Shown: positions 1-64,000 of the stretch, in pieces
Layout of the letters: every line of letters starts with the position of its first letter
How positions within the stretch are numbered: position 1 is the first letter of the stretch
Assembly: GCA_030141605.1 (NCBI GenBank)
Contig: JAQGDQ010000074.1
Location: 616,773 to 680,772 of the forward strand
From: Tubiluchus corallicola
Lineage: Eukaryota > Priapulida > Priapulimorpha > Priapulimorphida > Tubiluchidae
Length of the DNA: 64,000 nucleotides
Direction of reading: 5' to 3'
Notes under the pieces: generated by a model
The model's input: the letters and a program-made list of their open reading frames with translations, nothing else
What the model was told of the DNA's origin: nothing
Database searches by the model: none
Position numbers and translations under genes: made by a program

Positions 1-1929
1 GCTTCTGTAGATAACTTAATGTAAATAAGGATGAAGCAAATGATGTAATAATAGCAATGGTATAAGAGCAGTAAACCTGAGAGTTGAGAAAGGAAAACAT
101 AATATGTAATTACGACTTTGAGTGAGCCTTAAAGAATGAAAAAAAAATTAAATAGTTACGAATTTGAATTTTGTGATTATCTATCAATGCACCACTTACT
201 TGTATATACATATGCACATGTATGTACCCAAATTTAAGTGGGGGAGAAGAGATTAAATTATATATTATACTTGTAATAATAACTTTAATTGTATAGAACA
301 TTTAAATATAATTGATGGTAGTAATGTAGCCATCATAACCATTAAAGATGGGTGTGGGGAGGGGGAGCAAATTATAAGAATATAAGCGATTCATTAGCAA
401 AATTAATGCTACAATAATACAATTTTTTTGTATCACTGGTATTTGCTGGTTACAAGCTAAGAGCATGCAAGGGCTTATTTTCCAAGTGGAAACAGATATA
501 GGCTGCGATGAATGAATAATTTCATTTTAATTGATTTATACCTGTTATTAATAAAGTAACAAATGCCGTAAAGATACCTATTAATAAAGGAAAAACAATT
601 AGTGCAGAAAAAGACATGCACAAAAAAGAGAAAAAACCTCTGGTCTTCTACGCGCATAACTTTTCTTCCATACTTCCATGATACATTTCTTCCATAATTT
701 TACTCCCAACAGTATCTCTGTTGATGCAATTTATGTTGTGCAGTATTCCGATAGACACAGATTTGTACCGATTAATTTGTACAGATTAATCTTTATCCAA
801 CAAGGAGCTGGATTTCTGAACTGCATGTATTGCACTGTTATGTTTCAAGTATAGTATTTCGTGGTTGTGCAAGTTTACACATTTTTCCAGAATGCACACG
901 TGGTTCTGTTATACAAATCAAAAATGACAAATCAAAATCTGCAGCAATGTTATGATGCATAAAGAGGAAGCTCTTTTCAGCTGGTGCTTAAGTTCAATTT
1001 CATCATGCTATTTAATTGCACTAAAACATTATAAAAGAAAAATCATAAGATTCTTGTATACGTGTTAAGTTACATGAACGTTAACATCGTAAATGTTTTA
1101 CAACCCTTTGTTTCAGCAGAGAAAAACAATAAATGTTTACTTTTGTTTTTGAAGTACCGCCTGCAATATCGTTGCTATACATAAAAAGTTAGCCCATAAA
1201 AAATGCAGCAGCTTTGATATTTTTCCTCCAGTTTGCAAAGAAATGGTTTGCAGTAAAAAAAGATTTTCTGTGAAATAATGTGAAAAGCCTATTTTAAAAA
1301 GGCAAATAATTTTTATTTTCTATCTACATGCTATCTTGCAGAAGAAAATCAATGTGGAATAACATTTCAACTTGGAGTACAGTACATGGCTGGCAAAATT
1401 ATTTCGTCGTGGAAGTGCATGTTATCCAGATGATACACATTGTAGAGAGGGGGGACAGCCCCTTCCTTCCATTGTCTTCGCAGTTTTTCTGGACATTTTT
1501 GAACGAGCATAACATGGCTGCTCTACCGCAAATATGGCTACAGCTCTCCAGTTTGGTGTCATAGGCGTTTAATGGCTGCGAATTTGTGGAATTCCGTATT
1601 GTAGAATTGGCCCTCCTCCCAAGTTTGATGCATTGCAATCGGCTGGCGTTCAGTTAAAGCGCCACCTATAAGAAATTTCATTGCGTTCTTTATTTGAGCA
1701 TCGGAGTTAGAAGTATCTTGCAGTTGCATCAGGAAATTAGCTCAGGGAATTTTTTATATTTCTGGTGAGTAATTCTACTTATTATTAATTTTACTCTGCT
1801 ATTAAAAATTTTAAATTACATTAGAAAGATTAACGGGTGGTTGTGTATTACCAGAAGCAGAGCCGAAAAACTTGTAGCCTATGCCTGCAACAGTGTAACG
1901 TATTTTGTGATTTTTATGAATAAATAGCT
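1..1929. other. intergenic, nothing recognised
   Basis: AT-rich sequence with only short open frames and no recognisable protein, RNA gene or clear repeat boundary. Any exon of a gene extending in from the left could not be identified. Confidence 0.4.
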
Positions 1930-2660
1930 TAGTAAGACCCAAATTAGAGTATTGCATGCAAAGCACACTATAGAAAAGATGGTAAGCTTCTAGCGGGTGT
2001 GCAGCATAGGGTCACCAACATGATTCAAGATATGGAGGAAATGTCATATCAAGAGAGGTTTAGAAAATGCTCACTTACAACTCTAGAGTTGAGGAGACAT
2101 AGAGGAAACTTGATACAAATGTATAAAATTACACGTGGGTAACATTGAAAGAGAAAAAATGTTTACACTGGCAAGTGACGGCAGAACCAGAGGGCATTCT
2201 AAAAAAAATTAAATAGAGCTAAATTGGATTGTAGAAAATATTTTTTCATGGAAAGAGTGGTTAGAGAGTGGAATTTACTCCCACCTGAAATTTTTAAAGC
2301 TTCTTCAGTGAACAATTTCAGGAACAAGCTGGATAGGTATTTAGCTATGAAATATGGGGTTACAATGAGCTTGCTCATTAACCTCTACCACTCTTATATT
2401 TTAAGATGGGTCCCTGACTCCCTGCATCATACACTTACAGTCACATTGAAAGTGGATGCATTTTACTTCCTTTGTCTTTGGTTCAGCCTTTAAAAGTGAT
2501 ATTTCAGTATTTCTATGGGTGCAGCTTTTCAGCTTTAATTGGGATCGTTCTTTGTACAATTCCATTCCTATGTGTCAGTTCCTGTTACTTTCTCTTCTTT
2601 GACCGCCACAAAATGAATGAATAATTGAATATGTGAATGAATGAGTTTCATTAAAAGAGA
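1930..2660 (+). mobile_element. decayed CR1/L2-like LINE relic (end of reverse transcriptase and tail)
   Basis: Conceptual translation, with stops and frame changes, gives the family's post-catalytic region: a stretch like RPKLEYCM, then GVQHRVTNMIQDM, then LTTLELRRHRGNLIQMYKI, and finally (2224-2370) FFMERVVREWNLLPPEIF followed by SSVNNFRNKLDRYL. This order is typical of the C-terminus of CR1/L2/jockey-type polymerases. The relic is followed by a GAATGAAT-rich stretch (about 2610-2660) resembling a LINE 3' tail. There is no intact frame, so this is a fossil. The exact clade is inferred. Confidence 0.7.
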
Positions 2661-4490
2661 GAATAAACGACAGACAAGCGGATGAGCAAACAAGCGAGTG
2701 AGTGAGTGATTACATGACTGAATAAACAAACAGTGGATGACCAAAATAACTATGTATTTAACAAAAGTAAAAAAATAAAATTTTATAAAATCAAGTAAAG
2801 GAATAAATAAATTATGCTGTATAAATGAGTAAACAAAAGATTAGTAACAAACAATTAAAATTTAATCATGATGGGACTAATTAAGTCATAAGTGGATTTG
2901 ATTTATATTAATTAAAATTTTGCCGATTTATCGTTAATGTCATTTTAATTTATGTCTAATATTTTACAGTTTGACATTTTTTAGTAATTAAAACTTTGCA
3001 TATAAGTGAAACCTAACATGTGCTGTATAACTAAGTGATGAAGTGATATGTTGTTTATTTATACTTTCAATTTATATTTGTATTTTTTTGCATTTTTTTG
3101 ATCAGTGATCCCATGTTTTATAGGCCACTACACGTGTTGATAGAATGAACTTGTGAAATGCTACTAAGTTTTGAACCCTCTGTTCCTAAACTACTACTCT
3201 GCTTTCTCTCTCCCTCAAAAGTAGTGAATGTAATTAGTGCAAGAAGTGTAATCCTTCACACAAATGGTTTAGCTGTTTTCTTAGTCTCTTTAATAAGCTG
3301 TGATTTTGGTACATATATTGTTTAGTGCTGATGGTTTAAATTTAATTACTTTTAAATATCTTTTGTTATCATGTGCAATAACAGTACTAATACGATGTAT
3401 TAATTTCTTGGAGCGTAGCGTATATAATACGTACTTCATTCTGTCGTTAGCCTTGACGTTTACAGTCTATTGTTATTGTTGTTTAATGTACAGTAGACTA
3501 GCCGTCGCGGCGTCATTATACTTTATTGAAGTGGATATCGCTGGGACAGTGGTCAGAATATACTGTTACTCGTTCTGTAGAAAGGTTATTTTTAGAACGT
3601 TCGCCTGATAACGGCGTCTGTTGTCAATAGTACAGTAGGTCACACAATAACATGTTGAGCAAATTAAATGTACAGTTGAATACAGCTGCAGTCTGCAAAG
3701 TTTTCGACAGCGGCGTTCTAGTTTTTCCTTCTATAAAGCAAACTTTGCATGGTGGCCTTTAGTTTTTGTTATACAACTTATACTTAATTGTAAAGATCAG
3801 TAACGTTGTCACAGGCCCGGTCGCATTGGCTGCAGCGCCGTCTTAACGCGTGGCCATGAGCATAGGTACCCTTGCTAACCTACGCATGGTGTGACTTGCT
3901 GTCTAAATGAAATACTGTACTGCACTAAACTATAAATATTTGTTATTGTGCTACAAGTGGATTTTGGCATTCGCCTCTGATCTGGTAGTACGATCGCCTC
4001 TGCAACCTCACGTGCATGTATGTGTACGGATCTCGCGCTGCAGTACGTAAAAGTCATGATGTTGACGTGTGATTGAATGTGTGATGAATGTCACATGATA
4101 TCGGTTATTTTTATATGCCATTGGTTATTGGAGATTCAATCTGAGATTGTGACTTTATGTATATATTTAATTCCAGTATGAGTTTTATTTTGCCCAATAC
4201 TAACACTATAGAGTGCCACGTCTTGCATGAGACTGAAAGCTGCTACCTATTTTTTACTTTATAGTTATTATTAAAAATTATTTGCTGAGCAAAAGCTGAT
4301 GTTTGCGTTGGAAAATTCAAATCAAGTTTCTAGTCAACAATTTTTGCAACTACTTTTTTTATAAATTAGCATTTTAATTTTACAAATTGTCAGAATAAGT
4401 GTGTGGCAATGTGCAACAAATGTTGTGAAATTAGTGATGTGTGTCACTTATGTTTCTATAAGAATTTTAATTGGTCTCACATTTACACTT
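2661..4490. other. intergenic, with CpG-richer patch
   Basis: The first part is a degenerate tetranucleotide-rich (GAAT/AAAC-like) stretch up to about 2760, then AT-rich DNA. From about 3480 to 4060 CpG dinucleotides are clearly more frequent than in the surroundings (for example 3495-3515, 3810-3860, 3985-4050). This could mark a promoter of the + strand gene beginning near 6.25 kb or of an unseen 5' exon. No core promoter element is claimed. Confidence 0.3.
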
Positions 4491-4494
4491 GCAG

Positions 4495-4687
4495 ATATAT
4501 GGCACAATTGAACATCAACTGGATTAATCATCAGATGGAAAGTTGCCTACCATGTTCATCTGATGACATCCTAAGAAGTACATCAGAGCAGAATATGCCT
4601 GCCGGTCAAGCCAAAAAACAGAATCATCTAGTCACTGAGAGTAATCGTCAGGGAGTAGAATCCCAAGTTACGGGACAGAGTAGTTGA
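4495..4687 (+). CDS. candidate coding exon, unrecognised (weak)
   Basis: A possible acceptor (pyrimidine-rich run ending ...ACACTTGCAG at 4494) is followed by an ATG at 4499 and a 62-codon open frame. The product is hydrophilic and rich in Q, S and N (for example MAQLNINWINHQMES), ending at the stop at 4685-4687. It has no recognisable domain. Possible donors inside it do not match the phase of the four-exon gene downstream, so I could not connect them. It may be a terminal exon, an untranslated exon or chance. Confidence 0.2.
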
Positions 4688-4864
4688 CTGCCAAGCTGTC
4701 TTTTTTAGATCATAAAGTTGTAAGTTCAGGGTTCTTATATAAATATTTAAAGGAGAAGAAAAAAGTATTTTAAAGTATATGTCCCAAAGAAACTTTCCGT
4801 ACAAAGTTGTATTACTTGGCATTATGCTTAGTTATTTTAAAAACGTCTGTAGTTGGAAAAGAAA

Positions 4865-5400
4865 AATATTAATAATTTAAAATGTTCGCGCCATCTGATA
4901 AAATGTCACCGCATCACCACTGCAGTGTGCACCACGGATTCATGAAAAAACACGTTTTTTATCTTGCTGACAATATGAAATAATTTATATTTTTGTTTTG
5001 TTTGCAAAGTGTGTAGTATGAATTTTCTAATTTTTTTCAAACTTTATGCAATGTTAACCGAACATGCTTAAATTTATTGCTCAATGATTGACTGTTAAAA
5101 TGTCTGTGCCTAACTGCCAATGCAGGAGTTTAAATTTACAACTTGCCTAACTGCCAGTGCAGGAGTTTAAATTTACAACTTTTTATGCAGTGTTACTGCT
5201 AATGTAAGCTCATGCATGCAATAAGACAGCATGCAGAATTTCAAAATGAATTTTTTAAGCTTTATTTATGAGCAGTGTTTTCTTGTCCTTTTAAAAGAGT
5301 TCTACTGATTTGTTTTTTAATTAATGAACAATTTTTGACTTTGTTTTCAAACTATGAAATACATTAACTGAATTTGCTATTAATGTGTGAAGCACATTTA
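4865..5400. repeat. dispersed repeat family A, copy 1
   Basis: This segment is recognisably similar to 14025-14660 in the same orientation. Shared landmarks are AATAATTTAAAAT at the start, a TTTTTTTC-AACTT-A-GCAATGTTA block, GGAGTTTAAATT, a GCAAGC/GTAAGC-CATGCATGCAA block and TTTTTTAAGCTT. It has no coding capacity. It contains an internal 37-bp tandem duplication at 5108-5181. It could be a non-autonomous transposon or a LINE 3' part. Confidence 0.65.
5108..5181. repeat. 37-bp tandem duplication
   Basis: Two adjacent copies of a 37-bp unit beginning GCCTAACTGCC and ending TTTACAACTT differ at one base. It sits inside the dispersed repeat; the second copy of that family (14.3 kb) has only one unit. 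Confidence 0.85.
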
Positions 5401-6250
5401 CGTATTAAAATCCTTTTAACACAAAGTAAGAACAGTTAAAATTAACTCTTTAAATCTAAAATTGTGTAATCTTTGCCTAATACATCTATTATTGTTCTCA
5501 TTATTTGTATGCACATTTTTCAGTTTAATGCTGCAAAAACAAAACTGAATTTAAAATTTATAGTATTGATTAATTTTAGTATTCTTGAAGCATTCATATC
5601 TGTTGATTTTGAAGAATGTAGTGTATATTCTACAATTCTAAAATGTTATGAGAGCTAAGTGTAATTTGTGCTCTTTATTAAAAGGTGTTTAAATTTTAAA
5701 CTGGTATTTCATATATTTAATTGCAAATATGATTATCTAGTTTAAGTTATTTAAATTTCGTGCATATTGAAAATGGGATCCAGAATCCTGAAATTCCATT
5801 TGTTGTAATAAACCAGCTTATAATTAAACTGAAAAATAACTACATTACACTTCCGTTTCAAAATTGTAAGCTGTTAACGTAGCATATGCAAACTATAAAA
5901 CAAATAAGGTGTATTATCAAAGGTCAGGTAAGGTGTATTATTAGAATACCTAGTAAATGACCTACCATATTACAGTCATATGTAATACGAAGTTACAAAA
6001 AAAGTTCACGTTTAACAGTGTTGGGCTAAAGGCTAAGAGGTGTTATTGCCCAAATTATGTAGAGACCCATTCTGCAACCTACAGAGTGCTATTTATTTAT
6101 TTTCAGGTTGAGTAGCACTCCCTGTAAATTCTGCAACTTTGTTGCTTCATATGATCATTTTTACACCATCTTCATCAGCAAAGATTACGACGCGAACAAT
6201 TTTTTACCCAACTTCAGAATATCTGTTAAAAGTGAATCAGTACAATCAAC

Positions 6251-6361
6251 ATGAAGGGCAATGGTTCCGTTCCAGAATGCATTTCACCAAGGATTTGTTC
6301 CAGGCTTGTTTATAACCCTGTTTCGAACTTAATTAACTTGTCCAGGGAGCTGAGAGTACCG
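6251..6361 (+). CDS. unrecognised gene, exon 1
   Basis: 37 codons from ATG, ending at ...GTACCG|GTAAGT, phase 0. No signal peptide is evident; the exon is moderately basic with a CISPRICSRLVYNPVSN stretch. Confidence 0.5.
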
Positions 6362-9300
6362 GTAAGTTTTAACACTATGTGTTTTGTTGGCGGAAATTGT
6401 ACTGCCGCTGGATGTCATTGCCGGTGCTTTTATTTGAAGTCAAACACAAAGGAGCTTGTCCATGATTTAATTGTAATTGAGCTTTACCTAGAGTGTTTCC
6501 AGAAAATCCTTTTTCAATAAATTATTATCTTACTAATTATTTCACTTTTTCTGCAATTGGTAAACAACCAAAACTTTTGTGTCACTTACCGTATGTATTA
6601 TCTGTATGTATTATTGAAACCAAATGTAGTAACTTCTAACTCTAATGTTCCATTTGCAGTCTTATAACAATCAAATAAACATTACTGTTGTACGCACTGC
6701 TATCTGATAATTATGAGCATGCCATTGTTCTGACACTACATCTATAGTGTACATCTACTTACTCGTGTACTGTTTTCTTTTAAACAAGTGCAGGAGAATA
6801 GGTTTGAGTATTGGGGCCAGCTTTAGTTTTACAATATGTTACAAGTGAACTTTTGAGAATATTTTACAAGTTTGTTATAAATAACAAAAAGTATTTAAGG
6901 TCAACTTAAATAGTAACAGACATTCCACTGTCTCTTTAACAGGTATGCGGAAGAATTGTAGATGATTGAGAAAGACGCACTGCCTTCTTGGATACAAATA
7001 CACGAAAGACGAAGTAGCAAACCAGCATTGGTGTTACCAGCATTACGTCTTGTGCAGTCAAGTTATTTGCGACAATAATTTTTTTCAGCTCAAAGAGGCA
7101 AAAAGATGTTTGTGGTTAGTTACCACTGCTTTTCGTGTGAACGTGGTGTGGCATACAATTAAATGACATTTTTGTTGTTCCAGAGACTTAATGCATCATT
7201 TCAGGTTAACTCAGCATGGCCTTATCTTGGTGGGCCAGACAGGAATTGGATTTGGGGGGAAGAGCTTGTATAAGCTCAGTGTGCATTTGTTTCTTTCAAT
7301 AGGTTTACATAGGAGGTGTGCTGGATGCTAGCAGGAATGTCATTCCATTTTGTAAGCTAGTGACAAGAGTGGCATGTCTAGACAACCAGACAGTCTTGAG
7401 TAGACAACATGTACTACAGCTAAAGTCAATGCCCAGTTCTTCAGGTTTCCTTGAAAGAGAGGTTTTTGCCAATCTAACAGCTACAAGGAAGTTCCACACT
7501 TTATCAATGGGTAAGTATTATAGTGTATATGGTATTTTTAATTTAAATCTGCAAATTGCACCTTTAACTTGAAAATGCCAAAGAGTTTTACAAGATATTA
7601 AAACATTTGCTATACCTTTTATTCTTAAGATGTCATTCTCGCCGAGTCTATGTGAGGTCAGTTTAATAATAAATTAATATGTTTATTCAGTTTTATTACA
7701 AAACGTGTCCAAAGTTCTGTGTAATCTTCGTATTAGTGTTTTTAATAACATCAGTAGGGGCTGGCTATTCGGGTGCAGCCATTTAGGCATGAGACCCTTG
7801 GCGGTAGCTTACTTGAGGGCAAGACATTTGAACACTAGCACTGCTCAGTCACGCAAGAATACGTTATTTCTGTGTTGCACTGCAAATCATACTGCTTAGT
7901 AGGTCAAACTTCTCTAGGCATCCTCGCAAAATTTTGTTGTGAATTGATTTTTTTGGGACACATTTCTGTTATTTACTGTTTTTGTGGTACAGATATTTAC
8001 GAAGCAAAATGTTGTTATATTTTAATAAACTGCTCTTGCATCTAAACTGTTTTCAATCTTCTGCTCGACTCATTTAAAAACTTGAAAGTGTAGAGTCAGA
8101 TAACTGGTTTTAATTAATGGTTATATCAATTACTGTGTGTACTGTGTATGTTTAATTTAGTGAAGCAATGATTCTTAAAAAGTACTGTGAAAGTTAGGAA
8201 AATAGAGATTCATTAAAAAATTAATAAAAATAAAAACATAAGTATACCATTAATTATTGGTACCCAAATATTTTGTGCCCAATTGTCCCCATGCCAAAAT
8301 GTCCCGTGTCCAAGTGGCTTTGCCCAAATATCTTAAGGCCACTCCAAGATACTGACGTGGGTACTTGACCTGTGGTCACAGACAGTTGGGTGCCAATAAA
8401 ACAATATTGTAGCTAATTTTTTATTTTTGTTTATTAATTTTTTTTAGAATCAATATTTCCCAAACTCTCACAGTATTTTTTAACAATAATTGCTTCCCTT
8501 AATTAAATGTATGCAGTAATGTATAATGTGTGGCTTTTAATGTATGATATAATGTTACTTAAAAACGAGTCAAATTGACTGCACCTTCTGGCTTTCTGTT
8601 TTCAGTACTAAGTGAGGTTTTTAAGGTAAATAAAAGAGGACAAAAGACAGTTTAAATTAACATTTTATTAAAGTATGACAAAAAATCGATTCTCATAAAA
8701 ATTTAATGTCAGTACAACTAGTGAAACATTTTCAGCTAGTATTATATCTTAATATACCATTATTACCATATTCATTGAGCATTGGGTGTGCGTCAGAAGA
8801 AATCGACGTAGAATGCGTTGTTTAGTTGTTTATACTACACTAAAATTAACAATAATTATTCTAAACATTTTGATATTGTTCATTCAGAATATGCGCTCAG
8901 CAGCAGAGTTTTTACACGCACTGCATAAGGTTTTCAGTTTTAATTAAATGTGTACTCATGAAAACAATTATTTCTTTTCTTATAAAAATTTTAGATTTTT
9001 TAAGACTAAAAGTTACAATGTTACGTGCAATAAAGCAATAGACGAGGATTCCCATTTGACCTACTAAGCACCGTGATTTGTAACTCAAGACAGAAGTCTC
9101 TTACTCTTGAGTGATTGAGTCACGACATAGCACCAAATGTACTTTGGCGCTAGTGCTCAGAAGTCTCATGCCCAAGTAAGCCGGCACGCAAGTGGCCCGT
9201 CCTTTCTGGAATTGCGTATTGCTGTTATTAGTTTTGTGGTTTTGGGTTATTAAAGTTGCATATATTTTAATACATAGCGAGAAAGCCAATCCTAGACTGC

Positions 9301-10662
9301 AAAACACCGATGTCAGCAAAACCACAATTAACAGCTCATTTTTCTGCTGCTGCTACTGCTTATACATCAAATCTGTTTAAAGGTATGATCAGAATTGTTC
9401 CTGATTTATGTACTTTACGTCCCTGAATTGCATTGGCGTCAGATGAGAAATCATACCCAAGCTGACAGAAGCATGCGACAAACATGTAAAAACATTTTGG
9501 TTGTTACCTTGCAACAATATAAAAATGGAGCCGACAAAATACTTTTCGAAAAAAGTCTGCTGGAACACATCAAATTGTTAAGTGACAAAGGGATTCACAA
9601 TAAATAACAAAGATGTATGTTATCTGCGACAGTCACATACTACTCTGAAATAATCAAGATTTTACCTAAAATATGTACATCTGATTATCTGATTTCTATC
9701 TCTTGCTATCTGATTATTAATGTTTAAAGTGATCTATCTGAATAAGACAATAAAATTCTATAGTATAGCTTGTTGAAAGTTGAGTTATTTTATGCCCCTT
9801 TTTAGGAGCTATTCCGGATTTTAGCAAAAACCTTTGCATGCTTGCTGCTGTGCTGATTGGCTACAACGTAACAAGAGACCAGCTTGTAAATGATAGAGAT
9901 GACAGCGGCGTGGGACAAGTGGTCACTGCAGGGATTGGATTGATATTTACGGCATTAACTGCTCCTGTAACAATACAGCGTACAGCTTTCCTGATCAATC
10001 AAGGGTACAGGAAAATTATAAAATGGTACAACTTTTTCGTTGCTAAAACTGATGTGCCTTACCTCCTTTTTCGTAATGTTTTTCCACTTGAACTTTTTTT
10101 AATACGTGAAATTTTCTGGCAATAAAATCATGACTTCTAATAAATGTGTGTCCCGGTCATAGCAATACGTAGAACACTGCTTATATCCATACAGTAAAAT
10201 ACACAGATCTGCATCTGTTTACCCTTACTAGCAAACATGCAACACAAACAGTTTATAGGAGCTTAATTTTTATACTGTGCGATGACTGGGCGGCATACTT
10301 TTTTTTCTGTTGCAAGCACTAATGACTTAAGCAATTAAAATTTTTGAGGAGGTAAGCTGAGCAAAATCCACATTGTGTAGTAAGTTGACTAATGGTCTGC
10401 TTAACGAATTAATTGTACAAATCAATTTTGGTGTTGTTTTATCTTCTTTAGAGTTGCTCATATTCCTATTGTTTATTCTTTTTCCAGCGGATTGCCTGCT
10501 TTTGGGAGCCTCGCTGCAGTAAACATAACAGCATTCATGATGTTTGAAGAGTTAAAGTGCAAGTTATCAAGGTCTGGACCACGCAAGTTATGCATTCGCC
10601 CAAGATGTTCTAGATTTGAGGAGAAAAGATTTGTCATGATCACCCAGTCACAGTCTCTGTAA
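6251..10662 (+). CDS. four-exon gene, unrecognised 230-aa protein with hydrophobic segments
   Basis: Joining 6251-6361, 7303-7510, 9806-10004 and 10488-10662 gives 693 nt with consistent phases (0, 1, 2), ending in TAA. The ATG at 6251 follows an in-frame TGA at 6233-6235. Donors are GTAAGT, GTAAGT and a weaker GTACAG; acceptors end CAATAG, TTTTAG and TTCCAG. Residues about 115-125 (NLCMLAAVLIG), 145-163 (VVTAGIGLIFTALTAPVTI) and 176-192 (PAFGSLAAVNITAFMMF) are hydrophobic and could be membrane segments; the C-terminus is basic. I do not recognise the family and assign no function. The second intron is largely a mobile element. The exon chain is an inference from phase and splice signals; a missed exon or shifted boundary is possible. 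Confidence 0.55.
7303..7510 (+). CDS. unrecognised gene, exon 2
   Basis: Begins after TTTCAATAG with VYIGGVLDASRNV and ends ATGG|GTAAGT, phase 1. It encodes 69 residues without a recognisable domain. Confidence 0.55.
7752..9208. mobile_element. foldback-like element, about 160-bp inverted arms, in intron 2
   Basis: The left arm (about 7752-7920) and the reverse complement of the right arm (about 9040-9208) are clearly related: both carry GGCATGAGAC, TTACTTG, GCACTAGC-type and GCTTAGTAGGTCAAA blocks, then ATCCTCG towards the centre. The outer ends read CAGTAGGGGCTGGC and, inverted, CAGAAAGGACGGGC, which is hAT-like (CAG start). I see no 8-bp target duplication. The interior has no transposase. 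It is a diverged non-autonomous element. Confidence 0.6.
9806..10004 (+). CDS. unrecognised gene, exon 3
   Basis: Follows CCCCTTTTTAG and carries the first two hydrophobic segments. It ends ...AATCAAGG|GTACAG, leaving two bases that complete a glycine codon with exon 4. The frame stays open for a further 121 bases beyond this donor, so an exon-3-terminated isoform is possible. Confidence 0.5.
10488..10662 (+). CDS. unrecognised gene, exon 4 (terminal)
   Basis: Follows a good pyrimidine tract (TTTATTCTTTTTCCAG). Starts GLPAFGSLAAVN, then a basic tail (KLCIRPRCSRFEEKR), stop TAA at 10660-10662. Confidence 0.5.
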
Positions 10663-12340
10663 TCAGCAACATCTGTGTTTTAGTGTGGAAGAAATATATT
10701 TGCCTGTTTTATTCTCTGATGTGTTGTGTACTACTTGTACCGGACCGCTATGAAAATTTTACAATTAGACATCAGCAAATGGCAGTTATTAATTTAAGCT
10801 TTATTTGTCCAGGAAATCCTAAGCTTTGATCATGAAATGTTTTATTAAGCAGAGATGCTTGATGTTTCACAAGATGCACACTGTAGTTGTCTCAACTTTG
10901 TGGCCTTGCAGGCAGTAGTTTAAGTCTTTAAGATAATCAGAAGACAGTCATTTTATTATTTTTAGCTTTGTTTGTTTATTTTTTATCATAACATTACAGC
11001 TATATGCATTTCATTAACTGCTTCTGCATATCAATTTTCCCTCTTGATATGCTTAATGTTTACTTGTATGTGACCTTCCTGAAACTGTTTTTTTTTTATT
11101 TGAATGCTGTATTAAAAATTGAAAGCCTGTCATTTGCCACATGTTGCTTCCAACTATATTGGACTATAAGGAGGATAATCAGTTAAAAGAGTTGTCTTTG
11201 TAATGATGTGAAATGTTTGTCTGTACTTTTACATCTACATTAGATGCATGTATTGAATAATTATTGTAAGAATTGCAATTTTAATGACTGTAACCTCATA
11301 AAAGTATTTGTAAGTTTTTATTGTGTAAAATGAGAATGGGATTGCAGTTATGCTCAGTACCTTTTTGTGTTTGTACTTATTTTAGCATGAAATTAAAATG
11401 CTTGCTTTCTCAATGTTTAGGATCAAGCAAAATAAAAAATGCTAATTAACTGATTGTTAAATCCTTAACCTTGTAATACTGTTTTGGCAGAGACTTTATG
11501 CAAGGAAGTTTCAATTTGGAAGGGCATTGTTGCAAATGCATAACATTTTGAAATCTTTATCTTTGTTGGAATCTTATCACTAAATAATTTTAACGTGTGT
11601 TGTAGTTGAATTTTGATCAAAAACTTTCTGTTCTGGGTATTAATTAGTGTATTTTATTTTTTTCAACTTTCAGCATTTGAATCTGTGCCATCCTTTAAAA
11701 CAGTTCATCCTATTTGTAACGTTGTTTGTATAGTGGCTGGTAAAATGTGATTACATCGAAGTTTTTGCTCTAATTGTTATTAAGAGCTGGCTGTTTTATT
11801 GATTACATATTGGTTGCAAACAATTTTTATTAAGCCTGAATTTAGATTGTAGCAATAGAATTTTCAGCACGGTTTATTAGAACGTTGTCGATATAACTTC
11901 GTTTTGTTTTATGATAAGCAGCCTTTGAATCATTTCAGTGTGAACTATTTTGCTCTGATTATTAAAATGCTTGTTGTATGTTTCCTATCAGTTTTTTGTG
12001 AAATTTTTCGAAGAAATTCCTAGGAACTTGTTTGCAATTGATAGATTCATTAAGTCTGCAATTGATAAATTTAGTTATTAATTTTACTTCATTTGAAATT
12101 ATTTTGCATTGTATTTCTGGAGTAAACTGATCTAGCAGGTGTGCCAATATACCTTAATATGCATATGAAATGTAATGACAAATATATCTTAATAAGCACG
12201 ATCATCATTTGTGAATTAGCAAATATTTAATGGTATCTGAAGACACTGATGATGAGATATAGTGACTTACAAAATATGATTTCGCTGTTGCCAGTAATAT
12301 TAAAGACAGTATTAAAAATCTACAATACGTCTAATTGAGA
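10663..12340. other. probable 3' UTR and intergenic
   Basis: AT-rich sequence without coding signal. Several AATAAA-type motifs occur (for example near 11430), so the four-exon gene probably ends here. No repeat boundaries are seen. Confidence 0.4.
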
Positions 12341-12359
12341 TAAATGCATGTAAGTGAAA

Positions 12360-13010
12360 ATTAGAATGTCCATCTCCATTGGAACTCGAACCTAAGACTT
12401 TCTGCCTTCTGGACAGGTATGCTAACCACTACATAACAGAGGTATTTTAACTTATAACTGTCAATGGATAATTGTGCACCACACTGTGTCAAATTGTGTA
12501 CTAGTACAAAATCAATTGGATAAATGCACTAAAGCGATACTAAATTAGAAAAATTGAAATATTTTGCATTTCATTGGGATTCAAACCCCAAAACTTTCTG
12601 CTGGCTGGGCTGCTATGCAAACTATGCACTGCAGAGGCAGTCACACTTTTCAGGCTAAGAAAGATACATTATAAGCACTAGAGATTGATCAATGGTGAGT
12701 CACAGTCGACATTGTATCAATGATTAAGATAGCATGAACTCAGGTACTAAATTTGAGTGAGTGGGAAATTTTACACCTCTTCTTTAACTCGAACCCAAGA
12801 CCTGCTTTCCAGTCAGGGTATACTAATTTTTTTTCAGCCACATTCTGACTTTTCACTAAGTTTCGAGTGAAACAGTCCAAACTATTAACAAGATATAGTT
12901 CAAAATTGATCAGATAAGGCACAAAAGCAAAACTAAATGAGAAAGTCTGAAAATATTTGCATCTCCACTGGGTCTTGCTCCCAAAATCTGCACAGTTTTT
13001 GAACAAATTA
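12360..13010 (-). repeat. tandem array of about 200-bp tRNA-like units
   Basis: Four units are spaced about 196, 208 and 185 bp apart. Read on the minus strand, each carries a Pol III B-box-like GGTTCGAATCC-type sequence (complement at about 12382, 12578, 12786, 12970), preceded in the better units by an A-box-like TAGTGGTTAGCATA. Between them lie conserved blocks such as TCAATTGGATAA and AAGCGATACTAAATTAGAAA. This looks like a tRNA-derived SINE or satellite in tandem. Units are diverged and the fourth B box is poor. Confidence 0.6.
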
Positions 13011-13234
13011 TTAGTGTTTTTATTGCAAAACAAAATCAAATAGTATACATTGTCTTTGTGTGTTGTGTGACGGCTTTTTATTAGTGATTCGAACTTTAAA
13101 ACAGGATTCCACTCGGATTCGAAAATGCTGAAATTCGATGTTATTCGTGTTCGAAATTCACAAATTCATTTCGAATTAGCTTTCCGGTAGAGAAGGCTCA
13201 CCACTGTTTCCTGCTGTAAGGCAAAAAAATTATT

Positions 13235-13790
13235 ATTAAATTTGCAGACGACCCTCTGATATTGTTTCAAACAATGATGAGTCTGACTATGAAAACGTCC
13301 TCGGCAATGCTATTGAGTGATGCACTAGAAATTTCCTGGAATTAAATGCATCTAAAACTAGGGAAATTATCTTAGACTTCCGCCAAAATAAATCTAGGGT
13401 TTTGCCTGTTGACATCAATGATATTGAGGTAGAAATAATTGATGATTACAAGTAGCCCTACCTTGGATGCTTTATAGATCAGAAATTAACATTCTCTTCA
13501 CACGTCTCTCATAACTCACTCGTGTTATCAGCAAGGCTAATAAGAAAATGTACTTTGTTCGAAAAATGTAAAATCTTAATGTTGATAACTTACTAATTAC
13601 GTTTTATAAAACAACCTTCTCTTCTGTTCTGAACTATTGTAATGTAGCGTTTTTTTCATATGCTTGCTAACTACCGAAAAATTGTTTTGGAAAGTCCAAG
13701 AAGAGAATGTATAAGGTTCGTTGGTAAGAATAATGAATGCCTGATTAAAAGTCTTTGATTAAAGGACAAGAAAAGAGGTACCTGAAATAG
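13235..13790 (+). mobile_element. decayed non-LTR reverse transcriptase fragment
   Basis: Broken frames give RRPSDIVSNNDESDYENVL, then NFLELNASKTREIILDFRQN, then VEIIDDYK-PYLGCFIDQKLTF and a later NYCNVAFFS region. The NASKT-E-I-DFR and YLG-ID-KL blocks are the standard post-catalytic motifs of jockey/CR1/Rex1-type reverse transcriptases. Stops and indels interrupt it. An AATAAACTATTCTATTC-type LINE tail occurs at about 15287-15320 but the connection is uncertain. Confidence 0.65.
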
Positions 13791-14024
13791 GTTTCAGAAA
13801 AATCACCCTAAACTTATATTACTTTACATCAATTTTATATATATGTCGTATTTGCTTTAAATGGATGTTTTGTTTATTTTCATTTTAAATCTCCCGCAAT
13901 ATGATATCACCTACCCAAACGTAAATCAGGGGAACAAAAGGCAATATTAAATGATCTCCCAAAAACTTTTCATGCAAATCTAGCTTACTTAGTATTTCGC
14001 TTACCTGCTGCAAAGACTTATGTA

Positions 14025-14660
14025 ACCAGAAATAATAATTTAAAATATTCGTGCCAATTGGTAAAAATTTTATATGGAATGCTCACTTTCCAGGGTGTGC
14101 CACTCACTAACAAAAAACGTATTAATCTTATTTACAAGATACAGTGATTTAAAATTTCACGTAGTTAGTAACATGTGTGCACGTATGCTCTGATTATTTT
14201 TTCGAACTTCACGCAATGTTATCTAAACTTGTTTTAAATGACCTACCATTAAAATGGCTGCGCCTAATTTTCGTCACCGGAGTTTAAATTACATGTTTTA
14301 TACAGCATTGCTGCCGACGCAAGCCCTGCATGCAAAAAGGCATGTGTAAGTGGTATAAAATTTGGAAACGATTTTTTTAAGCTTATGTAAGTGGAGAGTT
14401 TTTTCTTGTGCTTTAATACGCAAAGAGTAACTATATAATATTTACTCTACCAAAATCATTTGCCTTTTGTTTCTTTCTTTATAATATATATTTTGTGCCT
14501 TTTTACTATGTTCTGCAGGGAAAAATTTTTTGCATGAAATTTCGTTTGCAAATAAAGCCCCACTGATTTAAGTAATTATAAATTTGAAATTTTAACTTTG
14601 TTTTGCATGTAATTTTGTTAAAATATAGACTAAATTGATTTAGAAAATTATAAATAAAAG
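14025..14660. repeat. dispersed repeat family A, copy 2
   Basis: Diverged second copy of the 4865-5400 repeat, same orientation and block order (AATAATTTAAAAT, CGCAATGTTA, GGAGTTTAAATT, GCATGCAAAAAGGCATG, TTTTTTAAGCTTATGTAAG). No coding capacity. Confidence 0.65.
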
Positions 14661-14745
14661 TTGATCAATGTCTCTAGTCAGATAACTTTATTGCATGTAT
14701 ATTATAATGAGATATTAAAATTGCAAGAAGTATTTTGATTTTCTA

Positions 14746-15035
14746 GCATGAAATTTTGGCATTTATAATAATTAAGTTGCTTGGCTCTTTTTGTTTTTCA
14801 TTGCTTGCTTATATTATTGCAAATGTGTTTTCCTTTGCTTTTCTTTGTTCATGTTATTTTGATATGTTATGATTTTGTTTTGTTTTTTGCATGAAATTTT
14901 GACATTCTAATTAATTCCGTTGCTTGGTTGTTTTTATTTTTATTGCTTGCATTTATTATTGTAATTACGTTTTTATTTGCTTTTTATGTTGATACTATTT
15001 TGATTTGCTATGATTTTGTTTTGCTTGAAATTTGT
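14746..15035. repeat. two-unit tandem repeat, about 143 bp
   Basis: Units beginning GCATGAAATTTTG at 14746 and 14889 share GTTGCTTGG, TTTATTGCTTGC, TATTATTG, TTTGCTTTT and TTTTGATATGTTATGATTTTG in the same order. A third, truncated start (GCTTGAAATTTG) occurs near 15024. Confidence 0.8.
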
Positions 15036-15162
15036 CTTAGTTAAGTCTTGTTAAGTATGCAGCTGTTATGATTTTTCACTTTTAAATGTTCCTTATAAAT
15101 TAGCATAGTAGCATTAGTCACCATAACATGGGATGACAGCAGTGATAGCTCTATGGTCACAG

Positions 15163-15202
15163 TTTAAACAATAGTATTACATAATTGTTACTATTGTTTA
15201 AA
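15163..15202. repeat. perfect 14-bp hairpin
   Basis: TTTAAACAATAGTA (15163-15176) and TACTATTGTTTAAA (15189-15202) are exact reverse complements separated by 12 bases. It lies upstream of a LINE-like tail. Confidence 0.8.
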
Positions 15203-15329
15203 GTGTGGTATGGTCTCTCTGTCATTCCGTCTCACAAGTTATATTTGGAAGTTGTTGTTAGTTGAACTAGTTAAAATTATCTAAAGAGACAATAAACTAT
15301 TCTATTCAATTCTATACTGATTCTGATTG

Positions 15330-16850
15330 TACTGTTCTGTGTAATGATACGGTACTGAATTAGTAAATTATGGCAGACAACTTGGATCCTGTACATGAAG
15401 AATTTAAGTTTCTCCCACACAAAGTAAGACTAAATGTGTGCTTTTCAAGAACAAGTTGCTTTAAATTTTGATTTGTTCCCACAATCCCACTTCAATCAAA
15501 GCATTCAGTAGTGCTAAACTCTAAACACTTTTCAATTATTTTTTGTTTTTTAAGTTTTATTTCAATGGTGCCATTTAGATTTATATGTACAGTTGAATTT
15601 ATTTTTTTATTTGCGAATTTGTCTTTGTAGCGCTAATTCTTTTTACTAATTAGTGCAAAGCTGAAACAATAAATTTCATGTATCTCATATGAAACATAGT
15701 ACAGCGTATGAATGACCATTGACTAATAAAGATGTTTATATCTATGTCTATGTCTAAAACTCACAAGAACATGTCGTAGTCGTAGCACAGCGTTTGAGAC
15801 TGCATGGGGCACAAGGCTCAAGTTAAGTTTTTGATATAAAAAATTCCATTGGTGAAATAATTATATAATTGATAAAAGAATTTGCGTTTTCTTTGAATTT
15901 AGTGTGCAAGCAGTAAATTAAACGTTATTGATAATTAAATCTGTAATTTTCTAGGTATCTGTGAAGAAAATGAAAATTTGTGCCCCTGCGTGAACCTAGG
16001 AAACCCCTTTCTTTACAAACTAAAATCTAGACCGCCATTTCAAAACCACGCCGTATTTTAAATTTTTTGGATCTTTTTTTAAATATTGCAGAAAAACAAA
16101 GTAAGTATCGCGGTAACTGTTAAATCTAACACAAAAGTACATTTGCACAGTTGAGAAATGTACAAAAATTCCAACGTGGTGCCAAGTTTTTCTAAGTGAA
16201 ACTGTTTCTTAGAATAAGCATTTTGGAATTTTTGCCGGCACTCGTATTGTAACACGTGGTCGTGATATTCGGTATGCCTACTAGTCTAACAGGCACTGAG
16301 TCGTTTAAATATAGAAAAATTGTGCAAGGAATCAACCACAGACTTGTTTTAATTTCTTTGTTTACTGGTCGTTCAGCGTAAGTCCAAAACTTCTTTGTTT
16401 TTAATCCCTGTTACAACGTTTTGTAAATCATCAGTCTTTTCAGGTTTAAAAATTTGTATCGATTTAAAATTTGTTTTTTGGCTATGTTTTTTTCATTATT
16501 CCTCGTTCCAATATTTAATTCAGGATGAGTTTTTATTGTTAGCACTCCACTTTGCAGTAGTACCAATGCAGATGAAGGTCATGCCATTATTAGAACGTTT
16601 GTTTCCATTGAACTAACATGGGGTTTATAAATTGTATCCTGCTCCTATCAAGACATGTTCGCATGGCTGGTTTACTCATCATCGTGCCTTCAGTATAAAT
16701 TTACCCTGAACAAGATGCTGTCCAAAATGAATTATTGACACATATCAATATTACACAGTAGGTGGTTTCTCTCACACCTCTCCACTTGTATGGGCAAACG
16801 ATGAAATCGCTTGCTGGGGTTCTTCAAAATTTAATTTCACCAACTTCCTT
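15330..16850. other. intergenic, nothing recognised
   Basis: AT-rich. A short TATCTATGTCTATGTCTA microsatellite near 15738 resembles a LINE tail. No coding exon could be supported. Confidence 0.4.
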
Positions 16851-18860
16851 CAAAATGCTTTTCTTATAAAGCAAACAGTCACTCACATATTTGGATGCTT
16901 TCAACAAATTTTCATTATAACAGGTTTAACATTCTCTGTTGAGGCTTCGCCTAGACTTTCTTTAATCCTTTTATATTTGCTACAGGTAAATAACTGTTCT
17001 GCTGTCTCTAATTCACTATCGCACATGGGGCACATTAAATTTCTTATAAATGAACCCTTAAAATTAGCTTTACCTTGACCCTATTAAAGTCTTAAATCCA
17101 AAATATTTTTAATTTCTGCATGACTGAATTTTGTAAAATAATCCTTCTGTTCCCATTTATTGCTTTCCAGAAATCTTAATTTTGAGCTCTTATTTATATA
17201 TTCACTGCATTTATCTTGTATCACAGATGTTATTTTAAATTTTACATATTTTTTCCACTCAGATTTCTTTTGATTTTTCACGTATTCCTTGTCAATATTA
17301 ATTCCATGAATGTTTGCAATTTTTTCAATATCACTATACCAGTTATCATCATGCCGGTATTTCGTTTGCTTCGCTGCAACTTTGCTGGCTAACCTTTCAC
17401 TTCTTGATATTAATAGAGTTCTATAAAACATTTTTTTATACCGTATACGTTCTTTATTTGGCCAAATTCCCAATTCTGATATTAACCCCCAGTAACTTGC
17501 AGTTTTAGCCATTCCAAACGTAATTCTTATTAACTTACCTTGAATACTTTCCAATTCACCAAACTCATTTCTTTTCATGTTTGACCAAGTTTCAGATTTA
17601 TAAATTAATGATGGTATTGAATGTAATTCATAAAGTTTTAGTTTTATTTCTACTGACATTATTCCTACATTATTAATATTTGCCAAGGAGTTAATATAGT
17701 TGATTTTAAATTCGTTCTGCTCTCTTCACTTTTCAATTAACGTCTTATAAGTGTTTTCCTCATTTAGCCAATCACCAAGTATGTATAACTTTGTGTTTCT
17801 CCAATTTCTCCTTTGCTAATTTTTCTTTAAGTGGGGGAATTCTTTTCTTTCTAGTCATCTTTGTTCGCATTGATTGAATTTTTTTAACACTGAGCTTTAT
17901 TCTTTTTAATTCTTCTGTTTTCCTACAATTTTTAATCGTTATTTTAATTGTATTTTCAATTCCTATCCCTAAAATATCATCTACGTACATCATCATTTCT
18001 GTTTCAAGCTAAGAGTTATTACTGTTTTTGTTTTTTTCAAGGGAATTTTTTCTATTTACTATTTGCACAGCACAAAAGTGGACCTAACGCGGTTCCCTGC
18101 ATAACAGATTTCTTTATTTTAAGTTCATTAGTGATACCAACTGGTGTGTCACTAACAGCATGTGCTACCTCATTCAAATTGAAAATTAACTCACAAATGT
18201 GTGCTGGTGTCCCTAAACGCCACATTTCAACTACTGCATCTTTAAGCCAGAGCTTATCGAAGCATTTTTCTATATCAAAAAGCTGTTTCCAATTTGTCAA
18301 TAATTCAGTTTTTAATAAATTTTTTCAAACAGTTTGCTCATTATATTTGTAATGAAAATACTTCTTCTATTTTCCATCAGTTTTTAATCACCTTTGCCTT
18401 TGTAAACTGACTTAATTTTCATTGGTTCTGTTTTTTCAGTACCTGCAGTATGTTTAATTATCTTATACATATCTTCTACATACTTTTTAATGTTTTCTTC
18501 ATTTTCGTTTTGAGGCTCAGATTGTTTCAATAGATCATAGTAGTATTGTTCAAAATTAACCCTGTTTCCTCTGCATCTTCACATACTAGGCCATTTTGGT
18601 TTTTCATGGCAGTAGTAAGTTTCTTTTTTGGTTTGTCCATTTGTTTTTTGAATTTCCAAAAAGCTTATGCTTCAAATTTTCCTTTAGTAGTAATCTTGTT
18701 CAAAGTATTTTTGATTTTTGCACTCTTTGCTAATTGATGCTGTTTAAAAATCATTTCATCTACAAGCTTTAGCTGTAATTTATATCTTCTTACAACTTCA
18801 TTATCATTCAGCATGCCATCTATTTTTTTGAGAATTTCTTTTTTATCTTCTTTCAACATT
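16850..18860 (-). mobile_element. decayed non-LTR retrotransposon with YVDD-type reverse transcriptase
   Basis: Read right to left: 18859-18665 is a lysine-rich linker between endonuclease and polymerase; about 18300-18052 has FDIEKCFDKLWLKD, PVGITNELKIKKSVMQGT and LGPLLC; 17996-17950 has MMMYVDDILGIG (catalytic box); 17686-17084 is a 200-codon frame with IPSLIYKSETW, GKLIRITFGMAKTASYW and a C-terminal LDLRL; then after a frame break MCPMCDSELETAEQLFTCSKY, a C-x2-C knuckle with a further C. The order matches non-LTR elements with a carboxy-terminal zinc knuckle. Multiple stops and frameshifts show it is dead. The clade is not resolved. Confidence 0.75.
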
Positions 18861-19424
18861 CAGCTTTCTTTCAACTTTACCAGTTTGAAGATGTTGCTTA
18901 ACAGACTCACTTTGTATTGAAAACGTTTTGACCTTAACAACCGAATCTATTAATCGACGGTGTAGTATTACTTAGTGTAGAAGAACGGGTCATCACTCTT
19001 CAGTTTAGTATGCACTGCAAAGGCTTTAATGAATTTTAGAAACGAAATAATGACAAAATTCTTATGTGAAATTGTTTAAGAATACTAATTTATATAAGTG
19101 AATTAATAAAAAAAGAAAAGTTGCACAAATCTGATTATTACCACCAAAAATTCGTGCAAAGTCGGTTGTTGCATTTCTTCACGAAGAGGTTGAGTAAACC
19201 TGGTTTATGAAATTCTCATACTGATTATGACGTTGAAAATCTGTTGTTGTATGCTGCACATATTCATGCAAAATGCTTCGTGTATAAGTCTTGAGGTGCT
19301 TGAGCTGCATTTGGTCATGATTGTGTTTCCTCTGTGAAAAGGAGTTGGTGGTGCCCCTGTGAAAGGTAGCAGAAGCTTCAGAAGGAAACTGCTAAAGCAA
19401 AGTCAGCCCAATTCAGTTTTATAT

Positions 19425-19471
19425 TTACTGTATCTGATTAGATGTTATTTACTGTATCTGGTTAGATGTTT
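19425..19471. repeat. short direct duplication
   Basis: TATTTACTGTATCTGATTAG and TATTTACTGTATCTGGTTAG occur back to back with a few bases between. Confidence 0.75.
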
Positions 19472-19789
19472 GACAGTACAGAGAAATCCGTATTATAATA
19501 AATATAAAAGCCAAAAATAGCATCTATATAGGTTATCAATCTAAGCATAAATGTATCATAAAGTCATGCATTTGATGTACCTTAACTGATATAACCTGTA
19601 ACAATTTTTTACTAATAAAGTTTTCCATTAATAGCTGTAGTCTATCGGCAGCAGTTTTCCCAGCACTGATACTTGCACATATGTACATGTATGTATTATG
19701 TATATGTATGTTTTTTCGCATTCGGTGCACAATCGGTAGTTTTGCGTATGAAAAATAGAAATACAAATAGTGCAAAGTTCCGCGAAAAT

Positions 19790-19833
19790 ATTAAAATTAC
19801 CGGGTTTCGGGACCAGATCCGATACATCCCTAA
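19790..19833. mobile_element. hAT-like terminal sequence just upstream of hnRNP exon
   Basis: The stretch ending GATCCGATACATCCCTA reads on the other strand as TAGGGATGTATCGGATC, a form typical of hAT-like element ends. I could not find the matching left end. It ends 20 bp before the acceptor of the first coding exon of the hnRNP gene. Confidence 0.4.
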
Positions 19834-19853
19834 TATTTAATTACTTTTCTTAG

Positions 19854-20102
19854 AATTGGACAAATCAATTATGTCTGACGAAGAAAGTAAACAAGAACAA
19901 GAACCCATAGAAACCCAGGCTATCCAGCAGGATAACCCATCTGGTGACTCTGTTTCTGCCGAACAGTATGAAGAAGCTGAACCTGTGTATGATATTGAAG
20001 ATGAGGAAGATGGAATTGAAAAATCAGATGAATATCTCAAACTAGTTGGCTTGGGCTTGTCAGGCAAAGTAGTATCTGAAATAGAGGTCATTTATAGTGA
20101 AG
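19854..20102 (+). CDS. hnRNP exon 1 (first coding), ATG at 19871
   Basis: An acceptor (TTACTTTTCTTAG) at 19853 precedes the ATG, so an untranslated exon lies upstream, unseen. ATG at 19871 gives MSDEESKQEQEP, an acidic start. Ends GAAG|GTATCT, phase 1. Confidence 0.85.
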
Positions 20103-23100
20103 GTATCTATTGATATTGCTAGTAACGTATGTGTCACTGAATAAAATCTTGAATAAGCAGCTGATTAGTTATTAGCGCCAGTCTGGTTTAAAAGAAATCA
20201 TATGAAACTTATGGTTGCGCAAATCACATACCTCATTAAGCCTAAGTGTATTAAAGGTTTACTTGAGTAGACTGTCTCAAGTAATATGTTCTGTCTTTTT
20301 TAGATATGCTCTTGTCAAAATATCAATTTTGGACATTTGGTCATATGGAAAAAATTGTGGTTTTGAATGTTGTAAATTTACAATTTCATTGACTGCTGGT
20401 GTCGTATGATGTATGTTTGGTATAAGCTCAACTGTTAAGCTCTACTTCTGTTTTTACATGATTTTGTTGTTTAAGCTTATGTAACCTAATTAATGTAGAA
20501 TTTTGTTGATGCATTGAAATATGATTAACTCCAAATCTGTTAGTTTCACATAATTATGTGTGCATGCTTGTACACGCACATGCATGTACAACTCTCTCAC
20601 AAACACACAGTGACAATTTTAAGAATTGCCATGTTACTTGGACTTTTTTTAATTAGGCCTGATGTCACCCGGAGAACTTGATGAGCGAGCAGTTGATGCT
20701 CTTAAAGAATTTCCAGTTGAAGGAGCTATCAATGTTTTAAAGCAATTCCGCGAAACGAATTTGGAGCATGTCACAAACAAAAGCGCATATTTGTGTGGAA
20801 TGCTGAAGACATTTAGGACAAGGAACAGAATGAAGGGCGATCAAGCCACACTCCCTAAAGGTCCTGATGAGGCTAAATTAAAGGTGCTAGAATTTGTTTT
20901 CATTGTTAGCTCAGTTTATCTGAATAAGGTAATAAATTTGTTAAGTGTAAATTTTTTAGTAAATTTGACGCGTTTATGAAAATCACATTTACTTTCATAG
21001 CATGATTACTTTTATATCTATTGTTGCCCTTTCGCCATATGGTGCAGTCGTAATTAATTCTTGGTTAATAAAGTCAGTAGTGATGCACCGAGATTCAGAA
21101 CAGCTGGATTTATTTTTGGTTCATTTCATTTAGTTGGTAAAAAGAAATTTGGTCGAAATTTTGCAAATTCAGTTTGTTTAAACAAATTCGGTCGAGACTG
21201 GTAAAAAATTCATTTTTATAATTTGGAATTTTTTCCGATGAATGCTGCCATTAAGCAATCCAATTAAGCCTCAAATTATAAAAATGAATTTTTTACCAGT
21301 CGCGACCGAATTTGTTTAAACAAACTGAATTTGCAAAATTTCGACCAAATTTTTTTTTACCAACTAAATGAAATGAACCAAAAATAAATCCAGCTGTTCT
21401 GAATCTCTCAGAACAGCTGGATTTATTTTTGGTTCATTTCATTTAGTTGGTAAAAAGAAATTTGGTCGAAATTTTGCAAATTCAGTTTGTTTAAACAAAT
21501 TCGGTCGCGACTGGTAAAAAAATTCATTTTTATAATTTGGAATTTATTTCCGATGAATGCTGCCATTAAGCAATCCAGCTAAGCCTGGCAAAACCAACCT
21601 ACAATTTTTCAACAAAACTGTTTGCGCGTGGTAGGCTGGCAGCTTGAAATAGCTTCATAAAATTTTACCGTTTGGGGTGATGCACCTGGATGCCATGAAG
21701 TTGTATACTTGTCGACGTCTTCATTTCTAAGATATACATACACATGCTTTTCTTGTTAATTTAGCAGAAAAAATTGAGAATTTTGCATAGATTGTCATTA
21801 CTGTCAACATTGTTCAGTGACTTTGGTGTAAAAATGTGTCAAGCTCATGTGCTCAAATGCCTATCAAATGCAAGGATATGAGTTTTTTTATTCATTAAGT
21901 TGGGAACACGGCAAATTGAAGTTTAGTGTAAAATATTTGAATACGTTAAATGTTGACTATGTGATTATTGATTAAGCTACAATATTAAAGTAATTACTAT
22001 AATGTTATCTGTTAACGAAAATTGGTTACCTACTGTAATATGTAAACATCAATGGGTTTACATAATACAAAAATTTTACCTCTCCAAGTGTGAATATAAC
22101 CCCCTTTTGAAAAACCTACTGAGCCTACTTGTAACTATTGAAATTTATTACTATAAGTAAATAATTCTGTTTCAGTAAAAAATGCGAAATTTGGCTAAAT
22201 TTGGTGTCGGTAAAACAAAATAGTAGAAATTCGGTTTAGATTTGGTACTGGTTCGGTTCGGTAAAATTCGGTATGCATCTCTAAAAACCAGTTGTATAAC
22301 TTTGTTCTAGCCGACTTTTGAAAAAACTTCTTAGTAAACAAAACGGATACATATTCATATTTTGATGTCTATGCATATATTCAAGTCAGTTTTACCTGGC
22401 ATATTGAAAAAAGTTATATACATAATAGGTCTCTGGTATAAGAAATATAGCACTGTGCTTTTTTATAGGAAATCTTGGATAGGACTAAATATACGTTGGA
22501 TGTGACTACAGGCCAGAGGAAGTATGGAGGACCTCCACCAGATGTTGATCCGGATGATCAGCCTGGACCTGGCTGTGAAGTAAGCGATCTAAATGTCCTA
22601 ATTGAATCTGCAACTTTGCATTTTTTTGTTTTAATTGTTAAATGTACTTGAAAACTTGCAACTTATTTTCCAAACAGTGCAGGTTCGGCATTTAAACAAC
22701 TTTATCTGAAGTGTAAGCAAAGAGATTCTAGAACACATTGTCAGCCTTTTATCTGGTTATACTTATCAATAAAGAAGTAGTTTACTGAAAAAGAAGCAAC
22801 TAATTTGTATCATTAGTTTGGTGCTTTGCCTGGCAGCAATATTTTTTGAAACATATAATAGTAATCATGTGGCTTGTAGAAAAATAGTAGTATACTACCG
22901 TGAGTCCTATCTTGTTTTAAACTTGATTGTTTTTATCTCTTATTATTTATTTAAACAAATGTTCACACAGAAAGTTCATCCGTAGAGGAGGCAAGTGCAT
23001 GGCTGAGTGCTTAAAGCATCCATCATCTTGACCAAAGTTAAGAGTGGCACCTAGACTGGTCAGTTAACAGATAGATGAACCATTTTAGTTCCCACTCTGG

Positions 23101-26100
23101 GCAGTCTCATTCTGGGTTTTTGTCTCATAGAGGATGAAATACACAAGTATCTGAATGTAACTGAGATACTGGCTGAATCAGTCATTCATCGAGTCATCAT
23201 AGAGGCGTAACCTTGATAATGAGTCAGATTCGGTCTTGACTTGCCGACCAAACTTGAGCAGTACCTGCTACTGAATCCTGAGTGCGAGTGTTCTAGGCTC
23301 AGGACAGGATCCGGTTCGGCATCGGGATAAACAACATTCACTGTATTTTAATTTACACTTAAAATATTGAAATTACTACGTAACATACACTCATAAATGC
23401 CTCACTGCGAAATGCATAAGTACTACACAATATAATTACGTGTGGAATTCTGCAGAGCTACGAGCAAACAGAAGGTGCGGGGCGGTTTACTTAGCTTATA
23501 GTGTTCAGTATTAGCTTGTTAAAATAATTGCTTTGTTAATTTGTCGGTGTTGACTAACTAAGGTGGAGATGACTATATTATCGTCGGTAACTGGTTTTCA
23601 TTACATAGTGGGCAATTTCGTTCATGAAAAAAACCAAAAATAGTTTTAATAATCTATCTTTTGGATTGTTTGTAATTGACAATAGTAACTGTAGCTGCAA
23701 AAGAAGTTTGGAATAAGTATCTATATTGCATGGTAACCAGATGACGCCTTTTTTTTCATTTAAAACGAGCATGCCAAAGCTTGCAGAGATCACAACTTTA
23801 AATTTGTTTTACTAATTACACGAGTTTGTGTCATGAAAAGATAATAATATGCATTAAATTACTTAACTTAATTACAAAACATTTAAAAATAGCTCTTGAC
23901 AAATGTAATGCAGATATGGTTAGTAAAATCTCAAAAGATATGTTCTCACAGAATGTAAGCGAATGTAAATTGTTCGTTTTTCTCGTCTCGAAAAATTTTT
24001 AAATTTTGTAGTCGGGATCGGGGATGGGACTGAATGTTTCGGAACGAAGTTCGGGATCAGGAGTCGGGATCGTGAAGACCCTGATCCCGAACATCCCTAA
24101 TGATAGATGTCACAAATTTCGATAAACTCTTTAACTTCTTTTGGATTGGAAAATTGGCATCTGAAGGTTGTTGGTAGTATGAAATAAATAAATCTGAGCA
24201 TAAATTTGATATCTGTTTTAGGTTTTCTGTGGAAAAATCCCTAAAGACTTGTTTGAAGATGAACTGATTCCTTTATTTGAAAACTGTGGGAAAATTTGGG
24301 ACTTGCGATTAATGATGGATGCATTAACTGGACTAAATCGTGGTTATGCTTTTGTTACATTTTGTGACAAAGAAGGTGCCAATGAGGCAGTGAAGCAGGT
24401 TTGTTGCAAAAAGATTTATTGATGCTATTGCACAACAGTTTTGCAATTAGATTATCAAAAAGCATTTAAAATTAATTAACAGTGATATGTAACAACATGC
24501 AATCTCAGCAAAATATGTTAATCTATGCCTAGTGCGTCTAATGTACCTTAGTTTGTTGAAATATGTTGCTAATCACTGTAAAGTGGCTTTTCTTCAGCCC
24601 GAACCTTTCTGAAAAAGTGAACTTATGTTGTATAATTACGTGACCATAAGTAACACACCGAGAAAGCCGTTACATTTTCTAAACGGAAAGGTAACCTGTT
24701 TTTCTGCAAAAAAATTTGCGTTAAATAATACATATTGTAAGTCAATAATTGATTATTGAAATATTTCTACAGTCTTAAAACGTTTTTTTATAACAATATT
24801 TATGCCAACTATCTGGCCATTGTCTTGATGGCCAAACTGGCCAAACACCTAAATACTCCCTTGGCGTAGGCAAGCATAAAACTTTGTCCCTTGTGTAGTG
24901 CTTCATTAATGACATTTTCAGTTTATTTAACCAAGTGATTTCATTTCAGTGAACTATGCTATATGCCAAAATAGAATTTCTTGATTGATATTTAAATTTC
25001 GCTGACACTGTCTGCCTAGTTGTTTCAAGAATAATTTTTTTCATCATAATCTTTCGTGGAGTCTATCTACATATTCAAATGAATTCAAAAAGTTTTTTTA
25101 AGAACTTCATAAATGTATTGCTAAAATTAAATAAAATATAGTACAGGTGAATTGTGTTTAATGTAACATGGAGTGTAAAAGTGAGAAATTAGTTTTTAAC
25201 AGAATACAGGATGGTTTTTCATATCCTACCCCATTTTCTAGTACAGTAAAAAGTATACATTTAAATACCAATAATACTGCAAACACGTTTCTGATAATTA
25301 AAACTAATAGTTTAAAATCTTAACAGTGGGTGAGCCCATCTATTGATGACATCACAAATGAACACAATTTTGAACAGCACAAACATTCTATGGGCGTGTT
25401 GCACATGTTTGTGAAAGCGAAGATTGAAGTACATTATTACTGTAAGAGATTCATTGTGTTGTACTAAAACTTGCCAAGAAATTTCAAATTTACCACTGTG
25501 CTCACACACGAACTGTCAAACGTATACTATGTCACAAACGAACACCTCTAAACTAAGAGGTACTGTACCTGTTTTTGTGCAACTCGTTTCCTAAATACAG
25601 GCACTAGTGACCGTCTAACTAGCAAATGGCGAAATGCATGTTTACAAAAGTGAAGAACTAGTGGCTTGAATGCGGAATTACGTTTGTGTGGTGGTAATTC
25701 TTTCATTTCAGTCATTCTTGGAAAAATATTATGTTCCCTTTCAATATTTTGAAGAATGGTTGTTTTGACCTACAGTTTAAGCTTGGGTCCGGTTTTCCTT
25801 TTACTTTCAATATTTTAACTGTTGCGATCACTCAGACTGCATTTATCTTTGAAGTTTGATGCATATCTTTTAACCTGTAAAAATTAACAAGAATAGTTAG
25901 TTACCTTAATTCAGACATGAAGTGTAAAAATAGAACTAAAGAATTAAATTTTCAGCATCCTATATCTACATTTCAAAGATATGTCAATTTTATTTCATTT
26001 TATTTTAATTTGCATTGTTTGCAGTCAGCAATTTTGATATGAAGTTTAAATAATAGAATGAAAAGGTTTTAATATCTTATTTTCATATTCCGTGTTACAT

Positions 26101-29100
26101 TAAAAACAGTTCATTTGTACTAGATTATAGAAAGTCCTCGCTTAATGATGCCTTGTTTAGCAACGTTTCATTTTAATGATGTTGATCTTTTGACACCTTT
26201 TATTCACTTTGTGATTTGCTTGTGTCAATTTTAACAATGATTTTTTCGGTCTTTGAGTACTGAAAATTTGTTTGCTGCATTCACGTTTTATAAAGATGCC
26301 CTACTATCACAAATCTCGGCAGTAATTTTACCCTACTAAACAGGAAGTGATGATTCATTGCTGATCATTTGCTAGTACTCTGCCACATAGAGGTACAATT
26401 CCTCCGAAAATACTCTCGTGCTACATAGCTGGATTAATTATGGCTGCATTCGCCTCATTTGCATTTAGTTGTCGGAAGAAACAGCACCAAAAATATTTAT
26501 CATGAATGTTAAAGAGAAATGATTAACGTTTAACATTTACATGCAGCTTTTACATTTGAGTGTTCAGTGTAAACTTTAGTTTTCTTTTGGTTTTAGTTAA
26601 AAACTGTCAGAAGCAAACTTCAAGTGTTTGACTTATGAGCCAAACCTTATTAATTATGTCCTGCAATGCAACATAGCCAGGCATTATCGACTTTTTTCCT
26701 GCAGCATAACCTAGTGATTGCTTTACCTAAGCTAAGCATTATTGATCTTTGCCTGGGGAATACAACTGAATGCTTTAACATTGTATTCTATGGAAGGTAT
26801 TGTTTCATATAAAGAAGCTTCCCTTAACGAGATGTTTTGCTCAAATGCATTAGCATCGTTAAACGACTTACTAATCTTACTGTCTTTCATTTAATTCATT
26901 GATATATTTGTTCTTCAAATTCTTAAAAAGTCTTGTTTTTTTAGTTCAATTGAAAATGCAGATAGACCCTACATGATCAAACAAACTATTTGCCTAGTTG
27001 TAAACGTGTTTTGCTTATAAACCTTTTTTGACATTTGTTTTAAAAAAGCATTTTTACATGTACTTTTTTATTTATGATCATGGAAACTTTACTAATTTAC
27101 TAAAAAGTAAAAATTGTTATTTTTTCAAGTTTCGGCTCAAGTTTTTACTTACAAAGTATTATTCAGAAACTACAACTAACATCTAATCTTGCAATGTAAA
27201 GTTCTGAGTCTGCTATCTTTTTAAAATAAGCTTTGCAGAGACAAGCACTTTTCTTGAGACATTTATGTATTTTAAATTCTTATTAAGAGTTTTCATTTTT
27301 AAGTTCTTCACGCACTACAGATACTTTGGTTAGCCAAATTATAAAAATTTCGATGAAATTGATAAGTAAATAAGAATAAGTCTGCCAGACAACTTATTTA
27401 AAAGAGCTGCTTGATTGTGCCTTTTTAATTATTATTATGATTATAATGTGATCAAGCAAAGCACCAATTGTTTTTGTGTGCATCTACTTTTTCAAATGGT
27501 TAATAATTAATATACGCATTATATACGTGTTCTGATGCATATTGTGTTCTAATGCATTTGTATTGCATTTCTTTTGTATATAATTTTATTGTTTCATGAA
27601 TTTGTGTGTGTGTTTGCTTACTGAAGTGGAATGAGCTTATGATGGATTGGTTTGCCACGGTTTCAGTTTTTCACTAGTGTTATCGAAATATAGGTGCCCG
27701 AATCATTAGTTTGACTACTATCTGAAATAGCTGCATTTTTGAATCATTTGTTTTGGCTACTATTTCAAGTAGCTGCATTTTTCAGGAAAAGTTATGGCTC
27801 CTTCCATTGTGGGATCATTTATTTATCATGCTGTTTGTTTCTTCTCTCCTTTCAGATTGATGGGATTGAAATTCGCAAAGGCAGGCGTATAAAAGTTAAT
27901 GTATCGGTGGCAAACCAAAGATTGTTCGTTGGAAACATCCCTAAAACTAAAGACAGGGATGAGATATTTGAGGAATTCAGTAAGCAGACATGTAAGTAGG
28001 AGGCGGGATTCGCCGGTTTTCAGTTTTAACCCACCTCCTGCTCAATTTCATCATCCATTAACTCATTGGTACTAGGTTCGTTTTACAGTTGGACAAGTAT
28101 GAGATTAGAAAGGGGCGATTTCTAGGTGTGTGCAAGTCGACCAACAATACCCGCGTGTACATTGCCAATATACCTAAGCACAAAGATAATGAGGAGATAA
28201 AAAGGGAATTTACACAGCATGCTCGTAAGTTTGAGCAAACTGCAAACCAGTAGCAGTGCTGCTCGTTGTTGGTAACTTGTTTATTTTGGGATTTAATAGC
28301 ATAGCTTTCAGGCATATGGTTCAAACATGTACCTTGTTGCAGTTATTGTTGTATCTGTTTTCACCGTAAAAATTATAACCAGCTAACTATTAATTATTGT
28401 TTTCTTTTGTGTTTTTGAAACACGTAGTTTGCCAGATTTAGCTTTTTGACATAGTTTCCAAAATTCTTTTTTGTTCACTGTTTCGCATAATTTTGCCGGT
28501 ACAGTAAGTCCTCAGTTAACGAAGCTTATACTTTTACGGAAACACGTGAGGGTGGTACTGATTGCTTCACAGCCCAGCATAGTGCAATCACAGCTCTAGT
28601 ATTGTGGTGTTTGGCTGTTGTGCGCATGCGACCATCTGAAGCAAAATGCTGCACTGCTGGCGTCTGCTGCTAGGTAGAGAAAGTACCATGAAAATCTGAA
28701 TGGCTTCAGCAGTTGACCACATGGTGAAACACCTTTTGGACTGGAAGTCATTTTTTGGAATGATTTTTGGCATTCATAATTTGTTCATCTGTGTAGGTGT
28801 TCAACTACAAATGTATCAATTCACTAAGCGTCACCAGGTTAATACATGCCTATAATACAAAACCAATGAGCTTCTTTGATCCTGTGTTGTGACTTCTGAA
28901 AACCTATAAATTGTAGTCTATCATGATAAAATTCGAGTTTTGAAAATGGCATATCCCAAATAAGATAGGAGCATTCTGACATTTCCAGCATGAAATTCAG
29001 TTGCAGTTTACCCACAGTGCTCACATTTTTAGCTCCATACAACATTTATTTTTTAGTATATAGAAGCTCAAACGTACTAGAAACGTATTTCGGGCACTCA

Positions 29101-32100
29101 CGAGTAAAAATAAATGGCGTATACCTCATTTTGAAATATTAATAACTCTAGAAGTAGGAGTTGGACTCTGAAATTTTGCATGTGTTCATCACAGGTACTA
29201 GGTTATTTTTGAGAATTTATTCAAGCATATCTGAGATGGTCACCTGAGCAGTTGTTAAAAATCTAGGTGAGTTGACACAGAAGCAAAAATCAGTACTCTT
29301 GTTTGTGTAAGTGTTCTATTGCTCGTAGCAGAACAAAAATCAGTGAAGCTTAGCTATGTAAATGTGTTCAACTGCGCTACACGAGAAAAATCAATAACAC
29401 TTGCCTCATAAATTAAACACTAGGGTTGATTGCTTACAGCTGTACATTAGATATGTTTAATTAAAGAGCTTAGGAGTAACCAAAGTAGAAAATTCGAATC
29501 TAAATTTGAAACACAGTTCCTTCCTCATTTTGTTGTTCTCTTTTATAAATTTCTCCTGTTTTTTTTTATAAAATGTCTGGGTGGATTGCTAGGGTTTTTT
29601 TCCTTTTTTCAGCCGCCAATTATAACACTGCGTCGCGTTTAAGTCCCGTCTTACTTTCGAGTTGCATTCTCTATTAAGGTCGTTTTTAGTATCGTGCTAG
29701 TGGTTGGTAATTAAGTCAGTCTTAAGTGAAAAAGGTGTCAAAAGATTAATGTCGTTAAAACGAAACGTCGCTAAGTGGAGCGTCGTTAAGTGAGGACTTG
29801 TTACTTTTGCCTTTTTCAAAATTCTTATATAGCAGTTCTAGAAACAGTAGTTAACTGGATGGATGGTTTGTAAATAATGAAATACTGATTTTCAAAGTTT
29901 GCCAGTTACACTAGAATTTGTACAACAGTGTGCCTGATGTTTGTCAGTAAAGTGCAAAGGAAAACTTATCATAGTTTATACATATGTATTCAATGATTTG
30001 CGTAATTGGTCATATTTACAGCTGGTTTGCTGGAAGTCATAATCTATAGTTCTCCAGACGACAAGAAGAAAAACCGTGGATTTTGTTTCTTAGAGTACGA
30101 AAGTCATAAGGCTGCTTCCTTGGCCAAACGGCGCTTAAGCACGGGCCGAATCAGACCATGGAATTGTGATATTATTGTCGACTGGGCAGATCCTATCGAT
30201 GAACCTGATGCAGAAACTATGTCCAAGGTAGCTCTTTAAACTATTTTTTACAAATTTGCCTGTGAAAATACAAATCCCGGTATAATTGAAGCATTCCCAG
30301 TCATAATCTAATTCATGATATCGTTAAGTGCCAGCTAATTTGTTGGTTAACGGTTAATTTTTATTCATTTCAGGGCTAGAATATTTCGTGATATTTTGCC
30401 AGAATCTAAGCAGATTCTTGCCGTGACTTTTTATGGGAATTCAGAGATTGAGGTTTAAATTACATAGTTCAAGTACAATGAATTATAATTATTGAAACAG
30501 TGAATTACTGAATTTCAATTCTTCTTCATACTGTTATCTTCATACTGAAACCTAATATTTCGAAATTCAATCTCCAAGCCATTTAGAATTTTGTTGATTC
30601 TTCTCTTTGTCAGTGAACCACATTCATCATTTCCTTCATCAAGAAGTGCACAAGCATTTGAAACAAGAATTGCTTTAAATTTATGCAAAACACAAAAATT
30701 TTGACAAACTGCCGTTTACAAACTTTACCCCATATTCTTGTTTCCTTGGGAATGAGTGTGGATCCCTACAATTTTTATATGCAACTCTAAATGAAAAGCG
30801 TAGTGCACCAAAGACACTTGTGAAGTAACAAAATCAGCTCACAATGTGGCAGTGCATATATGCTAGCGTAAAGTAAAAAACGAAAAAGTAAGTTTAGTGC
30901 CTGTGTTTTATTTTTTTACATTCATGTAAAGCCTGCCATTAGATTCGCGGTAATGGGCGTTGGCAAATGGATTCGGGGATTCGCGTCAAAATTCTGGCAC
31001 ATCTATACAACTTTCTAGTACGCTAGTTGAATAACTTAATTATTACAGGTGAAGGTTTTATATGTTCGAAATTTGAAATCCGATGTGACAGAAGATAAAC
31101 TGAAAGAGCTGTTTGATCCATTTGGCAAGATCGAACGAGTTAAGAAAATCAAGGATTATGGATTTATACATTTTGAAGAAAGGGATGACTGCATTAAGGT
31201 TTGGGATAACATTGTTTATCTTTAAACTATATGTGCTAGAAGTTTGTTCTGGAGCAGTAAACCTAATATTGTCTGGGGGTTGAAATTCACTTTGCCCACC
31301 AGCTTGGGGCTAGCAGAATGTTGTAAAGTTAAGTGTAGTTAACCAGTTACAAGCCCGACAGGCGAGTATGCTCAGTCAGACAAGATAGTAACTGTAAACA
31401 TACACATGCATTATACATACGTTTTGAATATTCGCTGGCAGAAAATGTTGTTTTAGTTCTCTGTTTGTTACAACTCAGTGCACTTATAAAATAATGTATT
31501 TCTGCATCCTGCAAGCATCCACGACAGGTAGACCTGTGCTAGAAATCCTATCGGCAACTTGAGCACTTGTAAGCTTGTGCCTTATTTGTGATTAGAGACA
31601 AATGAACCAGTCTGATAGGCGGGAATATAAACATAAAAATCTGTGTAGCAGGCAATCAGAAAAGGCTTAGTGTATTTTTTCGTGCTAGTAATGGAAAACA
31701 AACAAATAATACAATTCACTGTTTAAATAAAATGTGTAACATTAAGCAAATTGTATATCATCAAATGCAAAAAGTAAAATGTATTTTACCAATTATTTTC
31801 TTCTTTTTCTTGTTCAGTGCTCACTGACTGTTTCGTAGATATTAATGTAAATTTTCTGAAATATTGTTTTTTGTGCACAGTTAAAATGCATAAGTGTGTA
31901 TTTACTAACATAAATATATGACGTCTATATCACTATATGAGATGAAGTTTGAAGCTTGTTTTAGAAGGCCTTGTATTAGACTCATTCTTTTATATAACCG
32001 TGACAGGAAAAAATGTAGAATGAACCAGATGCAGGAAACCTTAAGGTGAAGTTATTTTTCTGGATTTTTACGTTGCATAAAAAGTAACTGTATTGCTGCT

Positions 32101-33149
32101 TTTAAACTAGGCCATGGAAGAAATGAATGGAAAAGAAATCGAGGGAGCTAATCTTGAAATATCATTAGCAAAGCCACCTACTGACAAAAAGAAAAAAGAA
32201 CAGCGAATGAGAGAGCAAGAACGCCGACTCATGATGATGAGGGGGTAGGTTCTTACGTATGAGCATGTTATTATGATATGATTATATATGTTCTAAATAC
32301 CGCATGGGCATTAACCAATCATGTTATAGTTTATCTCCAGAAAGCAGCACTGAGTATAATGGAAACCTGTTGTTGTGTTTGCTTCAAAAATTGCCTGTGA
32401 CAACATTCATACTTTTATATATATTTTGTCTGTAGATATGGCGATTATTATGGTTACCCGCCTTATTACGTGGGAGCACAGACTCGCCGCGGTGGTGGCC
32501 GAGGTGGTGCATCGTCTTATGGAAATGGTAATTTTTTATACTCTTGATTAGTGTAATAATGTAATAATAATATAATAATTTGACAAGTCGGCAAAGTTTG
32601 CATTCAATGTTTCACATGTTATTTTGTGCTGTTTTTTACTTGTACTTTTGCTACTGAAACTTTTGGTTTCTTTTTATTTTTTATGTTTAATTAATATAGA
32701 GGAGCTGTTCCCTCTGTTTTGCAGTTTTTCATATTATTACTGTTGTTAGCATTATATTTATTTGGAATATTCTGTTCGAGTATAATTGACGTTCTATGGT
32801 ATTTAATGCTAATTGCATCTTTATTTAGCCTTGCCATTACCAGTGTCAGTATACAATGTGTACACCACTTTTAGGACTGAAAAGGGCAAAAATATAATAC
32901 TTTTTTGCTTAATATTAAACTGTCATAGTAGGACTGAAGTGAAGAACACCTTTTTTAATGTTAAGCATCGTTACCCGATTTTATTTAATTGAGCTTTCTC
33001 TGCAAAATGGCATGTTTGACATTTTTATAGGATCATGGCCTGGAAATGCTTGGTATCCACCTGCATGGTATTGGCATTGGGGTACTCCTGCTACGTATAC
33101 ACGTGGGTCACGGCGAGGTGGGGATCCTCGCGTGACTTCGCGACGTTAG
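19871..33149 (+). CDS. hnRNP Q/R family RNA-binding protein (SYNCRIP/HNRNPR homologue)
   Basis: Ten exons (19871-20102, 20657-20883, 22469-22579, 24222-24398, 27856-27991 or 28089-28224, 30022-30227, 31049-31198, 32111-32244, 32436-32527, 33031-33149) join to 1584 nt, 527 aa, in frame throughout. Residues about 45-130 match the N-terminal acidic domain of hnRNP Q/R (LDERAVDALKEF, NKSAYLCGMLKT), then GPDEAKLK and YTLDVTTGQRKYGGPPP. RRM1 about 191-270 (VFCGKIP, RGYAFVTF), RRM2 about 271-352 (LFVGNIP, RGFCFLEY), RRM3 about 364-436 (LYVRNL, DYGFIHF), then a basic helix and a short Arg/Gly/Tyr/Trp tail, much shorter than the RGG tail of vertebrate hnRNP Q/R. Family members bind mRNA in nucleus and cytoplasm and act in splicing, stability and translation. 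The acidic domain places it with hnRNP Q/R rather than A1CF. Confidence 0.93.
20657..20883 (+). CDS. hnRNP exon 2, acidic domain
   Basis: Encodes GLMSPGELDERAVDALKEF to GPDEAKLK, the core of the hnRNP Q/R acidic domain. Ends phase 0 at AAG|GTGCTA, a weak donor. The frame stays open into the intron. Confidence 0.9.
21078..22283. mobile_element. hAT-like non-autonomous element with 8-bp target duplication, in hnRNP intron 2
   Basis: The left end TAGTGATGCACCGA and the inverted right end TAGAGATGCATACCGA form matching termini. Flanks AAAGTCAG (21070-21077) and AAAACCAG (22284-22291) match at 6 of 8 positions, both differences being transitions, as expected for an aged hAT target-site duplication. 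The 1206-bp interior has no transposase but contains an inverted triplication (separate entry). Confidence 0.75.
21091..21595. repeat. inverted triplication (A, inverted A, A)
   Basis: About 180 bp at 21091-21271 reappears inverted at about 21272-21404 and again direct at about 21408-21590, with few differences. Landmarks are CAGAACAGCTGGATTTATTT, TTTGTTTAAACAAA and GACTGGTAAAAAATTCATTT. The junction between the second and third copies is CTGTTCTGA-atctc-TCAGAACAG, a near-perfect palindrome with a 5-base spacer. Confidence 0.9.
22469..22579 (+). CDS. hnRNP exon 3
   Basis: 37 codons, phase 0 to 0: EILDRTKYTLDVTTGQ, then KYGGPPP, then an acidic DVDPDDQPGPGCE. Follows TTTTTTATAG, ends GAA|GTAAGC. 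Confidence 0.9.
22980..24115. mobile_element. probable hAT-like relic in hnRNP intron 3
   Basis: The right end CCTGATCCCGAACATCCCTA (about 24081-24100) reads inverted as TAGGGATGTTCGGGATC, a hAT-like terminus. CGGGATC/GGATCCGG-type subterminal motifs occur at 23305-23330 and 24010-24080. The left end could not be fixed. The stretch at about 22998-23040 has an A-box-like TGGCTGAGTGCTTAAAGC and could be a separate SINE. Confidence 0.4.
24222..24398 (+). CDS. hnRNP exon 4, most of RRM1
   Basis: 59 codons, phase 0 to 0: VFCGKIPKDLFEDELIPLF, IWDLRLMMDALTGLNRGYAF, VTFCDKEGANEAVKQ. Contains RNP2 and RNP1 of RRM1. Follows ATCTGTTTTAG, ends CAG|GTTTGT. Confidence 0.93.
26128..26873. mobile_element. 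pogo/Tigger-like non-autonomous element, copy 1, in hnRNP intron 4
   Basis: The left end AAAGTCCTCGCTTAATGATG and the inverted right end AGTAAGTCGTTTAACGATG match the ends of the copy at 28502. It is preceded by a TA dinucleotide. The interior shares GCAACGTTTCATTTTAATGA and CTTTTGACACCTTTT with copy 2 but inverted. No transposase remains. Family assignment rests on the CAGTAAGTCCTCGCTTAACG-type end and TA target. Confidence 0.65.
27856..27991 (+). CDS. hnRNP exon 5a, alternative exon (canonical RRM2 start)
   Basis: 136 nt, enters in phase 0, leaves in phase 1. Encodes IDGIEIRKGRRIKVNVSVAN, then QRLFVGNIPKTKDRDEIFEE and FSKQT: the last strand of RRM1, the linker and RNP2 plus helix 1 of RRM2. 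Follows CTCTCCTTTCAG, ends ACAT|GTAAGT. A second donor (GTAAGC at 27980) lies 12 nt upstream in the same phase. The SVAN-RLFVG block is the one conserved in hnRNP Q/R. Confidence 0.92.
28089..28224 (+). CDS. hnRNP exon 5b, alternative duplicate of exon 5a
   Basis: Also exactly 136 nt, phase 0 in and phase 1 out, starting 97 bp after exon 5a. Encodes LDKYEIRKGRFLGVCKSTNN, then TRVYIANIPKHKDNEEIKRE and FTQHA: 21 of 45 residues identical to 5a. The LGVC stretch resembles vertebrate hnRNP Q/R, while RNP2 changes from LFVGNI to VYIANI. Follows TTCGTTTTACAG, ends GCTC|GTAAGT. No stop or frame damage, so it looks functional. Confidence 0.88.
28502..29801. mobile_element. pogo/Tigger-like non-autonomous element, copy 2, in hnRNP intron 5
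   Basis: The left end CAGTAAGTCCTCAGTTAACG follows TA; the inverted right end reads AAGTCCTCACTTAACGACG, then TTAGCGACGTTTCGTTTTAA. It is oriented opposite to the copy at 26128. About 1.3 kb, no transposase. The right end is slightly damaged, so the last few bases are uncertain. Confidence 0.7.
30022..30227 (+). CDS. hnRNP exon 6, RRM2 core
   Basis: Starts with two bases completing the codon split after exon 5 (TCT after 5a, CCT after 5b). GLLEVIIYSSPDDKKKNRGF, CFLEYESHKAASLAKRRL, DIIVDWADPIDEPDAETMSK. RNP1 is RGFCFLEY. Ends AAG|GTAGCT, phase 0. Confidence 0.93.
30371..31006. repeat. dispersed repeat family B, copy 1, filling hnRNP intron 6
   Basis: Clearly similar to 51581-53013 in the same orientation: TTTTGCCAGAATC, TAAGCAGATTC, CAAGTACAATGAATTATAAT, then TTTGAAACAAGAATTGCT, GATTCGCGGTAATG. 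The left end CAGGGCTAGAAT is hAT-like, and TGCCAGAATTTT appears inverted at the right end. It is 636 bp against about 1.43 kb for the other copy, which has about 700 bp more in the middle. Confidence 0.75.
31049..31198 (+). CDS. hnRNP exon 7, RRM3
   Basis: 50 codons, phase 0 to 0: VKVLYVRNLKSDVTEDKLKE, LFDPFGKIERVKKIKDYGFI, HFEERDDCIK. Ends AAG|GTTTGG, a weak donor supported by the phase and homology of the next exon. Confidence 0.92.
32111..32244 (+). CDS. hnRNP exon 8, end of RRM3 and basic helix
   Basis: AMEEMNGKEIEGANLEISLA, KPPTDKKKKEQRMREQERRL, MMMR. Ends phase 2 at GGG|GTAGGT. The basic helix follows RRM3 as in family members. Confidence 0.92.
32436..32527 (+). CDS. hnRNP exon 9, Tyr/Gly/Arg-rich
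   Basis: GYGDYYGYPPYYVGAQTRRG, GGRGGASSYGN: a short low-complexity segment with RGG-like repeats. Phase 2 in, phase 1 out, donor GTAATT. Confidence 0.88.
33031..33149 (+). CDS. hnRNP exon 10 (last coding)
   Basis: GSWPGNAWYPPAWYWHWGTP then an Arg/Gly tail (TRGSRRGGDPRVTSRR) and TAG at 33147-33149. It is tryptophan-rich, unlike the vertebrate tail. A strong GTAAGT at 33184 lies 35 nt past the stop, so the 3' UTR may be spliced. Confidence 0.85.
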
Positions 33150-36100
33150 AATTGTTACTGTAGCTGCGGAGGCGCCGGATTGAGTAAGTACCCTGCAAGT
33201 TTACTCTTGATTGCCTCAGATTTCGAATTAGGGATCGCTGTTTTAAGACTTGTTCAAAAATTCTACTTCTAAGTGAGCTATGCAAGTGAAACTTGATACA
33301 TCAGGTACTAGATCTTTCAATGCTGACAGTTATCACCACAATAGGAATTATTTATAGTATGTTAACTTAATTACATGCTCATTGAGATTAATTTATAACC
33401 AGTGGTATCAACATTTTGTTAGGTACTCGTGGAAGTCTCTTCATGTGTAGAATGATATCTGATGGAGGCATCGCACGTCGGGCCGGGGGGGAGTTAACTG
33501 CAGTGAGTGGTGGTTGTTTGTGCAGAAAAAGGCTGGCAGACATCGCGATCAGGAAGGTTCAAGGTTGATAAATGTTTGCAGTGTAGAAAGTGTCAAGTGG
33601 TTTGTGATCTGAATACGCACTTGTGCTGCCACCTGTCTGGTTGTGAACTTGTTTACAGTCCTATGTGATGCTACCTATATGGCGCACACTTGGTGGACAG
33701 ATCACAAACCTCTAAACTCCCAGCATGTTTTTTATTATAGCCTCCAAAATTGACAATAATTTCTGCATTTCCATGACAATAGTGTAAACAACAACCAAAC
33801 TAATATTTACATACATATATTGACAATATGTAGCTTAAAATTGTGAAAAAGCAAAAACAAGTTTTGTGTTTGGATATTATATTATTATTGTTAAATATAT
33901 TGTTGTATTAAATTGTTTGATGATATGTTATATTGTAAGTAGAGATAGTTGTGCCATATCTGTAGTCATTGGATATGCTGTTTATGCAGTTGTCATGGAT
34001 TTGAGTATGCAGTAACTATTGTGGTTGCAGCAGCATGAATTTTGTACAGAAATTTGGTGTAAATTTATATTGTCCCACGGCCTATTAACAGCTCATACTG
34101 GCGCCCCAGAGAATGATATTTATTATTTGACCTAAATCATTTTATTGTTCATTCCGCAGCATAATGGATTTGTCATTATGTGGTCATTTGTCGAAAATAT
34201 GTTTGTATTTTTCTGTATTAACGAAAATGTGTCACAAATTTTTTTTTAGTAAAACTATTTACTGCAACTACTGCTAAAGTTTTTTGTGGCGGCTAAGGTG
34301 GGCTCCATTTGGCCGAGCGAATTACATTATTTTAAATTGGACCCAATAGAATCATATTGGAAAATCTCAACTCTCTTGGTTAGTACCATTAACTTTACTG
34401 TCAAGCTGGCAGGCAAATTATCTCTGGTGTTCTTGAGCATGTTCCTTTGGATATTTTCTATCTCATGGTTTTGAAATCCCAGTTTGAGTTTCACTGTAAA
34501 TTTTGGTAACAAATGTGAAAAAAGTGAAACTTGACAGTAAGTTGTGGCTCTATTCAGGATGCGGTATGTGTAGTAGCTTGCACATAACTCGTTTTGAAGA
34601 AATTGCGGAAGTTTGGCTGATCAAAATGATTGTTGTTAAGCGCTGCGAGAGTCAATTTTTCATATTAGCGAAGAAGTGTCTTCCCATACATATGACGGGA
34701 GTTGTCTTGGTGTGGTTGGTTCCGTCACAAAACGGAAAATTGTTGGAAAGAATACTATGAGAAAGCTTCTGAATGTGATGTTATTGTTGTTGTAAGCGGT
34801 GATGTTATATACACTATGACAGACACTGCAAGTGGAATTCTGTGATAACGAATTCTTTGTTATTGATGTAATCTTGTTGGAATTTTATCTGGAATTATTC
34901 CATATGGTAAATTCCCTAGAAGAATTGCTGGATTTTAGAAAACCAAAGTAGGAACATAATGTTAGAGCTATCTGAATAACAGTGGCCTTAGGTATTTCCA
35001 AACACTGTAATAACATTCACTGTAAAGATTTATTTAATTTATCAGGATAATTTACTTTCATAGCAGAATTGATATAAGAACTGACAAAGCTGAAAAGTGG
35101 AACAGTTTCTCTAATTTGAACTACAATATTCAAGTGGTATTATGGTTTTTGGACGTACTGGCTGCTTTCCTTGAACTGTAAATAATGAATTGCCGATACT
35201 GTACTAACTTAAGCTTACTACGTATAGTATCCAGCAAGTATTTTTCTACTGCTTTTACTTTAGCTTATTTCTACTATGGCTTTTTGTTATACTGTAGTTT
35301 AACATCATATATGTCACCTGGAATTACTAGCAGATAACTAGCAGTTAGTTGAGGGTTCATTAGTGATTATAGTTGTAGCTATGTATACTAAGTTTTGTGG
35401 AAGTGGTCTTGTTATTAAAAAGATGGAACATTGTTGAACTCTCACAGTTTGATGATCAATAAGCCAGTCATGTATCACAGCATTGACATCACATAACATG
35501 TGGTGCTTTTGTCCAATTTATCAAATCTGTCTTATAATAATGTATGTATTTGTTTTGCATTCAAACTTCTATGATCAAGAAAAATACGATATAGCACAAA
35601 GTTACATTACTAGCATTGTAGCATTTGCAAAAGGCTTGTTTATAAGGTGCAGCTCACTCACATAGCCACAGTCATATAATTGTTGTGTTTTAGAAAAAGT
35701 TGATGTATACCCACACCCCAGTGGTACAATTAGAATTTTTGTTTCTGATTGCTAAAACATGACCAGGTTGGCATTTGTAAGTCATATGCTATTTAATAGA
35801 TTTGCGTGAATGACGAATGAATTTGTTCGCATTTGTTACAGCCATAATGACTGGTATATTTCATAATCACTTGTTAATATAATATATTTTGTTTGAAATA
35901 GGTGTAAATTACTTTCAGATATCATACTGGATGCAAGAGGCTCTTGCAAATTATGAAAACTCGACTGTTTAAAACCGTAGAACTAATTAACCATTTAGAC
36001 TTGCCACATCGTTTTAAAAATATGCCAGCTTCTGTCAATCAGTTTTAGTTCATGTCAACATCTGCACTGTTTACAGTGTTGTTGACCTCTTATTCTGCAA

Positions 36101-38642
36101 AATGTGTAACACAGCAATATATTGGCAAAAAAGTAGGAATGTTATAAGCAGGTACCAAATAACATTATTCGGCTTCAACATTTTCAAAGACAAACAATTA
36201 AATGACTTGGCAAATTTTTACTAGTTATATTAAGACGTCCAGGATAATTGTTATACTACTAGTTAATTATAGAAGTGCCACAGCCAAAATAACTACTTTC
36301 TGTTAATATTAACTTGTTGGTACCATTTGAATAAAAGTGTTAGTGATTGGTAGTTTATAATTTTCCAGTGCAAAATTTTCCAACTTTTGGCAAGAAATGC
36401 TGCATTTGTTATTGTTATTTTTAAAATTGTTAAGCATATGCTTCTGTACATTATAACACTGCTGTAATTACTGAAAGTCGTAGCACAGAGTTTGAAATAG
36501 TAACATTTGAATTTGTTTCAACCTTTTTTGACAACAAGTAATTGACTATTATAGTCTCTAAAAAATACATTGCTATTTAGCCTTGTATATTCTCATGTCA
36601 ATGTCATGTGCTATTATAAGTTAAAATACATAAGTAAATGCATGCATGCTTATGGCCAGTTAACTTTAACTTATTCGAATCAGTTTGTACAATCCTCTTT
36701 AATAGCGTGATTTGCTGGTTAAAAGCTTAAAGCATCCTATTGATGTCATTGTTTACGTTCATGTTGTAAAAAAGCATTTACTTGCTTAAGTTTAGTTTTA
36801 AAAATAGTAAGACAGTAAAGCATCTGGTATTTTTATTTTCAATAGTATTTGCTAATATTTTATTAGGCAAACTGCTCTATTCAGCTTACTTCAAGGGAAA
36901 ATGTATAAATTTTTAAGTAAAAATTGTAAAAGCCATGTAGCATTTTTGCAGTATTTTATTTATTTGTCCTGGTGTTCTAGATTTACTAAAATAAGCAACA
37001 GCAAAAAATAAACGCGCCACTTTTCCTTTCAAAGCCGTGCATTAAGTGAAGTAGAACATGAGTTTATGGTCATGTACAATTTTTTATTTGTAGGCAGGAA
37101 CAGCTAGCGTTGCAATTACTGTAAAAGGAATTTCTTAAAGTATTGAAAATATTATTAGCTAGTGTTAAAAATACAAATATAATACCTAGAATGAGACATC
37201 TAGGTATTAGAATTTTCTTTTGGTTTGGAACTGCCTAATAATTACTGTCTTCTAAACATTTAGTTTTACAATGCTTCGTTTTTCTATTTCTGTAACATAA
37301 GTATAATATGATTCACCTATAGTCATTTTGGGTTAAGATTGTTTATCTTATTTCTTCTTTATGCCAGCCTCACAAGTTAAGATTTTCTGCACAATGTATT
37401 TCAGATTCCATTCCTTGAGTTTATGTATTATAACACTCAACTCGAGAACCTGTAATCTAAAATAGGCACATACTAACAATAAATGTGGCTACAAATCTGT
37501 AGGTAAATCAACAATTGGCATGTGGAATGCTTTTACCCATCAAAACGAAAAAGCAATTAACATTTGTTAGTAACCGATATTCTAATATTTCTACCTTTGA
37601 AACTGTATTGAAGAAAAGGTGCATGTGTTACGACTAGCGCAGATGAGGCGGACCTGACTAGATGTAGGGTAGTCAACTGGAGATTCCTTGGCCAATCAGA
37701 AAGGTTTACACAAAATTTTACTCTGAAGAGGAATTGCCCGCAAAGTCTAGATAGTGGCTTCGCAGCAAGGGGGCGCTACCACTGCAAGATTGGTTCTCTT
37801 GCGGGATCCTGTATTAACACTTGTCTATTAACTGCACACATCAACAATAATGGAACAATATTTATGATAGTATTCTGTAATGAAAGTTAATGATAAAACA
37901 TTAGGTACGAAAACAAAAATGACGAAATACGTCAAAGTACAATATATCGAAACGAGACATTGGCAAAACTGTCAGAAAAAGTTATTGAGCAAAATTAGGT
38001 AATATGGCAGTATTAATTAAGCATATTATAACAACTTGGCAATATTTCCATTTGAACGTAAGCTAAGCTAACCGTAAAAAATATTAATCTGGCTAATCTT
38101 AACTACCTGCCACCCCAGGGGAACCACTAGCGAGTCAATAGGTTAAGAGTAGCATTCAGGACCGTGAACGTGTAAATCTATTCAGAAAGCATTTCGGGAC
38201 CAAACTTCAAGCATAATTTCAACGTCTGGCACGACTTCAACTCGTGTAGGATCACGTTCACGTCGAACATTTATCAATTGCGAATACCATTAGTTCATCC
38301 ATACCACATGACAAACCACATAGTAAAGCAAAGAATAAATCAACTCTTATGATCCCGTATGATAGTCTGAAGCTGTACACGCTTCTGGTTCTCAAAAACA
38401 AGAAAACTGCACTGGACGGTCCTGTTCTTGTCTATCACTCGACAGGTAGTCACCATAAAAACAAGTACTATCTATCGCCTTAACATCGAGTGCTTGGGAC
38501 TCCATTAACTGTCCAACCATCAACTATGTCCGCAGCGATCATTTTATCGCATGTATTTTTTTAGTTTTACAGTATTTTAATTGCTTTAATATTAAAGGCG
38601 AACATATGATGGTCAACAGGAACCAGCAAAACTCTGATGGTT
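33150..38642. other. presumed hnRNP 3' UTR, then intergenic
   Basis: AT-rich. A 13-bp inverted repeat lies at 33599-33611 and 33698-33710. Candidate AATAAA signals occur at about 36332 and 37006; none can be chosen. Apart from these I see no coding exon or clear repeat. Confidence 0.4.
33599..33710. repeat. 13-bp inverted repeat (stem-loop) downstream of hnRNP stop
   Basis: GGTTTGTGATCTG and CAGATCACAAACC are exact reverse complements with 86 bases between, in the presumed 3' UTR. Confidence 0.75.
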
Positions 38643-38647
38643 AAAAA
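38643..38647 (-). terminator. Pol III terminator of tRNA-Trp
   Basis: Five T on the minus strand, 8 bases past the tRNA 3' end. Confidence 0.7.
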
Positions 38648-38655
38648 GTTATAAG

Positions 38656-38727
38656 TGACCCCGACGTGATTTGAACACGCAACCTTCTGATCTGGAGTCA
38701 GACGCGCTACCGTTGCGCCACGGAGTC
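38656..38727 (-). tRNA. tRNA-Trp (anticodon CCA)
   Basis: 72 nt, intronless. The acceptor arm GACTCCG pairs with CGGGGTC (one G-U pair) with discriminator A. A box GGCGCAACGGTAGC, anticodon stem-loop CTGACTCCAGATCAG, and B box GTTCAAATC followed by the T-stem strand CACG are all intact. CCA tail is not encoded, as in eukaryotic nuclear genes. It closely follows the conserved animal tRNA-Trp pattern and is probably functional. Confidence 0.96.
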
Positions 38728-39599
38728 TTTATGTACATTAAAATGCCTATAGTGCCTGTCATACAAAATTCTCTAAAGCAACCGCAATTCAATTCTAGTT
38801 CATTTACACAGTAACTTCACGCAACACACAGAAAAAAGACAAAATACGATTACGTAATATTGCAAAAACAGTAGTTGGTCCAAGTATTATAATAAAACTA
38901 TTATTTTGATGAGAAATTAGAAAAATTGACAAACATGTACGCAGTTCAGTTTTTTCAATTGGCATAACGTATCATATCAAAAAACTCATTAAATCTGTTT
39001 GACTTAACTCTTAAATAGCCTACTTAAATGTAACAAGAAATTATGTGCAAGCTACAAAGAACTAATTAAAATACACAATCTAAATATTTAAAAATGATCA
39101 CAAATATTACATGATCACAACACATGGTTTATCCAGCACTAACAGATTGCCACCAAGATAACTGCATTTTTACAGCATTCGTTTAAGTAGTTTCCAAAGT
39201 GAATAAGGTCTTCTGGATTTGAATTTAGAAAAAGCCACATTACTGAGTATATATTGCTTTTTGAAGAGACTACAATACATTTTGTGCTCATACTTTTGTT
39301 TAAATCTTTGTACAAAGGACAGGGAAAATGTAATTCATTTTAATATATTAATTTTGAGCTATAACTGTTATGACAGTACATGTGTCGGAAACCACCCGAT
39401 TTCAACAATCCATAAACGTGAAATTACGAACACTGACATAATTTCCTTGTCATAACTGATTTAAAAAGGCAACAACTGTTTATTATAAATATGCTTGTGC
39501 CACTTGGGAAAGGGATTCTGTTGTTATTTAAGCTAAAGCTAATAAAATTCACCTCTGGAATTTGTGGTGTGTGACTTCTTTAAATAATGTGAAAGCTGA

Positions 39600-41235
39600 A
39601 TATACATGAGCTTCTCAACACTTGAGACAATCTATTCTTGATGCCAGGAAAAGGTATAAAGAAAAGCTAGCCAGTAAAATTAGTAAGAATGCCAAGGAAT
39701 TTTTTTGATCCAGCAAACGTTTTTTAAAACCCGTGAACCGTATAAGCAGTATCGTAAATCAACAACAAAAGATTGTCACTGATCCTGCCACTATTGGTTC
39801 TACCATAAATGATACTTTTGCCTCTTTCTTACACAAGAGCCTGAGAACATTGAATTACCCATCCCATCTGATGGTTGGAATTCCAACAGTATAACTAATG
39901 TTGTCTTTTCGATAAATGAGGTATATCTCAAACACATTAACTTAAAGCCTTTTAAAGCCACAGCCTGGACAATGTTCATGGTTTTATTCTCAAAACCTGT
40001 GCCCTCCAACTTGCTTTACCACTGTTTTTAATTTTTATGAAAAGTCTTGATTCTTGCGAAGTTCCTTTGAACTGGCTTGACTCAAACGTCACTCCTATTC
40101 CAAAGAAACCTTCTGCAACTCCTTCATGCGATGATTTAAGGCCCATTTCTTTAACATCAGTTGTTGCCAAATGCCTTGAGTCCATTATATGTACTTCTTT
40201 TTCTTGTCAGTTCTGAGCGTATTTGCAAAAATCAGCATGGCTCTTTACCAAATCTCTCTGTTGCAACTAATTTACTCTCTTGCTTAAATGAATGGACTAA
40301 ATTTTTTGATGATCTATCCTTACCTGATATTGATATTTTATACTTAGACTTTAGAAAAGCTTTTGGCTCTGTGCCTCTGTGCGGCTACTGCTCAAGATGG
40401 AGTTCTCAGGAATCCGTGGTAATTTATTAAAGTCATTTGATTTTTCCTAACTTATCGTAGACAACGAATTGTTATGAATGGTATAACTACAAACTGGCAA
40501 CCAGTAGCTAGTGGAATCCCCCAAGGTACTCTTAGTGGTCCTCACTGCTTTCTTATTTTATAAATGACATTACTAATTGCGTGTCTCCTGGTACGAGCAT
40601 CCCTTTGTTTGTAAATGATCTTAGGCCCTATCGCCCAATCTGGGGGGCCAATTTATTTTACAAAATGATCTTAATGAAATTGAAAAATGGTACGATTGGT
40701 TGATGCAACTTAAGAAAAGCAAATGTTACTTATTAGTGTGCACCATATTATATCAGCGATGGTGCTATAGAAGAGAAATCTGTTGTGTCGTTTCAAGATC
40801 CGCTAATGTTATAGTCCTTCTATACAAAGCAGTCGTTCATCCTATTTTGGAATTTGCATCAGTAGTGTGGTCACCACAGTATGTAGCTCTCAAAGATGCT
40901 TTGGAGAAAACTCAAGAAAGATGTATGAGGCTAGTCCATGATGCAGATCCTGATGTCCACTTTGGAACAACGCCGAAGCACTGCTGATCTTGTCAATTGT
41001 TATAAAATTATGAAAAGACTCTCAGTTTTACAAGAACTAGATTTCTTCTCAAGACCATGCAGAGTATATGAGGCCATGATTCTAAACTCTTCATCGAATA
41101 TAGCCAATCCAATATCCGTTCTCATTTTTTGCTTCTCGTGTGGCCTATCCATGGAACTCACTCTCAGCTGATATTGTCAGTGCGCCATCTATCAATAAAT
41201 TTAAAATGAATATGAACACGAGTTGAACTCTAGAT
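39600..41235 (+). mobile_element. decayed jockey/CR1-like reverse transcriptase
   Basis: In broken frames: a palm region with ERICKNQHGSLPNLSVATNL, DIDILYLDFRKAFGSVP (catalytic), RRQRIVMNGITTNWQPVASG then IPQGT (40487-40530), and at 40800-40985 LLYKAVVHPILEFASVVWSP, LEKTQERCMRLVHDADP. This is the standard order of jockey/CR1-type polymerases. Many stops and frame changes; no endonuclease was recognised. Confidence 0.75.
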
Positions 41236-43608
41236 CCTGATGTCATTGTAAAGAAGAAGAAGATTGCTCATGGCCAATCAAAACTTTTGGTGTCACGTGC
41301 CTCGCGTTCGTGACAACATGTATTAGGCAATTAAAGCCTTTAATTTCATGGCTATGTTTATTTTTGTTCTATTTCCAGGTCACGCTTGCTCATATGTAAT
41401 TTTTGTAATCTTTTGTCTGTGTATCACTCTTGAAATAATGTTTAAATAATCTTCTAAATCATAACTGATTTTTACGTCTATAAAATTTTAATTAATTTCT
41501 GTTTTTTCCAACAATTTGTCTGGTATCGCTATGTAGCTCTAAAATATTTTTTCCGTATTCTGATTTGAGATTATTACCGAATTCTTTTATTTGGCGATTC
41601 AGACGTGTTTTATCGATATCATGTACACCGTATATGTTTGAAAGCTTGGAAAATTTACACACTTTGTACAAAGCTGTTTCATTTCTCTTCCTGAAACTGG
41701 CAACTATATACATTTTTAAATAGTGTATTTTTTGGTTTTGCATATGTCATTAATAGATATTAGCAAAGAATTGTTGATACTTTGACTAGGAGTGTGTATG
41801 CCTAATTCAGCTTTACTCGTTACATTGGAAGCACTTAAAACCATACATGCATGTGATACATACATTGGTTACGCTCAATCAGATTAATGGATTACTTCAG
41901 TCGCGATTTCGCATTGTTAGTACAAATACTCTTTAAATTATAGACTTTTAAAGAGTTATATACATATACATGCACACGCACGCACACACACACACATATA
42001 CACTTGACTACTACAGCTTTAATGCGGTGTAATGCACCTACATAGCCATAATATTATACACCGTGCTGAAGAGAAGCTCACATTTTTCAGTAAGATCGTT
42101 AGATGACTAAGTAACTTGTTCTTTGCATTTTTCTTACTATGCTTGATTTGTATTAATTTTTTATTACAAACCTTATACTTCATTAATTGGTATCATGCAT
42201 ATTTAAAACAAAAATAATTATCATGAAATTACTGAAATGTAACTTGATAAACTTTTGCGTACAGGCAGTAAACAAAATGTTCATTTGCACATTTACGTGA
42301 TTGTAGAAATAGCGGTGCATTTATTTGCACAATCCAAATAGTTAATCATGTGTTAAAACTTATGTCACAATAAAAGTTCAAAAGTGCTTGATGAGCAAAT
42401 AATTTTGCTTATCAAGATAAGCAAACTAAATATTGTAAATCATATTATTACTATTACCATTTCATGCGAAAGTTGCATTGCGATAAATTCTTCAATTATT
42501 CAGTAATACATATGGTTTTGTACATTATTCTATTGTGTACATCACTCCAGAATTTTCAATTAACAAAAATACATTTTTTAAATAAACTTAATAACTTTTT
42601 GTGAATAAAAATTGCAAATTAGTTAGCTAAAGGACTTACAGACTAGTGTAAGTAATTACAGGCAAAAGTTCGCTTAGAGTATGAACGTAACAACTGCTTA
42701 AGAACAGTTCATAAGCAAGAACAAAGAAGCATAATTCCCAAAAAAATAACCCATGTAGCTACAATGTACTTGGAATAAAACCACTTAGTCTATATTTTAA
42801 TCTTTGATCTTTAATGTCAATTGTGCAACACACTAGTATGGGTAAAGCTGATAGTAAGTCAATAAACTACATGTATGCATAATGCATTAATCCCTGCACA
42901 TAACAATACAAGTGACATTTTTACAACCAATAATGCTAAACCACATAATATTATTATTTCCCTATAATACACATCTGCATTATAATACAATATATCCAAC
43001 CATATATATGTATGTACGTATTCAAGTTAAATATAATTATCACAACATGCTGTGTTCAAGTAAAATCTAATGCATGTATGGCCATGTGAGCATGGTTGTA
43101 ATGATGTCAGTTTTTGTGGGTTGTACTGATCTCAATACATGTTTTATTACACAATTATTATATCCTCATGCTGCAAAATATAATAATTATGATCACAAAT
43201 TTTGTGTTAATAATACAACTTCATAAGCCAACAACATTAATTTTAAATTAAATACATGCAATAATTGTCTGCATTAATATTTCAAAAACGTATTTCTCAG
43301 AACAATTACTGCATACTGTAAGCCACACAGATATAATTTTTTTCTTTTGCAATGCAAAAAGTGATGAGCGATATGAAACAGATGTGAAATAATGTAATAA
43401 CAACTGCTGACACGCTTGAATATGTTTTCGACAAAAAAGCCCAATTTCAAAACATGTCATTAAAGACAATAATGTTTCAATCAAATGTAGTATTGTTGGT
43501 ATTCTGCTAGTAGCAAAAATGAGCACACTGAAATTACTTTTGCTTCAAGTCTATCAGTGAAAGAAAAGAGCTAGCCCCATGAAGATTAAGACTGTGGACT
43601 TCACTAAC
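41236..43608. other. intergenic, one unrecognised minus-strand ORF
   Basis: An 83-codon minus-strand frame at 41743-41492 (ATG start) is charged and coding-like (LSNIYGVHDIDKTRLNRQIK) but matches nothing I know; it may be a mobile-element fragment. A CA/TA microsatellite lies at about 41959-42003. The rest is AT-rich and featureless. Confidence 0.35.
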
Positions 43609-44670
43609 AGTAGGCGCCGCTTAATAGACTTAATAAATTAATTAACTGCTCATGTCATGGCTAATAGGGTCAACCGCTTAATTGACTCAAAATTAAGGGT
43701 ATGGGCCGCTTCTATTCAAATGTACATAGAAACTGTCAGTAATCGACTCAAATAACTCTGCATAATTGACTCAATATTTTTGCTTCACATGATTCAATAA
43801 GACACTTTCGTGTGACTAATAAGCTTTTATGACTTTTATATCATCTTAGTTCGCTTTTGTCCCTTTGTTTGGGTTTTGTGTGTAAGCTAGAACGTTTATC
43901 ATAGGCTAATATGCTAGCCTAATGGTTTGCTTTGACCAGCCCATCCACTGCAATTAACCTCGTTACCCAAGAATTCCTGGAAGCTAAACATATAATCACT
44001 TGCTTAGCGGTTTACTTTTGAAAAGCCAAAAAGCGTCTTTGCCAGAAAGTTTAATCAGTTAGTTGCTGCTGTTATGCTATCGACACAGGTGCAGATACAG
44101 TAATAAGTGCGTCACAACAGCAAGCGGGAGTTTAGGCGAAGTTACAGATGAAGCTACTTGCGGAGAAACACGGGCACCACCAACAGTTTAGCACACCAAG
44201 CACTAAGTACTTTACCTAAATTTGTGCATCATACAACAACAGACTTTCACAATGTTTTTATCATTATCAGAACTTTGTAAGCCAACTTCTTCGCGATAAA
44301 ATGGAGCAGCGGACTTTGAAGGAATTTTTGTAATTTTTGCAAATAAATTGACCTGTGTGATTTAGAAAAGTATACTTTTTAATTTATTACTAATTCACTT
44401 ATATATTAGTCTAATACATTATATATTATAGTCTTATATATTAATCTAATAAACTAATATTCTAAAATATTTTTTCTAATTTTTAACTGCACAAGGAATT
44501 TAGGCATTACTTTGTTTCTAAAATTCATTAGAAACTTTTGCAATGAATAGTAAGCTGATTACTCATACTTCTATACCTGTAATACTACACCCATCGGTTA
44601 ATAGGTTCAGTCGGTTAATTGGGTCAAACCACTTCCGTCCCAAAGTGAGTCTATTAAGCGGCGCCTACTG
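43609..44670. mobile_element. pogo/Tigger-like MITE just downstream of the BIG gene
   Basis: Perfect terminal inverted repeats of 23 bp, beginning CAGTAGGCGCCGCTTAATAG at both ends. The right end is followed by TA; the left is preceded by AA, probably a mutated TA target. Subterminal repeats resemble each other (GGTCAACCGCTTAATTGACTC left; GGTCAAACC/GGTTAATTGGGTC right). It is 1062 bp with no transposase frame. It ends 70 bp before the BIG stop codon, so it probably sits in that gene's 3' UTR. Confidence 0.85.
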
Positions 44671-44740
44671 TACTATTAAGTTTAGTATTTTTTGGGCTAT
44701 TAAACTGGCTAGATGTAATTCTAGTATTGGGTTAAGTGAG

Positions 44741-47700
44741 TTATAAACGGATATGATCATCAACAATATTGAAAACGCTTCCTATCCTAAGAAAAAATCT
44801 CCGCAATATATATCCCATTTCTTGTTTAACTTGTTGTCCTACCATTTCACAAAGACTAGGGTAGTAACTGGCAGCATGCTGTTTAAATCTTTCATCTGGC
44901 ATTTTTAAGGTACCCGAAAGAAAAAGAAGCAACAAGCTACACCAAGCTTCACGGTGACTTTCTGACTGCAGTGTTAAGAAATAATCCAGTGCATCTTTAC
45001 ACACAGTAATGAGCCGAGTTTGTACTTCTTGCCAAGCATCACGTCGTCCATCATCCGTATACATTCTGTATAAGATTCGAAGAGCGCAGGCCAAGCTGTT
45101 TGTTTCTTGTTTCAACAAATTTGGCTTTACCTTGCCCTTAAATCCAGCTTTCCACAGCAGATTTCTCTGCTCTTGATTAGAGTTAAAAGCCTTGGCAAAC
45201 TTGTGTGATTCCATTAGACAGTCCAGCAGGCGAAACAGTTGCTTGGAGGTTAGATAGGAGTACATTCCCTGTTCCTCCTGCTGACAATCAGATTGGGCAA
45301 AGGGAGTTTCTACCAAGCCAGCTTGAGCTGCAGCCAAATTTTCAGCATCCTCCTTACGGCTTGTAGCAGGATAAAAAATCACGTTATCGATAGTCTGAAT
45401 CAACTCAAGCTGTACAACGCATTTAATCAAAAGTGCAGAAAACAATTTATGATCACTGCCTTGTTTTATCATCCTGCCATGACGAATGAATTCATGTTCC
45501 ATTGAAATGGCTTCACTGCTCTTCCTATCACTAGTCAGTTCTTGGACATTAGTCAAATTTGCTGTAGGTGAGTCTGGCATTTTAATGTATCCATCAGTTT
45601 CACCAGGTTTCCAGGTCAGCAAAGCTGCAGGTAAGGTTTTATTGAATATGTCTAACATAAGGTCACAGGTTTTGTCCCAAGTCGATATGTCAAACTGATA
45701 ACCTGTCGAAATGACCAAGTTTTCCAAACAGTTGGTTCCGGATCGTGCAAGTTGCTCATTGTCTTGCTGAACACACCAAAAAAGCTGAGCATATAAATCA
45801 TCCAAAAGGACATCATTTAAAATGGAAAAATATTGTGTGAAAACATCAACTATTGCATAAAGTGCGTGATTGCATGTGGTAGTCATCCATTCAGATTTCT
45901 CACTCTGTTGCTCGGGTAATTTCATATTATCAAATATGCGAAACAGGACTCTGAAGATATCTCGCCACCAGTGCTCTTTGAATGCTTCACCATAGGTCTT
46001 CATGATTTCAAACATGACAGTCAAACCGCGGGTTCGTACATCAAGACCGCATCTATTGATAACGCAAGACAACTCGAACATAACTGGAAACCAACCTTTT
46101 ACCCATACTCTGTCATCTTCAGATATGTGCAAGCCCTCTCCAGTGTGTTCACGAAACATTTGAGGCTTTTCAGCAACATACTTAGCACAGTTGCGAATCA
46201 GACGAATAGCTTCCATACTAGTGTCCGGAAAAGCTGCATTACATGCAAATTCTGACAGACATTTCACTGCATCTTGAAATGAATCAATCATGGCAGCAAA
46301 GTATTTTTCAAAGACCGAAGATATTATCTTTCCCATGGTTTGGAATGCCAGTTCAACAATACTTTCGTCATGATCAGATGCTGCCAAGTGAAATACACTG
46401 AAAATATTTTTCCAACCAGACTTTATGTTGTGAGCTTGAGAATTAACCATTTGCGCAACACATCTTACAACCATATCTCTAATTGTCGGAGACTTGTTCC
46501 TTTTCATTATGTGTTCAAAGGGTCGTAAAAAGTCTTTCTGGAAACGAAAGTTGGCAAATTCTCCTTTCTCTATGAATTTCATTGAAAGTTGACGAAGGGA
46601 GTCTACTGCGAAGAAAGCTATATCCTCATTCAGATTACACCCTACTTTATTGAAATGGTCACCAAGTATCTGCCAAATTCGTGACCACTGTAATCGAATT
46701 CGCCCCATGTTGTAATAAGAGATTTCCACAATTTTTTGTAGACTAAACATACGAGGATGTGATGATGATGACAACTCCTCTTCAGAAACATGACACAAAG
46801 CTGTGACAAAATAAACTATTGCATCACCATCAAGCCTCGTTGAACCAGTAAATATTCTGTCAACTGCAACAACCACGCTTTGGGAACTAGTCTCCCCCAT
46901 TGATTCTTGAAGACTTGCCATGCGCTTTTGATCCATTTTAGGTACAGGTACCATCAAGCCATCTTCATTTTGATGGGCTTTATCACTGTGACCATGTTTT
47001 GCATTCCCAGAAATAAACCTGGTTCTTGCACCTGTCCCAATAAGCTGAGCTAGTTCCAGTTGAGAAATACATTTTAATATCTCCAACCAAGACTTTCCCA
47101 GATAATTACCATCAGTTTGTGCAACTGCAATTAGAGTCTTAATTGTATCAATATTTTTTGCTTTCATTTCAGTAATCTGTGAGTTAGCTGTAAGTAAGGT
47201 GAATCTAGACAATGCCTGTGTGTATGCATCTCTTTCTAGCTCCATTTCAAAGATGCAGGAAATTCTAATTGCACATCTCAGGCCATCTAGACACAGTGAA
47301 GCAATCTTCGTGTCATCACAATCTTGTAAACCTACACTATATGCGGCTAAAAAAGGCGTCCAAGCAACTTTGAACATAGGCCGTACATGAGCAAGATGTG
47401 TAGCTGATGTGAAAGGTGATTCCACATGACTGACACTTTCCATCAAAGCTTTAGCAGTCAATGCCATCTGCTCCATTTCCATATTGTAGATTAACTTGCG
47501 CTGCTTTTCACTGGACACATTATGTGTTCCTTTCCTGGATGGTTTACTGCCAGTTGGTTTCATTGTTATTTCTGCTCCTGCAATCTCGTCATAAATTTGC
47601 GACAGGTATTCCTCTGGGAGGTCCTTGCTATCATTAATTCCTCTGTTCATCTTAATATATTGCTCCTTGGTCATTTTGTGCTTAACTTGTGGGCTCCACA

Positions 47701-49999
47701 AATCAGTTGCTAGCATTATAATCGAATATGCCAACACATAAGCAGTGTCTGCACTGGCAAATATGCCCATAGTAGAGTTAGATTCACAGTATCTAGCGGC
47801 AAACTTCTCCATGAATCTATCTATTTTCTGGGCCTCACCTGGAAGTCGAAAACCCTCCAAGAATGTTCGAAGTGCAGAAACAAAATCCTTTCCTGTAAAA
47901 TTCATTTGGTCCACGTAGCAATACATTACTTCTTTATTTAACTTTTCATTCTCACCCATGTAATCTCCTACGACAGTTTTATCAAGCCTTTCTTCACTGT
48001 GAAAAAAAGCTGCTATGTCATCAGGAGAGGTACCAATTACTTCTTGCTTCATCAAAAAATCAACCCCCTTTTTGGGATGCTTATTGAACATATCTATGCC
48101 TTGTTCAAGAATTCCTTTCTGTTGTTTAATCGTTTCAAATTGTTCGGGGTTGTCAAGAACAGCGTTCAAATTAGCATTTGATCCTCCTGCATTTTGAGAG
48201 CTCAAGGAATTACTGCTACTTGTGCCTGATATACTTTTTGACTGATCTATATCCTTGTGATCAGCAATGTCTCTACGTCCTTCCTGACCAAGGTAAGTTT
48301 GAGAACTAGGATTGACATACAGATCTTTGGACCACTCAACCATGCACTTCAGTATGGACACTAAACATTCTAATGATTTAACACGCATTGCTTTTTCTTG
48401 GTTAGGTGTTGCACCTAATTCTACACCACGGGCAATTTTTGAGAGATCGTTTACCAAGCGCTCAAAAATATTAGCAAGCGCCATATCACAGTCATAGTTA
48501 ATGTAAATGTCCACTACACTCTGTGCATCTGCACAAATTCTTGTTAGTGCCTGGATAACCATCCACTTGTGCTGGAAAGAGCTGCTGGAGGTCTCCAAAA
48601 TGCTTAGGAAAATCTCTTTAAAGAAAACCTCAATTTGCATTTTTAGGTGGGCTTTAAAACTATATAAAAGTGTCACAAAAATGGCAAGAGAAAGCTCAAA
48701 TATTTCTGGAACAGAGGAGACACCATTCTTTGATAGCGCAACACAAAGATACTGCTTAATGGCATTAATAAACATTTCATTTTGCTGAAATACCGGACCT
48801 GCATTCTGCAGAATAGAGAGAAGCAGTTGCAAAGAAAGTATCTTTGATCGCAACTCATGAGATTTATGGTCTACTGGGCCTTCTGGCAATGGCTTCATAC
48901 TAAGCTTGCACAAAGAACGAAAAACAAGAAATGCATCCTTTTGCAGAATGTGTGAAAAGTTTGCATGAATTTGTTCATGCATATCGCTACCATCGACAGA
49001 AACAGTGTCTTCTGATCCTAAGGCTGAAACATAGTCTGGTGTCCCTAGCTTGGTGGCACTGGAGTTAGGAGAAACATTCGAGTTCTCTTCAACATGCATG
49101 CCAAGCTGATTTGGAACTATCAGATCGATAGAACTTGATGCTGATTCTACAGCATTAACTACCAAATCCTGTATAATTGTTCCCACAATATTTTCCACAG
49201 TCTCGTCTTTAAACTCTTCTTTTGAAGTCATTTTAACAGAAGCATAATTTTTATCACCTATGACTTCATCTTCTTGGGCTAAAATCCCATTACTCAATTG
49301 TGCTTGGACAGGCTCATCAATAACTTGCTTCTGTTTTTCTTCACTTTCCAGCTTTTCCTTCACATCTGCTACAGCCTGATTCTCCATCCGTGCAAAGATG
49401 ACATTGAGCATCTGTGTGAGAGTTGCTTTCGCAGTAGTTTGGTTAATAAGATTTTTACTAGCAAGATAAATGTTATAACATGTACGAACTGCTTGCAATA
49501 TGGAGCCCTCGTGTATTTCACAGTTAGTAGAAGTAACAGCTGTCAAAAGCGCCTTGATGATTTGAAGCTGTACGCCCTCATCAGTCTGTGTTCCATGAAA
49601 GCAACTACATATTGTCTCAACAATCCTATCAATAAGAAGTTGTTCAGGATTCAGGCTGTCTGGTGAACTGCCAACCAAATGCCCATATGCTATTAGTTTT
49701 TGTAGACAGTCAAGAGCTGTAACTACTATCCGAGGGCATTTTGAACGACAAGCAAGCTCAAACGGCAAAAAGTATTTGTCAGCTGCAACAAATGTAGTGT
49801 TGCTTCCCTTAGGCATGGGCAAGTAATCAGAAGAGTTGACTGAACCATCAACCCGAATTTCTCGTTTGATCTCCTCCAAAGCATCTTCACAAGCCTTCTT
49901 TAGTTGAGAATGGTAAGACCGCTTTATCTCCTTGTCTGCCAGTATCTTTTCCAAGGCTCTTGTGATAAACATGTCTTTGGTTCTCCGGGTTTCCTTCAT
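44741..49999 (-). CDS. BIG1/BIG2-type Arf guanine nucleotide exchange factor (ARFGEF homologue), single coding exon
   Basis: 1752 aa, close to the usual BIG length. The start follows BIG N-termini: [20 protein letters not shown], with a splice acceptor (CTTCTTTGTTTAG) ending two bases before the ATG, so seven in-frame codons upstream are intronic. DCB domain about 1-220 ([39 protein letters not shown]); HUS box about 500 ([20 protein letters not shown]); Sec7 about 625-815 ([53 protein letters not shown]); HDS repeats to the end ([15 protein letters not shown]). The glutamate of LPGE is the family's catalytic finger. BIG proteins load GTP on class I Arfs at the trans-Golgi and endosomes. Odd points: no intron in 5.26 kb, and a Trp where Sec7 domains normally have His (ATDLW). 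Confidence 0.96.
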
Positions 50000-50001
50000 C
50001 C

Positions 50002-50014
50002 CTAAACAAAGAAG
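50002..50014 (-). other. splice acceptor at BIG start codon
   Basis: CTTCTTTGTTTAG on the minus strand, two bases before the ATG. It implies at least one untranslated upstream exon, not located. Confidence 0.65.
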
Positions 50015-50029
50015 TGCCAAAAATTAGAA

Positions 50030-51580
50030 ATGGGATTATTTGAAAAGAAACCGGCATAAACCAAATTAATTCAAAAGAAATAAATACACGAGAAAAAATT
50101 TCAAATTATGGATTCTATTCAAATGGTAACATAAAAAATTACATCAAATAGATTTTGTTTATTCAGCTTGCAAGGTACAACGCTAAAAAATTCGAGTGCC
50201 TTGTGAGTCTGATCAATAACTAGATCTTCCTGGTGTTGATTTGAGTCCTACGAGTCTAACCCATAGCTACATCTTCATCACGTTTCCACTGAACTTAAAC
50301 AGACTTAGGCCACATTTCCACTGCTTTCGCACAGACTTCTGTACGCATATTCTACATCCGCAAAAGCTGCTTTCATTGAGACAGTACTTGCTCTTTCGCG
50401 TTCCATACAAAATTTCATAAATGTGGCAAAGTTTGGGACTTTCCAAGAAAAATAACAATTTTATTTAGCTTTGTTGGTTAAAAAATGGGCAAATAGGCAA
50501 TACTGCAAGCGATAACATTGTCTTTGGGTCCAAAAAGTGTGAATACCTAGACGAATATTATCACACTGATTAGAAATATTATATTCTCACAACAAAAAAA
50601 ACCAGCTTTTATATCAATATTTCGTCGCTTCATCATAACTGTAGAACTGGTAATGCAATGAAATTAATTTTCACAGAGAAATATTATTTTAGGAGCAATG
50701 TGCAAAATTCAGACATTTTATGAAATTCATAGGGATTTCATATAACATATGTATTTCAGGAACAGTGCAAAATAGACAATTTTCTTGTGGCACTTTCATC
50801 TTTACTTAGGCGTTTTGTATAATAACTAGAATCAGATAATGTCGGAAAAGGACCGGTTGTTCAGAAATCTAAGTCTAAGAATAGTCAAACAGGACCTAGC
50901 ACAAAAGAGGTGATGTATAACTTCACCACAACAGCATTTTTTTATTTCCAGAATCACAATGTTTTGGCAGCTTCTTCCGGCACTTTCAAGTGCCGGAAAA
51001 ACTTTAAAAGGACTATCTGGTGATTTTAATAGTCCAGATATTTAAAACCCCCAGAATTTTTGACTGGCGTTGCCTACCTTTGAGGGCAGATTTCCTTTAT
51101 TTTAGAGCTGTACCTAACAGTTCACTAAAACAGATGTAATGAGCATATGATGAGTTTTCATTATTGCAGAATTACTGTCAACTGTGTTGCTCAGGCAGGC
51201 AATTGTGTAATATTTCTTCGTGAAAATCACTACTGTCTTATCAATCTGCCATAATTTGATTTAAAGCTGCATAGATTCGAATAAGACACGGTTTAAAAAA
51301 ACACCTAAAAAATCAGCATTCAGGTTTGATTTCATTTCAAAAATTATTTTAAACTGTGATTAGGATTTAATCCAGATTCGAAAATTATTATAAAATGAGA
51401 TTCCTATATGATTCGGATTCAGTAATTTCAGATTCGCGACATCCTTACGGGGACTATATCGAATTTTATGACAATAACACAGCAACGCATTCAATAGTTT
51501 ACTATAAATTTTAAAAAAATGCCTTGAATAAGGAATCACAAAAACCAACCAAAATTAATAGACACTAAATAAAAGCAGTA
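50030..51580. other. upstream of BIG; nothing recognised
   Basis: AT-rich, presumably 5' intron of the BIG gene. A hAT-like GATTCGGATTC-rich end (GATTCGCGACATCCTTA at about 51431-51447) is a possible relic terminus. Confidence 0.3.
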
Positions 51581-53013
51581 CCAGAATTTCATTATATTTT
51601 GCCAGAATCAAATCTAAGCAGATTCTCGCTGTGACATTTCACAAGAATTCAGAGAATCAATGTCTAAATTGCACAGTTCAAGTACAATGAATTATAATAA
51701 GTGAAACAGTGAAAAGTGAATTTCAACTAAAGTGATTTATTACAAGAATTAATCACTGTCAATTTCAATTAAAGTGATTTATTACAAGAATTAATCACTG
51801 TCAGTGCTAACTTATTTTCCAGAATGTTACCTAACATTTTCTGATTTAGACTAAGCCATTGCTGGGCGGGGGGGGGGGGTCTAAACCTGGTTGCAGAAGA
51901 TTTACCTGTTTTGTACATTTGTGTAGTCAATTTTATTTTTCCAATTAGACGTGTAGACGTCAAGCATACAATACCATCTTCATTTGTAAACTGACAAATG
52001 TTACTCAATCTTATATTCTGTGAACCAGCTTTATAATCAGTTATCCTGTTTAACAATTACTGTCTATAACAATTACTTCTAACCAAGCTAACCTGAAATC
52101 TGCAGCCGCACACCGTCTCTTGGTAGACAGCGACTCTGACATAGTGGCAAAAGTACAGCAGCTAGTGTTTGCACAACTTATCCAGGCCTGGTATTTATTA
52201 TCCTGCAACTACCTGGGTGGCAGAAACCACACATTAAAAGAATGTGGGTAAAGCGCACCCTAGTTTAACCTGCTACAACCATGTACTGTTGCTGTGCTAT
52301 ACTGATGACTCACAATGATTCATTTGTCCGTGTTTCCCAATTACTGCAGAGCAGACAGCATACATGTGCGAGCACTTATCCACATGTAGTTTATTAAGTA
52401 ACAATTTTTGTTATTTTCACGCAGACTTTACTGCATAAATGCGAAGAGTGTTAATGTTTTGCTGCTTATCTGGGCTTAGTGCATACAAAATTTTTTTCTT
52501 TGTGTGACAGCAAAATTTTTATGTGCGCGCACGCTAAAAGGGAGCAATGCTCTAAGCCATCTAGAATTTTGTTAATTTTTCCTTCTGTCAAGTGAACAAC
52601 AATCATTATTTCCTTCATCAAGAAATGTGTCACAAACATTTGAAACAAGAATTGCTCTACATTTATGCAAAATGTGAAAAATTTTACTATTAAGTTGACA
52701 AATGGGCTGTTTCCAAACTTTACACTGTCTGCCTCGAGTGTGCACTTTTGCTGGCTTAACAAAGAGCATAGAACCCTATGATTTTTATGTTCAACTCTGA
52801 ATGAAAAGTGCAGTGCATCATAGACACTTGGGAAGCAACTTTATAAATAAAGTAGCAAGAGTAATACGGCAATGTATGCTGTACGTGCTAGTACATGGCA
52901 AAGAGCGAAAAAAACAGATTAGCTCTAGTATTTCTTTATTTTTTTAACTTTCAGTTAGATTCACGGTAATGAGCATTGGTGCAAAAGTTTAGGCAAATGG
53001 ATTCAGAGATTTG
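51581..53013. repeat. dispersed repeat family B, copy 2 (longer)
   Basis: Same orientation and block order as 30371-31006, with about 700 extra bases in the middle (about 51805-52545) that include a run of ten G near 51868 and no recognisable transposase. The copy in the hnRNP intron looks like an internally deleted form. The right end is not as clear as in copy 1. Confidence 0.7.
51721..51804. repeat. 42-bp tandem duplication
   Basis: Two units starting TTTCAACTAAAGTG and TTTCAATTAAAGTG are nearly identical. Each contains an imperfect palindrome AGTGATT...AATCACT. Confidence 0.85.
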
Positions 53014-54260
53014 GAAATTATAGCAAAAACTACTTTCATTAATGACCTGGAAAGCTGTTTCAAACCACAGCTGCACTGTGAAATTTCTGTGGTTGTATCT
53101 AGAATCACTTATTTTAGGGGAAAAGTCAAATTCTGCGGGGTGTATGATTTATATTCCTCACTTATTATGAAAATTTACTTTTTCATCTGCAGGAAAAACG
53201 TTTAGCAATTAAAGTGGCAATCAGAGTGTGTAAATGGCAATTCATGCAAATGCAATGGAAATGACAAACACGAACAACAATGGTTTGCAGAATCATGCTA
53301 CTGAGTGAATTTTTTCCATGCAAGCCATTGAGAAAATGTCCGTGTCTGTATGGGTCTGTGCATACGCAATTGAAGCACGGCTTTAAACTGTAACTGTCAC
53401 ATTACTCAACTAGCAAAATGTTCATTCAGTCACATCAGGCATCGTACTAAACTTGATCGAAGGTAATATAGTCTAATAAAACTATTAATTAAAGTCTAAA
53501 GTAAAGACTAATAACTTGATCTACATCGTATGGTTAGTATGGAAACGAAAACAAGCAGGTTTTCTTATTTTTGCCAAGTATTGCTAGCATGATTCGTGCC
53601 GCGTAAAAGAGTTAAAACAGGCACATATGCAATCAATCTATCTAAACCAGAGCACAACCATGTCAGTCCGGTACGCCTAAGTAACAGAAGTATCACAGCT
53701 CAAGGTATGGACAAAAATGCCAAGAGTAGCATTACCGTGTCACATGTCGTTATAGAAATCTTGCATTCAACAGTTCAGTGTTTTGTCTGTCTTCATAATA
53801 TCATCTCTCAAAATAATTGCAAAAAAATTATATTGATGACGTTCACTACTCCAACAAACTACCATCAAAGATTTATCATCGACATCTTCCTGGCACAATT
53901 AACCTATAATAATTTCGTGAACTCGATTCCCAGATAAGCGCACCGTAACGACCAAGCTACAAGACGCTGCTATCATGGCCACAGTGAAGAGATATCCTGA
54001 CCACGGTACTGCATTACAGCAATGCTGTGCTTGTGGTTTTTCCAGCCACGCACAATCGCACACCTGGCAGATTAAAAGCAGAACACGTTATCAAAATTAG
54101 TTGCGATTAAATTTGTCTGAACAAGGAAGCCATGACTAACCTAACTTGAACAATTTTCTGTTAACAATAAGAACTTAGTAATAATTATAATTGTATCCAG
54201 TTACTCCAGTATTAGTAGCTCAGTAGACGTCAGGTCTAATGCCCTGATGAGTGCTAATAT
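53014..54260. other. intergenic; possible tRNA-like SINE fragment
   Basis: On the minus strand, about 53985-53920 reads TAGCTTGGTCGTTACGGTGC then TGGGAATCGAGTTC, reminiscent of tRNA A and B boxes; no foldable tRNA is claimed. The + frame at 53596-53937 lacks an ATG at its start and has no known domain. Confidence 0.3.
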
Positions 54261-54261
54261 T

Positions 54262-54291
54262 CATAATCATAATCAATTTATTTCACTCCAG

Positions 54292-54352
<61 letters not shown>
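54262..54352. repeat. short repeat end plus (AT)n microsatellite
   Basis: AATCAATTTATTTCACTCCA then GCA and about 29 AT dinucleotides (54294-54352). The same leader and an (AT)n run recur at 58762-58813. On the minus strand the leader reads TGGAGTGAAATAAATTGATT followed by (ATGATT)n, like a retroposon 3' end with AATAAA. Confidence 0.75.
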
Positions 54353-54353
<1 letters not shown>

Positions 54354-54359
54354 TTTATT

Positions 54360-55150
54360 TAGGTGTAAAATTACATTAAAGCAAGAAATGGAGACATTTA
54401 GTAATAAAATCAAACTTTATGTTAACGTCACCTTGGGGCATTAATTTCTCCCTTGTGACTCAAACTTAAACAATCGTCATTAGCATGGCCGGTTTATGAC
54501 GTTTTGGGGTCCACAGGCTAATGAAATTATGGGATTCAGAAATAGCCACCGTCTAAGTTGCCCTCATCGTCTTGGATATTTTTTCTCACGATATAATTTA
54601 GTGACATTTACATAGCTTGATAGCTTACATAGTAGGGTATTTATTCATGACATTATCTTCTTCCTGGCGGTGTATTTATTGATATTATCTGACTGAATTC
54701 CTGCAATAAGTTATTTCAGGCATATAAATGAAGTAGATTAGATATTTTACTGATCCCATATATGAGCTTCATTCTTTACATCATTCCATTTTAAGCACTA
54801 ATGTTTTTTTTATCACGATTCACTTTAAAATTTCAGATTATCTCCACGACTTTTTTTCTATCACTGTGTGGGACAATCTAACAAGCCCTGCTTTTTGATT
54901 GCCTGCAACACATTTACCTTCGCATATAAGTGAACAGTGTTTGAGGCTTCTCCTGTGCAGTATTTCTTATTTGTATTATATCCATTGTAGGCCCTTTCAC
55001 TAGATATTGTACATGAAACTAATGTAAATGTGTAAGGTGAAATAAATGACTTATGACTGTGTGAACAGTTTACTTATGTTGAGTCAAGAATGTTCTTATT
55101 TGAGTTTTGTTAATTTTCATTAGAAATCAGAACATTTTAAGTGAGTGGTG
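54360..55150. other. intergenic between repeats
   Basis: No coding exon or recognised RNA. It may include the body of the minus-oriented retroposon whose tail lies at 54262. Confidence 0.3.
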
Positions 55151-55164
55151 CATCTTCATAGGGA

Positions 55165-58100
55165 TCTTTACTCTGGGGGTAGATGGGGCTCCTTAGCCTT
55201 GGTCAGCAATCCCTCTAGGTGAAGGAAAACCCTGATCACAAATCTCCACTGCGTTGTGGCTATACCCTCCGTGAGAAAGGCGAACCAGCAAGTGCGGATT
55301 ACACTCAAGCTGCAGTCACAAACCTACACACAGGCGGCTCAGGGCATGTGGTCGCTCTCAACTGACCGAGGCAGCAGCGGAGTTCGGCAGCTTAGGAATG
55401 CTCTGCTCACCCCCGTAGCATGGGGAGCAAACTAGAAAAGGTGTCCCAAACATAGCCTGCCTCAACACTTTCCTGGTCCAGCAAGCCGCCGCTGGCGGGA
55501 AATCCCATCTGTGCGGTCGAAAGAACAAGACAAAAAATAACACTAACACTGGGTGCCTGGAATGTCAGGACATTACTCAACAATGGCAACACCAACAGAC
55601 CTGAAAAAAGAACTGCTCTTATAGCAAAAGAATTACAAAGATACAAAATTGACATAGCTGCCCTCAGCGAAACACGCCTTGCAGAGAAAGGACAACTCTC
55701 TGAAGCTGGCAGCGGATACACTTTCTTTTGGAGTGGGAGACCATCAGGCGAGAAAAGAGAGGCAGGAGTTGGATTTGCAGTCAGAAATGACCTTCTGAAG
55801 AACCTCTTAAAACTTCCAGATGGCATCAACGACCGGCTTATGACTCTCCAACTACCCCTCACGGAAGGGAAGAAAGCTACACTCATAAGTGCATATGCCC
55901 CAACCATGACCAACCCAGATGACGTCAAGGACAAATTTTATGAAGAACTAGATGCTACCATCATAAATGTTCCAACATCAGACAAGCTCATACTACTTGG
56001 AGATTTCAATGTTAGAGTGGGTACAGATCACCAATCATGGGAAGGAGTTATTGGCACACAAGGAGTGGGAAAATGTAACAGCAATGGGATCCTGCTATTA
56101 CAGGCATGTGCAACCCATGAACTCATCATCACAAACACACTATTCCGTCTTCCCAAGCGCAATAAAACAACCTGGATGCATCCAAGATCAAAATATTGGC
56201 ACTTGATAGACTACACCATCGTCAGGCAGAAAGGTCGGCAAGATGTGAGGGTGACTAAAGCAATGAGAGGTGCAGAGTGCTGGACAGATCATCATCTTCT
56301 CATATCCAAACTCAGCCTACACATCCAACCTAAAAGGTGACCACAAGGCAAAAAGACCATGATGTTGGGAAACTTCAAAATAAGGTAACTGCTAGCAGCT
56401 TCTCCCAAAGCCTTGACAAAAAGATCTCGGAGACATCTCAAGACGCCGCCACTGTTGACCAGAAATGGGAGCACTTCAGAGACCTGGTCTACTCAACAGC
56501 CCATGAACATCTAGAGGTTACTACTAAAAAACATCAAGACTGGTTTGATGAAAACGATCCTGAAATTATCACTTTGATAGCATCCAAACACCATCTACTT
56601 AGAGTACACCAAAATGACCCCACATCAGAAGCGAAGAGGGCAGCATTCATACATAAACGCAATGAGGTGCAAAGGAAACTCCTTGAAATGCAAGACACCT
56701 GGCTGTCTAGGAAAGCAGAAGAAATACAACACTACGCTGACACCAACAACTCAAAAAAGTTCTATGATGCCCTCAAGTCCATCTATGGTCCACAACCATC
56801 TGGGACTTCACCACTCCTCAAAGCAGATGGAACAAAGTTGCTAACTGACACGTCTGACATCCTAGAAAGATGGGCAGAACATTTCAACACCGACCATCAT
56901 CCATAAACGCAGAAGCAATAGACCGACTACCCCAAATGGAAATAAATGAATACCTAGATCAACCACCAACACTAGAGGAGATCGTCAAAGCCAATGAACA
57001 AACCTCCCATGGCAAAGCACCAGGTGCTGATGGAATACCAGCCGAAATCTACAAGCAGGGGGGCAGCAATGCTACAAGAACTTACCGACCTATTCCAGCT
57101 GATGTGGGAGGAAAGCAAACTTCCTCAAGACCTCCGAGATGCTACAGTTGTCCACATTTACAAACAAAAAGGGAACAGGCAGTCACGTGACAACCACAGA
57201 GGTATATCTCTGCTGTCCATAGCGGGTAAGACCCTGGCACGTGTCCTACTAAATCGACTGTTGTTGCACCTGGAGAAAGACCTTCTCCCAGAGAGCCAGT
57301 GTGGCTTTAGAGCAGGCAGAGGAACGGTGGATATGATCTTTGCTGCAAGACAACTTCAAGAGAAGTGCCAAGAACAGAACGTCAGCCTCTTCACAACATT
57401 CATAGACCTCACCAAGGCTTTTGCTACTGTCAGTAGGAATGGCCTCTGGAAGATCATAGAAAAATATGGATGCCCAAAGAAGTTTATTGATATTGTGCGG
57501 CAGTTTCATGAAGGTATGATGCTCGGAGTCCTAGATGACGGAGACATGTCTGAAGCCTTTGAAGTAACAAATGGTGTAAAACAGGGCTGTGTACTCGCTC
57601 CAACACTCTTCAGCATGATGTTCTCTGCCATGCTACATGATGCTTTTGAAAACACCCACGAAGGCATTAAGATAAAATACAGAACAGATGGCAGCCTCTT
57701 CAACTCCAGGTGCTTGCAAGCTACCACCAAGACCCATGTAACCACAGTCAAAGAATTTCTCTTTGCTGATGATTGCACTCTCAGTGCCACCTCCCAAGAA
57801 CAAATGCAAAGAGAGATGGACCACTTCGCATCAGCCTACAAGAACTACGGCCTAACAATCTCTAAAAGAAAACTGAAGTTATGTACAAACCAGCTCCAGA
57901 CGCCCCACAGGTTCAGCCAAAGATTTTAGTGAATGGTCAAGAACGTATCTCTGTTGACAACTTCACATACCTAGGGAACACCCTTACCACAGCTGCCAAC
58001 ATCAATACAGAAATCAATAACAGAATTGCCAAGGCTAGCGCTTCATTTGGAAGACTCCGCTCCAACGTATGGGACAGGAGAGGCATCAGAACCACCACAA

Positions 58101-58740
58101 AATTGAAGGTGTATAGAGCTGTCGTCATCACATCTCTCCTCTATGCCAGTGAATCCTGGACATTATATAGGAGATATGTAAAACAGCTTAACCACTTTCA
58201 CATGGGCTGTCTGAGAAAAATCCTGCACATTAAGTGGCAGGACAAGGTGCCAGACACAGAGGTACTTAAAAGAGCTGACCTCCCCAGCATCCATACACTC
58301 CTCCTAAAAACACAAGTTCGGTGGGCAGGACATGTGATTCGCATGCCAGACAATCACATACCAAAGAAGAAGCTCTATGGAGAACTTGTGTCTGGAAAGA
58401 GAAAGGTTGGACGACCAACTCACTCCAGGAGCTCAGCATGGATATCCGCTCAACGGAAACCCTTGCACAAGATCGCTCAGCATGGCGGAGTGCCATCATC
58501 ACAGGGGCTACGACAGCAGAGGCGAAAAGAATTGAGGAGGCAGAGGAGAAGCTCAGGAGACGCAAGGCATGTGACACTGCCCAACAACAGGTCCAAACAC
58601 CCAGCCTCACCTGTGCCAAATGCCAAAGAAGTTTCCAGGCCAGAATTGGCCTAGTCAGTCACCTTCGAGCTCATCAAAGGAATGACAACCCCCAAACTGA
58701 CCTTTTATCCCTGTCACCATGGTCATCTTCGATTCAAAGG
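55165..58740 (+). mobile_element. nearly full-length LINE: endonuclease, reverse transcriptase, C-terminal C2H2 finger
   Basis: A GC-richer 5' leader (about 55165-55525) is followed by an AP-type endonuclease frame, about 55528-56340: ITLTLGAWNVRTL, IDIAALSETRL, AYAPTMTN, LLGDFNVRVG, WTDHHLL. A linker (56341-56906) precedes the polymerase (56900-57930): GKAPGADGIPAEIY, ESQCGFRAGRGTVDMIF, TTFIDLTKAFATVSR, NGVKQGCVLAPTLFS, LFADDCTL. Then NFTYLGNTL, RWAGHVIRMPD and a finger C-x2-C-x12-H-x3-H at 58612-58676. A TGA at 56338 and frame breaks near 56340, 56900, 57060 (in a G6 run), 57870 and 58420 disable it. Few lesions in 3.6 kb suggest a fairly recent insertion. Base composition is clearly richer in GC than the flanks. 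Confidence 0.93.
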
Positions 58741-58761
58741 ACAAACATCACATCACATCAC

Positions 58762-58782
58762 AATCAATTTATTTCACTCCAG

Positions 58783-58813
<31 letters not shown>
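58762..58813. repeat. short repeat end plus (AT)n microsatellite, second copy
   Basis: Same leader as at 54271, then (AT)n from 58784. Preceded by (CATCA)n at about 58746-58760, which on the minus strand would be a (TGATG)n tail. Confidence 0.75.
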
Positions 58814-58815
<2 letters not shown>

Positions 58816-58838
58816 AGACATCAACATACAATATAACT

Positions 58839-59155
58839 AGAAAAAACTATGAGGTAAAAAATCATTGATCAAATCAAATTAACCAAATAAATGAACTGCT
58901 GTATGACACCCTGAAAATGTGGCTTGTAAGGCATCACGAATGTGAATGAGTGAATAAAAGCATGGTTAGGGTTAGTAGATATGATGGAATGTATATATGT
59001 ACATATATATATTAGAAAAAGCTACATAGGGAAAAATCATTGATGAAATCAAATTAACCAAATAAATGAACTGCTGTATGGCACATTGAAAACATGGCGT
59101 CATGAATGTGTATAAAAGAATAGTTAGGGTAAGTAGACATGATGGAATGGGAAAT
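58839..59155. repeat. two-unit tandem repeat, about 175 bp
   Basis: Units begin AGAAAAAACTA (58839) and AGAAAAAGCTA (59014) and share AAATCATTGAT, AAATCAAATTAACCAAATAA, ATGAACTGCTGTATG and AGTTAGGGT/GGTTAGGGT blocks. It may be the body of the minus-oriented retroposon. Confidence 0.85.
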
Positions 59156-59721
59156 AGTATGGTTGCTGATAGAAGGAAGGGAGGGAGGAAACGACCGCAG
59201 TGTATGTTTTAAATTACGTAGCGCTATGTAGTATAATTCTAAGTAATGGGAAGCCAGCCACTGCGAGGGACACGCATGGGAGTATCAGGATTGCATTATA
59301 AGTATGAGACAAGGGTGGTTCTTTTCAAGTAATTTTTGAAACTATAGACAGTTTGTATATTTTTACTTGGCACTTACTGTATTTTATTTGAGTTTTTTAG
59401 GTTCAAATTTGATTCGAACCAAAACTATAGATTCGAATAATTCAGCACTTCAGCCAAACACGTTCTTTATCATTAAAATGTCTGATCTGATAACTGCATC
59501 AGAAACTTTTTATTGATTGGTATAATCATGATGTATTCAAAATGATAAATTTGTTCAAGGCCATGCAGATTTTTCAGCCTGAACATACATACTGTGGCTC
59601 AGAAAAACACAATTAGCCTTTGCACATCAGACTAATAAAATAATGACTCATGTCTCAACCGCAGTGCACACACACACACTGCACAAATTTTTTAGCTACA
59701 TGTGTTCATAAAGTCATTTGA
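59156..59721. other. intergenic, nothing recognised
   Basis: Includes a purine-rich stretch (GAAGGAAGGGAGGGAGGAAA, about 59172-59191) and a short CA run at about 59667. No gene supported. Confidence 0.4.
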
Positions 59722-59729
59722 GTTTAACT

Positions 59730-60466
59730 CAGGGCCAGCTCTATATCTAGGTAAACTAGACAGTTGTCTAAGGTGCCAAATTCTGGAATTCTTTAATTTT
59801 CAAGTTTAGCATAAGTAATAATTTATAGTGCCTATGTAATTGCTTAAGTGCACAATAATTTATTTAAGTGAAACAATAGTTTACCTGTGTTATTTTCCTT
59901 GATGAACACTTTCTACTTTTGCTTTATCTAGTTTCCCAATATTATGCAATTCACTCAGACACTACTGAAATGTTACTCTGCTTTTACCCACAGTTTCATT
60001 TGTATGGCATGTATGCATAGAGCAGTAGAACTATATAAGTGCTTATATGTAGTAATGATCCTTCCGTTAATAAAAAAATTTCTTACAATAGCACTTAACT
60101 AATTATAAGAATCGAAGTCTTCAGGAGTGGAATACAGGAAATGAAAAGTAAAAAAGCTGGTGGATATTGAAGTATGCAACCAGACCAGAGTTAAAGCTGT
60201 GAAGATGATGAAGCAAGTGAAATGGATTACTTTTGAAGACCCAGAATGTACAATGGATCATAAATTCAATTTTAATTTTAACCAACAGATCCGAAACTGC
60301 AGATATAGGCAATAAACTACACTTAATTAGTGCACTATAATACATATATAAGTTTAACACACAGATATCATTATACTTTATTAATTATGATATTATACAA
60401 GAAAAATTTAATTAAAAATTAAAAATACTTTTGCCTAGGATGTCAAATTACCTAGAGACAGCCCTG
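59730..60466. mobile_element. hAT-like MITE with 8-bp target duplication
   Basis: The left end CAGGGCCAGCTCTATATC and the inverted right end CAGGGCTGTCTCTAGGTAA are typical hAT termini. Flanks GTTTAACT (59722-59729) and GTTTAACC (60467-60474) match at 7 of 8 positions. The 737-bp interior has no transposase, so it is non-autonomous. Confidence 0.88.
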
Positions 60467-60474
60467 GTTTAACC

Positions 60475-61360
60475 TTTTTTTCACTTAAGGTACATATTAT
60501 GACAGACTCACAAAAAAACCATTTTTTTAAATACAAGACATAATGCATGCACGTAAACTGAAGATGAAAATGAAAATAGGATAAGGATGAAAGGTTACAA
60601 TAGATGATGAGACACTGAGCTGACTTGGGCCTGGTTAATAAATGAAATTTCTTTCACTAAGAGAAAAGACATATATTTGAAAGGCAGCTGATTTAATTTG
60701 GTATCTGATATTCATGCTTTGTAGTTTACTAGCTAATGTCCTACCACAACTATTCAACATTAGCAGGCTTGGCAGCATTAGTTATTAAGAGCTATATTCC
60801 GGTTTGCAGAATTGTATAAAATACAATTTGTAGAACTTGAACAGCTAATCAACTGTTAAATATTATACACAAAGAAAATTTTAAATAATACTTCAGTGTA
60901 ACCAAATAATGCTTAGGAGGCCTACACATGATAGTAACTAACAATGCTGTAGCAACAGCATGTCACAGCAACATGGTAGTATCATGCTCAGTTTGCAACT
61001 GGTAACTCATAAATTCAATAACTGGATGAATTATACAATAGACAGAATGATACTGATCACTGGATCTTTCACAAAATTTATAGGTTTTGAAGTAAAAAAG
61101 GCTTCTTGAAAATAAGTACGCGTATATTAAGTGACACTACACCATGTACTAAGGAAGCTATAAATGATGAAATTTAAAATATTATAGTAAAGGTGTTATC
61201 CTAAAGAGTGCTAGTTAAATGAACAAAACTCAGTTCGTTTTAGAACAAATGAAAGTTTAAACAAGTGAAAAAACTCTGAAAGATTTAGACAACAAAGGTC
61301 ACAATATTATGGAAGCAGCTGTCATATGTCAAATAGTTGGAAAGGACTGGCAGCTTCACA
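60475..61360. other. intergenic or 3' UTR of a minus-strand candidate gene
   Basis: AT-rich, no coding exon or repeat boundary supported. Confidence 0.35.
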
Positions 61361-62092
<732 letters not shown>

Positions 62093-62099
62093 TTTTTTG

Positions 62100-64000
62100 C
62101 ATGATCACACATGTAACTAAATGTGAATAAAATGGTTATAATACTGTAATATGTAACAAAAAACTGAGCACAGCAGCAAAGTTTCTTTACTAGTGCCAGT
62201 TAATTACCATTAGTTAGTACCATTTCCTATGCTAAAATGACCCCACAATTGATGTCAAGCTCTTCCTCCGCTGTGATGTGACCACGCCCAGCGGCATTCG
62301 GGACAGCAGCTCACGCTGGATAACAACTGTCTTTAGTAAATAACATGATAACTAATGTCTAGTCAAGCAGATAAACTGACTGTGCTTTTTTATACACACA
62401 AACCTGCAGAGAAGTGTGGAACTGACACTTCAAGTAGCCAAAACATGACTTTTCAATTTAAACAGAATGTAGAGGCGAAGTTTCAAAGTACTACAAAATG
62501 CAGAGACATAAGTATTATAAAAAAAATCAAGCCAGTTAGCCTTGCTTTAAAATAAATGAACAACAAGAATATTAAGTCCCTCTTGTCTTTGAATATACAA
62601 ACATATCATGCCTGTGATGTATCTTTTCTGTATTTAACTGATCGCAGTGCTTGTCTGCAAAATTTATCCAGCTTTTGTATTTTTTGGTTTGTTGGGCTAC
62701 AGTAATGGAATAAATTTGATTGTTCCAAATCAAACTTATATTGACTGCCCAAGTTACATAAGTCCTAATGGCAACTTTTAAACATGATTATAACCAGAAA
62801 AATAGTGTAAAATTAACTAATATTATGTTGATATATAATATAAATTTTGACCACATTTGAATTAATTTGGAATGTGAAGATCTCACCGAGGTTTACAAAA
62901 ACTGGCCAGAAAAGAAACCATTTTCCCCAAAAACATTTTACCTAAATATGGGGTTTCTACAAGTGTACTTGCTCACTCATAATCATGACAGTTGTCACGG
63001 ATTCTTGTCTATGAATTCAACTCTGCGGTTAGGCCTCAACTATTGCTGACCAAGGCCAACGAGCTTATTCTCAACAACTATAACCTGTGCAAACCTACTT
63101 AGAGGTGCACAGGCTATGATTCTTACATGCTGGTTAATTTTGAATCATTTATACCTGCTGACTCGGGCTTCAATGACCTGACGTTATAAATTTCTTCTCA
63201 ACTCTGATTAGTTAGGCAATTTGACGTTTGCGAGCATTAAAGCAGTGTCAAATGATCAGCCTAACCTCATTAGATTAATTTGTCCTTTTCCTAAGTTAAC
63301 CAAAAGTTGTTTTTATCTAAGTTGCAAAGTCATTAACTAAATTAAAAGCGATTTAATAAGCATCCCATAGATGTAAGCTATGTGCACTTCTTCCTGCAAT
63401 AAACAGAAGTAGACCATACATTTCCATTAATTCACTTGCAATTTCAGTCAACAATAACAAAATCTAAAATCAGGCCAACGTTTCTTCTGCTGACTGACAA
63501 AAAGTTGGGTATGTTTCATAACAGTATTAGATGCCCGGCAATACGCAGCTCCACATAAATGTCCCGAAGCCACCGGCACTGGTGGGGTGTGAAAAATTAT
63601 GCAAGCCAATTGGGCAGTCAACGAGAATGATTCTCGGTAAAGTAAGAGCTTACTAAAACGTTCAAATTAAGTATCGCATAAAATAGTAGCTGTCACAGAG
63701 CAGATATCTATTTTGTAGGCTGTGTTGCTTGAACTTAAAAATAATATTGTTGCTAATTGTTTGTAATAAGAACAAGGTTGTAAATGACACTTCATGCAAA
63801 TCAGTTCAAATAAGATATGGCGTTCAATTTGCAAAAACAGATTTGGACAGGTAAAATTCCAGACTCTTTCTTTCCCCAATTACCCAAGGGTAAAACTTGA
63901 GTAACTGGATAAACGAATATTATCAAAGAGAAATTTTGCATAATTGCTGAATAATCTTTTTTTGCAAAGAAAGTTCTTTTGGTTTTCTGTATATTTATCT
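62100..64000. other. intergenic, one GC-richer island
   Basis: 62240-62330 is GC-richer than its surroundings and open in more than one frame on both strands (minus: AAVPNAAGRGHITAEEELDI ending in a stop after NCGVILA). It could be an exon or a fragment of a mobile element. The remainder is AT-rich and featureless. Confidence 0.3.

Follow-up and report, generated by a model that had tools for sequence, protein, structure and literature searches.

It is very probable that exons 5a and 5b of a SYNCRIP/hnRNP Q/R gene in Tubiluchus corallicola arose through an old tandem duplication and are mutually exclusive. The pair lies in a 64,000-nt stretch of contig JAQGDQ010000074.1 (the window), to which all coordinates refer unless another contig is named. 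Taken as a whole, an exclusive pair that also retunes the RNA preference of the protein is the explanation that we consider likely.

The reading frame favours one exon at a time

Exon 5a (27856-27991, plus strand) and exon 5b (28089-28224, plus strand) are each 136 nt long, are entered in phase 0 and left in phase 1, and are separated by an intron of 97 nt (27992-28088, plus strand). They are identical at 21 of 45 residues and at 69 of 136 nucleotides. Exon 5a encodes the end of RRM1 (strand 4), the linker, and strand 1 and helix 1 of RRM2, including the RNP2 motif LFVGNI, and 5b encodes an alternative version of the same segment with VYIANI as RNP2. An earlier reading made from the letters alone (the sequence-only reading) had described two such tandem exons spanning the RRM1/RRM2 junction, and we confirmed their length, phases, spacing, similarity and position in the protein. 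It had also credited both exons with good splice sites: AG acceptors and GTAAGT donors are indeed present at both in the window sequence, but the acceptor tract of 5b looks weaker than that of 5a (judged by eye, unscored). The donors of the other exons read GTATCT (E1), GTGCTA (E2), GTAAGC (E3), GTTTGT (E4), GTAGCT (E6), GTTTGG (E7) and GTAGGT (E8).

With 5a alone or 5b alone, the frame remains open for 457 codons over E1-E8. Joining 5a to 5b adds F-G-Q-V and then meets TGA, after four codons, and leaving out both gives L-V-C-W-K-S and then TAA, after six codons in E6; both stops had been predicted and were reproduced. The predicted use of one exon of the two, as first proposed, is well supported by this frame, by the exon anatomy and by the coding selection described below. 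A search of both introns flanking the pair found no third copy, the best scores there being reached by 51/60 and 39/60 shuffled sequences.

The host gene and its surroundings

By its domains, the gene carrying the pair is a SYNCRIP/hnRNP Q/R gene. As modelled on the plus strand, it begins with E1 (19871-20102), which holds the start codon and is the first coding exon, followed by E2 with most of the hnRNP Q acidic domain (20657-20883), E3 with the extension ahead of RRM1 (22469-22579) and E4 with most of RRM1 (24222-24398), which ends in phase 0 upstream of the pair. Downstream, E6 (30022-30227) is entered in phase 1 and encodes the remainder of RRM2, E7 (31049-31198) the first part of RRM3 and E8 (32111-32244) its end. 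The gene model ends with E8, beyond which a frame with RRGGGRGG lies near 32401-32544, a candidate for the RGG-rich C-terminal region of hnRNP Q/R proteins. The product with 5a contains three RRM_1 stretches and the acidic N-terminal domain PF18360 (74.8 bits; cut-off 26), and the hnRNP-R-Q model TIGR01648 scores 490.5 bits with the 5a form and 484.3 bits with the 5b form (cut-off 317.85). TIGR01648 alone is insufficient for the assignment, as an A1CF-like fragment on contig C1813 also scores 356.6 bits; since this fragment passes, SYNCRIP is told apart more sharply by its acidic domain. The protein encoded by exon 6 had no relatives in viral or prokaryote contigs, phages or plasmids. Searches for the cuticle family PF00379 and the mollusc haemocyanin family PF14830 yielded no match, a result that does not demonstrate absence, and the RRM family yielded 51; COX1 was likewise without a match.

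Elsewhere in the window, an intronless frame of 1,760 codons (44744-50023, minus strand) encodes a BIG1/BIG2-type ARF exchange factor with DCB, HUS, Sec7, HDS and BIG2_C domains. Among 18 Sec7 matches in the genome it is the sole one covering the domain in one piece, and intron loss or a retrocopy is a possible origin. LINE-like pieces lie in separate frames at 55456-57926 (plus strand), with an endonuclease at 55456-56337 and a reverse transcriptase at 56976-57926.

How one exon might be chosen

In the mechanism that we propose, mRNAs with both exons or neither would be removed by nonsense-mediated decay, and this decay would leave a useful mRNA pool containing one exon or the other. Joining of 5a to 5b may in addition be hindered by the shortness of the 97-nt intron, perhaps aided by a predicted hairpin (27995-28042, plus strand; -19.4 kcal/mol) that extends over 5a donor positions +4 to +6. 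The intron as a whole folds at -21.0, and 46 of 1,000 shuffled sequences and 8 of the 84 nearby stretches of 97 nt are at least as stable. For a longer stretch, 30/200 shuffles fold as well as the natural sequence, and the hairpin is marginal. A candidate branch point, TTAAC near 28061 (picked by eye), would lie some 69 nt away from the donor, a distance that drops to about 21 nt once the hairpin is discounted.

Further complementary segments occur around the pair. One, of 19 nt and 84% complementary, connects the upstream intron (27647-27665) with the middle of 5a (27900-27918), 234 nt apart. An inverted repeat with 70-nt arms, 80% complementary (26132-26201/29730-29799), flanks both exons; it is probably no specific control element, as its first arm has at least 58 matches in the genome, itself included. 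Some of these stand in tandem rows of about 66 bases on contig C1703, and the second arm is absent among the matches listed for the first (40 of 333 candidates scored).

Relatives of the exons elsewhere in the genome

In six-frame searches of the 343.5 Mb genome, 5a and 5b each retrieved the other (E 1.4e-5). Matching segments were found in two other genes, on contigs C2286 and C1813, and there was one weak match on C1933 (E 4.0). The C2286 exon (179879-180013, minus strand) is of the 5a type, has borders matching those of 5a and is part of a second SYNCRIP gene; PF18360, the acidic domain, occurs at two loci in the genome, this gene and the window gene. With 29/45 identical residues the C2286 exon is the closest relative of 5a in the genome, and it shares 21/45 with 5b. 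An exon of the 5b type was not detected around it, a tblastn search over 172001-190000 of C2286 yielding otherwise only weak fragments. Nor did the two introns adjoining the C2286 exon contain a convincing relic of 5b; the best scores were reached by 9/60 and 52/60 shuffles. The second gene (C2286 172001-182000) has an extra intron inside its RRM2 segment, in pieces at 177782-177916 and 177058-177129, where the window gene has the single exon E6.

On C1813, RRM1 and RRM2 lie within one open frame, and this RRM2 resembles that of PDB 2dis ('unnamed protein product'), which we take to be A1CF. We rejected C1813 as a third SYNCRIP gene given this resemblance and the restriction of the acidic domain to the window and C2286. 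Its segment is identical to 5a and to 5b at 24/45 residues each, and is nearer to 5b by BLOSUM score (127 versus 110 for 5a) and by nucleotides (74/135 versus 64/135); by BLOSUM score it is the closest relative of 5b in the genome. A single-sequence AlphaFold model of C1813 RRM1-RRM2, a poor one (mean pLDDT 59.3; below 50 at linker residues 85-88) that was used for strand limits only, places these at LGVCP and, after a gap of four, CRLFVGGIP.

Both copies appear to be under coding selection

Identity between 5a and 5b is 24/46 at first, 29/45 at second and 16/45 at third codon positions (first and second versus third, Fisher p 0.018), where composition on its own predicts about 25% for third and 29% for second positions. 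We simulated neutral drift without indels to the same DNA divergence, with 40,000 runs from each exon. The frame stayed open in 4,114 runs from 5a and 3,432 from 5b, about 9 to 10%; an identity of 21/45 was reached in one run of 40,000 from each exon, and no run attained the BLOSUM score of the natural pair. Both exons thus look old and under coding selection. This simulation bears directly on the idea that 5b is a dead duplicate that has lost its splicing, which would suit the weaker-looking acceptor tract of 5b and a C2286 gene without a detected 5b. Drift of that sort would seldom leave such an exon, and the AG, the GTAAGT, the length and the phase of 5b are all intact, so we regard a dead 5b as highly improbable.

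Exon 5b could instead act mainly as a poison exon, bringing in TGA when spliced beside 5a and damping the level of its own protein through decay. Self-regulation through stop-bearing exons is common in genes for RNA-binding proteins, and the stop four codons into the joined frame is what such an exon would require. A pure poison exon, however, needs no conservation at the protein level, and 5b has been kept as protein: its phase and length, its family-typical residues, its 24/45 identity with the C1813 segment and its full read-through when used alone make this function very unlikely as the main one.

The swap lies at candidate RNA-contact positions

The sequence-only reading had proposed that the swap alters RNA specificity by exchanging the last strand of RRM1 and RNP2 of RRM2, the latter with a change at an aromatic contact position. 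The exchange of both elements (LFVGNI for VYIANI) stands, but the aromatic change is weak, since RNP2 of RRM2 is aromatic in both forms, with Phe in 5a and Tyr in 5b. Both motifs are standard RNP2 motifs, and RNP2 would remain usable in either form. By analogy with DND1, an effect is at least as probable in strand 4 of RRM1 and in the linker, which we place first. In DND1, the side chain of C132 bonds U3, L130 touches the U3 ribose, A4 is recognised by R133, S134 and T135, and U5 is bonded by K137 (PMC9537309). Aligned to DND1 (PDB 7q4l), 5b places G-V-C-K-S-T-N-N on L130-K137 and 5a places K-V-N-V-S-V-A-N there. The two exons differ at four of the five positions L130, C132, R133, S134 and T135 (K/G, N/C, V/K and V/T), sharing the Ser, and both have Asn at the position of K137. 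Because 4/5 is close to the exon-wide difference of 24/45, these changes indicate location at the contact site, not enrichment there.

In the proposed mechanism, RNA-facing residues of RRM1 strand 4 would be swapped, with Lys and Asn in 5a and Gly and Cys in 5b and in hnRNP R, and so would the linker, with Val-Ser-Val in 5a and Lys-Ser-Thr in 5b, thereby retuning RNA preference. On this analogy we lean towards the view that choosing 5a or 5b retunes the RNA preference of the RRM1-linker-RRM2 unit, and the swap may alter RNA specificity in this way. The pair might instead be real and exclusive while RNA preference stays unchanged, the swap acting on stability, on RRM1-RRM2 packing, on a protein contact or through separate regulation. 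This would agree with the standard RNP2 of both forms, with identical residues at the S134 and K137 positions, with a contact-position difference near the exon-wide one and with the harmless DND1 mutation T135A, which did not reduce RNA binding (PMC9537309). We nonetheless consider it unlikely, because the exon covers the strand 4 and linker that touch RNA in DND1, and because charge and hydrogen-bonding groups change at K/G, N/C, V/K and V/T. The DND1 study calls its TEK linker unique in the family and states that only DND1 has a non-canonical RRM2 (PMC9537309), so RNA may follow another path on SYNCRIP.

A natural exon pair exchanging a strand and linker beside the RNA lends itself to comparing two binding modes, for which two purified proteins suffice. 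SYNCRIP is a regulator of mRNAs in neurons and germ cells, and one paper describes its mode of association with specific mRNAs as previously unknown (PMC4174441).

Age of the pair

In a quartet analysis based on summed BLOSUM scores and not on a likelihood tree, 1,980 of 2,000 column bootstraps favoured the grouping of 5a with C2286 and of 5b with C1813. With C1813 taken as outgroup, the exon duplication therefore probably precedes the duplication of the SYNCRIP gene, and the C2286 gene has either lost its 5b or never had one. Matching versions of a single protein segment would then be carried both by alternative splicing and by gene duplication.

Protein structures from other animals were compared over the 18 shared columns. 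PDB 9ejy (hnRNP R), which together with 6kor we take to represent vertebrate hnRNP Q/R, reads EIRPGKHLGVCISVAN, with G-V-C as in 5b and C1813. PDB 6es4 ('Syncrip, isoform K'), which we take to be the Drosophila protein (PMC5827114), reads HEIKPGKCLKINISV, with K-x-N as in 5a and C2286. The split between 5a, C2286 and 6es4 on one side and 5b, C1813 and 9ejy on the other was the best of ten in 1,648 of 2,000 bootstraps. Perhaps, then, the pair was already present in an ancestor shared with flies. Support for this age is only moderate, because 6es4 is about equally near hnRNP R (10/18, score 48) and 5a (8/18, score 47), its nearest relative being C2286 (11/18, score 57). Insect records presumably carry both versions of the segment. 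For Drosophila, passages of PMC10730016 speak against this: they give syp four promoters, a set of shared exons and four alternative C-terminal ends, with no mention of an alternative RRM exon. Splicing of fly Syp responds to the depletion of 11 proteins, the exon being unnamed in the excerpt of PMC4617972.

A wider reading is that RRM1 strand 4 and the linker form a two-state RNA-recognition switch kept since before the fly split, with one paralogue keeping one state after the gene duplication and vertebrates having a single, mostly ancestral state. We offer this tentatively, as somewhat doubtful, since the equal closeness of 6es4 to hnRNP R and to 5a weakens it, as do the limits of the DND1 comparison.

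Comparison with known systems

Vertebrate hnRNP Q/R proteins are not known to have more than a single version of the segment. They share the architecture of the window gene; the first half of the segment in 9ejy has G-V-C like 5b, and the second half in 6kor is more 5a-like (RLFVG-IPK, EEFSK). Drosophila Syncrip (6es4) belongs to the same family and has the K-x-N of 5a, its chain covering residues 1-18 of the segment in one version. DND1 (7q4l) has related RRMs arranged in tandem and joined by four linker residues, and its strand 4 and linker contact RNA; it differs in its own TEK linker and non-canonical RRM2 (PMC9537309). The docking and selector exons of insect Dscam are likewise tandem homologues of which one is chosen; unlike these, 5a and 5b are just two exons, around which we found no supported docking/selector pairing.

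A literature search at the level of titles and abstract openings retrieved no description of alternative RRM exons in SYNCRIP, exon databases and insect annotations lying outside its scope. In two papers on such exons, the main texts do not contain 'syncrip' or 'hnrnpr' (PMC5740500) or 'syncrip', 'syp' or 'cg17838' (PMC3923563). The closest system is exons 3 and Ab of U2AF1 (U2AF35), tandem homologues for which forms with both exons or neither contain stop codons and are reduced by NMD (PMC5224494). Like 5a and 5b, these are homologues of equal length in an RRM-like domain and alter the RNP2 part of that domain. They are 67 nt long with seven residue changes, in contrast to 24/45 changed between 5a and 5b, and their domain is a protein-binding UHM whose alternative splicing is demonstrated, that of 5a and 5b being predicted (PMC5224494 for U2AF1). 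This kind of exon pair was thus already known from U2AF1, and its instance in SYNCRIP is new as far as our literature search reaches.
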